From: Eutypa lata
Lineage: Eukaryota > Ascomycota > Sordariomycetes > Xylariales > Diatrypaceae
Assembly (NCBI GenBank): GCA_022661535.1
Contig: JAKULF010000001.1
Coordinates: forward strand, 4,051,809 to 4,115,808
Reading direction: 5' to 3'
DNA: 64,000 nucleotides
A model generated the notes under the pieces. It was not told where the DNA came from and searched no databases. It saw nothing but the letters and a program-made list of their open reading frames with translations. This document shows, piece by piece, positions 1 through 64,000 of the stretch. The first letter of the stretch is position 1, and each line of letters begins with the position of its first letter. A program made the translations under genes and the position numbers.

Positions 1-1452
1 TCTGTCTTGTTGTACCGAAGTGTCGAACATTTCCTTTTCTTTCGCTCACGACAGCTCCACGCAACTCGATGTATTCCCACTTGTACAGATACCCTGTTGG
101 GGACCCTTCCGACGTAGTCTCTCCGAACCATCTGTAATTTCTACGATGGGGTTTATCGCGTTGCTACTCTATATTATAGGTATTGTGTGTAAAACCCTTA
201 ATTTGGACTTCTGCCTAGGCCGCAGGTGCTCAGTATTAACTTGAATAACCACCGGTGCACAAAAAAAAAGGCACTCTCAAAGAACCAGTTAAACGTGATC
301 CATAATATTCATTGCGTCGGTTATCGGTTGCCGAGCTGATCATCGTAGTTCACCCTTTAAGTAAGCCTGAAGGTAATGCTGGTGTGCAACCTCGCCCCCC
401 TTTGCGTGACTGCAGTTGGGAAGAAAAAAAAGGACCTACCGAGGAACTTCTTTCTATGCTACCAGTATGTATAATATGACCTGGATGTTGAAGAATAATA
501 TACTATTATAAATCAAAGTCCCGGCGTTATCATGACCGTTACATATGTTGAAAGCTCCCGGTTGTATGATCCCTTGGGCACATTTGTAGCAATGTATAAG
601 CTCACAGAGGGTTTAAAATTGACAGTGAAATTTAAAGAGATTTAGCTAGATAGCTATCTACTCGTAAGTAATGATAATTATGAAAATTGGTTTCTTCCAT
701 TGTCCCCCCCCTCCCCTTATCAAAAGTTCTCGGCGGGCACTTTGATTCCCGTAGAAGAGTTGCACAGTACTTGATATCACTTAATGTACATACTTTATAG
801 CCCCATGGCTTCGTCTAGATATACTACGTATGATATAAATATCTTCCAGGGCATCGCTGCCATGCTAATTTTTCAAATGACCTTTCTTAACCATCTTAGC
901 TCTGCAGCTTGGCAGCTATCGCATGGCCGTATAATAAGTTTCTCCTCCAAGTCTGGACGGAAATAGTACGGCTGCAACCAATGTCTATTGACCGACTTGA
1001 GCTCGGCAACCAGATTATACCAACACCACGATCGCTAGCGTCGCAAATGTGAGATACTAGTCCCTGCTGGCCTCGACCATTTGCGGAGTACCCCGCATAC
1101 AGGAACCACCCGCTACTACGTAATTATACTAGCCAGTCCACCTGAGTCCAGCAGAACAGCATCATCGGTTGGAAAAATGACCGAATCTGGGGATAACGTG
1201 GGGAAGCCGTGCGGAGAAGTAAAACCACCATTTCACAGCTTCCCATTGGACGATGTTATCGTCAACGTGGGATCCGGCATTTAGAGCGAGCTCGACGGCA
1301 TGCTCTGGTTTCCAATTCAGGGATAAAGACGATCGACAGCTCTCTTTCCATCCCCTTCCTCACTTTTTGTTCGTTGAGATAGACAGGCGTTGACGCGGAT
1401 TTTTTCTTTTTACTATATCTATCCTCAAAGCTGTCGTCTGCTAGTCCTCATC
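1..1452. other. Intergenic, no gene seen
   Basis: Only short ORFs without recognisable domains or plausible splicing occur here. The last ~100 bases before the permease start are pyrimidine-rich, as is usual for a fungal promoter/5' leader. Nothing else is supported. Confidence 0.5.
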
Positions 1453-3341
1453 ATGACGGAGAAACCAGTACCTGTGGAACACCTCGAAAACGACCAAGTT
1501 GCGGTTTGTTCTGACCTCAATGATGGCCCTACGACGAGACACGATGTAGCTGACTTGTCGCAGGAGCATGTGGAGCCATCATCAGAAACCAGCAACAATT
1601 GCGAGTTTGATGAAAAGCGCAATAAACGCTTCAACCGACGTCTTGATATCCGACTCCTCCCGCTATGTTGCTGGCTTTACCTCCTGAACTTCCTCGACAG
1701 GGGCAACATTGGCAACGCGAGGATTCTCAACAACGAGACGGGGGATGATTTGATGACCCGAACTGGGACGACATCCCAAGGCTATGCCATCACCTTGACA
1801 CTATTCTCTGTGGCCTATGCCGTATTCGAAGTTCCGTCTAATTGGGTCATGAAGCATCACGTGCGACCATCGGTCTGGCTAGCTATTCTGCTGTACGTCG
1901 AATATTGCAATTCAATACCCGTCTTGCTTCATTTTAGGCTTTGGTCTTTTACCTAGGGAACTCACTGGATGTCCGGTTCTTCCAATCAAAGCTGAATTCC
2001 CCTTCTCGTGAAATACTAACGCATCGTTCTATAGTGGCTGCTGGGGAGCTCTAACAGTTGGGTTTGCTGGAGTTCAGAATTACCCTACAGTCTTGGCATT
2101 GCGATTATTGATTGGTGTTGTAAGTGGCTAGTTGGCGGTTGAAGTCCGTTGCGCTGTTAATTATCTTGTCTCTTTTGTTTTGGACCATGCCCTCCATGCA
2201 TTTTATAAAGTATACTCCTGCTAACTTGAACAGTTCGAAGCTGGTTTCTTTCCAGGTGGGTAATATCATGACGTATCAATGCTGTCCTGAGAACTAAACC
2301 CTCCCGTAGGCATCGTCTACGTCATTACTATCTGGTACCGCCATAATGAGCGAGCAGTCCGTATCGCATTAGTGATTGCTTTTTGCAATCTTGCCGGAGC
2401 TTTTGGAGGCACAATCGCATATGGCATTGGACATGTGAACGGGGCAGCTGGATTACAAGGCTTCCGCTGGTTGTTCATCATCGAGGGCATTATCACAATC
2501 TTGAGCGTGCTACCGACGCTTCTCATTCTTCCAGACTATCCGTCTCGCGCCAAGTGGTTGAGCGAGTCGGACAGGCAGTTTGCAGAGGACCGGCTCAAGG
2601 AACGAGGTGGTGGGTATAACCGCGATCACGCTACTCGAAAGGAGATACTGGAAACTTTCTTCAGCCCGCGGATGCTCGCTCATTACTGTGCCTACGTAAG
2701 CTAGGCTTCATCCAAAGCTACACATGCTAATGTTACTTGCTGATTATCATACCGCGTAGATTGCGAACGTAGTCCTCCAGGGGTCCTTCACGTTCTTTGC
2801 ACCCACCATCGTGGCGGGTCTCGGCTACCAATCCGTGCAAGCCCAGCTGATGACCGTCCCACCGTGGGTCGTCGGCTTCGTCGTCGCCATCGTGCTCTCC
2901 TACTCTGCGGACCACTTTGACGCGCGAGGCTGGCACATCGCGGGGCTCTCGGTAGCGGGCGGCGTCGGGTGGCTGACGGCCGGCTTGCTGCCCCCCGATG
3001 CCTACGTACAGCGCTATGGCTGCCTATGTCTCGCAGCGGCGGGCGCGTTCCCCTGCGCCCCGGCCATGACCAACTGGGTGACGTGCAACACGCCGAGTCT
3101 GCTGACCATCCCGTTCGCCATCGCCCTTCATAACTCCTGCGCCGGTATTGGCCAGATCATCGCCCAGTGGATATGGAAGGCGGACGAGGCGGACGAGGGA
3201 TACCCCACAGGGAACTTTGTGTGCGCCGCTTGCTGCTTCTTCGTTGCTATTGTGGCTACAGGCTTGAGGCTCTGGTACGGGAGGATGAATAGGGTTGGAG
3301 CTCTTGATGCCCGGGGCGAGAAACGCATTTGGTCGTACTAA
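1453..3341 (+). CDS. MFS permease, allantoate/anion-cation symporter (Dal5-like) family
   Basis: Membrane transporter of the major facilitator superfamily, probably taking up an organic anion such as allantoate, a vitamin or a small carboxylate; the substrate cannot be read from sequence. I infer five exons: 1453-1892, 2035-2119, 2234-2255, 2310-2695 and 2760-3341. They join in frame to 504 residues, usual for the family. An acidic N-terminal tail of ~65 residues precedes the first membrane segment with the motif LLNFLDRGNIGNAR. The segment FEAGFFPGIVY, split over a 22-nt microexon, is typical of this family, as is the GFRWLFIIEG stretch before the central loop. The C-terminal half has about six further hydrophobic segments. 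The start is the first ATG after a pyrimidine-rich leader. The gene stands alone, and I see no link to neighbouring pathways. Confidence 0.88.
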
Positions 3342-4199
3342 GCCTGACTCGGGCGAGATCGAAAATACATTTTACGTGTCATGTAGCTTTTTGGTCAAAG
3401 CCTGTTTTCCAATACTTGCATTGTATTTATTTAGCGTCATTAAAGTACGTAGTGTGATAGTTAGCCCTCATTGAATTCTAGGATATTTGCTTATTATGGC
3501 GGATAAATAGCCGTTCTTGGTTAACTAATGGGTTGGTCTGATTTAGAGCTCTCCTACTAACTAAGCCCGCTTCATGTTTATGTGCGACATCCCCAATCCC
3601 CCAGTCCTATGTCGAAATGACTATAGCAATCAATTGATAGAATGCTTGCAATCCCAACCATGAGATAAAAAGAGGTCTGAAGGCACCATCGGAAAGAATA
3701 CCGAACGAATGACCCCTGCCCCTTTCTCCATATTCTGTTTACGTCAGTGTGCGGGGGAAGCTAAGTAACGCTAACAGAGGCGGGGTATGTAAGTAAGCAC
3801 TTTTGGTACCTATGTAGATGGAAGATTAATCCAAATTCATCGCTGAATAGGTAGCCACAGGCTCCGTCTATTTACTTGTGGTTTGATTTAGTATCAGCTC
3901 CAAGCCAAGAAATACTCAAATATTGCTAATAACTTACCTAAGATAATGGTATAGTTCATCTGTGATAATTACATCAAGAGGTTCGTTAAAACCGGACTTT
4001 TGCCGATCGCTTGCGCTAGTACTTCGTAATTACCTAACTTTTTTCATATTTCGGCTAAACGTCTCGACCGTCACAACCTCTTACCAGCATTCCGCCCTGC
4101 CCTACCCAGCTGGGCGGTTCCTAGCCCTGACAGCAGTTAATTACCGGCAGAGTGTTTTGGGTTCAGTGTAACCCTAGATATCCGGTAAAATCTACCCCG
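3342..4199. other. Intergenic
   Basis: About 860 bases between the permease stop and the ferric reductase start. There is no domain-bearing ORF on either strand. It presumably holds the permease terminator and the reductase promoter. Confidence 0.5.
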
Positions 4200-5991
4200 A
4201 TGGCTTGGCCTTATAAGTTCCTAGAGCTTGACAAAGCTGCAAAGCAATCACGTCGCCAGGCCCTTAATCACGCCGCGTTCCTTGCCCACGTTTCCGTCTT
4301 GATTGTGTTAGCGGCTTTCCTCCTTTATAGAATCGGAGTGTTGCTGGCCAAGAAGTTAAGCCCCAATCGCACTTTGTACGCTGCCGTTCCGGGGTCACCG
4401 ACTTTGAAGCGACAGAGACAGACTGCTTCTGGATTATTGGTAGTTGCCGCGAGGAAAGCCGCTTGGTGGCTTGAGGATGACGTATGGTTCTTAGGGGGAA
4501 ACTGGGGTCAACGAGCCGAATTTATCTTTGGTTCGATCTGGACCCTATGGCTCCTTTTCCTATGTGTGAACGGGACCGGCAAAGGTGAGTCTACTTACCC
4601 CTTGAACCAGTGGCTGGATCCAAGGAGGTCCAACTAATTTGCATCCAGATTATCTTCACTTGACCAAGCAATTTGGGGCAGTCGCAGTATCCCAATTGCC
4701 AATCCAATATGTGCTAGCATTGAAGAAGTTCGCACCTGTTGCATTGGTTTGTGGCTCATCTCACGAAGTAATCAATCGATGGCATCGTGTCCTGGGTCGC
4801 GTGATATATTTCCTCCTGTGTCTGCATGCTGCTTTCTATCTTAACTACTTCTACCAGATGGGCATCCTCAGTCGGCGCATTCTTGATCTCGTGCCGGCTC
4901 TTGGGATTACCGCGTTCATTGGTATAATAATGCTTAATACCACAGCGCTTTATGCTGTGAGGAAATATTCTTACCGCGTATTCTTCATTACTCATCTCAT
5001 TGTCGCTTTTGCGCTCCCGCCAATAGTCTTCTTTCACCACCGCACTACGATTTTCTATGTTGCCGAAGCTCTCGTGCTTTTCATCATCGACCTTGCAGTA
5101 CGCAAGATTGACACAATTGCTGTCGATGCCAGTATAGCCCCGATTCCTGGGTCTGACCTGATAAAGATCGTAGCCGCTGTTACATCGCAACGGATAACTC
5201 GCTTTCGCGAGAGTCCGGGCACCTATGTGTACTTAAGCATACCCGCAGCTTCTCGCCCAATCTCCAATTCCATCTCGGCAGCTCCCTATCTTTTCGAATT
5301 CATGTTTAACCCATTTACAGTTGCATCAGTCGCTGATGATCAAGCGGAGTTGACTCTCATCGCTCGGTGCCGTGATGGACCGATGACCAGAAACCTATGT
5401 AGACTTGCCCATGACAATGCCGTTGGCGCGAGATTTCCTGTTTCAATGGAAGGGCCTTACGGACACGCAGCTCAACTTCCGAACTTAGCTGGAACAGAAT
5501 TTGACCGGCTTTTGCTTGTCGCCGGTGGAGTCGGAGCATCATTCATTCTACCCCTTTACAAATCAGTCGTGAGCGATAATCCGGAGGCCCATGTCTACAT
5601 GATATGGGCTGTCCGCGACGCGAGCGACGCCACCTGGCCCGTCAATATAGGCGCGGAGAAGAGCATTCTTGACGATGATCGGGTCCAGCTATTTCTCACC
5701 GGGAATACATCTGAGGAAGGAAGTGATGCCGGAACCTCTAGTACCGGGGAAAGTGAGATTGAAATGACGCGGGTGTCTAGAACAGAGGCTAAACACTCCT
5801 CGGATCATAATCGGAGCAGACCTGACCTACAAAAGATCGTGGATGACGTTTTTAGGCAAGGGGCAGAAGAAAGGGTGGCTGTGCTAGTCTGCGGTCCGGA
5901 AGGGATGGCGCGCGAATTGAGAAAACACGTGGGCGTGTGGGTTCGAAAAGGTAGAAAGGTGTTCTGGCATAACGAGAACTTCGCGTGGTGA
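4200..5991 (+). CDS. Ferric-chelate reductase (FRE/NOX family transmembrane oxidoreductase)
   Basis: Plasma-membrane flavocytochrome that passes electrons from NADPH through FAD and two hemes to extracellular ferric chelates. Two exons (4200-4584 and 4649-5991, 64-nt intron) give 575 residues, normal for the family. The ferric-reductase transmembrane core carries the heme-ligand histidines in VINRWHRVLGRVIYF...LCLHAAFY and VFFITHLIVAF. The FAD-binding loop reads NPFTVAS, where the family usually has HPFT. The NAD-binding domain has GGVGASFILPLY and VLVCGPEGMA, and the protein ends in the diagnostic NENFAW-type tail. An acidic, Ser-rich insertion (~residues 460-505) lies within the NAD domain. 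No siderophore genes adjoin it. Activity is probable; the N-for-H change in the flavin motif is the one oddity. Confidence 0.9.
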
Positions 5992-7575
5992 TTCTCGTTC
6001 TTCAATAATAAACTTGGCAGCTAGGCAGTATTTTCATTCAGTCAGGCTATGCTAGTTACGGTCCCGGAGCTACCGGATCATTGCCAAGCGGCTTACTCAA
6101 CCCTAGAGGTCTTTGTATGATGATGTCCCAGCTTTGCACTGGACGATCATGTAATTATTGAGGTAGTGCATACGGAAAGTACAGACTTCTGACTTGTTAT
6201 GTATGTCCTTTACGCGTACACCCAAACCTCGTAGCACTTCCCGTTGCCAAACAAACCAAGGATAACTGTGTCATCACTACTATTAGATACTATCATATAT
6301 CTTGGTAGGATAACGTTTGCTGTGCCCCCAATCCTTCCAGAACCTAATCCTAACCTTAATTCATCGCACCCTTAAAAGCTTTAACCTTAATCTTAATCGT
6401 GCTGCCCGTTATGAGGTAAATTTCAGTGAGGCGATGTCGTGAATGGTGCATCGGAACGCCGCTAGCAATAGCTTCGGACGTCTTGTGTCAACTACACCCG
6501 GGCTAACCCGACACAGCCCACCCGGCAAAATCCACAAATTCCTGTTTATCGCATCGTCGGTTTCCATTCTTCCACCTCTCTGCAGGGATCTAGAGGCTAC
6601 ACATCTGCTTTCCCGGCATCTTGAGACGATGGCAGCGCTAACGTGGCCCCGCTCCTTACATACATCAGTCAATTACCGTTCACGCAGCGGCCTGGCCCTT
6701 GCATGACAGATGGGGCTGATCACCCAGATATGATTAGATATGATAGCTGTCGATTATTAAGCTTTCCGTTATCGCTCGCCTGTGGAACCATCGTAGGCTT
6801 TTGACAGGTTTCGCCCATGCGACTGACTATGCCTAATCTCTAGCGTACATTATGTAGATGAGGTAACCACCTGCTCAATATGGCATCTACCGAGTGGCCA
6901 AGGTGCGCCCGACTTCTTATTCGCCGGAACTAAATTGATTAGGAGGCTCAGTCATCCAAAACTTGGGCTCAACGGAGTATGGTGTAACGGCCATGTGATT
7001 CCAAATGAAGCTATGGTCCCGCCGTCAATAAGTAATATGATCTTATGTTTCATATAAGCAGGTAGGATTTTTTTCTTCTTTCTTCTCCCAAGAGCCGCCC
7101 ACACTGGTGAGCCCTGGTACTGGTAACTATTGGTCTTCTGCTGACACCAGGCACGGGCATGGTTGAGCTCATCCATCCTGGCCCTCCATGCCATGCCAAG
7201 TGATCGGTGGTTATTTATGGGTGCGCTCGCGTTGTTTAAACCCTTTGGACCCCTGTGATGCGTACCAGGTACTCTATATGAACCAGGAAGGTGGATTGTT
7301 CTACAAGACCACATAATCTTAATATCGCATTCCCTGACAGCCTGAACTACAGGTAGGCAAGAAAACATTACTCGTGAGCTAGCGGATCACTCGTTTGGTA
7401 AGCTATTTGTCACGATGGCTAGATCTCTGGTGCTTCTTGGCATGCCGCTGCTCCTACCTGTTTCCTAGAGTATATATGTCCCTAAGCCCTTCTCCCGGGA
7501 CTGTTTCATTACCTATAACCCTTCATTCCCTTGGTCTTGAGCGTCAGTCGTTAAAACGTCATTCCTTCAGTCGAA
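5992..7575. other. Intergenic
   Basis: About 1.6 kb without a supported gene. ORFs at 6409-6706 and 6952-7368 have no recognisable domain and no family-like composition. A stretch near 6330-6400 is rich in CCTTAA/CCTAA words but is not a telomere array. Confidence 0.45.
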
Positions 7576-8962
7576 ATGCGGTCATCACTCTTTGCTATTT
7601 CTCTCCTCGGTGGAGCGTTCGCTGCGCGGCCATGGATCAATGAACCGGACACTGGTATCGAGGAGATCTTCGGCGATGTGGCGGATGGCGAATTGATCCC
7701 ACTCGATGGCATTGTTGGACTTCACGACTTCGAATGGGCTGCGAGGAAGTACATGTCTACCGCCAACTATACTTACTATCGCAACGGAGCGGCCGGTGAA
7801 TGGTCCTACCGTAACAACCTCGAATCATTTGGAATGCATCCGTTCCGGGCCCGAGTCATGCGGGATATCACGAATGTTGAGTCCACCTTCAAGTACGTTT
7901 TTGCCAAGGCATGTATTATGACTCCATAGGCTTACCCGATTTCCAGTACCACGATCCTCGGCCACAACACCTCGGCGCCCTTCTTCATATCGCCTTGCTC
8001 TCGCGGCGCATACGGAAACCCGGTTGACAAGGAGCGGGGTTTGATTGAGGGTGCTGCCCAGGGTGGAATCTTGTACATGGTACGTCCTGCGTGACTCGTT
8101 TAGACTCGTTTAGACTCGTAGCTTGGGACTTGGCGCTGACGCGGTGTTGCTGCCAGGCTGCTTTCTACGCCGACCTAACGATGGAGGAAATCGGCGAGCT
8201 TAAGGCGGAGAACCAGACCATCTTCCGCCAAGTCTACCTAAACCAGAACGATACCGCAACCCAGGAGGTCTTCGACAAAGCCAAGGCCGCGGGCGCTACC
8301 GCAATCATCTATACCGTGGACAGTCCCGCTAACGGTGTGAGACACCGCGCTGCACGCTTCGGTGTCGGTTCGGCGTGAGTACCAACCTACTTTTTGATTT
8401 CTAGATTGACAGTTTGCTAATTAGAACTACAGTGACTCCTCGTACTCGTACATCACTGTAAGAACCAACGACCACTAGGCAGTACCCCATGATTTAGACC
8501 CCACCGCTGACATTGCCAATCTAGTGGGACGAGTACAAGCGCCTGAAGACGCTGACGGACCTCCCGATCGTCATCAAGGGGATCCAGACGGTGGAGGACG
8601 CGCAGGAGGCCGTGGCCCAGGGCGTCGACGCCATCTACCTGTCGAACCACGGCGGGCGCCAGACGGACGGCGTGCGGGCGCCGCTCGAGGTCGCGCTCGA
8701 GATCCACCAGGAGGCGCCCGAGGTCTTCGGCCAGATCGAGGTCTACGCCGACGGCGGCGTGCGCTACGGCGGCGACGTGCTGCGGCTCCTCGCCCTCGGC
8801 GTCCGCGCCGTCGGCCTCGGCCGCCCCTTCATGTACGCCAACGTCTACGGCGCTGCCGGCGTCAAGAAGGCGATTGACCTGCTGCGGTCCGAGCTCGCTT
8901 GGGATGCGGGTAACACGGGCGTTGCCGATTTGAGCGAGATTGATCCTAAGATTGTGAGTTGA
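7576..8962 (+). CDS. Secreted FMN-dependent alpha-hydroxyacid dehydrogenase/oxidase (lactate oxidase-like)
   Basis: FMN TIM-barrel enzyme of the lactate/glycolate oxidase family, oxidising an L-2-hydroxy acid to the 2-oxo acid. Five exons (7576-7892, 7947-8079, 8157-8374, 8433-8457, 8525-8962) join in frame to 376 residues; the fourth is only 25 nt. The N-terminus MRSSLFAISLLGGAFA is a signal peptide, so the enzyme is predicted to be secreted, unlike the cytosolic or mitochondrial family members. The FMN-domain landmarks are present in order: YRNGAAGEWSYRNN, ILGHNTSAPFFISP, AIIYTVDSP, LPIVIKGIQT, the active-site block YLSNHGGRQTDG (catalytic His and substrate Arg), YADGGVRYG and GLGRPFMYANVYG. 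A predicted N-glycosylation site (NYT) follows the signal peptide. The last exon is markedly GC-rich. Substrate is unknown. Confidence 0.88.
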
Positions 8963-9646
8963 ACCTTGAGGGGCCTGAGAGTCACTCCCTGCGTCCCATT
9001 CCGTGCCAAGTTATTCCGTCACCTCTCGTCGTATCATATTATGCCATATAATGTCTTACCGACATCGATACACCGTGGAGTTATTCATCGGCTAACCAGA
9101 CTTCGTTTTATCAGGTTCAATGGTCGCCCCTCGCATTTGGAGGCCAGTAAAAAAAAGGAGATGCAATAGAACAGGCGCATTTTATCGGCCCTAGATTGGT
9201 CATCGTCGCTACATGAGTCAATGTAGATGGCTTTCACTTCTTTTGTCTATAATAGGGGTTATGAGATATCTTTTTGTTAGAATGAATAGAAATGAATATA
9301 AAAGTGATTCTTATTTCACCCACTCTTGTCCTTGCGGTGAAAATAATCGTGACCTGCTAACACACGCAGATAATAATAACTAAGTAATTAGAAACCATCA
9401 GCTTCATTTTTCCTTCAACTACTGTTTGTTATTTTTGCTTTCCCTAGTATCGTACCAAGATGCCTAATGTTGTAATACAGCCAAGGAATGGCGCCATTTG
9501 ACAGTCGGGTTATCACCAATCAGGGCCATTTGGATCTCACAGGGTTCCACAGGTATCATGAGCATTACTTACTCCCTTAACATAAATCAGTGTTAATTAT
9601 TTCTGTCGACTAGGAACACATTGAAGATTTCAACAGAACTTGGAAG
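8963..9646. other. Intergenic
   Basis: No supported gene. An ATG at 9488 opens a short ORF upstream of the CHR transporter but cannot be spliced to it in frame with the sites I see. Confidence 0.45.
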
Positions 9647-11377
9647 ATGCGCGACATGTTTCGAGAGACGCAGCGTGCGCGAGAGACGCTGATGGCGAAT
9701 TGGCACTCGGGTTTGACCTCTTTCGGCGGGCCTCCGGTTCATTTCAAAATAGTTAGTTGCTGTCTGTGCAAGCGTATCAGCTGTTACTGATGCATAGTTT
9801 TACTCTGACATTATGATAGTTTCACAGCAAATTTGTTAAGAACCTAGAATGGATAGATGAACAGTTGGTACGATTAAGTCGTTATCCACTCATTCGGTTA
9901 GGGAAGCTTAATGGCGTTAATGATTCGTTATGATTAGTACCATGAGCTGTTCAGCATTTCTCAGGCCCTCCCTGGTCCCGCCAGCACGAAGATGCTCTAT
10001 TGTATCAACTTGCTCAGGAATGGGGTTCCGGCAGCTATCATTTCGTTCTTATTGTGGAGGTATGTAATGCCTCACGGGCAAAGGATATCAATCGGTTTCA
10101 TTTTCTTAAAAAAAAGACTCTGGCTAAAGTGAATATCGAATGCATACAGTCTGCCCGGAGCGCTGGGAATGTACGGGCTCTCGATAGGCATCTCGAACAT
10201 CCAGGAGACATTGCCACGTGCGGTATATGCTATTCTTTCGGGTCTTAACGCCGCGACTGTTGGCGTAATTGCACTTGCCGCCGTCGAGCTGTCTACCAAG
10301 ACGGTCACGGATGAGTTCTCGAGAATCGTCTTGTTTCTTAGTGCTTGTGCTGCGTTGATGTACAGCGCTCTGTGGTACCTGCCAACTCTCATAGCTCTGA
10401 GTGGTTGTGCGACGGTCATCTTTGATTATCGCTGGCTCCACGGCCCTGTCAAGGCCGCCATTAGCTTGATCACTCGAAAGCGCAACAGAAGCACCACTGT
10501 TGAATCTGGCAGCAGATCAAACGAACTGTCAGTAGATCTTCCAGAATCTGCCACTGGAATCTCGAGACGGGTCGTTTCAAGATCGGGCCGTAACGCGGAA
10601 AATGGAACCCGACCTTCCTCCCTGCATGATCAACAACAGCAGAACGGCGCCGAGGATCAAGAGCAAGAGCGGCGCATCATACCAGCAGACTACCCCCTGA
10701 AGCTCCACTGGAAGTCCGGATCCATCATCATCGCATCCTTCCTCGCCTTGTTCGCCGTAGTGATCACTCTCAAGGCCGTGCTACCCGCGCCCCCGATCCT
10801 ATACAGCCTATTCGCAAACCTCTACCTAGCCGGCACGATCATCGTCGGCGGCGGGCCGGTCGTGATCCCGCTGCTGCGCGAGTACATCGTGGTGGAGGGG
10901 TGGGTGAGCCCGCGGGACTTCCTGATCGGGCTAGCCGTCGCGCAGGCGTTTCCCGGGCCCAACTTCAACTTCGCCGTCTTCCTCGGCAGTCTGACCGCCG
11001 TCAACAGCGGCCATCCCTCGGCCGCCGGCGCCGCCATCGCCTTCCTGGGCATCTTCCTACCGGGCATGCTGCTCGTGCAGGGCACGATGGGCGTCTGGGC
11101 CGCGGTGCGCGGCCGGCGCTGGGTTCGCTCCGTGATCAGAGGGGTGAGCGCCGGCGCTGTTGGGTTTATCTACACGGCCGTGTACCGCATTTGGCAGATC
11201 GGATATATCGACGAGGGCTTTGAGACTGGTAGGAGTTTGGGCGATGACCCGTGGTGGGTCGTGGTCACGGCTACTGCGTTCGTGGGATGCCGATACTTTG
11301 GATTCTCACCACCTGTGGCTATTGGGCTGGGTGCTGTGATGGGGTTGATTAGGTATGGGATTGTCAGTAGGGGCTGA
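9647..11377 (+). CDS. CHR-family (chromate ion transporter-like) membrane protein
   Basis: Fungal member of the chromate/CHR transporter family. The bacterial relatives export chromate; the fungal substrate is not established. Four exons (9647-9751, 9820-9867, 9938-10059, 10150-11377) give 500 residues. Two homologous CHR halves are visible. The first has GLTSFGGPPVHF, the QALPGPASTKM motif and LPGALGMYGLSIG. The second has GGGPVVIPLLREY, the matching AQAFPGPNFNFAVF motif and GIFLPGMLLVQG. A hydrophilic, Ser/Gln/Glu-rich linker of ~75 residues separates the halves, as in full-length bidomain CHR proteins. The second half is GC-rich. The start at 9647 gives a charged leader before the first membrane segment; an upstream exon cannot be excluded. 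Confidence 0.85.
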
Positions 11378-12234
11378 GACATTGTGCACTAGTTGAGGGT
11401 TTATATATTTCTTTCAATTAAGAGAACTACTAGCCCTGTTCAAGCTGTCTTAGAGGGTCTCATGGTGTTACAAAATCACCCGAGGGAAGTCCCTGCCTGT
11501 CATAAGAAATGTAAATACACCCATAACCCCGAAAGCCATCAAATCGTAAGCCTAGGGTTTAAAATGAGGTTTAATATACATCTTTCCAGTCAGCCTCGGA
11601 TCGACACATACGGCTGCATCCCAATCCTAACAATGGATCCTTGGTTATCTATGAGGAACTATGACTCAGTTTAGTACGCTCACATCGAAAGTATCGCAAA
11701 ATGATTCTGCTTATGGAGCAGCCGTGTCTCTTGTGGGTGAGGTGAAACCTGATTTCGCCAATGGAAACTAGCCAATCATCGCATCGATCAAAGCTACGAA
11801 ACGCGCGGACTAAGATCAGGCGTGTGGTTGTACTGCAGGATTGCATCTGCACGCTCTATTGGAGAACTTGACACTGCCACCACTAGATCCCAATAGAAAC
11901 CTGCAGTAATCTATCACAGTCGTCAGGTCCGGCACTCCGGCACTCCGACTATGGAACAAAAATGTGGACAGTCATATTTTCGCCTCTTTGTTATGAGACA
12001 GTGGACGCCAAAACTGATATCAAGCCCTGAAGGAGTTTCTAGCCAACTAAATATAGGATGCTATGAACTGTATGACGAGTGCTCTTCTACCTTCAGAAGA
12101 ACCTGACTAGTGAGGCTGAGAGTGCATATATACTCTGGGCTATTGTAACTTTAACTAAAGGCTTCAGGGCAAACTTGATTATTACAACTTCCCCTTCATC
12201 ATTATCGTAAACCAGATCATTACCCATTATCAGT
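11378..12234. other. Intergenic
   Basis: About 860 bases with short ORFs only; no recognisable product. A short direct repeat, GGCACTCCGGCACTCCG, lies near 11935. Confidence 0.45.
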
Positions 12235-13833
12235 ATGAGGGATATAAACGCATCCAGCCTTACGAAACCCCAAGGGGTAGCACCTCCATTAGGAGCAACG
12301 CCACGCAGCCTCCAGGACCCTCCCTCACTGGCTCCTTTAGCGCAGAGCCTTATGATCGTGACTTTGGTAATCATGTTCTTCTTTCTTGCCTTGCGTCTGT
12401 ATATTCGGTTAAGAGTAACGCATTCTTTTGGTCTAGATGATTGTAAGCCTTCCCCCGATTGATTAAACATGACAAGTTACGCGCTAATGCAATGGACCTT
12501 AGTCTTATGTATGATGTCGGCCGTAAGTAATCGATTTATACTAACTAATATACGGAATGTTCATTAACATAGTTTACAAGGCCATGATAACTGTCTATTG
12601 GGGTACTATGTTTTATGGTATATGCCAACCGGTTTTCTTTTCATTTGATTCAACCGCGTGGCCAGTATTGCTGATCGTAATAGCTGGCAACCCGTGGGAT
12701 AACGAGCAGTGGATCACGCTGGCGACTCAAATGGTTGTCGCTACTATTAAGGTAATGGTACTAAGCCGTATTCTTTCTTCGAAATTCTCTAAAAATGACC
12801 TAGGCATCACTTTGGTCGATATGTACATACTGTGTAGCGGCAATCTTTCTCAAATCATCGCTAGCCGCCCTATATCTCCGGATCTTTCAACCATCCAAAG
12901 GGGCAAGGGGTATTATATATATTTCTATCGTACCCATTTTGATATTCTACACCGTCGTCCTATTCGTCAGTATAGCAAAGTGCGTCCCAACATTGGCGGA
13001 AGGGTCCAATGCGGAAACTAGCCCGGAAGACAACGACGTGTCGCATATATCCGATACACTTGAGATAACACAGGCCCGTACCGCGGCTGTAGACATGTTA
13101 AGAGACATAGGTATTGCCATAAGTATTTTCAGTGTTATCACTGATTTCTACTTCCTCATCTTGCCAGCAGGCTTAATCCTTAACATTCAGCTTCCACCAA
13201 AGCGAAAACTGGGAATAAGCCTCATATTTCTCACAGGATTATTGTACGTGACGGTAGCCCATGAAACGTTTGGTGGGATTGTAGCTGACAAAAAGTAATA
13301 GGGCTTGTGCGTTTGCTATCGCAGGTACGATATGTCGCTTCAAATTATTTGATGGGGGTGACACCGTTTGGTTAGGAACTGTGACTCTGGGCTTGGGGTA
13401 AGTGTACTGATGAATCTGCCAGCTAAGAATATAGCTAATTATGTGAACGTGGAGTGTCGCGGAGATCAATCTTGCGATAGCATGTAGTTGCATGCCCGTA
13501 TGTTTTGCGGTGCTGCGGCGACTAGCAGTGGAAAAGGCATGGGGCTACTTCGTAGGGTTTGTCTCAATCAAAAGGACCGGGGGCGGTGGTTCTCTCATCA
13601 AGCGGCATTGTCATGAACTGGGGAACATTCCAGAAGAATACCTACCGAAAATCCCAAAGGCTACAATTACAGGATTGCGATCGTTCATACGGAAGGCACA
13701 CCGTTCAAGGTCTAAATCGCCCATCGAACTATCTACGTACGCTAAACTCGCCTCAGTCGCCTCGATAGATGAGCATTATCACTCCTATTTAAAGGATTCC
13801 CGGGCTCTAGCAATTCCAAAACCTGTCTTGTAA
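12235..13833 (+). CDS. Rhodopsin/PTH11-like integral membrane protein
   Basis: Seven-helix fungal membrane protein of the rhodopsin-domain/PTH11-like group, often proposed as surface receptors in plant-associated fungi; no ligand can be assigned. Six exons join in frame: 12235-12442, 12503-12522 (20 nt), 12581-12751, 12804-13243, 13302-13397 and 13455-13833, giving 437 residues. Family landmarks are the first helix followed by LRLYIRLRVTHSFGLDDFLC, KSSLAALYLRIFQPSKG, the FYTVVLF..AKCVP helix/Cys segment, ITDFYFLILP followed by QLPPKRKLGIS, and AEINLAIACSCMPV in the last helix. A basic, Ser-rich cytoplasmic tail of ~120 residues follows. The splice model was built by matching these motifs, so the small exons are inferred. 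Helix 2-3 (12581-12751) is the least typical part. Confidence 0.75.
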
Positions 13834-14300
13834 CTAAGGGACGAACCACCTCTCCCTTCAGTTACACCAAAGGAGTTACATGGGCTTTCATAACACGTTC
13901 ATAACATGGAGGAATTCATGAAAGTCTTCTGAAACCTTTACGGATGGCTTGTCCCTCGAGGTGGTTTATCTTTAACACGGATTCCCATCGCTGTAGGAAA
14001 TGGCGTGTTTTATAGAAAATATATTCTGAAATTATCCTTCACATTGATGTAGGCACAACGACTATTATGACAAAATCTATGATATGAGGATATCTATGAA
14101 ATCTTATATCGGCATGTAGTCACCAGCTAAACTTGGAAAGTTCGACGAGTGCTTCCTTACTATTGACCATATGCAAAACATCTTCATTTTACATTCAGAT
14201 AACACTGCTACCTTCCTAACATTGAGCGTTGCAATATAGATATACTTCTCGCTGCCGAGCCCCCCCACCCTGAAAATTGGAACTAACGTGTGTGCATAAC
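13834..14300. other. Intergenic between convergent genes
   Basis: Terminator space between the PTH11-like gene (plus) and the DUF1996 gene (minus). Nothing specific is seen. Confidence 0.5.
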
Positions 14301-15733
14301 TTACATAGTTCCTGGGAGCTTTTCGAGCCCTGCAATGCGATTAGTTTAACAGACTCACTACTGTATCAAAGATGATGTCAAAGTCGACTTACACCCATCA
14401 ACAGGCTCATCGACCTTGTTTTGCACAGCACACTTGTTGGCGTCATCGAAGCTTTGGGTGGTCAGTTCGGTGCAAGTGGCACCAAAGCAATTGGCGTCAA
14501 TAGCTCTCTGCAGTGCATCATCCTTCCAACCGAACATGTAGTCCCCATGTTGACCGTAGCCAGTGCTACAGAAAATTCCGATTTAGTATCACGAAAGGGT
14601 TGGAATACTCTACAATGCCCAACTTACTTGTCACCAAAGCTAAGATAAAATGGCTGAGAACCATCCTCGGGCCATACTTCGGGGTCGTTAAAAGGAGCCG
14701 TGTCCCAGATGACCTCATACATCAATTGCGGAAGTTTGACAGGATGGGTGTCAGGACAAGGCCCGTTGGACTCAAAGGTCCCTTCAGCAGGGTAGGAGAC
14801 ATGGGTTGCGTGATCAGGGCTGTCGAGATTCTCCCCATCCCAGCAGCTAGAGATACACCTGTTAGGTCCAAGCCTAATGTGGGATACAGACAGCTTACGT
14901 TGGGAATCTAACAGTCGTGCGGATTCCACCCGGGCAGGCCTTGTTAGGTAGCTCAACGGTGTCGACGGATGGATCCGAGCAGGGCGCATAGTCGTCACCC
15001 CCAAAGTTTGGGGCGTTGTAGCATCTGAAGCAGGAACCATTCCATTTGGTGATACCACCAGGCGCTCTCTGTGCAGCATCTCCAGCAATCATTCGGAACC
15101 CCTATTGACAATATCAGAACCACTATAGCAGGTGGCGAAGAATGTAAAGTTATTGAAATGTACCGGTTTGAACGCAGTAGCTTTCGAATCATCGTATGGG
15201 CCTGTATAGTACACTGTCATACCTCCAACCTCGCCATCTAGGAATCGGTTCGGAACCTGTTTCACACGCATGTAAGTCCCGTTGCGCGCCTGGAAGTATA
15301 AGTTCGCCGTCCAGTAGTTCGAGAGGTCTTCGCTGAAGCTGCACGTGGTGCAGTTTGCAAGTTGAGAAACATCAGACTCGGGAATGGCTTCGGCAAATGC
15401 ATTCTATGGCCTTTTAGTCAGCGAGGCACACGGACGTGAAAGGTCAGCGACTCTACGAACCCCTCCAACCACCTAAACATAAGTTAGTATGTGACCTGAT
15501 TAGGGGGGTGACGTATAATTCTCTACGTGCCTGATGGACATGCGGCGAAGGAATTTCACCGGGTGTCACGAGTCTGCGATTCGTCAATAGAGTGAGCACT
15601 CATAGCCATGTATGACGACTGCTCACGGATCGAGCCGCTCAACTACAACCGTTGAGCATCCAAAACGCAACACAGCACCGGCCTGAATGCTAGGCGTAAG
15701 AAGCCCAACAGCGGTAAGAAACCTTAGTTGCAT
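14301..15733 (-). CDS. Secreted DUF1996 protein
   Basis: Extracellular protein of the fungal DUF1996 family, biochemical role unknown. Reading the minus strand, eight exons join in frame: 15733-15627, 15573-15531, 15472-15461, 15403-15164, 15101-14899, 14846-14628, 14565-14393 and 14329-14301, for 341 residues. A signal peptide (MQLRFLTAVGLLTPSIQAGA) is followed by conserved blocks: GEIPSPHVHQVVGGNAF, CTTCSFSEDLSNYWTANLYF, GGMTVYYTG, FRMIAG, CWDGENLDSPDHATHVSYP, LPQLMYEVIWDT, WPEDGSQPF, GYGQHGDYMFGW and a DGWLEKLPG C-terminus. Two gene-structure oddities are a 12-nt exon encoding VVGG, and an upstream intron (15473-15530) with a GC rather than GT donor. Conserved cysteines suggest a disulfide-stabilised secreted fold. 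Confidence 0.85.
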
Positions 15734-17022
15734 ATTTGTTTTGATAGACCTTTTATTGCTGGTTCTCACAAGACTTCTACAACCTGGAGTAAAAGGACAG
15801 TGTGCTGATAAAACGAAGAAGTTAGGATTGCCATTTTAAATGTTCGTAATAACTACGTCTTGGTCGGCAGTCGGGTCCCAGGACTATTTCCATAGTTGAC
15901 CCTACGGTTCACAACTCCCGGGGGATAAATAATGATTTAAGAATAATGATGCAATGTGATAATCTTCAAGGAGTAACGTTATTAACCACACATTGAAAGC
16001 TTCCTCTTACCGGCTTGAACCTACTATATTTTTTAATCTCTGATTGGACCGGGTATTATTCGAACTTATAGTGATGACAATCAAAACTGCACCACAGCGA
16101 ATCACAACAAGCATTGTTTCGGCAGTCGGATAGTTACGTGCGACAAGGCAAACATGACTAACAAATATTTCGTGAGTATCTATAAATAAATCCCGGATGA
16201 ACTAGAACTCATTCAAATCGTGGTAACAGCTAGTTGACTATATTCAACCTATGGGGTTGGCGTGTTGGACTGCCTCCTAATTGATAGTACGTTGACCAGG
16301 GTAACCTAGGATAAAAGAACAGGTAAATCACCATTTCTTTCCTAAGCAAATACACAGTAGCTATCTGAGTGGTATATTCAGATCTTGAGTTTGAGGAGGC
16401 TTCAACGTAATTGCATAAAGCAGTACCTAGTTATCATGGTATATACAGTCTCGTTCATAGAGTAATGCCAGCCACCAACTACCTTCGTAAAATCCCCCGG
16501 TTAAGGAATATGGGACGTGTCTGTAGCTGAACTGTTTTTGTTTTGCTTTTTACCTAGCTACATCTAACTAAGAGCCACATGGAGCTATTCGTAACAATTC
16601 TCTTGGTCGCCTGTCGCAGGGAGAGCACTGACTACTGTGCTTCGCTAGACAATTACGAGCAGTCAGGGGAGGGCACATGACAGTGAGTTTAGGAGGTTGC
16701 GTACTTTTGACTGCTTTAAAAATTCATGTGTGTCATTTCATAGCATTTCTAGAATGTCACAATTGGAGCTACCAAGTTACGACCTCGTAGGACTATCTTA
16801 GGTTAATGAATCTTTAATATTCCCTAGATATTAACAGTTCTATCCTAAAAGCTCAATAGCTAAATAATAACATAATAGCTTTCACCAGAAACAACTTTTG
16901 ACCAATATAGAAGATTGTGGTAACAAGTTCTTTGACGCATTCATCAATCCATGTATGCGAACATGACAATTATTCTTGCCCTAGAGAATAAACAAAGTCA
17001 TAATCACAGGAGGGGCCACATC
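15734..17022. other. Gene-poor intergenic
   Basis: About 1.3 kb of moderately AT-rich DNA with stops in all frames. No gene, RNA or repeat is recognised. Confidence 0.5.
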
Positions 17023-17701
17023 CTAACTAAATATCTCTCTTAAGAGAAACTTCAATAGTCCCTGACACTTTGCCTTCTCTTTCGGGAAAACCTTCTTTGT
17101 TGATATTGTGTATTTCTGAAGCTCCTCCAAGTTCGAGAATGTTTTGACCTTCTCTCCTGTTCGTTCGCAATCCACAAAATCGACAAGGTTGACGTGGAGA
17201 CGTGAAACTTTCTAGCGATGTAGAGAATGTTAATATACTTATTTCGACTAACAAGAGCGGAGGTAGTCAATTACACACCTGGCAGCAATCCTTGACTTGA
17301 TCAGGGATGGGTGAGATTTGAAGAGCCTTGCAAAGCTTCTGCCACGACCACAGTGCATTTGGATCCGTTCCGTAGATAGTTCCAAACTCCTTGATCATGG
17401 CCTCTTTGAAGTCACGCTTGGCCTGGCGTTCTTGGGGACTTTTTTTCTTCCATTTATGGAATCGACATAGTGCTCTGAACTCGTCCCAAACCGGTGCAGT
17501 TGGGTCATGATTAACATAAGAGTGCTTCGCGAAGAATGCATAAATTGGCCCTCGATCTTGCTTCTTGCCGGTGGTACTGTAGTTGCAACTATTGTACAAA
17601 TTGGACTTGGTCGATCTCGAACGGATCTGGTGAAATCTGCTGTGTATTCCAACTGTGAAAAATAGAGATCTTCTAAGTTCAACGCAAATTTTCTTCATCA
17701 T
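17023..17701 (-). CDS. Conserved fungal hypothetical (small domain protein)
   Basis: Two exons on the minus strand (17701-17279 and 17211-17023, 67-nt intron) give 203 residues. The central part resembles a conserved domain found at the C-terminus of many Pezizomycotina hypothetical proteins: AFFAKHSYVNHDPTAPVWDEF, an FHKWKKKS..E block, EFGTIYGTDPNALWSWQKLC, IPDQVKDC, then after the intron HVNLVDFVDC and VFPKEKAKCQGLLKFLL. Function is unknown. The N-terminal ~45 residues look unrelated to the domain and may be a poorly defined leader; a longer ancestral N-terminus could have been lost, since AT-rich DNA begins immediately upstream. I recognise the domain pattern but know no role for it. Confidence 0.55.
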
Positions 17702-18442
17702 TGTAGATGAAAGAGTTAATACGTATGGCGTGTTATAATGATGAGATAAAAAGTAAAAGTTAAATATCTCGTCGAGGTCTTAATAATCAAATATTTATGA
17801 AGAGCTCTTTATGAATTGTTGGCCCTATGCCGTTTGCTATACAAGTAGGCTCCCGATATTCTACCCATTTCCGTTTACAATTATTTATATAATAAGTATT
17901 ATGTTTTTATTTTATTTAATAAACTTTTTTTTTAACTAAAGATTAACTTATTAAACCCAAGTTTAAAAGCCTCTTTTAACATATTATTAAAATTTATTAA
18001 TATCGCAATTAAATAAGTTATCATCATTAACCAGGTTTTGATAAATCAAATGTCCAAATGTTTAATAATACGTTTCCTTTAACGACATTGTTCTATCGCT
18101 TGTACACTTCGTTTCACACCTTTTGGAAGATTTCCACCAACAGCACCGAATCTGATAGCCTATATTATCATTCCTCAATCATAGTTTTTAATCTCGGCAT
18201 TAGGCTTATTAGATTCGGTAAAAGATCGGGCGCCCAAACGTTATTTGTTTGGACGCTTATTATGGCTTATATATTCCTACAAGGCTTTAGTGCCTCGGTC
18301 CTCATCTCTTATCATAAAGAGTTAATCAGGGATCGTCATTATAGTTATGGCAACCCTCGCAAATAATACAGTCAGTCATCGTTTAATATATAGTCTTCAT
18401 GATACAAAACGTCAGTAGTATCACTATCTTAACAAACAATTA
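17702..18442. other. AT-rich spacer
   Basis: 17.7-18.06 kb is strongly AT-rich with long A/T runs, like a decayed repeat. An ORF at 18058-18366 has membrane-like stretches but no family signature and is not called. Confidence 0.45.
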
Positions 18443-18676
18443 CTAGGAGGGCGTAGCAGATAAACGTATCATTAGTCGTACGGAACACAGAGTTACCATC
18501 CCGCCATCCTGGTTCGGAATCAAGGTGTAATTACCAACCCTGAATTCTTGCTTCCCGTCGGTCTGCGCGTCATGTATATCGTAGCTGAATGACGTGACAT
18601 TATACGGACCACAGGCTGACGAACGCATGCCGAATACTGGGAATGTAACGTACCTAACATAATTATCTGCGGGCAC
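18443..18676 (-). other. Weak ORF, possible remnant of a secreted protein
   Basis: A minus-strand open stretch contains NVTSFSYDIHDAQTDG and a short C-terminal part with Cys and N-glycosylation-like sites. I do not recognise a family, and no convincing upstream exon or signal peptide was found. It may be the end of a decayed small secreted-protein gene or chance. Confidence 0.2.
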
Positions 18677-20452
18677 TAAAGTTACCGGTGAGTCTGTGTA
18701 CCGAAAAATGGGGGTAAAGGGTATAGCAGATCTGCAAGGTAAACAGAAGTTGTGTGATTAGTGACATTTTACGTAAGTACCCGTAGTTTCTGTCACTTAT
18801 GATATGGTCTTCTTTAAACTAAACTGTGGGGGTTCAAGGGGTTCTGACATTATGAACAAATATGCAAATTGACATGAAGATTGTGATGTGCATTCACGCC
18901 TTACACTACGCTATGATATCTATACTATATATATTGTTTTTGTGTTCAAGGTACGGGCATTCATTAAGGTCTAGTGAGTTTATCTTAAAGAAAATTAGAT
19001 CACAGCACAATTACGGAGGGGGGGGTTGTAAGGTCGGGGTGGCAGCACAGGACTATAATGGTCGATACCCCCTGTCCCTCTCCCGACCCAGAACAAACTT
19101 CGATAACCCTTTCAATAAGGTACATCCCGAAGGTTCCTATTTAAAGTTAGTAAACCGGGTAGAAGTCAATATGTCCACGAGCGGCCCCTCAAATGCAACA
19201 TCCCGATCTCAATAAGATAGGTAGCATTGCAAATAAAGAAAAAGAGGGGTCATTTGCCTAGATCGTGTAGAACTTAAAGCCGGGAACTGAATTATTTTCC
19301 TGTATACGGAAGAAAATTAAGAGAGCGCTGGAGCAAAAAGAAATGTTATTAATTGATAATATCATAATAGCTATCCTCATTAGGCGGGAGTACAAAAGTA
19401 GGGCGTGGACGCTTTAGTCTAAGGCGATTACTACAGGACATCTTCCAGTGATATTATATGTTAGTTAAGTGCATCGTCTCCACATGCTTATATAATGATT
19501 ATGACTTCCTATAACGACTTATGTCTAGGGCTATGAGGGATTGACTCTAGGATACATTGTCACCTTCATTCCATTCGACGAGTAATGGGTTTAGTAGAAG
19601 CAGGGGATTATAAAAACAATTATAGAAAAGAGCAAATATAGGCCTTGCCACCTGATCACCTCCGCTGATACCAGATGCATCTACCCGGTTTCAAGCTTAA
19701 TTTTCGGAACAGGGACGCACATTCAAGGTGAGTTAGACGAGAGGATACTCTTGAGATACTTAGACGTAGTTCCCTCGGATTCTTATCACCCATCTTATCG
19801 AGGTACATCGAAACCTAGGAGTCATTGCCTTTAGGGTGAAGACCTCCCTAAACATTGCTATTATCACTGGCACGCGAACCGCTCAAAGAAAATTATACAT
19901 CTCCGAAGTTGCTAACTGGGGTGTTACTATTATGAAACGAAATCAGGATTTGAGAACTGCATGGCGGAAACGATTGGGTAATAGCTTGCGATATATAGCG
20001 CTGCAACCACGACAGCGTAGCCTTTAAGGTCCAGTGACTATAAACATCCCACCTAGTTGGTCGTGTCGCGATGGTGTGAAGCTGTCTGGCTTGCTGCAAA
20101 TGCAACCTTCTCCGCATCTCGAGATAACGACATCCTTGGTATTGGCCTCATCCTGTTGCCTACTTGACAGATATGTACGTGGCGTTCACATACAGGGTTT
20201 TGTACATTGACAGGTCAACGTTGTGGTATTAAATATGTCGTCGCGGGTGCCACACCCGGGCCAAGAAACGGTATGAACATAAGAGGCATATATAACCCAC
20301 ACCCTATGAATAAAGTTTACTTGATCTAGGTCTTAAGTGACTTCTTTCATGTTCTTCGACAGCATATGTACTCATCATTGACCTAATTTTAAGTTACAAC
20401 GTAGTTCACCACGTATCCCTCTCGGCGGCACAAATCAAAGACGTTCTACGAG
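18677..20452. other. Gene-poor intergenic
   Basis: About 1.8 kb with no supported gene. ORFs at 18862-19215 and 19836-20027 show no domain. The last few hundred bases form the promoter region of the P450 gene. Confidence 0.45.
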
Positions 20453-22134
20453 ATGGGGGGCATTCTTGCATTCCCTATCAGCTTCAGCGTTTGGCTGGCC
20501 GTACTATATGCCATCGCGCGCCTTACCCAATTCTCACTGCGCTCGCTTCCAGGGAAACACTACCCTCCAGGACCACGCTCCTTCCCATTTATCGGGAATG
20601 TGCTTCACTTTGCAAGCGATAAACCCTTCCTCCAATTTACCAAGCTAGGCAAAAAGTACGGCGAGATTGTCGGCCTCAAGGCAGGCCCTGCCAATATAGT
20701 TATCATAAACAGCGTAAATCTCGTCCGCGAGCTCCTTGAGAAACGGGGGCGCATCTACTCTGGTCGCCCTTTCGACTATATCCCCAAGGAGCATGTCGTC
20801 CGTGACTCCAAACACATCGTCTTCCTCCAGAACGATGACTATCTACGGCAATGGCGCACGGCGGTCCGCTACATCCTCGGTTCCAGTGCTGCTGAGCATG
20901 TCTTACCATTGCAGGAGGCCGCTGCCGCTGATCTGATGATGAACCTGGTGGAGAACCCAGCTAACTTTCTCGAACAGTTTCGGGTCTGGGCTCTCATTGT
21001 ACCGATGCGCACCATATGCGGCGACCGGACAGCCAGGAAGAACCGCGAGCTCCAGAATTGGTTCTTCGACGTTCAAGAAAAGTGGCTGAGCTTGCTCACT
21101 CCCGGAACAACGCCCCCTGTTGAGATCTTCCCAATCATGAAATACATGCCAGAGTCCCTCTCTGGATGGAAGCGGACCGCTAGATCCCTACGTAAGAACC
21201 AGACTGGCTTTTACTACATGATGCTTGACAAAGCGAAGAGGGAGTTTGAAGAGAACTCTGCGTCATCGGACCCGACTGCTAAAACGTACGAGTCATTAAT
21301 GGCAAAGGTTCTAAGGGAACAGCAGGATGGCAAGAAGGAGTTTGACACTGACGGGCTTGCGTATCTCGGAGGTGGATTGTTCGATGCTGCTATCGACACA
21401 ACATACTCCTCCGCTCTGACCTTCATGATGGCCTTAGCTGCGAACCCAGACATCACGAAGCGGGCCCAGGCAGAAGTCGATGCTCTACACGGCTCTGATT
21501 TTCCTCCACGAGTCGAAGATATGGGGAGTTTGCCCTATCTCAAGGCCTGCTATCTCGAGGTACGTAAAGTCTTGCCATTGCCCAAATAAATACCAACACA
21601 CTAGTGTCACCGACTCACTAATAATGATGGTGTCAGATGTTACGATGGAGACCAGTTGTTCCGACCTTGCTACCCCACCTCCTAGAGACCGACGACACCG
21701 TGGGAGGCTACCACTTGGAAAAGGGAACGGTGCTTATCCAAAACACGTGGGGCATAAACCATGACCCGGAAGTCTTCGAGAATCCGGAGGAGTTCAACCC
21801 CGACCGTTTCGTAGACAATCCCTACGGAACCAAGATGAGCGCGGACGAAGCAAGAGCTGCGGGGCGGAAGCAGACCTATATCTTTGGCGTCGGTCGCCGC
21901 AAGTGCCCCGGTGACGTCTTCGCACAGAACAGCGTCTTGTTGGCCATGGCTAAGCTTGTGTGGGGATTCAACATGATCCCAACAGCGCCGATTGATACCG
22001 ATGTAGAGACGGGCTTTCACGATGGCCTGGTGATATCGCCGGAGAATCTAAAGGTCGATTTTGTTCCACGGTCGGACGAGCATCGTTTGGCTCTTGTGAA
22101 TGATTTTCAGAGACTGACTCACTTGCTTGAGTAG
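20453..22134 (+). CDS. Cytochrome P450 monooxygenase (OrdA/CYP64-like)
   Basis: Membrane-anchored microsomal P450 of the type common in fungal secondary metabolism. Two exons (20453-21559 and 21637-22134) give 534 residues. An N-terminal anchor helix is followed by the proline-rich hinge YPPGPRSFPFIGN. The I-helix region has LFDAAIDTTYSS, the K-helix ExxR is EMLR at the exon junction, the PERF-type motif is FNPDRF, and the heme loop FGVGRRKCPG has the Cys ligand. All catalytic landmarks are intact. It lies about 3 kb from a RiPP precursor gene and is a candidate left-end member of that cluster, acting as a tailoring hydroxylase or oxidase. That link is inference from position only. Confidence 0.9.
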
Positions 22135-22249
22135 TTGAGGGCTACAAATGAAGACAAGGGAGATTAATTAAGTCGGAAGGAGTGTACACCATTGATTTCT
22201 TTAAATAACTCTTTTTACCTTTATGCAATTTATGAAAATAAATTCGGAC

Positions 22250-22432
22250 AGCCATAATGCAGGTATAGGTCAGATATTGCCAGAACGCTTGGTTCTATAT
22301 TCGTATCTAAGTCAAACATCTTAGGCTAGATATAGCCTCATACACCTTACTGCTTGCTGTCTTGCCATTGATGTCTTGGCTCCTTAGAGCCCCTTTGACC
22401 TCGTTTGCCCCTTTTAGGAAACCTTGCATTAC
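22250..22432 (-). repeat. ~180-bp interspersed repeat, copy 1
   Basis: Read on the minus strand, it starts CAAGGTTTCCTAAAAGGGG and continues through GGCAAGACAGC, GGCTATATCTAGCCT and ACTTAGATACGAATATAGAACC to CTGGCAATATCTGACC. The same ordered blocks occur at 36.57-36.77 kb on the plus strand. Copy 1 lacks the inverted end present in copy 2, so it looks truncated. Confidence 0.6.
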
Positions 22433-23687
22433 TTTGACAATACTACATAAAAATAAAATAAATTAATACGCTCAGCAGATAGGGTAAATGTAGTGCTCTG
22501 AGCGATGAAGGTGGGTGCTCTGCACCCAGGGCTTTGGGATTGTATGCAAATGGGCTGCTCCGCAGTCACCAGCAACCTACATAGTTACATACTTAGTCAA
22601 CAATGATAGCTGCAGTCATTACATACCACACAGCAATACACAATAAATGCGCCCCGAAATCTAACGTATTAATTTAATTGAATATATTTAATCTTGGTGT
22701 ATAGAAAATGTTCAATAATTAAAAGACCTTAACAATATAGACTATCAGTGATATAATAAAGCAAAGATGCTTCTTGTGCGTTTTCTCGTTTATTAATTGT
22801 CTCTTTATTTTTAAAATATGCTGCTATAGCGAACTTAACAGGGAAACCCCTATCCATATCAAGCGAGGATAAGCAAGGGTACAAACATGGGCATTCACCC
22901 TGATCTTTCTCTGGCATATCCTAAGCCTAAGAAAATTAAACGAAAAAGAAGGTGAAAGTTTCGTAACGTGCCCGCCTAGGACCCTACTACTACATAAGAT
23001 CTAAATGGTCCAACACTAGATGGTCTGGGGTGCCGTCCTCACTTGAGCGAATGTCGCTGCTAACGTTAATAACTTGGACTTGGGTTTAGTTCGAGTTTCT
23101 GAAAGCTGATGACCGCCCTGTTAATTTCCGGTGCTGTGGTGGACTTTTCCCCGCAGCATTGGGTTGTCTGTTGCCGGGCGTTACGGCTACGAGTGCGGAC
23201 AGCCTTGCCCCTCGTAGACCTGCGTAGGTGAGCAATTAAGTTTGACATAACTTAGGCTGGCCGTCAGAGCTTAGGATTGAAACTCCGGCGATGAGAACAC
23301 GCTTGTAGAATCTGCTAGTGCTACTCTCATTCTGTCAAGTCTCACTTCACGAGCGAGATGTGTGGACTTGGGGCTTACTTCCAGACTTCGCCCCACTCCT
23401 CCGATACTACTCGTTCTATCGAAAGATAGCGTAAAGGGTAACTAGATCATGTGTGGGGTGACGCTTGGGACTCATTAGGAGAGGAAAGGTGTGCTGAAAT
23501 ACATAAATAATGAGCTTGATTGAGTATGACGATAGATAGTGTATAGGTAGGAGGAACGTCTGCTTATATACACAATCAGCCAAGCTGGAATAATCGCGGT
23601 GAGTCTCTCGAAGACTTCGACTGGCGTTGGTATTGTCAGGTATTTCAGTATTTAGTCGCGCGTGCTATGTGCCATAATATACAAAGC
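22433..23687. other. Intergenic
   Basis: No supported gene. A perfect 6-bp-stem palindrome GGGTGCTCTGCACCC lies near 22520. AT-rich between 22.6 and 22.8 kb. Confidence 0.4.
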
Positions 23688-24481
23688 CTAGAAAGCAACA
23701 GCAGCTCTGCCTTTTTCCGTGATGATATCTAGGAACGTCCTGATATACCCCCTGGTGGCAGATGGATACTGCCCTTCACACATATCACAGCCGCAGATTG
23801 TTTTATTAGCGATTGCCAGCATCCCTGTCACCTCGACGATCCAGGGAAAGCTCAGGCGTATAGGTTCTTCCTCGAATGTACGGACACCAAAAATGTGGTC
23901 TGTTAGGTCTGTGGTATCTTCCAAAACGAAGATACCCTTTTGATCCAAGTCCTCAACATTGGGGTCTGCGCCTAGGAAAGCACGTATACTCGCTGAATCC
24001 AAAGCTTTGAAGTCGCGTCTTATAACGGGTTCGACGGGGCTCCTTTTGGTGGTTAAATTGACATGGAAAATCATGACGTTGAAGACATGGTAGGATAGCG
24101 TCATGTTGACAATGCGGTCCTGGCTGAAGTCTAGGACTCGCCACTCTCCCTGAGTCTTATTCTGAGGAAGTTCTATGGAGTTGTTTTACAGAGACTCCCA
24201 CGTATCGACATCAAAATTGGTGCTGAAAAAAAAAAAAGAAAAAGAAAAAAAAAGAAAAGAAAGAAATACAGCCGTAGCTACGGGGGTCCAGGGGTTCATG
24301 TCCAGCCAAAATAGCTATTTGGTAAATGGCACCTAAGAGGCATGGTCGGCGGGCACTTGCCTGAATCGCATTGAGTCGGGTATGTTAATTCAACGTTCTT
24401 CAGAGTCTCTTTGTAAAAATTTTGATCTAGGATCGAAAACGCTACTGACTCCACCTGACATGACTGATAGGTAGCATACAC
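23688..24481 (-). pseudogene. Fragment of a fungal cell-surface/transmembrane-type protein
   Basis: Two minus-strand coding stretches. One spans ~24481-24300 with several cysteines (SCQVESVAF, CDSGKCPP). The other, ~24170-23688, begins GEWRVLDFSQDRIVNMTLSY and includes SIRAFLGADPNVEDLDQKGI. The arrangement resembles extracellular parts of large fungal transmembrane hypothetical proteins, a resemblance I recall only loosely. They are separated by a homopurine tract (24226-24266), and I see no start or N-terminal domains. Probably a truncated gene; function unknown. Confidence 0.3.
24226..24266. repeat. Poly-purine (A/G) low-complexity tract
   Basis: About 40 bases of almost pure A broken by G on the plus strand; simple-sequence DNA inside the presumed intron/gap of the fragment around it. 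Confidence 0.8.
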
Positions 24482-25320
24482 GCAGTCCGAGAGCTCATCA
24501 CAAACTATGGACCTCTATAGCTGCGGATAGTCGTTCTACCTTCAACGAAGAGGAGAATAGGATGGCGTTTCACTCTAGTGTCGTTGATTCTAGCCTGGTT
24601 TAGACCGGCCGAGTAACATGTATACGCTTTCACAAACGGAAGAAAGTCCCGAAGAGATACGCCCAATATCTCACTCTTAACTGGAGCGTTCGGGCCCTTT
24701 ACAGGATACTGTTGCTACGCATTTGGGAAGCCAATTAATTATAAAGATCCGATAAGAGAATAGTTAATAGAAACTACATCAGATATTTCCCAGAAAGAGC
24801 AATATGACTAACAATACTTCCGGATGACGAAGGTGCTGCAATGGTCTTTTGCCCATGAGCTGAAAAGGAAACACTCTACATCCGACGTTAATATTTCTGA
24901 GGACAGATAGGGGTGCAGCATTGGGGAGACACGGAACGTCGTTCTAAGACTATTGCGGTTACTAGCGAACAGCTGTGGTACGAGCGACTTGCCCAGGTCC
25001 AGGCCTGGCCCATCGTTTGGAAGTTCATGCTCATGATTCCCTACATAGATAGTATAAGTGAATGGAACAGATAAAAACAGAGAGTATCTGACAGGTGGTA
25101 AGTTCTCTTTGAAACTTGCGCCGAACGAATAAGCTAGTCGATCAAATGTTTGCTAAGCTTTAAAGAGTCACGTGGATTTTAAAATACAGTGTGATAATGA
25201 AATCATAGATTCACTCATAAAACTATAAACCTAGACACAACATCCTGATGATTACTCCACGGAACGCTCACATTCCCTATATTTACTCCCCAGAGCGCTC
25301 ACACTTCCTATATGATTCCT
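24482..25320. other. Intergenic, downstream of the RiPP precursor
   Basis: No supported gene. It contains the presumed 3' end of the precursor transcript and otherwise short ORFs only. Confidence 0.45.
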
Positions 25321-25440
25321 TTAGTAGTCGGGGTAGATGACCTTTGCGTCTTCGTCAGAGCTGGAGACGGTTGCCTCGCGGCGGTAGTCGGGGTAGATAA
25401 CTTTTGCATCTTCGTCAGAGCTAGAGACGGCTGCTTCACG
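25321..25440. repeat. 2 x 60-bp tandem repeat inside the precursor gene
   Basis: The two 60-bp units (25321-25380 and 25381-25440) are in register, and the period equals 20 codons of the minus-strand precursor. Differences are mostly third-position, so this is a coding repeat rather than a minisatellite. Confidence 0.9.
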
Positions 25441-25570
25441 ACCTGAGCAGTTGGACATTAGTCAGAAGGTTACGTATGAAGGATATCAAGATTAACGTAC
25501 CGCTGATTGGAGGCGCGGGAGCGCACAGAGCGCAAGTAGCAAGGATGGCGAGAGAGAGTATGAACCGCAT
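25321..25570 (-). CDS. Candidate dikaritin-type RiPP precursor, two-repeat secreted peptide
   Basis: Small secreted precursor of 63 residues in two exons on the minus strand (25570-25501 and 25442-25321; 58-nt intron with GTACGT donor and CAG acceptor). Exon 1 encodes a signal peptide (MRFILSLAILATCALCA) and a short Pro-rich linker. Exon 2 encodes two copies of a 20-residue unit: R-E-A-(A/T)-V, SSSDEDA, K, then VIYPDY. The first copy is followed by Arg-Arg, a Kex2-type site; the second ends exactly at the stop codon, fixing the core C-terminus at Tyr. Signal peptide, acidic spacer, basic cleavage site and Tyr-containing repeated core match the plan of fungal dikaritin precursors. The two copies differ at seven of nineteen codons and six of these are synonymous, so the peptide sequence is under constraint. 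Three UstYa genes lie just upstream. The product is predicted, not shown. Confidence 0.85.
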
Positions 25571-26727
25571 CGTCGACTGAGGCGTAAGAGTACAAATAGA
25601 CTCTATAATATCTTAGAGGAATGTACAAATGTTGTTGAAGTAGTCGAATTATGAGATTCACGTAGTTATCAAACTTAAATTCCACGCAAGCAAGCACATA
25701 GCAAAGAAACCAGAACCGTCCAAGAATTCGTCTCCCATCTACCCTTTAAGGCCTACTACGCCTACTGCGATCCTTACAATACCTCCTCTGCTCATACATG
25801 CGCCTGTATGTCTTGGGCGAATTTGTTATGCTCACCGCTATCGAAGAATCTATGCTGATGGGCAATCGTCACAGTCCCATTAAGCAGCACGACATAAGAC
25901 GGCCCAATGCAACGCAAGACGGCACAAAGATATGAACAATGGCGAATGGTGAAGAGCCAATATAATGGAACATAATGCAATATTGAATGCCAGGCATCAT
26001 CTTTGGAGGATTCCGGCTGGGGTAAATGTGATGGCACCCGATACCACTGCAGTCATTCCCGGCCTGCTGTTGGTTCGCGGATTGTAGCTGCATTCGGCAA
26101 CCGCGCCCAGGACGTATTCGACGGAAGCGTGACACTAGTGCAGCAACGATAATTGAAAAAACTCATCTTTGATGATATCATTATGAACCGAAATAAAAAA
26201 GGGCCTGGAATCTTGGGCAAAGGTTAATTAAGCAGTTAAAAGTCTACGTATATTTCTCCAAATTTATTTGGTCTACTTCGTATGAAATGGTGAATTAAGT
26301 CCCTTAGGATAAGTACCGTTTTGGTGGGCTATCATAGAAAAGTGTCACGTTTCCGTTAGTAAATACGTCCTGCCTTATCCCCCCGACGCTCAATTCGCTC
26401 CCCGGGCACCTCCCGAGATCGAGGTGTACGGAGCCGGGGGTTTGTGTAATGTGGAGAGATTACTATGATGTAACCTCGCAGCCAAGCCAATCACGATAGT
26501 AGACGACTGAACCAATAAACTTTAAAGTAAGCTCACTATCTTTAATATGTGGCTGGACGGCACTTGAAGAGTGGTCAAATCCTTTTGGATGGTGTTACAG
26601 GTATGCAGTCAGGGATCAATCACCGGCTGCACATTTCGTTTACGCCCTTTCACACCTTACCACACATTCCGCTGCAGAATTGTCATCCCTGAGCCTTGTA
26701 CTATGTACATACTCACTTCACCCCCCC
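25571..26727. other. Intergenic between precursor and first UstYa gene
   Basis: About 1.15 kb, containing the precursor promoter. Overlapping minus-strand ORFs at 25792-26135 do not show the HxxHC signature or any other family I know, and are left uncalled. Confidence 0.4.
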
Positions 26728-27726
26728 TTAGCCTCCGCCTTGGCCATCCAACCCTTCCCAGTATCGTGGCAAGGAATCAATGTCCCTCGGCCTCTCCTGG
26801 AACCAATCCTGCGCATACCCAAAGTACTTCCGCATAGGACCAAGAAAATGGCTACCCCGCGGGCAGTATCTGAACCGCTCGATAACGGCGTTGACGCCCT
26901 GCGTCTCGTTGATGTACGCGAAGCACGCCGTGTTCTCGTTGGCCCATTCCGTCAGGCGGTCCCAGCTACGGCACATACGCGTCTGGCCGAGCCCCGTGGT
27001 GATATTGGACGTTGTCGATGTGTAGAAGGGGGTGTCATCGGCTTCGCAAATGATGTTTTGCATCAGGTGATCCATGCAGTGCACCAAGTGAATGTACGAG
27101 TCTAGCTGCGGGCGATCGTAGTTGTAGAGGACGATGGAGCGGCGAACCTTGCGCTGAGGAGATGAGTTTAGTAAACTTCGTATGAGGCGGGGTGGGAGGT
27201 AGAACATGTTTACCATGCAGTGTAGGCTGTGATGGCCGTTCAGCAGATAGATCTGGCGGCCTTCGTCCCAGAAGAAAGGTGCCGATTCTGGTAGATTGTG
27301 TGCGTCTGCCCATTCTCTGTCTAGGCTGATCTCGCCCGCGCTTGAGTCCATGCTTTCCCATGCGATTGCTCGCTGTTCTTCAGTGGTGCTCCCTGAGCCA
27401 AAGGGAGAATGTGAGTTGTACTTAGTTGGGACATCTCGAGGTAGGTGAGCTATAGGTAGAAGTCAGTATCTCAACAGAGAAAAGAATATCGGCCGGGCCG
27501 GATCGGAGAGGGGGTTACTACAGTATGGTGAAACATCTTGCTGTGCATCTGTTCTTCGCAAACTATTGACTACAAGACCAATGTTTAATAATATCGAGAC
27601 AATGAGCAGAGTAATGACAAACGTCAATGCTTTAGATGATCCATGTTTGGGTCGCGAAAACAACTCCGCGTTGGTGTTCAGCGGTTCAGTCTCTTCTGGG
27701 AAACACGCCTCACTTTGGTCCTTCAT
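26728..27726 (-). CDS. UstYa/DUF3328 family oxidase (copy 1)
   Basis: Member of the UstYa family, membrane-anchored oxidases that cyclise or otherwise oxidise ribosomal core peptides. Three exons on the minus strand (27726-27522, 27449-27214, 27153-26728) give 288 residues. After a cytosolic N-terminus of ~35 residues comes one membrane helix (ALTFVITLLIVSILLNIGLVV). The lumenal domain carries both signature HxxHC motifs: HSLHC just before intron 2 and HLVHC further on, followed by the family-typical MQNIICEADDTP. Splitting the first HxxHC from its downstream part by an intron also occurs in the two other copies here. The C-terminal part (~120 residues, with NITTGLGQTRMCRSWDRLTEW) is longer than in the other two. 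The start used is the first real ATG. Confidence 0.88.
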
Positions 27727-28034
27727 GGCCAGACTGTGCACAAGAGTTTGGGGGAGGGAGGGGGTGGAGGAGTAAAAAAGATCACTAAGGGGGCATTGAC
27801 AAAGGAAAGATCGAAATTATGCCTACTAAGAGGGTACAAATCTCTGGATAATCCTTAGTCGGAAACTTAACGGGCATACAAGCGGGTGACAGGGGTCGAC
27901 TGGGGTGCACCGATTTGTAAGTCTGCCACCCCATCTACAGCAATCACCACAGCCGTTACTGGCAAGGTTTAAACGTTCAAGTTAACACATTATTCTATGC
28001 TTGGTCGTGTATGTCTTTGACTACACGCTCGTAT

Positions 28035-28947
28035 CTACATGCCATCTGGCTCTAGATTTGGATTCGTCAACAATACCATATCGGCGTCACTGACCCTACG
28101 CGATTCTACCTTTTCCATCAGGTCCTCCCAGTCCACACAGACATGTTCGGGCGACTCCAACTTGAGCATGGGCTCTCGTCTATCCGCCGCCCAGTGGAAG
28201 GTCATTAGAGATGTGTCTGCGCGACACATCAAAGCCTGTCGGATCAGGTCCAGGCAATGATCTGGAAAGTAAAATTAGTCGGACCCGGGGAGCAAGCAAT
28301 GGCAACTCTACTGTACTCACCAATATGTAAGAGCCAGTGTGGCGTCTCCTCAGGGCCGACTTCTGGATGATAGTGGTCACGGTAGATCCACTGGCGGAGA
28401 TATTTCTGGAGCATGTTGGTGATAAACGTTCAGGTTGGGGGAGGAATAGTCGGGCAGTAGCTACTTACTACGCAATGCAACTGGTGACTCACGTCCATCC
28501 AGACCAAAGAGCCCTGCCCGTTGGGCAGCTGAACCGAACTTTGGTTCAAGGACGTAAGCTCTCTGTCAGATGCGCGGATGTTGACGTGATCGAGCAATTT
28601 AGTCCATGCTCGATCGATATCTTTGCTAGGCGGGCCTGCGTATGGGCTCTCTCCGGAGAGAACAAAACTTTGCAGGCGGAGTGCAAGAGGCTCACCGTTC
28701 AAGACTGGACAGCTCGATTAGAAAAGAAATGCAGAGAAGGTGAAGAATGCTCACTTAGTGTGTTTAGGCGTGCACTACTACTGTGCAATGGGTATGCAAA
28801 CAAGACGACTACGGTAAGGCAAACATAGAGAATGAAGAAAACTGTGTGCAAGAGTAGAGTCTGTCGGGGCCAATTCTTGTACAATGCCGCATCATCGTCG
28901 TGATGCCGCAGAAAGTGCTCGTTCTCTCCGTTGTCACTGCTGTCCAT
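28035..28947 (-). CDS. UstYa/DUF3328 family oxidase (copy 2)
   Basis: Four exons on the minus strand (28947-28755, 28704-28469, 28405-28321, 28261-28035) encode 246 residues. The N-terminus is acidic and His-rich, followed by a membrane helix (LLLHTVFFILYVCLTVVVLF). SPYAGPPSKDIDRAW is the conserved block ahead of the oxidase domain. HQLHC is at the end of exon 2, RQWIYRDHYHPE in exon 3, and HIDHCLDLIRQALMCRADTS spans the last intron. Both HxxHC motifs are complete. A C-terminal tail follows CVDWEDL. An in-frame ATG at 29001 would add 18 residues; I chose 28947 because it gives the usual short cytosolic leader. It is divergently transcribed from copy 3, about 310 bp away, which suggests co-regulation. 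Confidence 0.88.
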
Positions 28948-29258
28948 CAGGGAACATTTGAAGATACAGGCAATATACAATGTAGTTGATTGGGAAACCA
29001 TCGAATCTTTGGGTTGCCTTTTTCAAGTGTGGCCTTCGTGCTTTTCGCCCCCACCCCCACCCCCCATCATTGACTACTAACGTCTAACATATCTTACCTT
29101 GGTCAGTTTTGGCCGGCAAGGATTCCAACCATCCGTGCATGCCGCTCCTATGCTACCATCAACAAGGATGAATGGTATTTATACCAGGTTGTTATCTCGT
29201 ACATCTGTAGGATATCGACAACCGTCCCTCGACGCTTTCACAGTCTTCGCTCCCGAAA
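28948..29258. promoter_or_regulatory. Divergent promoter between UstYa copies 2 and 3
   Basis: A 311-bp spacer separates two head-to-head UstYa genes and must hold both promoters. It has a C-run (CCCCCACCCCCACC near 29050). No specific factor site is claimed. Confidence 0.55.
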
Positions 29259-30127
29259 ATGAACTTACTTGCTTGGCTTACTCCCATACGATACGATTAC
29301 AACCTCTTGCCGGGCGACAATGACGGCAAAGGCTCGTCCACGCAGACTTCGACTACACACTCGTTCCGCGAATGGTTGGCCAAGACGGCACTGGTCTGCC
29401 TGCTTGTAATTTTCAGTTTTTTTGCGGGCAGGCTTTCGATGAGTGTGCCAAAAACTGAAGGAGCGAAGGCGTTCGGACGTGAGTCTAGCCAAGACACCTC
29501 CCTTGCCAGACCCACGGAACCCGGAGTGCTGACATAAAACTACCTTAGTCGAGACTAGAGACCAGTTGTTCCAATACAACCGTACTTTTGGAGAAGCCCC
29601 CTCCAATGCAACCGATGCTGCATGGGAGTCGTTGTTCCCTCAGCACGGTGGATTTTTCGTACATCCCAAAGTAGCACCGAACCGTTCCGCCTTTTCCGTC
29701 TTCCATCAGATGCATTGCCTGGTAGGTTTGATTTGTTCACCTAGCGCCAAGTTGCCAACAACACCGTTACACAACTGACGCTACGTAGGATGAGCTGCGG
29801 CATGGGTTCTACGTGCTCCACGAACAGGTCATAACGTACTCAGAAATGATCGACGGTCATCAAGAGAGGGATCAGAGCCACCGGGTAGAGCGGGGGAAGC
29901 AGGCACATTCGCTGGGTCACATTCGCCATTGCATCGACTTGTTACGGCAGAGCCTGATGTGTAACGCTGACCTGACAATAGAGCTGAAGAACGAGGAGTT
30001 GGGAGGAGTGACTGGATTTGGCACGGTACATCGCTGCGTCGACTGGCCGGGTCTGTTGAAATGGATCCAGCCATACGAGGGAACTGATGCTCCCCCTATC
30101 CCCCAGGAGCATGACCACACAGGCTGA
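29259..30127 (+). CDS. UstYa/DUF3328 family oxidase (copy 3)
   Basis: Three exons (29259-29478, 29549-29721, 29789-30127) encode 243 residues. A hydrophilic N-terminus of ~45 residues precedes one membrane helix (TALVCLLVIFSFFAGRLSM). The lumenal part has an APSNATDAAWESLF block, HQMHC at the end of exon 2 continuing into DELRHGFYV, then GHIRHCIDLLRQSLMCNADLT with the second HxxHC. HRCVDWPGLLKWI near the C-terminus corresponds to CVDWEDL of copy 2. Copies 2 and 3 resemble each other more than copy 1. All motif residues are intact. Expected role: oxidative cyclisation of the precursor core, probably in the secretory pathway. Confidence 0.9.
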
Positions 30128-30253
30128 GATGAAATCTTGTCCAAGCCCGTTTCACTCAATAGGTAGTGTACTTCATAGTTAGCTAGTACAGTACAGAATC
30201 AATAGGAGCAGCACATTACAAAACACTACACCCGTGTCTTATGTAAGATCAGA

Positions 30254-31693
30254 ATGGCGACATTTGACACCACGAGCGTATCCGAATTAGAACGGCTAGC
30301 TCAAGATATCGCGTCCAAAACGCAGGAGTTCATGACAGTTCTGCGCAGGAATGGCTGCGCACTGCCGTCGCATGACCCGGGCACTCCCAGGAACGATGCC
30401 CTCCCGCTGGAAGCAACTACTTTGCAAAGCACATTGATGGAGCTCACAACAGAGCTACAGACTCTTGTCCAAGGTCCAAGATTGCACGTACACAACCAGA
30501 TCCTAGCAGTAAGCAGCCCTTCCTTTGCCTGCTCTGGCAGCTGTAACGGTTGATAAAACGACGACTGACGACACTTAAAGCATGTCAACTTGGTCAATCT
30601 ACACGCCATTTACCAATTCAAACTCCCGAGCGTGGTGCCCGTGGAGGGCAGCATCAGTTACGCAGAGCTGGCCGAAAACGTGGAAGTAAGCGAGGATGTG
30701 GTTCGCCGCATTGCACGATATGCCATCACAAAGCACATTTTCCGCGAAGTCGACGGCGGCGACAGGCTCGCACACTCGGCTACGTCGAAGATGCTCGCCG
30801 AGTCGCCAATGATGATGGAATGGATTGGAATGGTCTGCGAAGAGATGTGGCCTGCCGCAACGCAGGCGGTTCCAGCCCTAGTAAAGTGGCCCAAGTCGCA
30901 AGAGCCGCAACACTCGGTAAGTTGACAAGATGCGTTGCACTTAGGGAGGTCTCGGCTCATACAGAAACTATAGGGATTTGCACTCGCGCATGACCTGCAG
31001 ACTCACGTCTTCGACATGCTTGTGGATCAGCCTGAGCGGGCGGCGCGCTTCGCCAACGCCATGGTCTACTTCAACTCTAACGCGGACCTTGCGCCGCACC
31101 ACCTGTGCGATGCCTTTGACTGGGAATCCGTTTCGCAGGTCGTCGACATCGGCGGGTCATCGGGCTCCACCGCGGTGGCTCTCGCCACACGCCTGCCGCG
31201 GGTGAGCATCATCATCCAGGATCAGGCGGTTCTAGAGGACCAGGCGCGGCAGTCGATCCCGCCGGCGCTGGCCGACCGAGTCTCCTTCATGGCACACGAC
31301 TTCTTCCAGGAGCAGCTGGTGCGCGACGCCGACGTCTACCACTTCCGCTGGATCTTCCACGACTGGCCGGACCAGTACTGCCTGAAGCTCCTGCGGGCGC
31401 TGGTACCGGCGCTGAAGCCGGGCGCCAGGGTCGTCGTGTCGGACTTTGTTGTGCCCGAGTCCGGGACGGCTTCACGGTACAAGGAGGGACTCGTGCGGGG
31501 CTTTGACCTGGCCATGATGGAACTGTTCAACGCCCGCGAGAGGGAGCGGCGGGACTGGCAGCGGTTATTTGGCGAAGCGGATTCCTCGTTCAGATTTGAA
31601 GGCGTCAAGACTGTGCCTGGCGCCGATCTAGCCTTCATTTCGGCCACCTGGCAGCCGTTAAATAGAATGTTTAAAAGAACCTTATTAAATTAA
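30254..31693 (+). CDS. SAM-dependent O-methyltransferase (Methyltransf_2 type)
   Basis: Fungal secondary-metabolism O-methyltransferase. Three exons (30254-30508, 30581-30916, 30974-31693) encode 436 residues, normal for the family. The N-terminal dimerisation/winged-helix part has ISYAELAENVEVSEDVVRRI. The SAM-binding motif I is VVDIGGSSGSTAVALA. Then come SFMAHDFFQEQ and DVYHFRWIFHDWPDQYC, the family's catalytic-His region, and GARVVVSDFVVPE. A possible in-frame stop is avoided only by the second intron. It starts 126 bp after UstYa copy 3 on the same strand. In the cluster model it would methylate a phenolic oxygen of a tyrosine or another site on the peptide; the actual acceptor is unknown. 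Confidence 0.9.
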
Positions 31694-31915
31694 GGGGTTA
31701 ATTAATACAAACGTTTTACATATAATTATTAATTTAAAATCAACTTATATTTATAATATATAAAAACTAATTAAAAATAAATAACTTAAAATTAATTTAA
31801 ATAATAATAAATATTCTTTTTAATTAATATATAAATTTATTAATTTTAAAATTAAATTTAAGTTATTATAAATTTATAACGGTTTTTATGTGTTTAATTA
31901 ACTTAAACTTAATGC
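31694..31915. other. Short AT-rich tract
   Basis: About 220 bases almost purely A/T directly behind the methyltransferase stop, like a small RIP-decayed insertion or a scaffold-type spacer. 31916-32082 is the short promoter of the next P450. Confidence 0.6.
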
Positions 31916-32082
31916 AGCATAAAATACCTGCAGACAAGCTACGGCGGCCTGAGATCTGAGGCAGCTCGGGTGGTACGTAAGGGACATTCCGAGGTCGTTT
32001 ATTTCCAACCTGTCGTTTAATCAGACCTCCCACTCCGCAAGCACACTCAAGCTGCCATCCCTCCGACCACATTAAAGCCACT

Positions 32083-33711
32083 ATGACTGCCATGTCGCTG
32101 CTGGCGCTGCTGGCGTCTTCTTTCGCAGCTTTTGCTGCCTACCGCCTGTACGTAACCTATACACTACGACTGACGGCCCAACAGCATGGATGCCAGCCCG
32201 CAGCCCGCTACAAGCATAAGGATCCCGTATTCGGTCTGGATGTCTTCCTGCGAACCGGAGATGCCATCGCCAAGAACCAGTTCCTGGTCGAACACCAGCG
32301 GCGATACGATACATATGGCCATACGTTTGAAGCCCTGAACTTCGGTTCGCGTGCCATATCCTCTATCCACCCAGAAAACCTACGGGCAGTCTTCTCTAAA
32401 GATGCTGCAGACTGGGGCGTTCAGCCTCTACGACTACACAATATGAGCCCATTCTGCGGCACGGGATTCATCACGACCGACGGCGCTGACTGGAAGGTCT
32501 CCCACGACCTGCTCAAGCCCGGCTTTCACAGGTCCAACATTTCTGATTTCGGGTCCCTTGAAGAGCACCTGCGTATCCTACTACAACAGGTCCCAAAGGA
32601 TGGCTCTAAGTTTGATTTACAGCCATATATCTTAAGACTAGTCTGTCTTACCAATCCTCTCCGACACTCTCAACGCACTAACATATGCGCTCTAGTATCT
32701 TGATTTGAACACGCTCTTTCTGTTCGGAGAACCTATTGGGATGCTTTCAGGCACCCCTCCATCACATGCAGAGGGCTTTTTGGATGCATTCCAGGCTGGC
32801 TTTCAGGGTTGCGGAATACGCATCGCCCTGGGACCTCTGAACTTCTTGATGCCAAAGGGCGCCTGGCTCAAGGCATGCGACAAGGTTCATAAATTCGCCA
32901 ATGTGTATGTCGATAGAGCTATCGAGTACCGTAACAAAATCAACTCGGACGAACCTAGCCAAGACAAAGCAAAGCGGCGTACTCTGCTTTTCAACATGGC
33001 ACAAGCGACGGCCGATAGGACTGTTCTGCGGAACCAAGCAGTGCAGGCCATGATGGCAGCAACCGAGACAACCGCTTCTCTGGTCAGCCATGTCATCCGG
33101 AACTTGGCCAGTCACCCTACAATAGCTGCCCAAGTGCGAGCTGAAGTCCTGGCCGTGAGCGACAAGCCGCTGGATTTCGATGAGTTACCGCAGATCAAGT
33201 CCCTACAACATGTTATCACTGAGAGTATGCCTGCTAATATTTGGCTCTATACTGAACGCTATCGCTAACTTAATGACCAGCTCTTCGTCTATATCCTGTA
33301 TTTCCGCAGAATAATCGTGTTGCTTTGAAAGATACAATTTTACCTACCGGAGGAGGCTCAGATGGCACTGCTCCAGTGTTCGCGGCAGCCGGCACTCTAT
33401 TCGATACTTGCTTCGCTACGCTCCACCGCGACCCGAACATTTGGGGTCCTAATGCTAATGAGTTTTGTCCCTCCCGCTGGGAAAGCAATTTTAGCCCTCC
33501 CCCATTCACATTCATGCCATTTGGAGCTGGGCCTCGGCAGTGCTTGGCACAACAAAAGGCGACTATGGAGGTATCGTACATAGTATCACGGATATTGCAG
33601 GAGTTTAGTGACATCAAAAGCGAGGAGGAGAAGCCCTATCAGGCACAGGTAGCTCTAACGGCAAAGAGTGCTCATGGGTGTCTTGTATCGCTTATCCCAG
33701 CTACGAGATAA
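32083..33711 (+). CDS. Cytochrome P450 monooxygenase (CYP52-like)
   Basis: P450 resembling the alkane/fatty-acid omega-hydroxylase (CYP52) group. Three exons (32083-32640, 32696-33224, 33281-33711) give 505 residues. N-terminal anchor; ARYKHKDPVFGLDVF; GTGFITTDGADWKVSHDLLKPGF (a C-helix block typical of this group); FDLQPYILRLYLDLNTLFLFGE; I-helix AMMAATETTAS; K-helix ETLRLYP spanning the last intron; PTGGGSDGTAPVF; and the heme loop FGAGPRQCLAQ. The residue two after the heme Cys is Ala where Gly is usual. Intron 1 has an atypical GTCTGT donor. It follows the methyltransferase on the same strand. In the cluster model it is a tailoring enzyme, possibly acting on an aliphatic side chain (Val/Ile); that is speculation. 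Confidence 0.88.
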
Positions 33712-35059
33712 ATTTTATAGTGTGACGGGGTTGAAAGCTTGCAGCTACTAGTAACTGGTGGGTTCTTAGGGTGGTAGTTTAGAAGTTGATCAGTTCCTTG
33801 CGTTTCTATAGCTCATCTAGTTTGAAAAAGGAGCCTGTAGTAGATTCTCGTGATGGCATCGGCAACTTGAACCACACATTCTTTTAGAAAAATTGACTTC
33901 TGCCATTTCACCTTTCAAACGCTCTGATTAGTTTTATTTTATTTTTAGTTTTGTCACTGCCATTCATCGGCGAAATATTTGACGTTACATGTAATTTACA
34001 TCTCGTCAATGTTAAATGGTGATGTGATTGATTAGGAAACCGGAATTTTTCAATGCAGCCTCCAACGAAGGAGTCCCAGTAGTAAGCAGTTCCCCAATTC
34101 GAGTCAACCAGGGGCGGCCCGGTCCGTCCCATCCCAAGGTGGCCCCAGAAAAGGAGGGTTAATCGCAAGTCGTCTATTGGGTAGTTACATAGGTATGTAT
34201 CTAGCCTGGCTAGAGTAGTAGTCAGAAATGAACGCCATCGTAACGAACCCAAGACATGTTCCATGCATATACGCCACCAGGACTTCCGTAACACGGGTGA
34301 CTATAATCTCGACTGGTCTTATATGCGTGTTTCCCACTTAAATCTGACGGTCTGCGCTAATGCCGCCTGGGGGGTTGCAACGGCTCCCAATATGCATAAG
34401 CTCGGAGTTCACCCGGCCGATAAAATCATGTAAATGCACGCTGGTTCCCAATAACTCCTTATCCTCCGATTAAGAAATGTCGAACCTGGTTAGGCAACTA
34501 CTTGCCAAGGTCGAGAACTTATGCCTGAAACCTGTATATGTACATATACTTGTACACGAGTAAGCACCTGCGGAGCAATCCCTGGTTGACGCGCGCATTC
34601 CATGGCTTGTACGGTGTGGTATTGCCGAATGTGATGGTGTCACAGCAGCGGCTTGCCTGCACCTCTGGTAATGAGCAAGTTGAAGGTGTGTATCCCCCAG
34701 AGACCGGATAGGCAGGTGGCATTGGCCTGCGAAATAGCAATATCTGTTGGCTTACTCTACTATACCACACAAGAGTGCGACGCAGATCATTCCTGATCCT
34801 TTCTGCCACGGATATGTGGCTTAGTTAGGCGATTGGCGACCCTGCAATCTAGCCCTTGTGTATGTGTGCCGGTGGGTGTGGCCGTGGCTTTCTCATGATA
34901 AGAATTGTGTATCGCTTGTCTCGCTTTTGATGATGGCGTCTCGTTTCTTCATCTTCGTCTTTTTCCGTCTTCCTCGTCGTTGCTGCCACCGCTAGCTATC
35001 GGTCGCTTTGAGTGGCTCCGTTTCCGCACATACAGACATACACGCCCTTCTTCGATAGC
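33712..35059. other. Intergenic
   Basis: No supported gene. Minus-strand ORFs at 33908-34294 and 34519-34809 lack domains; the second has a secreted-like fragment with Cys residues but no start or signal peptide. Confidence 0.4.
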
Positions 35060-36458
35060 ATGTACTCGTCTTACTCGGTTGCGGCCGCGGTGTGTAGCTG
35101 CGTGTTCCCGACCCTTGCTATTATTGCTGTGGGACTAAGGCTGAAGGCGCGCCTTCTGCAAAAACTGAAGTTGGGACTGGACGACTGGCTTACGATTGCT
35201 GCGCTGGTAAGAATCGTATCCTATTTAGATCATAAGACATATGATACTAATTGTTCTTGCTATTTGGCAGGCGCTTGCTATCTCATACTGCTGCCTTGTT
35301 CTCTATGGCTCGTTCAACGCGGGTATCGGACAGGATCTGAGGTTTGTGTTGGCCCCTGAAAATTGGGCTTGCGCTGACCGCATGGTAGTACGATTACCCC
35401 AGATGAGTATGCCAACTACCAAAAAGTCAGTCAACATCCACGAGGGAAGACAAGCTTAAACTAATCATACGAAACAGCACTTATATTTTGGCGTCATCGT
35501 TGCACATTTGTCCTACGGCTTCGTCAAGCTCGCCGTATTGCAGTTCTACAAGCGCATATTCGCAGTTCCGAACTTCCATCTATACGCGAACATCACAATT
35601 GTCGTCGTAATCCTGTTCATGATAGCCGCCACGTTTGTAGGTCAATCTCAGAGGCCTTTTTCTCGTATTGCTATCACACGCTTACTTCCCGCCCTATAGA
35701 CCCAGATATTTTCTGCTTGGCCCATCTATTACTGGTGGACACTAGGCAAGACTTATACTATCAACTACGGCGCGTTCCTTACCTCGTTTACGGCCATCGA
35801 TCTCGTCCTTGACATCGTCATCTTGTGTCTTCCAGTACCGGTCATTCATAGCCTCAATATGAATAGGAACCGGAAGTTCCTGCTGCTGGGTGTCTTCTGG
35901 ATGGGCTTTTTGTAAGATTATTAGTGTGTTACAATGGAGAAGGGTAAATTAATGTGAATCATAGCTGCGTCGTTGCAACTTCTGTTCGACTTTATTTCGG
36001 ATACAAGCTGAGCGAAGCTGGATCTGGGCGGCCCGTGTCCGACCAAGAGTTCTCCTGTAAGCATCAGCCACCCTTTCCCCCAACATCCAGCTCAACGGAA
36101 CCACATTTACTGACTGATACCAGACGTCTCCGTCAACAACGTAATCTGGGCTCAAGTGGAAAGCTGCTGCTCTGTCATCGCCGGTTGCTTGCCCACCTAT
36201 GGCCCTCTTATACGCTCCTCGTCTTTCTCCGAGTTCGTCTCTAGCGTATTTAAGTCGCTTCTCAAGTCATTGAAACGTAAGAGCACCACTTGGTCCAGTA
36301 AACGCGACCAGACGGATGCATGGTACCCGCTTTCGGAGAACCATGGCAATTCTGCTACTGTCGGGAACAGTAGTAAGGTTGTTCTAACTGAAGATGATGG
36401 CATCCACGTTCAGCGGAGCCTGGATATAAATGTTCAAAGACATAATACACAAGTTTAA
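35060..36458 (+). CDS. Rhodopsin/PTH11-like integral membrane protein
   Basis: Second seven-helix rhodopsin-domain protein of the window. Seven exons join in frame: 35060-35206, 35271-35341, 35389-35425, 35478-35636, 35700-35911, 35965-36056 and 36124-36458, for 350 residues. Landmarks: short outer N-terminus, then LRLKARLLQKLKLGLDDWLTI; YGSFNAGIGQDLSTITPDEYANYQK with an extracellular acidic loop; SYGFVKLAVLQFYKRIF; WPIYYWWTLG; DLVLDIVILCLPVPVIHSL; and NNVIWAQVESCCSVIAGCLPTYGPL. A Ser/Lys-rich cytoplasmic tail closes it. The exon model rests on these motifs; the GTCAGT and GTTTGT donors of introns 3 and 2 are weak. It sits inside the RiPP-cluster region, but a role in that pathway is not indicated. 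Confidence 0.8.
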
Positions 36459-37125
36459 GAATAAATAACGATTTAGACTTATATTTATAATAATTCAAAT
36501 ATTGTATTTTGATTTTAGTTAAACGTTTACTAATTATATACAAATAATATAATATAATTTTTTATTAGCCTCCAAGAGAATGAAAGGGTCAAAGGGGGCC
36601 AAAGGGGCCGCGAACATTAATGGCAAGACAACAGCGAGATATAGCAGGCTATATTTAGCTTACGATCTTAACTTAGATACAAATACAGAACCAAGCTTCC
36701 TGGCAATACCTGACCTGCACCTTTGACCCCCTTGACCCCTTTTGACCCTTTCAGGAAACCTTGGAACCACGTTAACAATAAATCCTACTATCCTGGATGC
36801 TGTCATTTTCATATCAATTTGATTTAAGCTATTGTAATTTAAGCTTTTATTTTCCTTCTTTCTTTTTCAATGTTTAAGCGTTTTAATTATGGTAGCTTAA
36901 GAATTAAAGTAAATAATACTTTAGGATTTTTGTTTTTGCCAAGACCAGATTCCAATTGATAAAAGGAGACGCGTCAATAACCAACCTGTATAATGGACAA
37001 ACAGGACAGTTACTTGACAGGAACAAATGACTTAGGTCTCTATAAAGAACAGAGCGATAATTATGTTTCGATCAATACTTGCTCAGATGCTGGTTTGTTA
37101 GAACAGGGTCCAAGTTAAGCATTCC
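36459..37125. other. Intergenic with AT-rich part and repeat
   Basis: 36.47-36.56 kb is AT-rich; a repeat copy follows (36.57-36.77 kb). No gene is seen. Confidence 0.5.
36570..36765 (+). repeat. ~200-bp interspersed repeat with inverted ends, copy 2
   Basis: Shares ordered blocks with 22.25-22.43 kb (minus strand): GGCAAGACA, AGGCTATATTTAGC, ACTTAGATACAAATACAGAACCAAGC, CTGGCAATACCTGACC. Its right end, TTTGACCCTTTCAGGAAACCTTGG, is the inverse of copy 1's start; its left end (GAAAGGGTCAAAGGGGGCCAAAGG) is a degenerate match. This fits a short non-coding terminal-inverted-repeat (MITE-like) element. Confidence 0.6.
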
Positions 37126-38497
37126 ATGACATTTCCCAACCAAAGTGGCAAACCCATCATCAGGGGCTTTCTCACTAGTGACTGGAAGGAGAAAAATGCA
37201 TCTAGATTGAATGCTGACTCATAGCAGAGTGTCGACTATGATGGGATGCGCGCAGAATCACCAACCCCACAGGTGGAATCAGACTTAGTCCAGGTGACAG
37301 CCAGGAGAGTTCTAATACAACCATGTTGCAAAAGGAGCTTTGGGAGACCCAAAGGGGTGCATAATGGAAAAGCCAAGGGCAAGGGGAAGCCACTTGTGCC
37401 GCCCCGGGCGTAGAGTACGAGGCAGAAGAAGAGCCTAGATGGGCGAACACTCGCAACAAGTATCGGCCCTTCCGATGAAGATGTCAGTGGACAACCGGAC
37501 ATCCGGTGCCTTGACCCAACGCTATTAATGGCACCTCATGGCCTGTTAATACGACAGATCCTTCATAAGATTGAGGTCGACGATACTCTGTGCTTGAAAA
37601 TGCGATGGTACGTAGCGAGACACGTCAAAAAGAATTTCAAAAAGAGCATAGCCCTAGGTACGCTGGAATATAATTCCTAGTATCGTAACAAGGCGGCACA
37701 CTTCCTACAGCACCGATTAATGCCGACACATTCACTTAACCAAGATGGGACTGTGCCAAAAATGGGAGGTGGAGCGTTCAGCGAACTCGATTTCGAAGCA
37801 ACAAGAGCAACAAATAGTTTCCCAAAGGATCAGCCGGGTTGAGAAGATAGTGACTTTACCGAAGTCCTGCAGATGGCCGACGAAACAGAAGATTGGAGCA
37901 AGTTGGTAACGGAGGCCGATGTCGACGATGTCCTCCGGCAGGCAGGTGCAGACCTCAATGCATTTAACAATGCACCCATGAGAACCGATAGGTCTCCTAC
38001 ACCACCGTAGGTAGCTTCGGATCATGCCCTCTTAGCTGCAAGCATCGCCCAGATAAAACCCGGTAAAAGACCACGGAACGGTGAAGTGGCGCCCAAATAG
38101 ATATCTAGGCCCCTGATTCCTAGAACTAGCGGTACAAGCAAGATAGGTCGGCCTAGAGAAGCTGCTAAGGCCGCTGCTGCCAACATACCTGCGACTACAG
38201 CTACCGCCACAGGGGGAACAGCGAGCCATGCCGATGCAGTGATCCAGTCTCTTCTTAATGACGTGAATGTTCTCCAACCCACCGCGGCCGAGCTGGAGAG
38301 AATGCGCCACTCGTTTCGAGATGACTTGCGGAGGGAAATGGACACCTATGTTCAGGGGTCAGATTGCCGAGTTCCGTGCCAAAGCAATGACCGAGATGCT
38401 CAAGAAGCAAGCCACATTCCGCGCGGTCCTCGCTGCCGACCACGAGTCATTCCAGATTGATACGTTTGCTAAACTACGGAGATTGCAAAGGTCGTGA
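37126..38497 (+). pseudogene. Decayed ORF of unknown family with RIP-like nonsense codons
   Basis: A single reading frame runs ~1.2 kb from ATG 37126 with coding-like composition, interrupted by TAG at 37222, 37411, 37678, 38008 and 38098 and TGA at 37840. A one-base shift near 38355 then leads to the final stop at 38495-38497. The predicted protein is basic and includes an AT-hook-like GRPREAAK region and a helical C-terminus (ELERMRHSFRDDLRREMD, then EFRAKAMTEMLKKQATFRAV). All internal stops can arise from CAG or CGA by one C-to-T change. I do not recognise the family; a transposon-associated or DNA-binding protein is possible. An alternative multi-intron gene is less likely, because usable splice pairs around the stops were not found. 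Confidence 0.5.
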
Positions 38498-39008
38498 TTC
38501 TATCATGAACGTCTAGCTCTTCCCATATGACTCCCATATGTTGCTATGCATGCAACTTGATTGCTATCAAAACAAGTATTCATAGATAGCTATTTATAAA
38601 TACTTTTACTTTCCGATCCCTAGCAAACAATATTACATAAACATTCCAAACACCTCCCCGAATTAGTGAATCATCATTCTCGTAGGCAGGAAAATTAGAT
38701 ATGCTTTCCGTTTGACTTTTTTATATATACTGTACTTTCTATAAATACGTACGCGTGTCCCCATGTCTCCAACATGACTTCAGTAGTTCGAGATAGAAAC
38801 CCTTCCAGAGACAGACCACCAAGACTTTCGCTCAGCCCAAACTCAAATAATCAACCTCCTTATTCTATCACCAAGTAGTTGCTATTCAAACCTCGGCAGA
38901 CGCTATATTTTGGGGTGGAACGACGATATCTCAACGTTATTGCTTCACCATTTGTCCACCTCCTACACAAACTTTCCCCGAGAGAGACATAAAAATACCA
39001 CAGCAACC
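38498..39008. other. Intergenic
   Basis: About 510 bases, promoter space of the small Cys-rich ORF. Nothing else is seen. Confidence 0.45.
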
Positions 39009-39221
39009 ATGTGCGACTGGGAGGAATTTCTTTTCGTATGCCAACATTCAGTTCTCCGGTTGAAGTCATACTGCCATTTTGCGCGCAACGACCCCAACCA
39101 CCAGTGCATGGGCGTCAAGGTCCTACGGGAAAGTTGGCTCCAAGAGGGCCTGCTTTGCGAGCCTTGCGTCCAAAACGGGTGCTTTTTGCGTGAAGGAAAG
39201 ATCTACCAGCACAGAAGTTAA
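39009..39221 (+). CDS. Small Cys-rich conserved hypothetical (70 aa)
   Basis: Intronless ORF starting MCDWEEFLFVCQHS. Seven cysteines are arranged as C-x8-C, C (in YCHFARNDPNHQC) and CEPCVQNGC, which suggests a small zinc-binding or redox fold. The string HFARNDPNHQC followed by GVKVL and a final C-x2-C is, from memory, typical of short hypothetical proteins in many Pezizomycotina. No signal peptide, so probably intracellular. The leader AAATACCACAGCAACC before the ATG is a good fungal start context. Function unknown. Confidence 0.55.
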   Translation: MCDWEEFLFVCQHSVLRLKSYCHFARNDPNHQCMGVKVLRESWLQEGLLCEPCVQNGCFLREGKIYQHRS

Positions 39222-39778
39222 ATGCACCAGCAACATGGAGGCTAAGGAAAAGGTTTTGAGAGTTTGGGGTGCTTTCCCTGGTGAAAAGGGGCAAATGTTA
39301 TTCAGGTTCAGGGGGTGTGGGAATTGAATTAGAATGTTATGTTACACAAACACACAGACAAGTTCAACATCATCGGTACTGATCGGAGTGCATATTTGCA
39401 GCCGATTGTCGTTGCTTCGATCAATCAGGAGTTGGTGTTGGAGGACCCACCTGCAAGCCGAGACCGAAACTAGGCCCGGGCCGGACTGACTAGCCGGTAG
39501 CACTAAGTTGTTTAGATAGGCATGCAGGAATAAAAGTTTTTTCGTTTTTTTCGCCGTTGGAACATCTGACTCTAGAGTCAGACTTACTTGAGTTCCAACC
39601 GGTGACACAGTAATACATTCTAGAGAAGGTCCCAATCGTTACTGGGCCACCCAGTATCTTTCATCTGAAGAGTGGGATTAGAACCATTCTTTTTGGTACA
39701 AAATAATATCATTATTAAATTTTTTCCTTTCATATAGTGCACAGTGTATAGGTACACATCACAATTCTCACAAGCAAA
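39222..39778. other. Intergenic
   Basis: MATE promoter region; no gene seen. Confidence 0.45.
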
Positions 39779-41353
39779 ATGGGGTCTCACGGTGCTCCCC
39801 ACGAGCCAGGATGGGGCAGCTTGTCCGCTACAGCCGCTACGGAGACTTCACCGCTACTGCGCTATATCGAGCCGGAACCGGAACCGGAGCAGGATCTCGA
39901 CTTAGAGCCATCAAAGTCTCACATCATCACCAACCAAGTCACAGATGATGATGATGACGACGACGATGACGGTGGGGATAACGACAATTGGTGGTCAGAA
40001 CTCCGCCTCCTAGCCCGGTACTCCCTCCCCCTCATCGCCACCTACCTGCTCCAATACTCACACAGCGTAATCACGACCTTCGTGGCGGGGCACCTCGACG
40101 CCGACGCCCTCGCCGCGGCCAGTGTGGGCATGACCACGATGAACATCGTGGGGTACGCGACGATCGAGGGCATGGCGACGGCCCTCGACACCCTGTGCGC
40201 GCAGGCCTACGGGTCGGGCAACCAGCACGGCGTCGGGCTGCACGTGCAGCGCATGCTCGTGTTCATGGCCCTGTGCTGCGTCCCCATCGCGGCCGTGTGG
40301 CTGTTCTCCCCGCAGATCCTCGGCCTCTTCATACGGCAGCAGCACCTGGCGGCCATGGCGGGGGCCTTCCTGCGCTGGAGCATCGTCGGGCTCCCGGGCT
40401 ACGCCGCCTTCGAGGCCCTCAAGCGCTTCCTGCAGGCGCAGGGCGACTTCCGCGCCGCGGTCTTCGTCCTCGTCGTCTGCACGCCCGCCAACATCGCCCT
40501 CAGCTGGCTCTTCGCCTTCAGCCTGGACATGGGGCTCGAGGGCGCGGCGCTCGGCGCCGCCCTGACCAACGACCTGCGCCCGGTCCTGCTCCTGCTGTAC
40601 CTGGTCGTGGTGCCGGCGGGCCGCCGGTCCGTCGCCCGCGGATGGGGCGGTTTCGCGTCGCGCGGGGCCCTCTTCTCGTCGTCCTCCTGGGGCCCGATGG
40701 TGCGCCTCTCGGTCGCCGGGTCGGCCGTCAACCTCGGCGAGTGGGCCGCCTTCGAGATCGTCGCCTTCAGCACCTCGTACCTGAGCACGCGCCACCTCGC
40801 CGCCCAGTCCGTGCTCACGACGGCGTCCATCGTCGCCTGGCACGTGCCCTTCAGTGTCAGCGTGGCGGCGAGCACGCGCGTGGGCCACCTTGTCGGCGCG
40901 GGCCGGCTCGCCACCGCGCGCCGCGCCTCCGCCCTGTACGCCGTCGTGTTCCTCGTCGTGGGCTGCGTGGACGGGGCCGCGATCTACGCGCTTCGGAACA
41001 CGCTCGCGAGCTTCTTCTCCGATGACGACGTCGTCAGGAGCATTGCTGTCGCGGCTACGCTGGCCGTTGCCGTGTTCCAGGTCATCGATGCCGTTATCTG
41101 CGGCACGAATGGGGTTTTGCGCGGGCTCGGGAGACAGGGCGTTGCGGCCTGGGTTGTGTTCGCCGTCAATTACCTCGCTGCGGTGCCCCTCGCTATATGG
41201 CTTGAGTTGGGCCCGCCAGGGTGGGGGCTGAATGGTGTTTGGATTGGTATTGGGAGTGGGATGGTGCTTATTGCTGTTATCGAGTGTGTTTATATGAAAG
41301 CGCTGCGGTGGCAGGATTGCGTTGATGTGGTGAAGTTGAGAGAGGGGCTGTAA
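39779..41353 (+). CDS. MATE family multidrug/metabolite exporter
   Basis: Intronless gene of 524 residues. A cytosolic N-terminus of ~75 residues includes a run of aspartates (residues ~57-67), followed by two six-helix MATE halves. Half one: LLARYSLPLIATYLLQYSHSV, GHLDADALAAASVG, and the family-typical GMATALDTLCAQAYGSG, which identifies the eukaryotic MATE subgroup. Half two: RLSVAGSAVNLGEWAAFEIV, HVPFSVSVAASTRVGHLVGAG, and VICGTNGVLRGLGRQ. MATE proteins extrude organic cations or metabolites in exchange for H+ or Na+. The coding sequence is strongly GC-rich compared with its flanks. Its place between the UstYa/methyltransferase/P450 group and an FAD oxidase makes it a candidate exporter for the cluster product; other functions are possible. 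Confidence 0.92.
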   Translation: MGSHGAPHEPGWGSLSATAATETSPLLRYIEPEPEPEQDLDLEPSKSHIITNQVTDDDDDDDDDGGDNDNWWSELRLLARYSLPLIATYLLQYSHSVITTFVAGHLDADALAAASVGMTTMNIVGYATIEGMATALDTLCAQAYGSGNQHGVGLHVQRMLVFMALCCVPIAAVWLFSPQILGLFIRQQHLAAMAGAFLRWSIVGLPGYAAFEALKRFLQAQGDFRAAVFVLVVCTPANIALSWLFAFSLDMGLEGAALGAALTNDLRPVLLLLYLVVVPAGRRSVARGWGGFASRGALFSSSSWGPMVRLSVAGSAVNLGEWAAFEIVAFSTSYLSTRHLAAQSVLTTASIVAWHVPFSVSVAASTRVGHLVGAGRLATARRASALYAVVFLVVGCVDGAAIYALRNTLASFFSDDDVVRSIAVAATLAVAVFQVIDAVICGTNGVLRGLGRQGVAAWVVFAVNYLAAVPLAIWLELGPPGWGLNGVWIGIGSGMVLIAVIECVYMKALRWQDCVDVVKLREGL

Positions 41354-41810
41354 GGTTATAGATAAGGAGCTTGTTACTTAATTGCATGATGTAATAGATG
41401 GGAATACAGGATAGATGAAATAAGGAGATTGTTAAATCTTGCTAGAGATAGATAGAATTACGAGATTACACTATTATATTTTATTCATGATTTGACAAAT
41501 AATACCCCTTTAGATTATATCTTTATAATACATTCTTGCAGCTTGTTTATAAAACGGTAAAATATTATTGTTTTAATTAAGTATTTTACTTTAAGATATA
41601 GTTATATTTAATGTTTATTATATTTATTATTTATTTAATTAAATAAATTTATTATAACAACATATTTTTTATATAAATATTTAAGTTTTATTTAATATTA
41701 TAATTTATATATTTTAAAAGTTTTACTCTTATAACCTGCAAGTCTCAATGACCGGCGAAGCCCGAGGCTTCATTTTACCAATGCCAATGCCTGTTCCGGG
41801 CATCGTATTC
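41354..41810. other. AT-rich spacer
   Basis: 41.46-41.72 kb is almost pure A/T, like the tract at 31.7 kb. It lies between the convergent MATE and FAD-oxidase genes. Confidence 0.6.
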
Positions 41811-43406
41811 TCAATCAAGAAGCTGCCGCGTGAATACGCCTTGCGGATCCCAATGCTTCTTCAACGACTTCAGCCTTTCTACCTTGCCCTCACCTCTAAA
41901 GCGCAGCCCAATTGGCCCCGTGCGAGTGCCGTTCTGAAAGTCGGCGTACTCAGACCGATCTGGTCCGCGCATGATTTCGATTGACTTGTCATTGGACTCA
42001 TCAACCTTCTGCCGATTGGCGGAATCGGTATGCCAGATAAGATTATTCCTATGTTCGTTGCAATTAATGGTTGTACACAGGGTTAGAAAGAAAATATACC
42101 TACTGCCAATATCTAATATCGTGTAAAGACATGGCGGAATCGAAATCGGGCGTTTTCGGAAACCGCGCGTCCCACTGGAAGTTAAAGGCCGTGTTTATAG
42201 CATCGGGACACTCCTGTACGAGTGTGTTCCAGAGATCGACGACCTGGAGGAATTTATCCACATCGAACCGCCTGAGCCCGACAACACCAAATCGTTTGTA
42301 ATCACCCTTGGCGGCAAGTGCCTCGCGGCCATCGCTCGTATTCTGGATAGGCACGGGACTACCGTTAGCTGCAATAGGCCCTAGGTCATATAAAGGCTTA
42401 TACGCCTCTTCCGCATTGTCTAGGTTGCCGGTAAATCTCGCCGCAATAATCAAGCATGGTTTACGCGCGGGTGGCGGTGCCATAATCATCATAAGTCCAG
42501 CTGTTGCTTTGCTATCGTCGTCCATCAATGGCTTCATGGCTCGAGCTACGTCTTGGGCTCGCTCAAGTGCGAATACAAAGCTCCCTACCCAAATGGAACC
42601 TTGGGCGTTTCCTAGTTTGCTCAGGGGATGGACTTTGATAGTAAGTTCAGTTACAAGACCGAAAAACTGGCCCGCTCCCCGGATGGCCCAAAGCAAATCA
42701 GGCTCCTTCTCTGTAACTTCGATCATTTCACCCCTCGCATCGATCATGCGAGCGGACAGGATCTGGTCCGAGCCGAAGCCGGTAATCGATGTCGTTATTG
42801 AAGCGCCGCCCCCTAGGAAGTATGGGATAGCACCAACGGTATTGCCATTTCCTAATGCTACGAAAGGGGACAAGGTAAGCTTTCATACCGCTACTTATGA
42901 TAGAAATACCTTACAACGCTTAGGGCTGGGGAGGTACGGATATCTTGGTCTTACCAGTAAAGAACCCAGCCTCTGCCAGAGCTGTAGCTACCTGCTTCGA
43001 CAAGATGCTGCCTTTCAAGGTGGCCTTTTCATGATCAATGTCGATTTCAATTCCATTGTACTTGCTGAGGTCGATAACAATGCCATCCTCGCCAATCGTA
43101 GACCATTCGCTATGTCCTCCGCTTCGCGGGACAAACGGAACGGAAGAGCGAACAGCCCATTCAACCTATGCAATTAGTTAGATCCACGTCATCTTTGGGC
43201 CTGTCAATCAAGGCAAACATTACCGTCTGTCTGATTTGTTCCTCCGACCCTGGGAGGATGATAGCCGCTGGAGTCTCGCGGCCGATATCTGTCCATCGCT
43301 TGGCAAGTTCTCGGAAGCGGTTGTCTCCCTTCTCGGTTAAGATCTCGAGGCTGGGCCCTACCCTGGATTTCAGCTCAATTAGTAGTGGGGCGAGGTTCTT
43401 GGCCAT
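41811..43406 (-). CDS. FAD-linked oxidase, berberine-bridge-enzyme (BBE) type
   Basis: FAD-binding PCMH-type oxidase common in fungal natural-product clusters. Four exons on the minus strand (43406-43224, 43165-42955, 42857-42104, 42048-41811) encode 461 residues. Landmarks: the N-terminal GSEEQIRQTV strand; PRSGGHSEWS, whose His is the usual FAD-attachment residue; IVIDLSKYNGIEID; ALGNGNTVGAIPYFLGGG; DLLWAIRGAGQFFGLVTELTI; and a C-terminal LKSLKKHWDPQGVFT block typical of BBE proteins. There is no obvious signal peptide, whereas many fungal BBE enzymes are secreted. It would catalyse an oxidative dehydrogenation or ring closure. Convergent with the MATE gene and the last metabolic gene before housekeeping genes begin, so it is a plausible right-end cluster member. 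Confidence 0.9.
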
Positions 43407-44385
43407 GGTGTTCTAAGTAGGCTAGTTCTAAGGCTGTTGAAGTAGTGCAGGGTGAAGTTACTAAAAGAGCTGATGATGTAGATTGATGGAGTTCAATCTA
43501 CTAAAAACCGGAAGGCGGCTATCTAGGTGTGGAGCAGAGCGGCAGTGCACTGGTAGCTAACATGAGATGAATTGATGAAAAGGTGAAATCAATCGGTGGC
43601 AGGTAGTTAGTTTCAAAAAGGGATAATATTCCAACGGAGTAAGCAAGGGACAAAGGTACTTAGATAGTTAGGGTAGACCGAAGTGCACTTGAACGGGCCG
43701 CGCTTTTTCACATTCTTGGCTGAAAACCTACATCCTGATTCAGGGATTGACGACCAACCGATGCACGTAGCCCCCACGGCACGAATTGTGCTCTGACGGC
43801 CTATTGGGGTCCTGTACCTGAGTTAGAATTTCCCATGCCCTGCACCTGATAGTACTTACCCTACAAATGGTTTTAATACCAGGTTCAAATAATATATCAT
43901 TAATATCTCTTTCTACTTCACGCCAAGGAAGCATGTGCCACCACGCTTACAAACCCCCCTTTACACACTAGGTACATAATAACATGATATTTCATGAGAC
44001 ATGGAAATAGGTAAGAAGGTAGCTTCATCGATTCTATGCAACCCGCCTAGTCTAGAATAGCATCACCAGGTCTTGACTTGATCTCATCTCATCTCATCCC
44101 CGTCCCATTCATCCAGGCTTGCTTGCTTGCGTGAATACAAATACTTACTCATGCATGATGCATGCATGCATCCATCCATCATTTACGCATCTGCTCATTT
44201 CTCTATCCCCCGCCCCCCTCCCCAACTAACTAGATAGTCCACAACCTCCATCTACTACGAGAGCACGCATTCTACGCACATCATAGACCAACAAACAGAC
44301 ATCTACTTTTTACTTTCCCTTTCCGCTTCGCCGCCGTTCAACCAACCAGCGCAACTCCACTACTCCCTAATCGCTCAACATCCAC
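43407..44385. other. Intergenic with microsatellites
   Basis: No gene is supported (the ORF at 43740-43934 lacks features). Simple repeats: (ATCTC)n at 44081-44098 and a GCAT/CATC stretch around 44151-44179. Confidence 0.5.
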
Positions 44386-46624
44386 CTACGCAATCCCAAA
44401 CTCGGGAATCTCGCCCATCTCCGTCTTCGCCTCGGACCCTAGGGTATACGCGACGCGCCACCTCAGCTTGATGGACTCGACCCTGTTGTTGACGTTCCCA
44501 GCGTGGGCAACCTGGATCGCCTGGGTGACGCCAAATTTCTGGTTTGGTTGAAGAGCGCGACCTGTTTGGGGCTGCAGTTGGAGTACGTAGCCCTGGTTTT
44601 TATTCATGTGTTAGTGTGGTTTCGTTACAGTCTTCGGGAGATGGGATGGGGTGGAGTGAGGTTAAGGCCTTGGGTGGTTTAAGAGGAAGTGAAAAGCTGG
44701 TGGTAGACTGGAAGAGGTGGGAGCTTACCTTAGTCACAGCGAGTTGATAATGCAAGTTGCTGATAGGCATCGGAGTGTTGTTCGAGAAGGCAAATAGCAG
44801 TGCGAGGGCGCCGGGGTTCTGCGGTGATCTTTTCGCCTGCATGTCAATCTGCAATAGCTGATCCTTGACCGTTACCTTATGCTCTGCGGGGAGTGAAGGT
44901 GCCTCGGGTGGTAGCGCGGACGAGAACGACCACTCATCGTCGTCGGCCGTAGTAGTAGCAGCGGGAGCAGGTGGCGCCGCAATCGCCGGGGTGGCGGGCT
45001 TAGGGGTGGATGGTTTAGAGGAAGAAAGCTGGGCAGACGCAAGTGCGGCGAAGGGGTCGTTTGTCGTCTTTTGTTGTGGTGCTGGCTGGGAAAACGCAGA
45101 TTGCTGTAGTAAAGATGGTTGCGGTGTTGACGATTGTGAGGTTGAGGGTTGGGAAACAAAGCCTGAGAAAGGGGAGAAAGGGGGAGGGGTAGGGGATGAT
45201 ACTGGGCCGCCCCCAGCGTTGCTGTTCTGGGTTATGGATGACAGTAAAGCGGGACCAGGTATATCTAGAAGCCGGTTAGTCATTGGCACGTAAATAAATC
45301 AAGGGGGTAAAAGATTGAACATACTCTGGTTTGCGCCGAAACCGAGTGAAATTCCACCCCCCTGGCCAAAACTATTGCCATTATCTCCCAAAGAAAGCCC
45401 GAGCAGGTCATTTTCCAGGCCGCCAGCTTGAGAACTGGACCCAGCTGCACCATTTGCAGCTCCATTTGTCGCACTCCCAGCATCTGCATCGAAGTCGATC
45501 AAAGAGAGCTCGTTTGCGGCCGAAGTAGCTTTTCCGGAGGATTTGGACATCGAAGGGAGTGGTGCACCCTGTGCAATTTTTTTGGCCCCCTCAATGTCGC
45601 CCTTCTTGAGTAATTTCCACCGCTCGACCGTCCGGTGTATGCTATCGTTGATCTCGAGCAGCTTTGCCACTGCTTCGTGATCGTCCGACTCTTCCTCGCA
45701 CATCTTCTGGATCTTGGGCTGGGCACTCGAAAGCGCAGCGGCCAGTTCCTCGAATACATCGCCATCCTTCATGGAGTCGCCCGGCTTGAAGGCCTCCAAC
45801 CTCTCTTCTAGAAGTCGTGCTTTTGCCTGGATCCTGGAAACATCTTCAGCGGCCTTTGCGCGGTAGTCGGTTTTAGATCTGGTGTCGTATCCGGTCATGA
45901 TCTTCATCAATCGATTCGCTTCCTGGAGATCCTCCGGTGCACCGCGTCGAATGAGTTCTTGAAGCTTTGCCGATTGAGCTTCGCGCTCTTCCTTTTCCAT
46001 CTCCTCGGCAGATTTGAGATTCTAGTCGCAGTTAGTCAAGCGTCGCAACACGCATATCTCGGAAGCAGAAATACTTACATCACTTGGATTCAGCACAGCA
46101 GCATCGTCGCGTCTAACCTCAGGAAAAATGTAGCCCTTGTAGCTCAATAAACGGTGCATATCGCGGATGAAACCAAGATCCTCCTTGTACCGGCTCGTTT
46201 CGCAAATGGTACTCCTCCATTCTTCGATAGCTTCCAGAATCTTAGCCTGGACCCTAGTTGGCCTAATGGGTGGTCTCTCGGGAAATCGCCGCACGAGCTC
46301 GTTTAAGAACTCCTTAGTACTGATTTGGAGATGGAAAGGGTAACCGCAGTTTTTGACGCATATATCGAGGAGGTTCAAGGCCAGGAGAGCCACGTTGGCA
46401 TTGCGATGGTTTATATAGTTAACAATAGCGACGGCAGCTTCGCGGGGTGCGCTACCCTTCTTGTTATTGATCAGATCGGCAATTTCGAGGTTGAGGGCGA
46501 GGTTCGGTTCATAGTTCTCGGGACTACAGGCGCTTGAGATAAATCTCTGGAGCTGTGATTGCCGAGGATAGCCCAACTCGCCCCAACGATCTCTCGCAGC
46601 GGCACGAGCTGAAGCTGCTTCCAT
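44386..46624 (-). CDS. GGA-type clathrin adaptor (VHS-GAT-GAE)
   Basis: Arf-dependent monomeric clathrin adaptor that sorts cargo from the trans-Golgi network to endosomes. Four exons on the minus strand (46624-46079, 46021-45325, 45264-44729, 44592-44386) give 661 residues. The VHS domain (~residues 15-160) includes AVAIVNYINHRNANVALLAL and LLDICVKNCGYPFH. The GAT domain (~195-320) includes ELIRRGAPEDLQEANRLMKI and the Arf/ubiquitin-binding helices. A Ser/Pro/Gln-rich hinge with clathrin-box-like DLLGLSL follows, then the gamma-adaptin ear (~545-661) with LLLFAFSNNTPMPISNLHYQLAV-type beta strands. A conserved housekeeping gene, useful as an anchor: the accessory region ends on its left. Confidence 0.93.
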
Positions 46625-47452
46625 CTTGCTGGGTATCGCGGGCGTACAAACTGGCGGAGAGGGGGGTAATGAAGCGGTTATACGATTTAGATTTAGAGGT
46701 AGTTAAGTGACTACGATGGAATTTCGAATAATCAGCGCTTAAGGTAAGGCGCTACCTAACTTGTTACTTCATAGACATCGTCACCAGAAGGAAAAGAAGG
46801 GAAATTTAATGCGACAGGCAGGGAGGGTATCTTAAGAACGAGTGGCCTATTGAAATTGTTGTTGACTGAAAACTGGCCAGAGTTTAGTTAACGTTAGTTG
46901 GAAAGCATTGGAAGGCAACAGGTGTATGTCACTATTGGAACACCGCCCCAAAGATTAAACGTAGCCTGCCGATTAGCTACAGTATGGGCAATAGGACTGC
47001 GGAGGCACCGCATCAGACGACAGGGGTTCGATATACTGTATGTACATAAGGAAGCACTGACCAGGCTGCACCAACAACCTTAGGTAGGTACCTCCATGGA
47101 GGGGCTCAATCGGATTATTTTATTCCGACCATACGGGATGGATGGGCACCTCATGGGCAATGACGGGATTCCAGAGGACAGGACCTGGGGCCTAGTTTAT
47201 GTTCTTATCTTATCATCCTGCTATTAGAGTTTAGAAAGTATTGTACTTTCGTGTGTACCCATGTAACTATACCAATATTGAAGGTCTCGATTCACCCCAC
47301 CAATGCGGCCAACGTCACTTCATCCTTTTTTTTTTTTTTTGCGACGAAGAAAGAGATTCTTCCTTTCACCTTCCAGTCGTCTAAATCTTTATTCTAGTTA
47401 GCTAATAGAACACAAAACTAAACTTCCACCACCCCATCACGCACCAATCACC
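46625..47452. promoter_or_regulatory. Divergent promoter of the GGA and TSR3 genes
   Basis: About 830 bases between two head-to-head housekeeping genes. A T-run (47329-47340) followed by pyrimidine-rich DNA precedes TSR3. No specific sites are claimed. Confidence 0.5.
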
Positions 47453-48730
47453 ATGGTCCGGCATAAAAAGGACAAATTCGCAAGAGGCGGGAAGAACCAC
47501 CACGGACCACCGCGACAGAACCGAGCGCCCCGCCCCGACGGCGACGGCGACAACGATGAAAACGCATCCTCCTCCGACCTCTCCCGACCAGCATTCAAGG
47601 CCGCATGCTGGGACCTAAACCACTGCGACCCGAAGCGGTGCTCGGGGAAGAAGCTGATCCGCCTCGGTCTGATGCGGGACTTGCACATGGGGCAGCGGCA
47701 CAACGGGGTGATCATCACGCCGAACGGCAAGCACACGCTGTCGCCGGCCGATCGGGACCTCCTGGAGCAGTACGGCGCCGCCGTCGTCGAGTGCTCGTGG
47801 GCGCGCACGGGAGAGGTGCAGTGGTCCAAGGTGGGCGGGAAGTGCGAGCGGCTGCTACCTTACCTCGTCGCGGCCAACACCGTCAACTACGGCAAGCCGT
47901 TCCGCCTGAACTGCGTAGAGGCGCTGGCGGCGGCGTTCGCCATCTGCGGACACCTCGAGTGGGCGGAGGAGGTGCTGCGTCCGTTTAATTACGGCGAGTC
48001 GTTCCTGGCCATCAATGCGAAGATACTGCGGAAGTACGCCGCGTGCGAGGATGAGGACCAGGTCAAGAAGGCCGAAGCCGAGTGGATGGAGCGTCTGGAA
48101 AGAGAGCATGCGGAGAGTCGGGAGAACGAGGATGGGGATGATCTTTGGAAGGGCGGGAATGTGAATCGGAGGGTTGTCGTGGATAGTGATGATGAGGATG
48201 AGGAAGAAGATGATGACGATGACGACGAAAAAGCGGATAAAGGGGATGCGGAGAGCGTAGATGGTATATACCTCGGCAAGAAACCATCACAGTGGCCGAA
48301 ACCAGGAGAGAATTCACGGGATCAGCAGAACCAAGAAGGAGGGAAAGACCCCTTCGACATATCAGACGACGATGATGACGACGATGCCGAAATGGAGGAG
48401 ATCCGACGAAAAGTCCTAGCGTCAAAACCTTTCGTCGTCGTAGAAGCGGATGACCGGAAGAAGCCCCAAGCGATACCGCCGCCCCTATACCCACAGCAGC
48501 GGTATCAGGTTGACCCTAACGCCCGGCCGGACTCGGACAATGGGGATGAGGATGAGGATGACGAGAGCGATGGCGACGGCGACGGTGATGACCCCTTTGA
48601 TAACCTCATAGACGCTGTCCCTGTCACAGATAAGATCGGCCTCGCTAAGCTCGAGAAGGAGAGATCGAAGGCACATGTCGTGAGCCGGACGTTTTCCTCT
48701 GGCGGGGCTTCGGCGCCTAGTAAGTGGTAG
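47453..48730 (+). CDS. TSR3, 18S rRNA aminocarboxypropyltransferase
   Basis: Uses SAM to add the 3-amino-3-carboxypropyl group to the hypermodified pseudouridine of 18S rRNA during 40S maturation. Intronless, 425 residues. The conserved N-terminal ~230 residues contain AACWDLNHCDPKRCSGKKL, the substrate/SAM segment ADRDLLEQYGAAVVECSWAR, RLLPYLVAANTVNYGKPFRL, and FAICGHLEWAEEVLRPFNYG followed by FLAINAKILRKYAAC. The C-terminal half is a long acidic tail with several Asp/Glu runs, longer than in yeast but usual for filamentous fungi. Start codon context CACC is good. Confidence 0.95.
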   Translation: MVRHKKDKFARGGKNHHGPPRQNRAPRPDGDGDNDENASSSDLSRPAFKAACWDLNHCDPKRCSGKKLIRLGLMRDLHMGQRHNGVIITPNGKHTLSPADRDLLEQYGAAVVECSWARTGEVQWSKVGGKCERLLPYLVAANTVNYGKPFRLNCVEALAAAFAICGHLEWAEEVLRPFNYGESFLAINAKILRKYAACEDEDQVKKAEAEWMERLEREHAESRENEDGDDLWKGGNVNRRVVVDSDDEDEEEDDDDDDEKADKGDAESVDGIYLGKKPSQWPKPGENSRDQQNQEGGKDPFDISDDDDDDDAEMEEIRRKVLASKPFVVVEADDRKKPQAIPPPLYPQQRYQVDPNARPDSDNGDEDEDDESDGDGDGDDPFDNLIDAVPVTDKIGLAKLEKERSKAHVVSRTFSSGGASAPSKW

Positions 48731-49783
48731 CGAGTTACCCATCTAGATACACTAGTTGTACATTTTATGTAGAGGGTACTGGGTCTACCTCCAGGCATCA
48801 CGACGCACCATATAGACTTTTCTGAGTTGAACATGAACTAGGTGTCCAACTAATGACAGCAAGACGTTAAATACAACAATTTCCGACACATTTAAATACT
48901 CGAGTCGCCCTGAAAGGTAGGTAACTTTTAACACGCATAATATGATTGGGCCAATTTATATGCCGGTGGTGTCTAGTCCCAGGGCAGCGTTTACAAATTC
49001 TGGAACCACGACATGTAGGTTAGATGTATGGCTTTATCTGACAAATCGCCGTTCCACTCTTCGAGGTCTCCCTGGTCTGTATATATATTACATTTTTAAA
49101 ACATACGTAACCGGAAATAGGATGTTATACGGTTATTAGACTGCCTAAGTTGAAATGGGATCACTTTGTAAGTCGTTATACCGAAGCCTTATTAGGTATT
49201 TAATTTTAAGGGGTTCCGAATTGTACTTCGCCCGGATTCCAGTCAGGAGAAGCAGAACCTGGTACCATTTCGGGTGCTGAAAAGAACTCAAGTTCAAATG
49301 GAATTTGGCGTGTATTTCAACTTATGAGGTCTAACGTTTCAATATATCTCAAGCTAGGGGTAGGGTTAGGCATTGGACGACACAACAACAGGACGAACTG
49401 TCATTTCCTTCGCATCTACATATTTTAATTTTAATAATTCAACTTAGATTATACTCATATTTAATGTGGTAATATTGTATTGCACAACGGGGCAGTTCTA
49501 AGCTAAGGCATCTAACTAAGTGAGTCTCTCCTACAGAAGTACCAAGAGAGAAGGGAGATGATGCTCTCAGTCACCACAAACGTATTTTTGATAGCGCTTT
49601 CGTATTGAGAAGAAATCAGTGTACATGGTGAATTCTGAACGCCCACATCAGCTAAGGCTGACGAATTCCTAAGCAACTTCGACATTGAACAGAGTGTACC
49701 CTAGTCCTCAAACAAGTCCCCCCAAATCCCAGCCAACCCATGCACAGCCCGTATCCTATCATTACTCCATTTGTTTCATTATG
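48731..49783. other. Intergenic
   Basis: No supported gene; several short ORFs without features. Confidence 0.45.
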
Positions 49784-50083
49784 TCAAAGAAGTCGTTTTC
49801 TTTGCCCTTCTCCTGTTGTTGCTTGCCTGTAACAATCTACCATCAGCAAATGTCTCTTGGTGAGAACCGAGGTCCTATAAGAATCCTTCGCGGATATACC
49901 GCATATCCCTGAATCATTGACGGCTATGGAGGGTTTTAATAAAAGCAACTCGCCTGTTTCAGTCTCAGGTTCCTCAAGATCTCTTCTAGGTGACGCGGGC
50001 GGCGACGGGGGCGGTTTCCGCGGCGACTGGGGACGCGACGGGGGCGGCGATGGGGGCGGCGAGTTTGTTTCATTGGTCCCCAT
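49784..50083 (-). CDS. Proline/serine-rich hypothetical (uncertain)
   Basis: Minus-strand ORF with an ATG at 50083. The first ~35 residues are a Pro/Ser repeat (SPPPSPPPSRPQSPRKPP) encoded by an imperfect G-rich tandem repeat (plus-strand 49998-50062, GGGGGCGGCGA units), followed by RDLEEPETETGELLLLK. It could be the N-terminal exon of a larger gene or chance coding over a microsatellite. No domain recognised. Confidence 0.25.
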   Translation of the reverse strand: MGTNETNSPPPSPPPSRPQSPRKPPPSPPASPRRDLEEPETETGELLLLKPSIAVNDSGICGISAKDSYRTSVLTKRHLLMVDCYRQATTGEGQRKRLL

Positions 50084-51039
50084 CGTGACTTTGGTTGTAG
50101 GCAAATTTTATTTAGAATAGAATTTATACTTTAGCGGGTAATATAGTAATCAAGAATACTTTCGGAAGAGGAGGTTTGAGTCTTATTGTTCCATTTCTCC
50201 TTGGTAAATATCTGGGACACTGCAAGTATTTATAGAAAGGAGAAGGGGCAAAAAGGCACAATTGGAATGTTGTTTGCTATTTGCCAATGACTAGTTCTAT
50301 CGAATCATGGACTTTGGAATGCAGTCAAGTAACGATGAAGGGTGTTACATACCGGTATACTTTTCTTTTCCGGTGACGTTAAACGTTGCTCATCTCTGCC
50401 TATATCGGGTGATTAACTGCAATCATAACATACAACTAGATGTCTATTATGCAGGACATCAATATGGGAGTAAAATTTCCATTTTGGAAGTAAACCAATA
50501 TATTTAGTCTGTTTAGTGTGCGATTCGGTGTATGTAGCAATTATCTTTTGTGTCACACTAGATTCCTATCTTGCATATTCTGGATATGTCGTCAGAGAAT
50601 TATACTACAAGAAGCTGTTCCATCTAAACCCCGTGACTCATATATTTGCTCAGCATATCATCATTTATTATACCCCTATGTTAGGATGAGTAAAACAAGG
50701 GTATTAATGATGTATTAGCTCATATTACATTATGAGGTCGCAAGTGTAACGCCTGGCAGACTCCACCTTTCTCACCCAGCATTCTCGTATACGCTGTAGT
50801 GTATAATAGCTAAAACGAAGCAAGGAATTCTCAAATCAAATTTGGGTGGTTTAGCTCGCCGTGTAATAGTCCTCGGAGCCCGATGTGTAACGAAAACGAC
50901 AAACTAGCCATCGGATCATTGGATAGTACACAGCAATCCTTCACAGGTCAGCAAGTTCATCTTAAATGTCTTTAACAATTTCTCACCAGCGGTCATCAGT
51001 GAACCAGCTATCTTCAGTCAGTATATGCACTCAATTCTC
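50084..51039. other. Intergenic
   Basis: About 950 bases without a supported gene. Confidence 0.45.
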
Positions 51040-52536
51040 CTATGTGCGAATAACATATAGCTTACCAAGCCCAAACCCGCCTTGCACTGCAGGTCCAATC
51101 CAGCGGCTTTTCGCTCGAGAAGCGGTATCCAAGTTTGACTCCGTTTCCGCCTTCAGCTTTTCAAACTCAGCCTTCATACTCTCCAACTCATGTCTGGTTT
51201 CGCTCTCGTGCTGCCTGAAACGAGTCGATTCAGATCGCTGTTCTCGATGTCTCCTTTGAAGCTCTTCGTATTGCAAGGACCCTACTCTGGTTAACTCTGC
51301 AAGTCTTCTTCTGTCTTGGTCGTGCCGAGCTTCTAAAGCTGCAAGAGCTTGACTAGTAGTTTGGTGTTCATGCCTTTGGTCTTCTCTCTCGCTCAATCGC
51401 GTTGCCTGCTCTATCGCTTGGCGTTCTTGATATTGTTGCTCCTTGGCGCGGTATTCGTTCTCCTTTTCTCTTAGCGCCTCGATCCATTTCTGGTCCATGG
51501 TCTGCATCTGATTCATAAAGTGTGCCTTCTGCTTCTGGTGAATTTCCAGAAGCGATCCCTTCAATGCGTCTTGTGACTTAATGCTCTCCTTTAACATTCG
51601 ACAAAGCTCATCTTGTTCCCTTTCTAGGTCTTCCTGCGGAAGGGAACCATGCTCTGAGTGTCCTTGATGTTTTAAGGATTGCTCAGCTCTATTGAGCACT
51701 TTCTCGATATGTACCCGGGACTCTGACATATGCTGTCTTAGTATCTTGCCAGCCGATGTGTTCTCAAGGGTTGAAGTGAGATCTACCATCTCATGCTGAA
51801 TTTTTAATGTCACCTGATCGTCCTTCCAATTCTCAAAGAGTTGCCATAATATTGCTTGTGTCCATTCCTTCCTATCTCGTAGTGTCTAGCACTGATCGTG
51901 TCGTATCATTTGTGCACCCCCTGTTGCCATGTCAGTTAAGTAGATATCTTTTAACTGCTGTTCCCTGTTGATCTGCTTGACGTGTTCGTCACTTCCTACG
52001 TCGTGCGACCACATTGTAGTGACAATTGTTACATTAGAAAAAGCATCCTCGCCGCACAAGGCTTTCATCATCTCGATGTTACGCTTCGTCGAACCTCCAA
52101 TCCTCGTGTCCGAAATACGGTGTAGATAGATTATGCCATTGATTGAGACCCTATTAGCATAGGTGACGGAGAGATAATGGGACACAGCTGTCAGTATTTC
52201 TACATCCTCTCTATTTGTGTCCTATTCGCTGCAATAAGCATATATCCATTGGGAGTGGTAGCTTGGATACATAATGAAGACTCTCAAACTCTTACCTCGA
52301 ATCCAGGGGTATCTATTAGGTACACATCACAATCATCCAGTTGGACTCGGAATATGGCTACCGAACTCGTACCTAATACATTATCAACCACCTCTCTGAA
52401 ATATTCATTTCCAATGTGTGCTTACAAGACGCTAAATCGTGTCCAATCTGAACATCCTCTCGTCCAGTGCTATCAGCGATAAATGAACTTCTCCCAGAGC
52501 CAGTCATGCCTTCATCAACTTCGGATGAAGTATAGA
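51040..52536 (-). pseudogene. G-domain (AIG1/MMR_HSR1-like) coiled-coil protein, disrupted copy A
   Basis: Minus-strand relative of fungal G-domain proteins with a GTPase head and long coiled coil. Visible parts: P-loop segment GMTGSGRSSF (~52480-52510), where the invariant Walker-A Lys is Arg; IGHDLAS; VYLIDTPGF (G3-like); INGIIYLHRISDTRIGG; VTIVTTMW; then a coiled coil rich in Glu/Gln/Arg (51813-51040). An in-frame TAG at 51886-51888 splits the head from the coiled coil, with the frame otherwise continuing, and the first intron cannot be spliced in frame. The stop is explained by one CAG-to-TAG change. Probably a pseudogene; a short head-only protein might still be made. Normal role of such proteins is unknown. 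Confidence 0.65.
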
Positions 52537-53142
52537 ATAGGGTGCTAAATAAGTTCTTACCCATAACAAGTATGAATACCGATTTATTCGACCTTAATCA
52601 TGTTAGATCAGTAAGCCACACTATTTCCCCGCTCAGGGCTGAGGACAAGCTCACTTCGGGCGTTCGGACCCCACGAAGCCAAGAAGTTGACCACCTCTTC
52701 TTCAAGAACGTTAAACATTTTGTTGTTGTAAATTTGACAATAGGAGTGGAATATTATATGAAGATGGGGGAGAGTAAGCACCCCAAGCAAAATCGAGGTG
52801 ATGGGGGCAAGGTAGCAACCTCCAGGTACTAAGCGCCATTTTTGGATACGAATGCATCCAGATGGTCAAATTAGAAATGCATTTTTCCAGCCGCAATGCT
52901 ATCTCTAGCGAATCAGAGGAGTATACATAGAAAGTGCATGTTTCCCAATGCGAAGACCTGAGTTTGACGGTCAGACCTTTCTTTCCCTTCCATCTCAATG
53001 TAGTTGCTCATATGTTTTCTGTCTTAACTTGAAACATGTTCCCCCGACCTCGAAAAGCTGCCGGAATACCAGTTCCAGTATACTCAATGCGATAGATTGC
53101 GCGATGAAAGTAAATCCAATAACATTATTTCCTAACGGGGAA
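52537..53142. other. Spacer between two divergent G-domain genes
   Basis: About 600 bases, presumably a former bidirectional promoter; no gene supported. Confidence 0.45.
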
Positions 53143-54318
53143 ATGCCCAGGTAACGCTTGACAACCATTTGTGACCACAAGGGGTGTTCCTCTAACTCAT
53201 AACTCAAGGCCAGAAGATATCATTATTGCCTTGATGGGTATGACTGGTTCTGGCAAAAGCTCTTTCATCAAGCTATGTACCGATCAACCAATTCAAATAG
53301 GCCATGACCTTGAGTCATGTACGTATAATATTTCTATACTTTGTTTACTCGGGAAATAACGATCCTTTTAAACAGGCACACAAAATGTCACTACCTACAC
53401 ATTCAATCATCCAAAACACACACAATGCCGAGTCTTCCTCGTCGATACACCCGGATTCGATGACACACATCGGAGCGACACCGAGGTCTTACGCACACGC
53501 ACGGCATGGCTGTCGGCAACTTACTCTAACGACATCATGCTTTCTGGCATAGTTTACCTACACCGAATTAACCAGCCTCGTATGCAAGGTAGTGCTAAGA
53601 CGAACATCCCAGTATTTAAGAAGTTATGTGGCGATAATGCGTTAGGCAATGCCATTTTGGCAACAACAATGTGGGATGTAACAGAGGTTCAGTTGGCAGA
53701 GGAAAGGGAGAAACAACTTCAAGAGAGGAAATAATACTGGGGTTTCATGGTTTCTAAGGTTCGCCCATGACTGCTATGTTGACTTCTGAACATATTGATC
53801 TAAATCATTCTAGGGTAGCAAGATGTTCCGCCTGAACAATTCGAAGAGCTTAGCCCTCAAGTTAAACGAACATTTCATCAAGAAAGATTCGAAAGTGTTT
53901 CTCGACATCCAAGACGACATGGTAAATAACCATGTATCCCTAGACAAGACAGCGGTAGGGCAAGATGTCAAAGAGCTTCTGGCGGAGCAAAACGCCAGAT
54001 TCGTTAAAGAACTACAAAGCGTCGAGGAAGAGTTTAGAGAAGCGCTTAGAAAGAAAGACGAGGAAATGGCAGAAATTATGGAAGAGCTGAGGTTAGAGCA
54101 TAAACGTGAGCTCGAGCTGGTAAGTACTTGAAATCATTGTGTTCCTGGAAATCTTCCATATGCGGATCTAGTATGAATCCTACAGAACGCAATACTGAGA
54201 ATTAATGGAATGATAGGTTCTCACCAATCAGAAGAAGCTTCAGACCACCATGACGGGGAAAAGCATTGGACAACTTTTATCCGTCGGGGCTGGCACAATC
54301 GCTCGGCTTCTCCTCTGA
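53143..54318 (+). pseudogene. G-domain (AIG1/MMR_HSR1-like) coiled-coil protein, copy B with one premature stop
   Basis: Plus-strand paralogue of copy A. Five exons join: 53143-53150 (8 nt), 53209-53318, 53376-53758, 53814-54119 and 54217-54318. It has an intact Walker A (ALMGMTGSGKSSFIKL), IGHDLESC, VFLVDTPGFDDTHRSD, GIVYLHRINQPRMQGSAK, an ATTMWD G4-like motif, a coiled coil (ELLAEQNARFVKEL...EEMAEIMEEL) and a Gly/Ala-rich C-terminus (SVGAGTIARLL). One in-frame TAA at 53732-53734 interrupts it, between QERK and YWGFMVSK; the rest of the frame and all splice junctions are intact. The stop is one C-to-T step from CAA. The 8-nt first exon is inferred from splice consensus. Confidence 0.6.
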
Positions 54319-54960
54319 TAGTCGCAAGTTCGCCTTCACCGCCATGAAAGGTTCCGCCGACCTCTTTTGTATTCTGGAGCATCAAGTCCTTTATGCAGGC
54401 CCTCCTCGGATTCTGTGGGATAAGTGTTCCTGTCCAATCATCTCCCCCGACTTCAAAAGTGTTTCGATGTCGGCAATAGCAAAGTGTCGTTATCCCTAAA
54501 GGGGTCTGTGCCAATTTTCACTGATTCCGAAACCGTATGGGCTGCGATATTCTCAGCCAATTCAAAATACTTGGCAATCCTCACTTTAGGTACACTCATC
54601 TTTTGGGATCAAAAGTCATGCAATGCAGTTCACCCAGGAGTGTTTCCAGGAACAATACTTCGTCACATCAGGTAATGGCCAATGGTTAGGTCTTGTTTAC
54701 CCAATGTTGAATCATACCTGGAGGATAGATATTTGGATATTATCTGGTCAGTTACCGGAGCTGTTCACTTCCATAAATCTTGGGGCCATGGAAAGAGTTC
54801 ACTTCCATAAATCTTGGGGCCATGGAAAGAGTTCACTCCATGGCTTTCAACGGCAGGTTCCTGATAACGTCGATGCCACATCTATCTGCTCGTCTCGGGT
54901 GGAAGGTCTGGGACGTGTTTTTGAGGCAGGCAGTACACGACCTGCAAAGTGACAAATGTG
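54303..54960 (+). pseudogene. Broken beta-propeller (WD40-like) remnant
   Basis: Stretches in three frames resemble blades of a WD40-type propeller, such as LGFSSDSRKFAFT, WAAIFSANSKYLAILTLGTLIFWD and GNGQWLGLVYP. They are linked by frameshifts, one of them a 34-bp tandem duplication. It overlaps the 3' end of the G-domain gene, suggesting a chimeric junction. It probably derives from the C-terminus of a NACHT/WD-type or similar gene; no start or upstream domains are present. Confidence 0.4.
54763..54830 (+). repeat. 34-bp perfect tandem duplication
   Basis: Two identical 34-bp units (54763-54796 and 54797-54830), each starting GTTCACTTCCATAAATC. The length is not a multiple of three, so it shifts the frame of the propeller remnant. 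Confidence 0.9.
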
Positions 54961-55709
54961 GTACAGCTGCGCTCTTTTTCCCAAGTGATAATCGATGAGG
55001 GACCATAATGGATTTTTGCCATTCTGTCGTCGCTTTGGCGAAATTTGGGGGTACGGATACACGGAACTGGATTAAATATGTACCTATGGTTTTAGGAGTA
55101 ATACTGTGGTTGGCTTTAGTTGATTTAACACTTAATTGCTGGAGATGGAGGTTGTGGTGGGTATTGAAAAGAAAGGTTTAATTCTGTGTTGTAATCAGGC
55201 TAAGCCCGTCCTGGGAACAATATATGATGAAGCTCTATTAGAATACTGCCTGGTACGTATATTATTGACTTATAATTGAACTATAAAAGTCAACACTTTT
55301 GCCCGTCCCTTCTGTCCATCCCCTTTCAATTTGGGATCTTAGATTAGTTAGTAATTCATGGTACTTTTCAGTGGAAAATAAGAACATAAATACAAAGATC
55401 TAAATAATACCTGACGAGACTCAAGCAATAAGCCGGGTGCATTTAAGGCGAAGAAGTAACTATTCCCTCCTTTGTGGTGAACATAATAAGTCAACAGGGT
55501 CCTTCATAGTAGCGCTATGTACAATGTGACTGCTCTTCGCCAAAATGGCGTTCTGCAAGCCTATCTACTCCTCAGGTCAACTCCTTCAGCGATGGACTGT
55601 CCAGGCTATACTGTATGATTTATATCAGTTAGAATGTAACGCACCGATTGCACTTTGCCTCCGTTAATACAATATTATATACAATGCTATTTGTTAAAAT
55701 AAGAGTAAT
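54961..55709. other. Intergenic, left flank of the repeat block
   Basis: No gene seen; normal base composition up to the 5' LTR of the element that follows. Confidence 0.5.
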
Positions 55710-55921
55710 TGTCAGCAGCTGGGATAATAGGAAGTAGTGGCAAAAGTGGATGCAATACTCGCTAAGGGACAATGGGCCCTTAGGGCCCCCATTGTATGTA
55801 GACAAGGCTGCAAGGCTGCAACTTAGCTTATTCCGACTATTTAAGCAGAAATCTCTGCACTTAGGAAATTAATACAGACTAAGCTTCCTAACAATACTTG
55901 ACCGCACCTTATATGTTAACA
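55710..55921 (+). repeat. 5' LTR, not RIPped
   Basis: 212 bp with C/G-rich segments intact, including a palindrome around GGGCCCTTAGGGCCC. It shares its 3' sub-terminal block (AATACAGACTAAGCTTCCTAACAATACTTGACC) loosely with the repeats at 22 and 36 kb. Confidence 0.85.
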
Positions 55922-57177
55922 TGGTAGCAATCCCTTTCGGTGACGCATTTAGAACTTATACATTCAAAACCTACGCATTCAAGACGATAATTGCAAAAAG
56001 TTTTCGAAACGAAAAGTCTACCGTGAAAGGTAGTACGATTAAGTACTTGGCTCGGTAACTAAGGGAACAAAACGACTAGGTATTCGGCTCGGTAGTTAAA
56101 GAAACAAAACGACTAAGTATTCGGCTTAGTAACTAAAGAAACAAGACATCGGCGATACGATTCGTAATGATATCGAAAAAGGAACTTAAGCAACAGATCG
56201 AAAAGCTATAAGATCAAGTTAAGCAATTATTAATTAACGGAAACAAAACTGGCGATAATAAAGGAAACGAAAACGAAAACGGAATTAAAGGATCGACGAA
56301 GCTGGCTACGTACTTGGATTGAACCAGCTTTACTTTTAAGATAACCGACGAGAATTAATTACAAAGCGATAGCAATTAAAAGATGTAAAAGATCTCTTTC
56401 TAGGTAGCCTTAAAGGGTACCGGATTCCGGAACGGCGATAACGGTAAGCTCATTAAAGTCGACGAAGCTAAAATCGCGGGCATTATCATTAATAACATTA
56501 AAAGTAATCCTTTAATTATCGTCGCAAGTATTAAAAAAAAAACGAAAATATACATAATTTTAAAAAAATCGTACGAAAATTACGGCATCGAATAAAAGCT
56601 AAACTTATAAATATAATTATAATATATTAAATGAAATAAAAAATAAACGACATTAAATTACGTTATTAAATTTAAACGTTTAATTTAACGTATTATTAAA
56701 GTTAAAATATTAATAAATTTAAATTAATAATTTACGATATTCGTTTATTTAATTAAAGATATTATTAATACCGCAATTTAAAAGTTATATATTAAAGAAA
56801 TAATTCGATAAGTATTAAATACAACGATAAATTAAATATATAACGACTTTATTATCGAATTTCGAAACAAAAAAAATAATAATAATAACGATAATTATAA
56901 GATTTAAAAAAATAACAAGTTTAAATAAAGTAAAAATAATTAATTACGTTATTTTAAATACGAAAAGTATAATTATTTACGAAAAAACTATTTAAAAAAT
57001 CGAAACGAAAACGAAAACGATATATTTATTAATAACGACGAAGTTATTATTTCGATTAAAGTACTTAACTTATATAAAAAGTTAACTTACGATGTATAAA
57101 AAAATATTCGAAAGAAAAAAAAATATTAATAAAAGTAATAATAACTTTAAAATAATAATTATTTTATTATAAAAAGA

Positions 57178-57389
57178 TATTAATAATTAAAATAATAAAA
57201 AATAATAATAAAAGTAAATATAATATTCGTTAAAAAACAATAAGTCCTTAAAGCTTTTATTATATATAAATAAAATTATAAAGTTATAACTTAATTTATT
57301 TCGATTATTTAAATAAAAATCTTTACATTTAAAAAACTAATATAAATTAAGCTTTTTAATAATACTTAACCGCACTTTATATATTAATA
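57178..57389 (+). repeat. 3' LTR, fully RIPped
   Basis: Aligns without gaps, same length, to the 5' LTR. The aligned stretches I checked differ only by G-to-A and C-to-T, for example TGTCAGCAGCTGGGAT versus TATTAATAATTAAAAT. Confidence 0.85.
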
Positions 57390-58560
57390 ATAATGTTATT
57401 TATATTTTAATTTTTTAATATTTTATACTTTATTTTTTTATAATATTTAATTACTAAATCGTAATTTAATTATTAAATTATATTATTTAATTTATAACAC
57501 TTTAATTAATTATTTATAAAAATTTAAAACTTTATTTTAAATTTATAAATATTAATAAAATTCGTTGCGTTTTTATATTATATTTATATATTATTATAAT
57601 ATTATTTTTATTATTTAATTTTTAATTTTAAAATACTTTAAATAATTTTCGAATATATTAAAGTTTTTTCGAGTTTCGAATCGTTTAATTTAATTAATAC
57701 TTATCGAATAATATCGTATTTTTTATAAAAACGTAATTATAATTTTAAATTTATAAATGTTATTATTTTTAATTTATTTAATCGTTATTATAATTTATAA
57801 TAAAAAGTTAAAAATTTTAAATTAATTTTAAATACTTTTACTTTAAATAACGGCTTTAATATTATATATATTTATAATATTAATTATTAAAACGATAAAA
57901 AAAATAATAAATTATTTATTTATATTAATTTAATTTATAATTAATGCTTTTTAAAAGATTTTAAAGCTTATAAATTACGTAAAATAAATACGAAAAAAAA
58001 AAATACTTTTAAAAAAATAAATTAATATATACGCGAAAAACGAATTAAATGTAATATTTTAAAATATATACGAATAATAATTAATAACTTTTTTAATATA
58101 ATTATAACTTAATATAACGTTATAAAACTTATTTAAAATATTAATATATCGATTTTAAAAGTTATTATATAATTAAAGCTTTTATTATAAATAATATATT
58201 ACGATTTTATAAGCTTTATTAATAAATTAAAAAAATTATTAATAATAATAAAAAGTCGTTTTTTAAAAATATTAATAATATTCGTTTTAAAGTAAAAAAA
58301 AAACTTTATAAAAGCTTTATCGTTATTTAATTCTTTATTAAACGTTTTAAAAATAAAGTTTATTATTATAAGATTTAATAAAAAAATAATAACTTTAATA
58401 TAAATCGCTTTATTATTATTTTTTAAATTATACTTTATTATATAAAAATATAATAATAATATTAATAATATTTATAAAACGAATAAATTTAATATATTTT
58501 TTTTTAATTATATAAGTTAAATTATTATTAAATCGATTTTTAATCACGTTTTTATTTTAA
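57390..58560. other. RIP-degenerate AT-rich block, left part
   Basis: Extremely AT-rich. CA and TG dinucleotides are almost absent, while remaining C and G sit mostly in CG or in CT/AG. Every frame is full of TAA. Presumably an ancient transposon made unreadable by RIP; identity cannot be recovered by eye. Confidence 0.75.
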
Positions 58561-58639
58561 TTTTTAATAAAACTTTTAATTTTGCTGCGCAACAAAAGTT
58601 AATGTAGCCAGCTTAACCTTTAAAAAACCTTTGACTTAT

Positions 58640-58740
58640 TAAGATTCGAACCCAAAGGCTGCTGTACGTATAAGGCGGTCAAGCTGTCAGAACTGACCGG
58701 AGGTCATTTTGTGGCTAAGTCTTGCACCACTATTACGACC
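58640..58740 (-). repeat. tRNA-like / SINE-like module 1
   Basis: Minus strand has a near-perfect RNA polymerase III B-box (GGTTCGAATCT, plus-strand 58642-58652) and, ~65 nt upstream, an A-box-like region (GTGGTGCAAGACTTAGCC). No cloverleaf with a paired acceptor stem can be drawn, so it is not called a tRNA. Confidence 0.4.
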
Positions 58741-58769
58741 TACCCCTAAATTGTAACGCTTTTTTCTAT

Positions 58770-59400
58770 ATATATAGGTTTTGTAGGTTTATAAGCTGTA
58801 GGTCTGTAGGTCTATAAGCTGTAGGTCCTGCCACCACCTAGACCACCTAGTCAGAAGCTAGGTGGTCTACAAAAAGTAAGTTATTTAATTTTATACCTTA
58901 CTAAGCGGGATTCGAACCCAAGGGCTTCGGATTACAATTACTACATCTACAGATTTAGCCATTACACTACAGGCTCATTACACTAATCACATTAAAAACC
59001 TACACTTTATCCACCTACATATAGCTAATTCTAAAGGTAGGTAGTTAAAGCTGCCACCACCTAGGTCAGAAGCTAGGTGGTCAGCAGCTAGGTGGTCAGC
59101 AGCTAGGTAGGTGGTCAATGCAGCACCACCTAGGTTATCTAGGTCTGTAAGCTGTAGGTCTGAAGGTCTACAGGTCTGTAGGTTACCCTGTAGGTTACCC
59201 TGTAGGTTACCCTGTAGGTCTGTAAGCTGTAGGGCTGTAGGTCTGTAGGCTGTAGGTCTGTAGGCTATAGGGCTGCAGGTTGTAGGTTGTAAGGCTGTAG
59301 GTCTGTAAGTGGCTTGTAGGTCCGAAAAGTGGCTTGTAGGTCCGAAAGGTGGCTAGTAGGTCTGTAGGTCTGTAGAGCTAGGTAGAGCTAGGTCCAAAAG
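58770..59400. repeat. TAGGTCTG / CTAGGTGGT low-complexity repeat field
   Basis: Interleaved short tandem words: GTAGGTCTGTAG, CTAGGTGGTCAGCAG, and three copies of GTAGGTTACCCT near 59178-59215. CCACCACCTAGACCACCTAG and AGCTAGGTGGTC around 58832-58868 form an inverted pair. Not RIPped despite being repetitive. Confidence 0.75.
58900..58977 (-). repeat. tRNA-like / SINE-like module 2
   Basis: Minus strand has a consensus B-box (GGTTCGAATCC, plus-strand 58908-58918) and an A-box match TAGTGTAATGG (plus-strand 58959-58969). The T-arm pairs at about four of five positions; acceptor ends do not pair. Most like a tRNA-derived SINE head or tRNA pseudogene, in the same orientation as module 1 ~260 bp away. 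Confidence 0.45.
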
Positions 59401-59425
59401 GGTTAGGTATATGGACCGAAAAAGA

Positions 59426-59492
59426 GGATGCACCCAATCAGCTGCGATTATGGGCTGTATGTATGTTTTTCGAAATGGATGCACCCAATCAG
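59426..59492 (+). repeat. Direct repeat GGATGCACCCAATCAG x2
   Basis: Perfect 16-bp copies at 59426-59441 and 59477-59492, 51 bp apart, at the right edge of the un-RIPped island. Could be element ends or a paired binding site. Confidence 0.7.
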
Positions 59493-59539
59493 AAGTTGTT
59501 GTAGCAGTAAATATGTATTTTCAATGTATTTAACGGCTA

Positions 59540-61790
59540 TTTGATTACTTAAACAATAATTACGTAATTAATAACGTAGGTTAATAATATAATTAAATGG
59601 TTTAAACTTAATATAAAATAACCTTCGGTTAAAATAAATAAATATTAAGTTATTTAAAATAATTATAAAAAAAAATTAAAATATTATTATTTATAATAAT
59701 TATTATTAACTTTAATAAAAAAATATAATAAATTATAAATAAAGTTTTTTTAATTATTACGTTATAAATTTATATTTTTTATATTAATAAAAACGTTATA
59801 ATTAATATTAATTAAAAGTAAATTATTAACTTTAATAATTTTAATAAAAACTTTATAAATAAAATTAACGTTAATAATTATAACTTTAATTATAAAAAAA
59901 TTACTTTTTTATAATATTTAAATTTATATATTAACGTATAAAGTTTTTAAAACGAAATTTTTAATTTAAATTAAATTAAATATTATAAAAATATTTTTTT
60001 TAAATTTTAATAAAAATTATTATATTATAATAATAAAAATACTTTTAACGTTATTTAAAATATAATTAAAATAAAATTTAAAAATAAATAATTATACGTT
60101 ATTAATTATTTATATAATATATAAATAAAGTATTATAAATAATAAATTTATTATTTTATTAATAAAAACTTAAATTTTAATATTTAAATTATATTTTTAA
60201 TTAAAACGAATTATAAAGCTTTAAAAAATTACGTATAAAATAATAAAATAAATTTTTTAAAGTTTTAAATTAATTTTAAAAAATTATTTAATTATTAAAA
60301 AAAGAATTATAAAATTTAAGTTTTTAATAAATATATTAAAATAAAAATAAATTAAATTAAAAAAAAATAATTTAATAAAGTTTTTATATAAATTTTTATT
60401 AAATATTTAAAATAATTAAATAATTTTTATAAATTTATTTTTTTTATAATATTAATAAAGTTTAATATTAAACTTATTAATTTTAAAAAATATTATTATA
60501 ACTTTAATAAATTAATAATACGTTTAAAGTTAATTTATAAATACAAAATTTATAAAAAAATTAAAATTATAAAAAATTATTTAAAAATTAAAAAACTTTA
60601 TTTAAAAAATATATATAAGTTTTAATATTTTAAAAAAACTTAATTATAAATTATTTATATTTTTTAATAAAAAATCTTCGTTTAATTAAAGTTAAAAGTT
60701 AATTTATAAACGTTATCGTTACGATTAATAAAGTTATTTATCGTAAATAATAAAAATAAAAGTTACGATTTATTAAAAGTTATATTTAAAAGTATAATAA
60801 TAAAATAATATCTTTATAACGTCGTAATAAATTTTATTAAAAAAAAGTTAAAAAATTACAAAAGCTTTAATTTAAGCGAAAACGCGTTAATATAATAATA
60901 ATATTAAGCTTATAATTATAAATAATAACGAAAGTTATTATAATAAAAATTATTATAATATTTATATTATTATTTATTTTAAATTATATCGTTAAAACGT
61001 TTATAAAACGCTTTATAATTTTTTTACTTTAATTTTAAAATCGTTTTAATTTATTAATTTTAATAAAAAATAAACGCTTTAATTAAATTATTATATTTAA
61101 AATAATATAATTAATATTATATTTTATTTATTTTATTAAAATTATTATAAAAAGTATTATTTTTATAATAAAATTTAATAAATTTAAATAATAACTTTAA
61201 TATAAAAAAATAATAACGTTTTTTTTTTTATTAAAAATTAAATAATTAAATTAATTAATATTTATAAATTATAATATTTTATATATAAATTAATTATTTT
61301 TATTAAAACGAAAATAAATTTATTATTTATATTATAAAAAAATACATAATTATTATATTATTTAATAATTATTTTTTATTTATATTTTAATTTTTAAATA
61401 AATATCGTTTAATATATTATAATTATAATAAATAAATTATTAATTTATAATAAATAAATTATTAATTTTTAATATATTAACGAATTATTTAAATAATATT
61501 TATTAACTTTTAAAATTATTTTAAAATGTTTTATAAAAATAAATAACTTTTTTAATTTAAATATTTTAATTTATATATAACTTTACGAAAATAAATTATA
61601 AAATTAATTTAATAACGAATTATTAAATATATTTTAATAATTAATATATAATAATTAAAAATATTATATTTTATAATATAATTATTAAGTTATTTTTAAA
61701 GGTAATAAAAGTAATAAAAAATATAAAGTTATTTCGATAAAACGTTATTAAGTATTATAAAAAAGTAAGATATAAAACTTTAAAAAAACT
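59540..61790. other. RIP-degenerate AT-rich block, right part
   Basis: About 2.25 kb with the same composition as the left block: near absence of CA/TG, C and G kept mainly in CG. No readable ORF. Normal composition returns abruptly at ~61.79 kb. Confidence 0.75.
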
Positions 61791-63434
61791 AAGGTGTAAA
61801 TAGCATCACTTTAAAATAAACTAAATCACAAGAACTTCGGCCTAATGAACTAGCAATATATATCTCAAAACCAGCAGTGCATTGCCTTAAATCGGTTCTT
61901 GTCTAATAAGTGCTCAACGAGAACGGTCAATGAATGGTCCAAGACGACCTAGAGTCAACAAATCCGACTGGAAGTGGGCTGTAGCCTCAACCACCTTCGT
62001 GACGAACGAGACGCACTATTTTGCTGACTTCCCAGAAGACACCACTGAATGACATCTTCGACAACGCGAATTGACAAAAGGGAGTTTCACATCGGCAGTC
62101 GCTACCCGACGAACGAACTAATGCAAGTATTCCTTGTCCGCATGATGGCTGCTCTAACCCGTCGATTCGGGTTCGATCATTATCACCATAGCTAACCCCG
62201 GACTATGCAAGAGTAAACTGCTCCGCGATGGCCGCCGAGGGAGGTCCCCTCTTAGGTTTCGGTAAATGATCGGACGTTCGAAGGTTTTCAATTTGAACGC
62301 TTATTAGAGCTTATTATATCCCAATATCCCCGAACCTTGGCTAATAGGTAGGGAATCTGGGGGGGGGGGGCTGACACGCATAGCTACTATTTGGAAATGT
62401 GTCGAGCAACCTAGCCGGCCACAGCGCAAAGAAAGTCGAGAACAAGGTGATGGCTAAGCTAGACCAGCTTGAGCCTAGTATCGCTAGGGAATCTGTGAAC
62501 GTACGAAATGACACATGGCGTTCTAGCTTCCCTTAGTCATGTATCGACTTCACTTCTTTCTTTCTTAGATTAGAAGAACCAAAACAGTTAAACAACGCAA
62601 AATGCATTCTGTTACATATATTTCATGACAGAAGATATGCCCAAGGTATTATAGTAAAAGTTCCGAGGTGGGAGACATCTCTAGTGTAGAATCCAGAAGA
62701 AATGGTCGTCTCAACTAGGTAATGATAACAGTCAGTCATCTAATTATCGCTCACCGGTAGCTTACCTTTAGCTCCGTCCTTCTCCACACCGAGAGTCGGC
62801 ATGCACCCCGGCTGTGCCGAACGAAGAAGAGCCCTGACTAGCCAGATAACACCCCTCATCTTGGCAAAGATAGTGGCCCATCCTAGATGTCGGGTCGACG
62901 AGGCCTAAATTACGATTATACGACCACGGAGAACATGGCTGGATTAGGACTTAGCCTTGCACTTATTACTTATTGTCATAACAAACCACGCTGCCCATCC
63001 AATATGCGGTCATCCAAGAGATGTTCAGCCTCTTCCCATGAATCTTGGCGGGCCCAAAAACCTGGATAGTCGAGCCTAGCATCAGTTGTGGAGATTGAGT
63101 GCCCATGTGGCTTTCATGTCCCCAAGATAAGAATAAATCATTTACTTAATTCTTCGCCGTAATGTCACCTCGATGAATCGTCTAAAACTTCTCACCTAGC
63201 ACTAGGGTCGGCGTCAAGGTGAGGTGGGAAGGATCAATGCCTGCCCCGTGCGATCTCCCCGGCATCTATCTACGTAGGCAGGGTAGGTTAGTGGGGGCTG
63301 CAATGCACTGCAGATAAGGCAATAATATGCACTAGGGGCGCCTATATAAGAGATGATATGCCCTCCCGTCTTGGGATTGTCAACATCATCCTATCGGCTC
63401 CTGTCTCTTTGTTCCCGGCTGCGGTCTCACAACA
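61791..63434. other. Intergenic
   Basis: Normal-composition DNA without a supported gene. A GGGGGGGGGG run lies near 62362. The last few hundred bases are the asparaginase promoter; TATATAAGAGA (63342) is TATA-like. Confidence 0.45.
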
Positions 63435-64000
63435 ATGGTCTCCCTTAAGCTCCTCGCGCTCAGCCTCTCCGCCTGCCTCACGGCGGCGTCCCCGGTACCT
63501 GCCCCAGTGCCCGTGCCTGAGGCTTTCCGTCTATCAGTTCGAGACGAGACGCGTTTCAATGCCAGCCTCCCGAACATCACCATCTTCGCGACGGGCGGCA
63601 CCATCGCCGGAAGCGCAGCCACGAGCGACCAGACCACGGGCTACAACGCCGGGGCTCTCGGGGTCGATCTCCTGATCGACGCCGTCCCCGAGATATGGAA
63701 CGTCTCCAACGTGAAGGGCGTGCAGGTCGCTAACGTCGGCTCGCCCAGCATCACGCCGGCGATCCTGCTCAACTTGACCCAACAGGTCCAGCGGGCCCTA
63801 GACGACCCCTACTGCTCGGGCGTCGTCATCACCCACGGCACCGACACGCTTGAGGAATCGGCCTTCTTCCTGGATCTCACGATCCGCTCCGAAAAGCCGG
63901 TCGTCGTCGTGGGAGCCATGAGGCCCGCGACCGCCATCAGCGCCGACGGTCCCATCAACCTGCTGGAGGCTGTGACCCTCGCTGCCGACCCCAACGCGCG
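63435..64000 (+). CDS. Secreted type-II L-asparaginase (5' part, cut by window end)
   Basis: Hydrolyses L-asparagine to aspartate and ammonia outside the cell. The first 188 codons are visible and continuous, with no intron so far. A signal peptide ([20 protein letters not shown]) and a short propeptide-like region lead into the catalytic N-terminal domain: [13 protein letters not shown] with the first nucleophilic Thr, a flexible loop with Tyr (TTGYNAG), [30 protein letters not shown] with the Thr-Asp pair, and [20 protein letters not shown]. Several N-glycosylation sites (NAS, NIT, NVS, NLT). The C-terminal domain lies beyond the window. Confidence 0.92.

What the first reader, a model, noticed from the sequence alone, without database searches (positions are those of the whole stretch)
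25321..25570. Previously unseen two-repeat RiPP precursor with core VIYPDY
Seen: signal peptide, one intron, then two 20-residue units each ending K-VIYPDY, the first followed by RR and the second by the stop codon. Known: dikaritin precursors (ustiloxin, phomopsin, asperipin, epichloecyclin types) are secreted repeat proteins cut at basic sites next to a Tyr-containing core, and their genes lie beside UstYa genes. Inference: the gene makes a cyclic hexapeptide (or slightly longer) whose core order is new to me. Genome annotation would probably miss it, because it is 63 codons with an intron.
Basis: partly seen in the sequence, partly recalled or inferred. Interest (0 to 1): 0.96.

Follow-up and report, generated by a model that had tools for sequence, protein, structure and literature searches.

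The report
VIYPDY precursor of a fungal dikaritin
A fungus, most likely Eutypa lata, carries a tiny gene with a predicted intron that encodes the peptide VIYPDY twice beside three UstYa-family genes, and related fungi keep the same peptide almost unchanged, so the gene is predicted to make an apparently undescribed cross-linked cyclic peptide.

Summary
Minus strand 25570-25501 + 25442-25321 (58-nt intron) encodes 63 residues: a signal-like start, then two 20-residue units ending K-VIYPDY, the first followed by RR, the second by the stop. A search of 5.8 billion proteins returned nine relatives besides the window's own ORF, in Xylaria, Nemania, Annulohypoxylon, Trichothecium and unnamed sources, with 2-3 units; five named models share the splice. 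Conservation centres on D-x-D-x-K-VIYPDY-RR; spacers vary. Three UstYa genes, each with two HxxHC motifs, begin 1.2 kb away, followed by an O-methyltransferase. UstYa A and O-methyltransferase relatives share a contig length in 8 of 10 shared species; the precursor shares one with UstYa A in Nemania FL0916 and with the O-methyltransferase in Xylaria castorea, but with neither in X. cubensis. Best reading: a dikaritin-type RiPP cluster without tyrosinase, its cores likely freed by Kex2 and cross-linked at tyrosine. Product, ring, methylation and activity are untested.

The parts
25501..25570 (-). Precursor exon 1: signal-peptide-like MRFILSLAILATCALCAPAPPIS plus first base of codon 24
   Evidence: same start and same intron position in relatives. 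Signal peptide judged by eye, no predictor run
25443..25500 (-). 58-nt predicted intron (GTACGT...CTGAC...CTCAG)
   Evidence: spliced form matches annotated relatives
25321..25442 (-). Precursor exon 2 with both repeat units and stop codon
25402..25416 (-). DEDAK block before core 1 (recognition element or extra core residues)
   Evidence: both Asp and Lys invariant in alignment A1
25384..25401 (-). Core 1 VIYPDY
   Evidence: conserved in relatives
25378..25383 (-). RR, predicted Kex2 site between the units
   Evidence: RR follows 15 of 15 internal units in ten proteins
25342..25356 (-). DEDAK block before core 2
25324..25341 (-). Core 2 VIYPDY, directly before the stop codon
26728..27726 (-). 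UstYa A (288 aa; exons 27726-27522, 27449-27214, 27153-26728); motifs HSLHC and HLVHC
   Evidence: Pfam PF11807 E 2.9e-23; relatives support both introns
28035..28947 (-). UstYa B (246 aa; exons 28947-28755, 28704-28469, 28405-28321, 28261-28035); motifs HQLHC and HIDHC
   Evidence: PF11807 E 1.1e-43; run together with A in public Seiridium models P0022-P0024
29259..30127 (+). UstYa C (243 aa; exons 29259-29478, 29549-29721, 29789-30127); motifs HQMHC and HIRHC
   Evidence: PF11807 E 1.7e-23 over residues 122-224; intron choices are my model; the start agrees with public models P0047 and P0048
30254..31693 (+). O-methyltransferase, Methyltransf_2 (436 aa; exons 30254-30508, 30581-30916, 30974-31693)
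31981..33711 (+). Cytochrome P450 in several exons; cluster membership not tested
   Evidence: PF00067 on two open frames; frames

Best explanation
This is most likely the precursor gene of a dikaritin-type RiPP: it encodes two VIYPDY units beside three UstYa genes and an O-methyltransferase, and the protein is predicted to enter the secretory pathway, be cut by Kex2 after RR, and have its tyrosine-containing cores likely cross-linked by the UstYa enzymes. Steps: (1) shown: open frame with a signal-like start, two units and one internal RR (splice predicted, agreeing with relatives), and a D-x-D-x-K-VIYPDY block conserved in relatives. (2) inferred from ustiloxin and asperipin: Kex2 cuts after RR and a carboxypeptidase trims RR, leaving Tyr at the C terminus of each unit. 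(3) inferred: the acidic stretch is the recognition element, like the ED motif flanking each YAIG core of UstA, and Lys marks the N-terminal cut that frees VIYPDY. (4) inferred: the UstYa proteins, each with two HxxHC motifs (a dicopper centre in the characterised relative CctR), use O2 to join a Tyr phenol oxygen to a beta-carbon (of Ile, Val or the other Tyr) and/or to desaturate residues; no tyrosinase match is on this contig, so an asperipin-like route without tyrosinase is favoured. (5) inferred, weakest: the linked O-methyltransferase methylates a remaining Tyr hydroxyl or a carboxylate. The near-invariant core suggests one conserved target.
For: Gene structure and repeats. Nine relatives outside the window with the same block and RR. 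Synonymous bias between units. Three UstYa genes with six HxxHC motifs, 1.2 to 4.6 kb from the precursor. Linkage by equal contig length: precursor with UstYa A in Nemania sp. FL0916 (22,649; tags 572908 and 572912), precursor with O-methyltransferase in Xylaria castorea (64,308), UstYa A with O-methyltransferase in 8 of 10 species found in both lists. Seiridium models joining B to A, and six models joining UstYa C to the O-methyltransferase, show adjacency. Literature passages: UstA cores flanked by ED and KR, AprY essential for asperipin-2a (PMC6514808); HxxHC dicopper centre (PMC12435403).
Against: In Xylaria cubensis the precursor (contig 37,539) is on another contig than UstYa A and the O-methyltransferase (144,459); in Nemania FL0916 the O-methyltransferase is apart from precursor and UstYa A, and in Bimuria apart from UstYa A. 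Assembly breaks could explain all of these, but that is not shown. Trichothecium roseum has a precursor-like protein with altered cores (FIYPDY, VIYPDS) and no UstYa A or O-methyltransferase relative under that name in the lists; Annulohypoxylon stygium and A. maeteangense likewise show no partner under those names, though clustering at 90% could hide one. Most species with UstYa A gave no precursor entry. No transcript, product or enzyme test exists here. UstYa proteins also serve non-RiPP pathways (PMC12048977 passage). There is no dibasic site before VIYPDY, only a single Lys.
Confidence: 0.83

Rival explanations
1. The gene is a Kex2-processed signalling peptide (pheromone- or hormone-like) that is secreted unmodified; the near-invariant sequence reflects receptor binding, and the UstYa genes next door serve something else.
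For: A core kept across genera is what one expects of a signal (recalled reasoning, no call). Trichothecium carries a precursor-like protein without UstYa A in the lists. Only 22% of KEP genes have DUF3328 neighbours (PMC7329392 abstract).
Against: Almost all mating-factor and pheromone KEPs lack DUF3328 neighbours, with three exceptions (PMC7329392 abstract). The core has two tyrosines.
Confidence: 0.08
2. The pathway is as described but the mature core is longer (K-VIYPDY or the whole DxDxK-VIYPDY 11-mer), not a hexapeptide. This overlaps with the best explanation rather than excluding it.
For: Conservation does not step down at K|V: both Asp and Lys are invariant in alignment A1, and the Asp positions, not imposed by my search pattern, are 25 of 25. 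There is no dibasic site before VIYPDY.
Against: UstA also carries a conserved acidic motif outside its core (PMC6514808 passage); the positions in between (A/S/T and E/G/Q/N) vary.
Confidence: 0.3
3. UstYa genes and O-methyltransferase belong to a non-RiPP pathway and the repeat gene sits there by accident.
For: UstYa proteins occur in polyketide and NRPS clusters (PMC12048977 passage); P450 genes lie on both sides.
Against: No NRPS or PKS domain was found in the 20 queries that I scanned with Pfam; these are not all frames of the window. The precursor shares a contig length with UstYa A or the O-methyltransferase in two further species.
Confidence: 0.05
4. The gene is a relic: the family is decaying and this two-unit form makes nothing.
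For: Only two units; the Trichothecium copy has altered cores.
Against: Synonymous bias between units, intact frame, UstYa motifs present; two units with unchanged cores also in X. castorea and A. maeteangense.
Confidence: 0.03

Closest known systems
Asperipin-2a (aprA/aprY, Aspergillus flavus)
   Same: Hexapeptide core, UstYa-type cyclase, no tyrosinase among its four genes (PMC6514808 passage). That its last Tyr directly precedes the Kex2 site is recalled, from no call
   Different: Core FYYTGY; one UstYa gene, a reductase and a transporter, no O-methyltransferase. Here core VIYPDY, three UstYa genes, O-methyltransferase
Ustiloxin B (ustA)
   Same: Repeat precursor with signal peptide, conserved ED and KR motifs flanking each core, UstYa pair
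   Different: 16 YAIG cores; needs tyrosinase UstQ; N-methyltransferase. Here 2 cores, and none of 25 tyrosinase matches is on the contig
Phomopsin A (phomA)
   Same: Repeat precursor with five UstYa genes (PMC7329392 passage); antiSMASH query YVIPID has V, I, Y, P and D in another order (PMC7099791 passage)
   Different: Tyr and Ile of YVIP are joined and a tyrosinase is needed; the precursors were not aligned here
Epichloecyclins (gigA)
   Same: Repeat precursor; a review passage puts Ile N-terminal and Tyr internal to the core (PMC9233826)
   Different: Four repeats, cyclic nonapeptides; sequence not compared here
Lichen RiPP clan R1
   Same: O-methyltransferase lying between two UstYa-type genes (PMC12048977 passages)
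   Different: Has a tyrosinase and an FGE-sulfatase, and no repeat precursor was found there

Membership tests
Dikaritins (KEP precursor + UstYa) | Precursor with N-terminal ER signal peptide | tested here: inconclusive
   MRFILSLAILATCALCA fits by eye and is kept in the full-length relatives; no signal-peptide predictor was available
Dikaritins (KEP precursor + UstYa) | Tandem cores separated by Kex2 dibasic sites | tested here: met
   Two units with RR between them; RR after 15 of 15 internal units in ten proteins. One site only in the window's protein
Dikaritins (KEP precursor + UstYa) | Tyrosine (or other aromatic) in the core | tested here: met
   VIYPDY; first Tyr invariant, last Tyr 24 of 25 units
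Dikaritins (KEP precursor + UstYa) | Adjacent UstYa/DUF3328 genes with two HxxHC motifs (class-defining enzyme) | tested here: met
   Three genes, six motifs
Dikaritins (KEP precursor + UstYa) | Cross-linked product | not testable with these tools
   needs LC-MS and NMR
Ding-type dikaritin BGC (five-gene definition, as told in PMC12048977) | Tyrosinase in the cluster | tested here: not met
   25 PF00264 matches listed in the genome, none on contig C6 (the tool calls its counts lower bounds)
Ding-type dikaritin BGC (five-gene definition, as told in PMC12048977) | Methyltransferase | tested here: met
   Methyltransf_2 O-methyltransferase; the ustiloxin one is an N-methyltransferase (passage)
Ding-type dikaritin BGC (five-gene definition, as told in PMC12048977) | Transporter or peptidase | tested here: inconclusive
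   A MatE transporter gene lies at 39752-41353, 8 kb beyond the O-methyltransferase; linkage elsewhere and peptidases were not tested
Fungal mating pheromone precursors | No DUF3328 gene nearby (three exceptions known) | tested here: not met
   three UstYa genes within 5 kb; rule from PMC7329392 abstract

The most novel reading that the evidence does not exclude
VIYPDY is the founding core of an undescribed, O-methylated, tyrosine-cross-linked dikaritin made by a tyrosinase-free cluster of three dicopper UstYa enzymes plus an O-methyltransferase; the core is held almost invariant across Xylariales and recognisable in Hypocreales, pointing to a single old target, and two-repeat precursors of this kind were excluded by definition from the 1,461-genome survey of such proteins.
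Probability: 0.5. Interest if true: 0.72.

Novelty: new member of a known kind. Interest (0 to 1): 0.58.

Why it matters
PMC10512285 (passage) counted only five reported dikaritins in 2022 against at least 838 types of repeat precursor. This family adds a defined core, a recurring gene set, exact masses to look for and relatives in several genera to work in. The core barely varies across genera, so what a dikaritin is for becomes a testable question; this is not unique, since nearly all of 441 ustiloxin-type repeats keep Tyr and Ile (PMC7329392 passage). It also places an O-methyltransferase in a dikaritin-type cluster; a 2025 paper says such enzymes had never been reported in dikaritin clusters before its own lichen example (PMC12048977 passages). 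The Umemura survey required at least three repeats (PMC7329392 section 13), so this two-repeat form could not be in it; three-repeat relatives could.

Tried and rejected
Rejected: VIYPDY as a chance repeat (synonymous bias, relatives). Rejected: a genome-wide repeat family; one match only. Rejected as probably not real: a UstYa C-O-methyltransferase fusion in six public models (P0047, P0048, P0050, P0051, P0053, P0054); they lack the exon with the first HxxHC motif and join at different points (P0054 judged from the alignment only), other species have the enzyme alone, and in the window a stop codon separates the genes. Led nowhere: solved structures for UstYa A (best E 0.23); NCBIfam for the precursor (0 families); literature for VIYPDY, YPDYKR, IYPDY, VIYPD (one irrelevant paper); isodityrosine RiPPs; Eutypa RiPPs (the Diatrypaceae review PMC11376284 has 0 RiPP mentions in its main text). 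PMC8403587 reports a ustiloxin-like RiPP cluster in all Hypomontagnella species, Hypoxylon rubiginosum and H. pulicicidum (passage); whether that is this family I could not tell. Library limits: openly licensed main texts only, no supplements.

Counting notes: P0008 (the window's own unspliced ORF) was left out of alignment and unit counts. My unit pattern imposed K, Y, P, D and limited choices at V, I and the last Y; invariance rests on alignment A1. P0001, P0002 and P0005 are close relatives, so units are not independent. Contig linkage is inferred from equal lengths in the tables, not from reading the contigs; the table was typed and leaves out unnamed rows and the more distant named rows, none of which adds a shared species. 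The protein database is clustered at 90%, so partners can be hidden. In one search the joined precursor exons carried one base too many at the 3' end, mended (coordinates only).

Full report
What is there. The minus strand carries ATG at 25570, exon 1 to 25501, a predicted 58-nt intron (GTACGT, CTGAC, CTCAG) and exon 2 from 25442 to the stop codon at 25323-25321. The protein is 63 residues: a hydrophobic signal-like start, then GREAAVSSSDEDAK-VIYPDY and RREATVSSSDEDAK-VIYPDY.

More than chance. The two units differ at 9 bases and 8 codons; 6 of the 8 codon changes are synonymous, and random substitution gave as few amino-acid changes in 0.27% of 20,000 simulations. The two-unit stretch has one match in the genome. 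The DNA pattern for VIYPDY by itself is not informative: 3 matches against 2 for its reversed control. A search of about 5.8 billion proteins returned 10 proteins, that is all 10 candidates, each at E 1e-7 or better; one (P0008) is the window's own unspliced reading. The other nine include Xylaria cubensis, X. castorea, Annulohypoxylon stygium, A. maeteangense, Nemania sp. FL0916 and Trichothecium roseum, named hypothetical or uncharacterized protein, and three unnamed rows.

What is conserved. In ten proteins (window plus nine) there are 25 units. Alignment A1 marks as invariant M1 and R2; in unit 1 V29, both Asp of DxD, Lys, I, Y, P, D, Y and RR; in unit 2 both Asp, Lys, Y, P, D. The Asp positions are 25 of 25, the last Tyr 24 of 25, Ile 24 of 25, Val 23 of 25; residues before the acidic block vary and the spacer changes length (the search pattern itself required K, Y, P, D). 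RR follows all 15 internal units, and the other 10 units end their proteins. So the conserved element is D-x-D-x-K-VIYPDY-RR, 11 residues plus the cut site, not only six.

Organism. The neighbouring O-methyltransferase is 99% identical over 97% of its length to proteins of two Eutypa lata records, so the window is most likely Eutypa lata, Diatrypaceae, Xylariales. No full-length precursor under that name turned up.

Neighbours. UstYa A (27726-26728, minus), UstYa B (28947-28035, minus) and UstYa C (29259-30127, plus) match PF11807 and each has two HxxHC motifs; they make up 4 of 42 matches in the genome. An O-methyltransferase (30254-31693, plus) and a P450 (about 31981-33711, plus) follow. 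Another P450 lies at 20405-22134 (the Pfam match is to 20405-21589). Of 25 tyrosinase matches listed in the genome none is on this contig.

Do they travel together? UstYa A gave 35 relatives at E 0.001 or better among 625 candidates, the O-methyltransferase 72 at E 1e-30 or better out of 7,996 scored candidates. Precursor and UstYa A: same in Nemania FL0916 (22,649; tags 572908 and 572912), different in X. cubensis (1 of 2). Precursor and O-methyltransferase: same in X. castorea (64,308), different in Nemania FL0916 and X. cubensis (1 of 3). Public Seiridium models run UstYa B into A, and six public models run UstYa C into the O-methyltransferase, which shows adjacency. Against: Trichothecium roseum (Hypocreales) has a precursor-like protein with altered cores and neither partner under its name in the lists, and most species with UstYa A gave no precursor entry.

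How it most likely works. Shown: open frame, conservation, neighbours and their motifs. Inferred by analogy with ustiloxin and asperipin (PMC6514808 passages): secretion, Kex2 cutting at RR, trimming, N-terminal release near Lys, and UstYa-catalysed cross-linking at Tyr. HxxHC motifs form a binuclear copper centre that uses O2 in the UstYa relative CctR (PMC12435403 abstract and passages), and the family makes the Tyr-O to beta-carbon bond of asperipin-2a (PMC12186524 passage). Absence of a tyrosinase favours an asperipin-like rather than ustiloxin-like route. O-methylation is the weakest step.

Comparison. By the class-defining criteria (repeat precursor plus UstYa) it belongs with the dikaritins, with the cross-linked product untested; it fails the older five-gene definition on tyrosinase. 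Nothing in the listings of ten literature searches described this core; supplements and most subscription papers were not searchable. Papers were seen as listings, abstracts and passages only, except the outline, section 6 part 1 and section 13 of PMC7329392.

Verdict. A real, conserved, apparently uncharacterised RiPP precursor family: a new member of a known kind, with a nearly invariant core, an O-methyltransferase partner, and a two-repeat form that the three-repeat survey excludes.

Noticed in passing
25252-25313: Two copies of a 31-nt tandem repeat (83% matching) lie just downstream of the precursor stop codon, possibly in its 3' UTR.
   Followed up: partly
29259-31693: Six public gene models (P0047, P0048, P0050, P0051, P0053, P0054) fuse UstYa C with the O-methyltransferase and lack the exon holding the first HxxHC motif; likely a shared annotation error, but alternative splicing is not excluded.
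   Followed up: partly
L010 (C6:2187386-2200646 of the own genome): Another UstYa-rich stretch on the same contig with six PF11807 matches in about 13 kb; similar groups on C2 (4307321-4313581) and C14 (2716191-2717279). Their precursors were not looked for.
   Followed up: no
23688-24185: 165-residue open frame on the minus strand without Pfam match, between the left P450 and the precursor.
   Followed up: no
P0009 (Trichothecium roseum N3K66_000879): A Hypocreales relative with cores FIYPDY and VIYPDS and no UstYa A or O-methyltransferase relative under its name in the lists; may be a relic or a horizontally acquired copy.
   Followed up: no
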